A stretch of DNA of 5,723 bases from an uncultured delta proteobacterium (lineage in GTDB: Bacteria; RBG-13-61-14; DRUE01), in assembly GCA_903930515.1 (NCBI GenBank), contig CAIYYW010000376.1:1-5723 (forward strand), written 5' to 3'. Position 1 is the stretch's first letter. Each line of letters begins with the position of its first letter. The position numbers and the translations under genes were made by a program. The notes beneath the pieces were generated by a model. The model was not told the origin of the DNA. It did not search any database and saw only the letters and a program-made list of their open reading frames with translations. Positions 1 to 5,723 of this stretch are shown piece by piece.

Positions 1-1466
1 AGCGGGGCGCCGCACCCGAGGATCAGGCAGTTTTCTCCCGCGGCCTCGCGGATGATTTCCAAGCCCTTGCGCAAGGCCTGGGCGCCGGTGAAGGAGGGAT
101 CAAATCTTTTGCCCGGAAGCGCGGCGGTGTAGATGAAGTCCAGTTTGAGAAAATCGAATCCGCATTCCTTGACCAGGTATTCGGTGGTTTGCCTGAGCCA
201 TTGCTGGACCCCCGGGTGAGTGGTGTCAAGCGCGAACGCGATTTTGCCTTCCCACCCCGGATTGATCATCCCGATTTTGGACCAGCCGGAATTATTTTTC
301 AGGGTCCAATCGGGATTCATTTTGTAAAGCTCGGAGGAGATTGACGCCAGGAAGGGCGCGAGCCAGATTCCGGCCTTGAATCCCTGGGCGTGGATTTCTT
401 TCGCCAACTCCTTGGCCGTGATCGGGAACTTATCGTTCCATTCCAGCCAGTCGCCCACCGCGGCCTGGTATCCGTCGTCAATTTGGAACATCTCAATTTT
501 TGGATTCAGCTTTTGAGCCTGCTTCAGGTTCTGCTCAAAGCTGTCCAGGCTGATCTTGGTGAAGTAATAATACCAACTGCACCATCCGGTCAGGGGCTTC
601 TGAGTTCGCGCCTGCATCGCGCCGCCCCACAACTCAAAGTATCTTTTCTGGCCCGAACGCGGAGCGTCCGTCGGGCTGGCCATAACCCATTCCGAGCAGA
701 GCTCCTTGCCCGCGGCCAGCTCCACCCCCTCGCAATCCGCGATCGCTTCAAACCTCCGGAACCGCTCATATTTCACTTCCGCTTCCACTATTCCGGCCTG
801 GTCCTTGGAAGTGACGAACCCAAGCAGGAATCCCAGATCCAATTCCGGCTCCACGATCTCGGCCAGATATTCCGAGCTAAATACGGAATCCGCCTGCCGA
901 TTCCAGAGATAGGGCGCGAGTCCGATCCTTCGGGCGAGCCAATTGCTCGGCCTGGGTTGCGGCTCTAAAAGTCCGACTGACCCGGAGGGACTCCAGGACT
1001 GATACCCGAGCCGGAAAATTTTCCAGACCGTGTGCCCGGCCCCCATTTCCAGGCCGTCCCCGGCGCCCCGGTAGGAAAAGGGAGAAAGCTCGTCCACCAA
1101 AATCCCCCGGTCGCTTTGATTGCCGAGCCGGACCCGGAACAGGGCGAAATCCTCCCGGGCAAAAGTGGCGATCTCCCAGGTCAGATGGAATTGTCCGAAC
1201 CGGATCGGCCATCGGACCAGGTCCGCTTTCCCGACCGGGGTGTCCTGGGCCGGGAATGGTTCCGGCTCATCGGGCAGGACCACGGTGGAGAAGAGGAATT
1301 TTTTTTCTTTCGGCTTCGGCCGGAACCCGGCCCAAAACAGGATTGGCCCGAACCTGATTTTGCCGTCATTGCGGGAGATGGAAAGGGAACCGCAGTTCCG
1401 GTCCAGCCGGAGGGTGATTTTTTCTCCTGTAATCTGGATTACATTTGTCCTTCCGGCCGGATCCAT
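1..1466 (-). CDS. GH36-type alpha-galactosidase (melibiase-like), 3' end cut by window edge
   Basis: Probable retaining exo-glycosidase that removes alpha-linked galactose, or a related sugar, from oligosaccharides or glycoconjugates. 488 N-terminal residues are visible and the C-terminus lies beyond base 1. Residues 1 to about 280 form the beta-rich N-terminal domain, with YQSWSP at 155-160. The TIM barrel then begins. GWCSWYYYFT at 294-303, DDGYQ at 330-334, GDW at 338-340, KAGIWLAPF at 364-372 and FLKLDF at 439-444 are all hallmarks of GH36 enzymes. Asp443 aligns with the family's catalytic nucleophile. The acid/base Asp is expected about 60-70 residues later and is not visible. No signal peptide is seen, so a cytoplasmic enzyme acting on imported sugars is likely. 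The start ATG is 2 bases after the stop of the upstream DAHP-synthase-like gene, with AAGGA 10 bases upstream, which suggests translational coupling. Family membership is firm. Exact sugar specificity is inference, since GH36 also contains N-acetylgalactosaminidases and other activities. Confidence 0.9.
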   Translation of the reverse strand, partial: MDPAGRTNVIQITGEKITLRLDRNCGSLSISRNDGKIRFGPILFWAGFRPKPKEKKFLFSTVVLPDEPEPFPAQDTPVGKADLVRWPIRFGQFHLTWEIATFAREDFALFRVRLGNQSDRGILVDELSPFSYRGAGDGLEMGAGHTVWKIFRLGYQSWSPSGSVGLLEPQPRPSNWLARRIGLAPYLWNRQADSVFSSEYLAEIVEPELDLGFLLGFVTSKDQAGIVEAEVKYERFRRFEAIADCEGVELAAGKELCSEWVMASPTDAPRSGQKRYFELWGGAMQARTQKPLTGWCSWYYYFTKISLDSFEQNLKQAQKLNPKIEMFQIDDGYQAAVGDWLEWNDKFPITAKELAKEIHAQGFKAGIWLAPFLASISSELYKMNPDWTLKNNSGWSKIGMINPGWEGKIAFALDTTHPGVQQWLRQTTEYLVKECGFDFLKLDFIYTAALPGKRFDPSFTGAQALRKGLEIIREAAGENCLILGCGAP

Positions 1467-1468
1467 TC

Positions 1469-1900
1469 TTACATTTTCCTTCCCAGCACCCCGGAGATCG
1501 GACGGCACTCCTTCATCAGTCCTTCAAACTGGGCGAAATTCAACGACTGCGGCCCGTCCACCATCGCCTTTTCCGGATGCGGGTGCACTTCAATGATCAG
1601 GCCGTCCGCTCCCACCGCGACCGCGGCCCGGGCCTCGGCCAAAATTTCCAGTCCCGCCTTGGCCAGGCCCTGGAAGCTGTAAGGATTGGTCCGGGGCTTG
1701 AACGCCCCTCCCCGGAGCGCGCTGGCGCCCGGCATCGCCTGAAGCTCATCCGGGTCCAACTTGGTCTTGTCCCCGATCACTCCGATGATGGTGATTTTCT
1801 TGCCCCGCGACAGATGCACATCCAGCCCGGCCTGTTTGATCTTCTCGACCAGCGGGTTGATCTCGCGGTCCCCGATCCCTTTTTGCATGACGATAATCAT
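1469..1900 (-). pseudogene. Internally deleted DAHP synthase (type I-beta, AroF-like), two in-frame gaps
   Basis: Intact enzymes of this family (3-deoxy-7-phosphoheptulonate synthase, about 340 residues) condense phosphoenolpyruvate and erythrose 4-phosphate at the entry to the shikimate pathway. This frame has only 143 residues. Residues 1-58, with SRGKKITIIGVIGDK at 31-45, match the N-terminal ferredoxin-like regulatory domain. Residues 59-91, with LRGGAFKPRTNPYSFQG at 62-78, match the phosphoenolpyruvate-binding strand and helix. Residues 92-143, with GADGLIIEVHPHPEKA and DGPQSL, match the C-terminal end. Judged against remembered family sequences, about 60-70 residues are missing after Gly58, including GPCS with the metal-binding Cys. 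About 120-135 are missing after Arg91, including the KRG, CERG and DPSH motifs with the metal-binding His. The metal ligands Glu104 and Asp115 remain. The protein cannot be a normal synthase. The frame is otherwise clean, has a strong Shine-Dalgarno site and sits 2 bases before the GH36 gene. Alternatives are a small non-catalytic derivative or an assembly error. Homology is certain, pseudogene status is inferred. Confidence 0.8.
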
Positions 1901-1908
1901 TGCCTGAT

Positions 1909-1914
1909 CTCCTT
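1909..1914 (-). promoter_or_regulatory. Ribosome binding site of the DAHP-synthase-like gene
   Basis: On the minus strand AAGGAG lies 8 bases before the ATG at base 1900. This is a near-ideal Shine-Dalgarno sequence and fixes the start. The residues that follow (MIIVMQKG) match the usual first strand of type I-beta DAHP synthases, so the start is ancestral. The site shows that translation initiation has not decayed although the coding region has lost its core. Confidence 0.75.
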
Positions 1915-1919
1915 GAATG

Positions 1920-1937
1920 CTGTTAGAATTTTAACAG
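1920..1937 (-). promoter_or_regulatory. 18-base near-perfect palindrome with possible extended -10 promoter
   Basis: The intergenic sequence, read on the minus strand as CTGTTAAAATTCTAACAG, pairs with itself at 8 of 9 positions; only 1926/1931 mismatch. It is AT-rich in a GC-rich setting and lies between the stop of the FadH-like gene and the Shine-Dalgarno site of the DAHP-synthase-like gene. It contains TGTTAAAAT (bases 1936 to 1928 on the minus strand), which fits an extended -10 element (TG, one base, then a TATAAT-like hexamer). No -35 hexamer is visible at 16-18 bases. A start near base 1921 would give a leader of about 20 bases. The symmetry suggests a dimeric repressor operator overlapping a promoter. 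It is not a convincing terminator, since no T-run follows on either strand. Function is inference. Confidence 0.4.
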
Positions 1938-1952
1938 AGTTTGCCCAAGCCG

Positions 1953-3980
1953 CTAGCTGGGTTCCGGATCCAGGAATCCAAAACCCTCATGCACCGCTTC
2001 CAACAAACGACGCGGCTTTTTAGCGTCTCCAATAATCCGGAAGGGAATTCCGAGCTTCTTTAAAAACTGCTCCAATTGATTCTCCGGACATGCGCCCGGC
2101 GCGGTCACCACCAAAGCCGCCGGCGTTAACCGTTGCTCCGTGCCCGCTTGCTGGTAAACCACCGCGTCCGGTTCGATCCGAATAACCTTCGCGCCCAGCA
2201 AGACCGCGGCGCCTGATTTTTTCAGACGGTAATTGAGCCAGTAGCCGTGGGCGGTGAGGTTGTTCACGGGCAGGGAATCTTTCATTTCCAGGAGGGTGAG
2301 CTTGATGCCGCGGCTGAGAAGGAAGTCCGCGGTCTCCATTCCCACATATCCGGCTCCCAGGACCACGGCCGGGCTTTTGAGCGGGACCTTGCCCAGCAAA
2401 ATCTCTCGCGCGTCACAGACATTTTCGGAGTTGATCCCGGGGATCGCAGGCCGGACCGGAATCGCGCCCGAGGCCAACGCCACCAGGTCCGGTTTTCCGG
2501 ATGCGATCAACTCCCCGGTCAGCTCCTGTCCAAGCCGGATCGAGACCCCGAGCCGATTAAGTCTGCGGGTGATCCAGCCGACCCATTGCAGGAAAGCCTC
2601 CTTGTGGGGCGGTTTGCTCGCGCTCCTGAGTTGACCGCCCGGCTCGCGCTCGCGCTCGAAGATGGTGACCTGGTGTCCGCGTTCAACCGCGGCCAGTCCT
2701 GCGGAAAGTCCCGCGGGGCCGGCTCCGACGATCCATATTTTCTTGCCCTGCGGGTCCTTGCCCAAGGAACCTTTGAATTCCTTGCCGCATTCCGGATTGA
2801 TGGCGCAGGTCGCGGACTTCATTTCATAGCTCAGCCGCTCGATGCATCCCTGGTTGCAGGCGAGGCAAAAGCGGATGCCGTCAAAGTCGCCCCGAGAAGC
2901 CTTGGCGAGGAAGTCGGGATCAGTCAGGTGCTGCCTTCCGAAACTCACCAGGTCCGCGTCTCCTCTGGCAATGGCCTGGTCGGCGAGCCGGGGATCGGCG
3001 ATGCGGCCCACCGCGATCACCGGTATTTTCACGACTTGTTTCAAGGCGCGCGCCCGGAAGAGGTTGAACCCGGGCTCGGTGTCAAATCCGGCTATGCTCA
3101 GGTTGCCGGGCGTGGAATAGACCCCGATCGAACAATGGATCGCGTCAACCCCGGCCTCGGCCAATTTCGGAGCGAGCCATTGGATGAAGCTCAAATCATA
3201 TCCGCCCTTGATCAGTTCGTCCGCGCTCACCCGGATCAGGATGGGAAAATCCGGCCCGGTTTTTTCGCGGATTTTTTTTATGATTTCAATCGCGAAGCGG
3301 GCGCGGTTTTCATCAGAGCCGCCGTAGGCATCGGTCCGGACATTGGAGAACGGAGAAAGGAATTGGTTGACCAGGTATCCGTGCGCGCCATGGATTTCCA
3401 CCGCGTCAAACCCGGATTGTTTCGCCCGGACCGCGGCAGAGGCAAACGCCCCGATGATTTCCTGAATCCGCTCAATGCTCATTTCCGCGCAAGGCTGATT
3501 CAGGATCGCGCTCGGGACCGCCGAGGGCGCTTCGGGTAGATCGCCGGCAACGATCTTGAAGGTTTCGCGGCCGGCGTGATGGAGTTGGACCGCGGCCTTG
3601 GCGCCGGATTCATGCAAGGCCCGCGGGATCCTGCTCAGGCCCGGAATAAAATCATCCTTCCAAATGCCGAGTTCGGAAGGGAACCCTTTTCCGCGCGGAT
3701 CAATCGCGCACACTTCGGTGATGATCAGGCCGGCTCCGCCTTGGGCGCGACGAGCAAGGTATGCGACCAGCCGGTCCGTGACCGTGCTGTCGTGCTTGCT
3801 GTAACCGGTGCCCATCGCCGGCATCACCGCGCGGTTTTTGAGTTCCATCCGATTGATGGAGACGGGATGAAAAAGCTCGCGGAGCCCGTTGGGCAGGTCC
3901 GATGGCTCCCTTTCGGTTTTTCCAACCGCCGCCGGTCTGATTTTAGCATCACCCGCTTTCTTTATAGTAACCATAATCAT
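1953..3980 (-). CDS. FadH/BaiCD-type NADH:flavin oxidoreductase (2,4-dienoyl-CoA or enoate reductase family)
   Basis: A 675-residue FMN, 4Fe-4S and FAD enzyme close in length to E. coli FadH (672). Such enzymes pass electrons from NAD(P)H through FAD and the cluster to FMN to reduce an activated C=C bond. Numbering is from the ATG at 3980. The Old Yellow Enzyme barrel runs from about 33 to 370. It includes LKNRAVMPAMGTGY at 47-60, QLHHAGRE at 132-139 and EIHGAHGYLVNQFLSP at 195-210, where Tyr202 aligns with FadH Tyr166. Next comes the cluster set Cys372, 375, 379, 392. The FAD motif GAGPAG is at 419-424, the second nucleotide-binding motif GAGYVG at 542-547, and the terminal GDA...EGF at 651-667. 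The region aligned with FadH His252 reads SIGVY, with Tyr instead of His, so the substrate probably differs from classical dienoyl-CoA. A 32-residue polar extension precedes the barrel. GTG at 3983 is an alternative start. Cytosolic; substrate unknown. Confidence 0.9.
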   Translation of the reverse strand: MIMVTIKKAGDAKIRPAAVGKTEREPSDLPNGLRELFHPVSINRMELKNRAVMPAMGTGYSKHDSTVTDRLVAYLARRAQGGAGLIITEVCAIDPRGKGFPSELGIWKDDFIPGLSRIPRALHESGAKAAVQLHHAGRETFKIVAGDLPEAPSAVPSAILNQPCAEMSIERIQEIIGAFASAAVRAKQSGFDAVEIHGAHGYLVNQFLSPFSNVRTDAYGGSDENRARFAIEIIKKIREKTGPDFPILIRVSADELIKGGYDLSFIQWLAPKLAEAGVDAIHCSIGVYSTPGNLSIAGFDTEPGFNLFRARALKQVVKIPVIAVGRIADPRLADQAIARGDADLVSFGRQHLTDPDFLAKASRGDFDGIRFCLACNQGCIERLSYEMKSATCAINPECGKEFKGSLGKDPQGKKIWIVGAGPAGLSAGLAAVERGHQVTIFEREREPGGQLRSASKPPHKEAFLQWVGWITRRLNRLGVSIRLGQELTGELIASGKPDLVALASGAIPVRPAIPGINSENVCDAREILLGKVPLKSPAVVLGAGYVGMETADFLLSRGIKLTLLEMKDSLPVNNLTAHGYWLNYRLKKSGAAVLLGAKVIRIEPDAVVYQQAGTEQRLTPAALVVTAPGACPENQLEQFLKKLGIPFRIIGDAKKPRRLLEAVHEGFGFLDPEPS

Positions 3981-3988
3981 CACCCCAT

Positions 3989-3994
3989 CTCCCC
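3989..3994 (-). promoter_or_regulatory. Ribosome binding site of the FadH-like gene
   Basis: GGGGAG on the minus strand ends 8 bases before the ATG at 3980 and 5 bases before the adjoining GTG at 3983. The 8-base spacing favours the ATG. The rest of the gap up to base 4047 shows no convincing -35/-10 pair, so the gene may be read through from the upstream membrane protein gene. Confidence 0.55.
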
Positions 3995-4038
3995 AATTAA
4001 TCTCATAAATTTCCCCGGAATAGAAACCATTTCACCCC

Positions 4039-4057
4039 CCGGCCCGCTTATGGCCGG
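4039..4057 (-). other. GC-rich inverted repeat spanning the stop codon of the membrane protein gene
   Basis: On the minus strand CCGGCC and GGCCGG flank a 7-base loop, ATAAGCG, that contains the TAA stop. The 6-pair all-GC stem would be stable in RNA. It is followed by GGGGTGAAATGG, not by a T-run, so it does not meet the pattern of an intrinsic terminator. It may protect the transcript end, cause pausing, or be chance in GC-rich DNA. Confidence 0.3.
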
Positions 4058-5723
4058 CTCTGATTCTGAGGATGGGTGGCAGGAACTCCTGGTTCCGCGG
4101 TCAACTCCACCTGAAACAGAGCGAGGTTATCGCTGAGCCCGGCGACCCGCTTAAGCCGGTATCTCCTCCAGAAACCGCGCAACTCCGGGCCGGCAATGCG
4201 ATGATGTTGAGCAAGGACTTCGATCACCGTCTCCGCCGATACCTCGCTGAGAAGATATACTTTCTTGCCGGCGGCGATTTCGCCCCGAATGATGAGATCC
4301 AGATTTCGCGGAAAATATTCGCCGTTGACCGGCTGGGACAAGACCCAATCCAGGGTGATGGTCCTGCGTTCGCAAAAATAGGGAATATAGATCTTTCCGA
4401 TGTTAAATGATTCTTTGACATTGGATACCCCGGAAATAATTATCGGGCTGGAAGGCTCGGTTAAGGCTTTAATCTGTTCCGCTATTTTCAGGTTCCGGTT
4501 ATTTTCACGATAGGAGTCGGGCAAGATTTCGGTGGCGAAATTAGCCGCGAATAAACCGGCTACGGCCAGCCCCAGAAAAAACGATGCGATGATTTTATGG
4601 GTGAGGGATGGAGGCCAGGGCAGGCCTAGATAAACCATCATCCAGAGTGGAGGCAGGAGATAGATTTTTTGTTCCAGGAATCCGGGCGCCCATAAAGCGG
4701 TGAAAATAATCCCCGGCAGGATCCAGAGCAGAATCAGGTCGCCGGTGATTTCCCGACGGCGCCACGATTTGAAGTGCTGATAAACAAAAGCTCCGACAGA
4801 AATCAGAATTGCCGACAAGCAGAAGATTTTTAGGCCGGACCAGACCGAACCGTCGCCAAGGTTTCTGGAATTGCCGAAAAGAGCCCAGCGCATTCCGGAA
4901 AGCCATTGTCCGGGGGCCGCGGCGCTCAGTTCCCAGTATCCTTCTTTATACCCATAGGGGGTTTGCGGGATGGCGCAGCTTAGGACCCAATTTAAAAAGG
5001 TTTTGGACAAAAACCGCGCCGGAGGAGCCGGATGAGGGGCCAAGAAAAACCCGATCAGATATAAAGTCCCGCAAATAAAACCCGCGCTTAAAATAATCCC
5101 GAGCGGAGGCGATAATCGCGCCAAGCCTTTGCGCGAGGGGAATATCCGATAAGAGAAATACAAGATGGGGATCAGGAACAGTCCATGCATAAGATGCCCG
5201 AGGATGGCGAGGCCAGCGATAGCGCCGAGCAGAAGAATGGTTGGGAGGGTTTGGTCCGGCTGGATCTTATAATTTTCTTTGCGCCCGATCCGTACCATCA
5301 AGTAGAATCCGCAGTCCAATAATAGCAAGGCCAGGGTGTGCACTTCGGGCTCGACCGAATAATACCAGTAAACATGGCTGAACCCGAGGCCGAGCGCGCA
5401 AATGGGCGCCAGCCATTTTTTGTCCGGTCGGAGTTCAAGGAGCACCAGCGCGAAGACCGCCAAGTTGATGCCGGAAAGGAGCAGGTCGAAGATCTCCAGC
5501 GCCAAAATTGCGCGAACTTTCAAGCCGAGCAAAAGCAGGAGATTCCAGAACCCATACCCGAGCGGCTCGTAAATTATGTGATGAGAATGAAACAGCAGGC
5601 CCTTGCCGGCCCCGGCCTTGACCGCCTCCAGGGCCATACTGAAAACCACGCCGTCAAAATTGTAGTTATAAGAAAGGAACCCGTAGTTAAAAGCGAGGTA
5701 AAAAAACGCCAGCAGCCAGAACG
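4048..5723 (-). CDS. Multi-pass membrane glycosyltransferase-like protein (GT-C / PMT-like), 5' end cut by window edge
   Basis: The reading frame is open from the stop at 4048 to the window edge, giving 557 visible residues; the true start lies outside. A GTG at 5649 is an internal codon, because the upstream residues continue a typical first membrane helix (FWLLAFFYLA) and then a loop, YNYNFDGVVFSMALE. The loop Asp (visible residue 23) sits where GT-C enzymes carry a catalytic Asp after helix 1. The motif FHSHHIIYEPLGYGFW (44-59) and the later SVEPEVHTLALLLL recall the HPPGYPLY and AEVYAL patterns of DUF2723/protein O-mannosyltransferase-like proteins. About 10-11 hydrophobic helices follow up to about residue 395, with LEQKIYLLPP before the last pair. 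A soluble tail of about 160 residues holds the alternating pattern PIIISG, KKVYLLSE, probably an extracytoplasmic alpha/beta domain. Likely role: transferring sugar from a polyprenyl-phosphate donor to a cell-surface acceptor. Family assignment rests on topology and motifs, and the acceptor is unknown. Confidence 0.75.
   Translation of the reverse strand, partial: FWLLAFFYLAFNYGFLSYNYNFDGVVFSMALEAVKAGAGKGLLFHSHHIIYEPLGYGFWNLLLLLGLKVRAILALEIFDLLLSGINLAVFALVLLELRPDKKWLAPICALGLGFSHVYWYYSVEPEVHTLALLLLDCGFYLMVRIGRKENYKIQPDQTLPTILLLGAIAGLAILGHLMHGLFLIPILYFSYRIFPSRKGLARLSPPLGIILSAGFICGTLYLIGFFLAPHPAPPARFLSKTFLNWVLSCAIPQTPYGYKEGYWELSAAAPGQWLSGMRWALFGNSRNLGDGSVWSGLKIFCLSAILISVGAFVYQHFKSWRRREITGDLILLWILPGIIFTALWAPGFLEQKIYLLPPLWMMVYLGLPWPPSLTHKIIASFFLGLAVAGLFAANFATEILPDSYRENNRNLKIAEQIKALTEPSSPIIISGVSNVKESFNIGKIYIPYFCERRTITLDWVLSQPVNGEYFPRNLDLIIRGEIAAGKKVYLLSEVSAETVIEVLAQHHRIAGPELRGFWRRYRLKRVAGLSDNLALFQVELTAEPGVPATHPQNQSRP

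Follow-up and report, generated by a model that had tools for sequence, protein, structure and literature searches.

DAHP synthase opens the pathway to the aromatic amino acids. The question raised by this locus is whether a gene for type I-beta DAHP synthase that has lost 57% of its length and kept its reading frame has been inactivated, makes a new small protein, or is shortened in the assembly alone. The gene lies in the window, the stretch of 5,723 nucleotides from an uncultured delta proteobacterium. A preliminary description had read it as three collinear blocks of DAHP synthase joined by two in-frame internal losses and had offered three options, a gene under erosion but kept translatable, a new small protein derived from an enzyme, or an assembly deletion.

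Frame, domains, and missing segments of the shortened gene

The frame begins with ATG and runs uninterrupted through 143 aa (Table 1). In Pfam searches, the product matched PF18152 (DAHP_snth_FXD) over residues 1 to 58 with 73.2 bits (cut-off, 27) and the end of the DAHP_synth_1 family profile over residues 85 to 129 with 55.8 bits (cut-off, 25.5), and these scores, both above their cut-offs, make it a type I-beta DAHP synthase by ancestry. When it was compared by phmmer with the T. maritima DAHP synthase (1rzm), three separate collinear stretches were found, in which query residues 1 to 56, 48 to 91, and 87 to 142 paired with residues 1 to 56, 111 to 154, and 281 to 336 of the 1rzm chain, respectively. 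The family assignment and the three blocks were thus borne out, and the alignment, which had been suggested as a check, confirmed the missing segments. On the sequence evidence, we regard it as certain that the homology of the product to DAHP synthase goes beyond chance. The FXD match of block 1 stops at position 58 of the 67 in the profile, short of the last strand; block 2 retains every family-invariant residue, and the retained blocks keep all of the positions that are invariant in an alignment of 45 proteins.

Table 1. Features of the window, with positions, strand, and basis or remark
Feature	Positions	Strand	Basis or remark
Downstream alpha-galactosidase (melibiase) family gene, runs off the contig	3..1466	(-)	PF02065
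Type I-beta DAHP synthase gene in its shortened form, 143 codons + TAA	1469..1900	(-)	
Block 3 (residues 91-143), the final beta/alpha unit, which holds the metal ligands Glu104 (EVHP) and Asp115 (VDG)	1472..1630	(-)	
Junction 2, 393 nt / 131 codons absent relative to G001	1630..1631	(-)	Breakpoint fit, ambiguity of 2 positions
Block 2 (residues 57-90), the barrel's LRGGAFKPRTNPYSFQG substrate segment plus the next helix	1631..1731	(-)	
Junction 1, 189 nt / 63 codons absent relative to G001	1730..1732	(-)	Breakpoint fit, 3-nt ambiguity
Block 1 (residues 1-56), the greater part of the N-terminal ferredoxin-like (FXD) regulatory domain	1733..1900	(-)	PF18152
Ribosome-binding site AAGGAG	1909..1914	(-)	8 nt 5' of the ATG, from sequence
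Upstream gene of NADH:flavin oxidoreductase / 2,4-dienoyl-CoA reductase type	1953..3983	(-)	PF00724, PF07992

As the reference, we used G001 (CAIUDS01, AlinenSedimentsD2 bin-1424), the single same-genus genome available for comparison, in which the three genes of the window occur in identical order with DNA that is ~74% identical. The gene at the same place in this close relative (L034:1872-2882, minus strand, on contig G001:C665) is a complete orthologue of 337 aa. In a two-breakpoint fit against it, the window gene lacked exactly 189 nt at one junction and exactly 393 nt at the other, with no further indel, and 343 of the 432 remaining bases matched; a single assembly, in 401 contigs, underlies both junctions. 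The two in-frame internal losses claimed earlier therefore held good relative to G001, and the block limits given for them were right within about two residues. Junction 1 has cost the gene the end of the FXD domain, the linker, and beta1/alpha1 with the GPC motif, and junction 2 has cost it the KRG, CERG, and DPSH motifs; the absence of all four motifs had been correctly foreseen.

The metal ligands of DAHP synthase are Cys, His, Glu, and Asp (PMC6362186). As the preliminary description had stated, the Cys of GPC and the His of DPSH have been deleted and Glu104 and Asp115 are present, so that two of the four ligands remain; in place of a complete (beta/alpha)8 barrel, two barrel segments are left, with 63 and 131 residues gone. 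Judged by what its sequence lacks, the shortened gene can no longer encode a DAHP synthase enzyme. That a short enzyme might still produce DAHP from PEP and E4P seems barely credible: Glu104, Asp115, and the LRGGAFKPRTNPYSFQG segment are retained, but most of the barrel and half of the metal ligands are gone, and every DAHP synthase reported to date is a metalloenzyme built on a full (beta/alpha)8 barrel (PMC6362186).

With the T. maritima enzyme (type I-beta with an N-terminal ferredoxin-like domain; 1rzm, 1vr6, and 3pg9), the window protein shares the domain order, the collinearity of the three blocks, and the invariant residues within them, but, unlike it, the window protein is without the 63 and 131 residues, the complete barrel, and the Cys and His ligands. 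The FXD-truncated T. maritima construct (3pg8) is likewise a shortened DAHP synthase, in which, however, the regulatory domain was removed and the barrel kept, whereas in the window protein the regulatory domain has been kept and the barrel gutted.

The ATG of the alpha-galactosidase-type gene lies 2 nt past the DAHP synthase stop codon, in the window and in G001 alike, and the oxidoreductase gene is without internal indel relative to its G001 counterpart. Between the oxidoreductase and the shortened genes, we observed an inverted repeat, CTGTTA-AAATTC-TAACAG (1920-1937), as a possible operator; in the G001 counterpart (CTGCTAGAATTTTAAAGG), the symmetry is absent.

An intact second copy in the same genome

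The preliminary description had advised looking for a complete DAHP synthase elsewhere in the genome, and one was found. The genome to which the window belongs (401 contigs, 93.5% complete) carries an intact second DAHP synthase of 344 aa, here called copy B, on contig C289, so that the function is covered outside the window. The only genes returned by a PF00793 search of the genome were copy B, the window fragment, and one KDO8P synthase-like gene, and we accordingly rejected the idea that the missing segments are located elsewhere in it. A 3-dehydroquinate synthase gene is also present, and the aromatic pathway therefore continues. A C289 stretch (L036:1040-1990) has many matches in G001, at 65 to 95% identity, in the manner of a dispersed repeat family.

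In the same-order genome G002, a single DAHP synthase was found; copy B shares 74% identity with it, and the two form a pair in the tree (support, 99/96). No match to the window's copy (copy A) was found in G002. Copy A, represented in the tree by the G001 gene, falls outside the B clade, at the base of a mainly planctomycete group (fork support, 93/91). This sequence-based placement agrees with the view of copy A as a dispensable addition, which may have been acquired laterally: as an extra copy of another branch, it could disappear and leave the pathway intact.

The deletion-joined form itself was confined to the window in our searches. We found no short form joining the same blocks in 60 related or spread genomes or among the best 80 loci from 84,980 species genomes, a search that covered about 100 relatives and, within the group, one same-genus and one same-order genome. 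The form is thus not conserved in more than one lineage in these sets, and the earlier proposal to look for it in relatives yielded nothing. The relatives' genes were complete or near complete almost throughout; shorter frames were considered as instances of the same form and rejected, as they appear to be other DAHP synthase architectures, frames with late-set starts, or the frame-broken copy B of G001. A literature search returned no paper on a natural internally deleted DAHP synthase.

Constraint on the retained codons

Compared with G001, the retained codons gave a dN of 0.115 and a dS of 0.96 (dN/dS, 0.12); the corresponding dN/dS ratios were 0.184 for the upstream and 0.150 for the downstream gene, and the same blocks in copy B gave 0.113. 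The 27 amino acid differences from G001 were divided between the lineages, with G001 nearer the family at 14, the window nearer at 12, and neither at 1. Among the 48 columns conserved in at least 80% of relatives, the window kept 47 and G001 departed at two. By block, dN was highest in the N-terminal domain (0.166, versus 0.07 and 0.09). Neither dN/dS nor the lineage split nor the conserved columns gave any sign of constraint having relaxed after the lesion. This lack of decay, as far as sequence comparison can tell, is compatible with a lesion that is very recent or artefactual and also with constraint that has been maintained.

We simulated neutral change in the retained gene, scoring as the outcome an open frame with none of the 47 conserved residues altered. 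The probability of the observed state was 0.34 at 0.01 and 0.11 at 0.02 changes per site, falling to 0.04 at 0.03 and 0.0035 at 0.05. If the gene has evolved neutrally since the deletions, it has thus accumulated less than about 0.03 changes per site. If, as we infer, about half of the dS of ~1 between the two genomes falls on each lineage, the deletions date from within roughly the last 6% of the lineage's history, are not real, or have left a fragment that is still constrained.

Explanations for the shortened form

Taken together, these results suggest that the window gene is probably a redundant copy, copy A, that has very recently undergone two internal in-frame deletions, with the consequence that the enzyme is no longer made from it. 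Copy B would supply DAHP, and the loss of copy A would be tolerated. Slippage at short matching stretches, or recombination between them, may have produced the deletions, most likely as two short-homology deletions or as one complex template-switch event. The chance that two losses would both preserve the frame is 1 in 9, and retention of the frame could be such a chance outcome or could have been favored by the tight operon: because the gene stops 2 nt before the next, translation of the two may be coupled, and in that case in-frame losses would be better tolerated than frameshifts. Among the three options offered at the outset, erosion of a translatable gene is therefore the best supported insofar as C289 carries an intact copy and makes this one redundant, but the part of that option that implied prolonged erosion is not, there being no sign of it; the deletions are accordingly either very recent or an artefact. 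Under simple neutral erosion, two large in-frame deletions without other decay are a coincidence. Young bacterial pseudogenes, such as recently inactivated paralogues, can carry a large internal deletion and be otherwise undecayed, with an intact copy elsewhere. The window gene resembles them in its redundancy, its large internal loss, its lack of other decay, and its intact counterpart; it differs in that both of its losses are in frame and without a stop codon.

An artefact of assembly or library construction is the second-placed reading after fresh inactivation, and we consider it rather unlikely. The gene would then be full length in the organism, and two segments of it would be missing from the contig, for instance because of chimeric reads or an erroneous consensus where a metagenome contig is thinly covered. 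Retained codons without any decay are what a gene intact in nature would have, the contig is short (5,723 bases), and the sister metagenome-assembled genome G001 has single-base irregularities in two genes, which indicates that such assemblies can err. However, the sides of the junctions, with G001 as a proxy for the missing segments, share few bases, far under an assembler k-mer, and a graph misjoin is therefore unlikely. Exact multiples of three at both losses would, moreover, be expected of an artefact only once in nine times. In ~38 kb of other DNA of the same genome aligned to G001, no comparable loss was found inside an aligned stretch, which argues that losses of this kind are not a general failing of the assembly, and a genome-wide deletion artefact was rejected on this ground. 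At L118, two matches in the alignments to G001 differ in length by 65 nt. The G001 irregularities lie in runs of C or G, at L034 ~600-660 (the alpha-galactosidase-type gene) and L035 ~5115-5165 (DAHP synthase copy B), and break both reading frames, whether through assembly error or in reality.

A new small protein is possible but unsupported, and we regard it as improbable that the freed FXD domain, with the barrel remnants as a tail, serves to bind aromatic amino acids or enters the oligomer of the paralogue and so tunes that enzyme. The frame survives both losses, the start codon and ribosome-binding site are intact, and the retained positions are conserved; beyond the kept frame, though, we found no support for this option of the preliminary description, since the form was absent from every relative searched and no confident fold is predicted for what is left of the barrel. 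AlphaFold2, run on the 143-aa chain with 45 aligned sequences, gave a mean pLDDT of 75.9 and a pTM of 0.46. The N-terminal domain was predicted with high confidence (pLDDT of 86 to 96 per ten-residue block over residues 1 to 50), but residues 64 to 79 and 90 to 97 fell below a pLDDT of 50, and in this model a confident fold is limited to the regulatory domain. A strand predicted at residues 59 to 62, formerly part of the barrel, follows the FXD helix at the site of the lost last FXD strand and could in principle close the domain. Foldseek searches with the model returned DAHP synthase itself (1rzm, 1vr6, and 4grs) at an rmsd of 13 to 18 over the full length, and on account of these high values a new compact fold for the whole fragment was rejected. 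Against a new small protein stand also the strictest conservation, which falls on residues of the active site in blocks 2 and 3, for which no role is evident once the barrel is gone, and the divergence of the N-terminal domain, the most diverged of the three blocks. We give similarly little credence to a maintained stand-alone regulator, in which an FXD domain with the ex-barrel strand replacing its last strand would bind aromatic amino acids and act on the paralogue; were this true, the preservation of the frame and the conserved codons would reflect selection.

If, as we think probable, the window gene is a redundant copy in decay, its importance hardly extends past annotation, where it should be left out of any count of DAHP synthases. 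If the short form were instead maintained and made, it would represent an allosteric domain freed from its enzyme by deletions within one gene.
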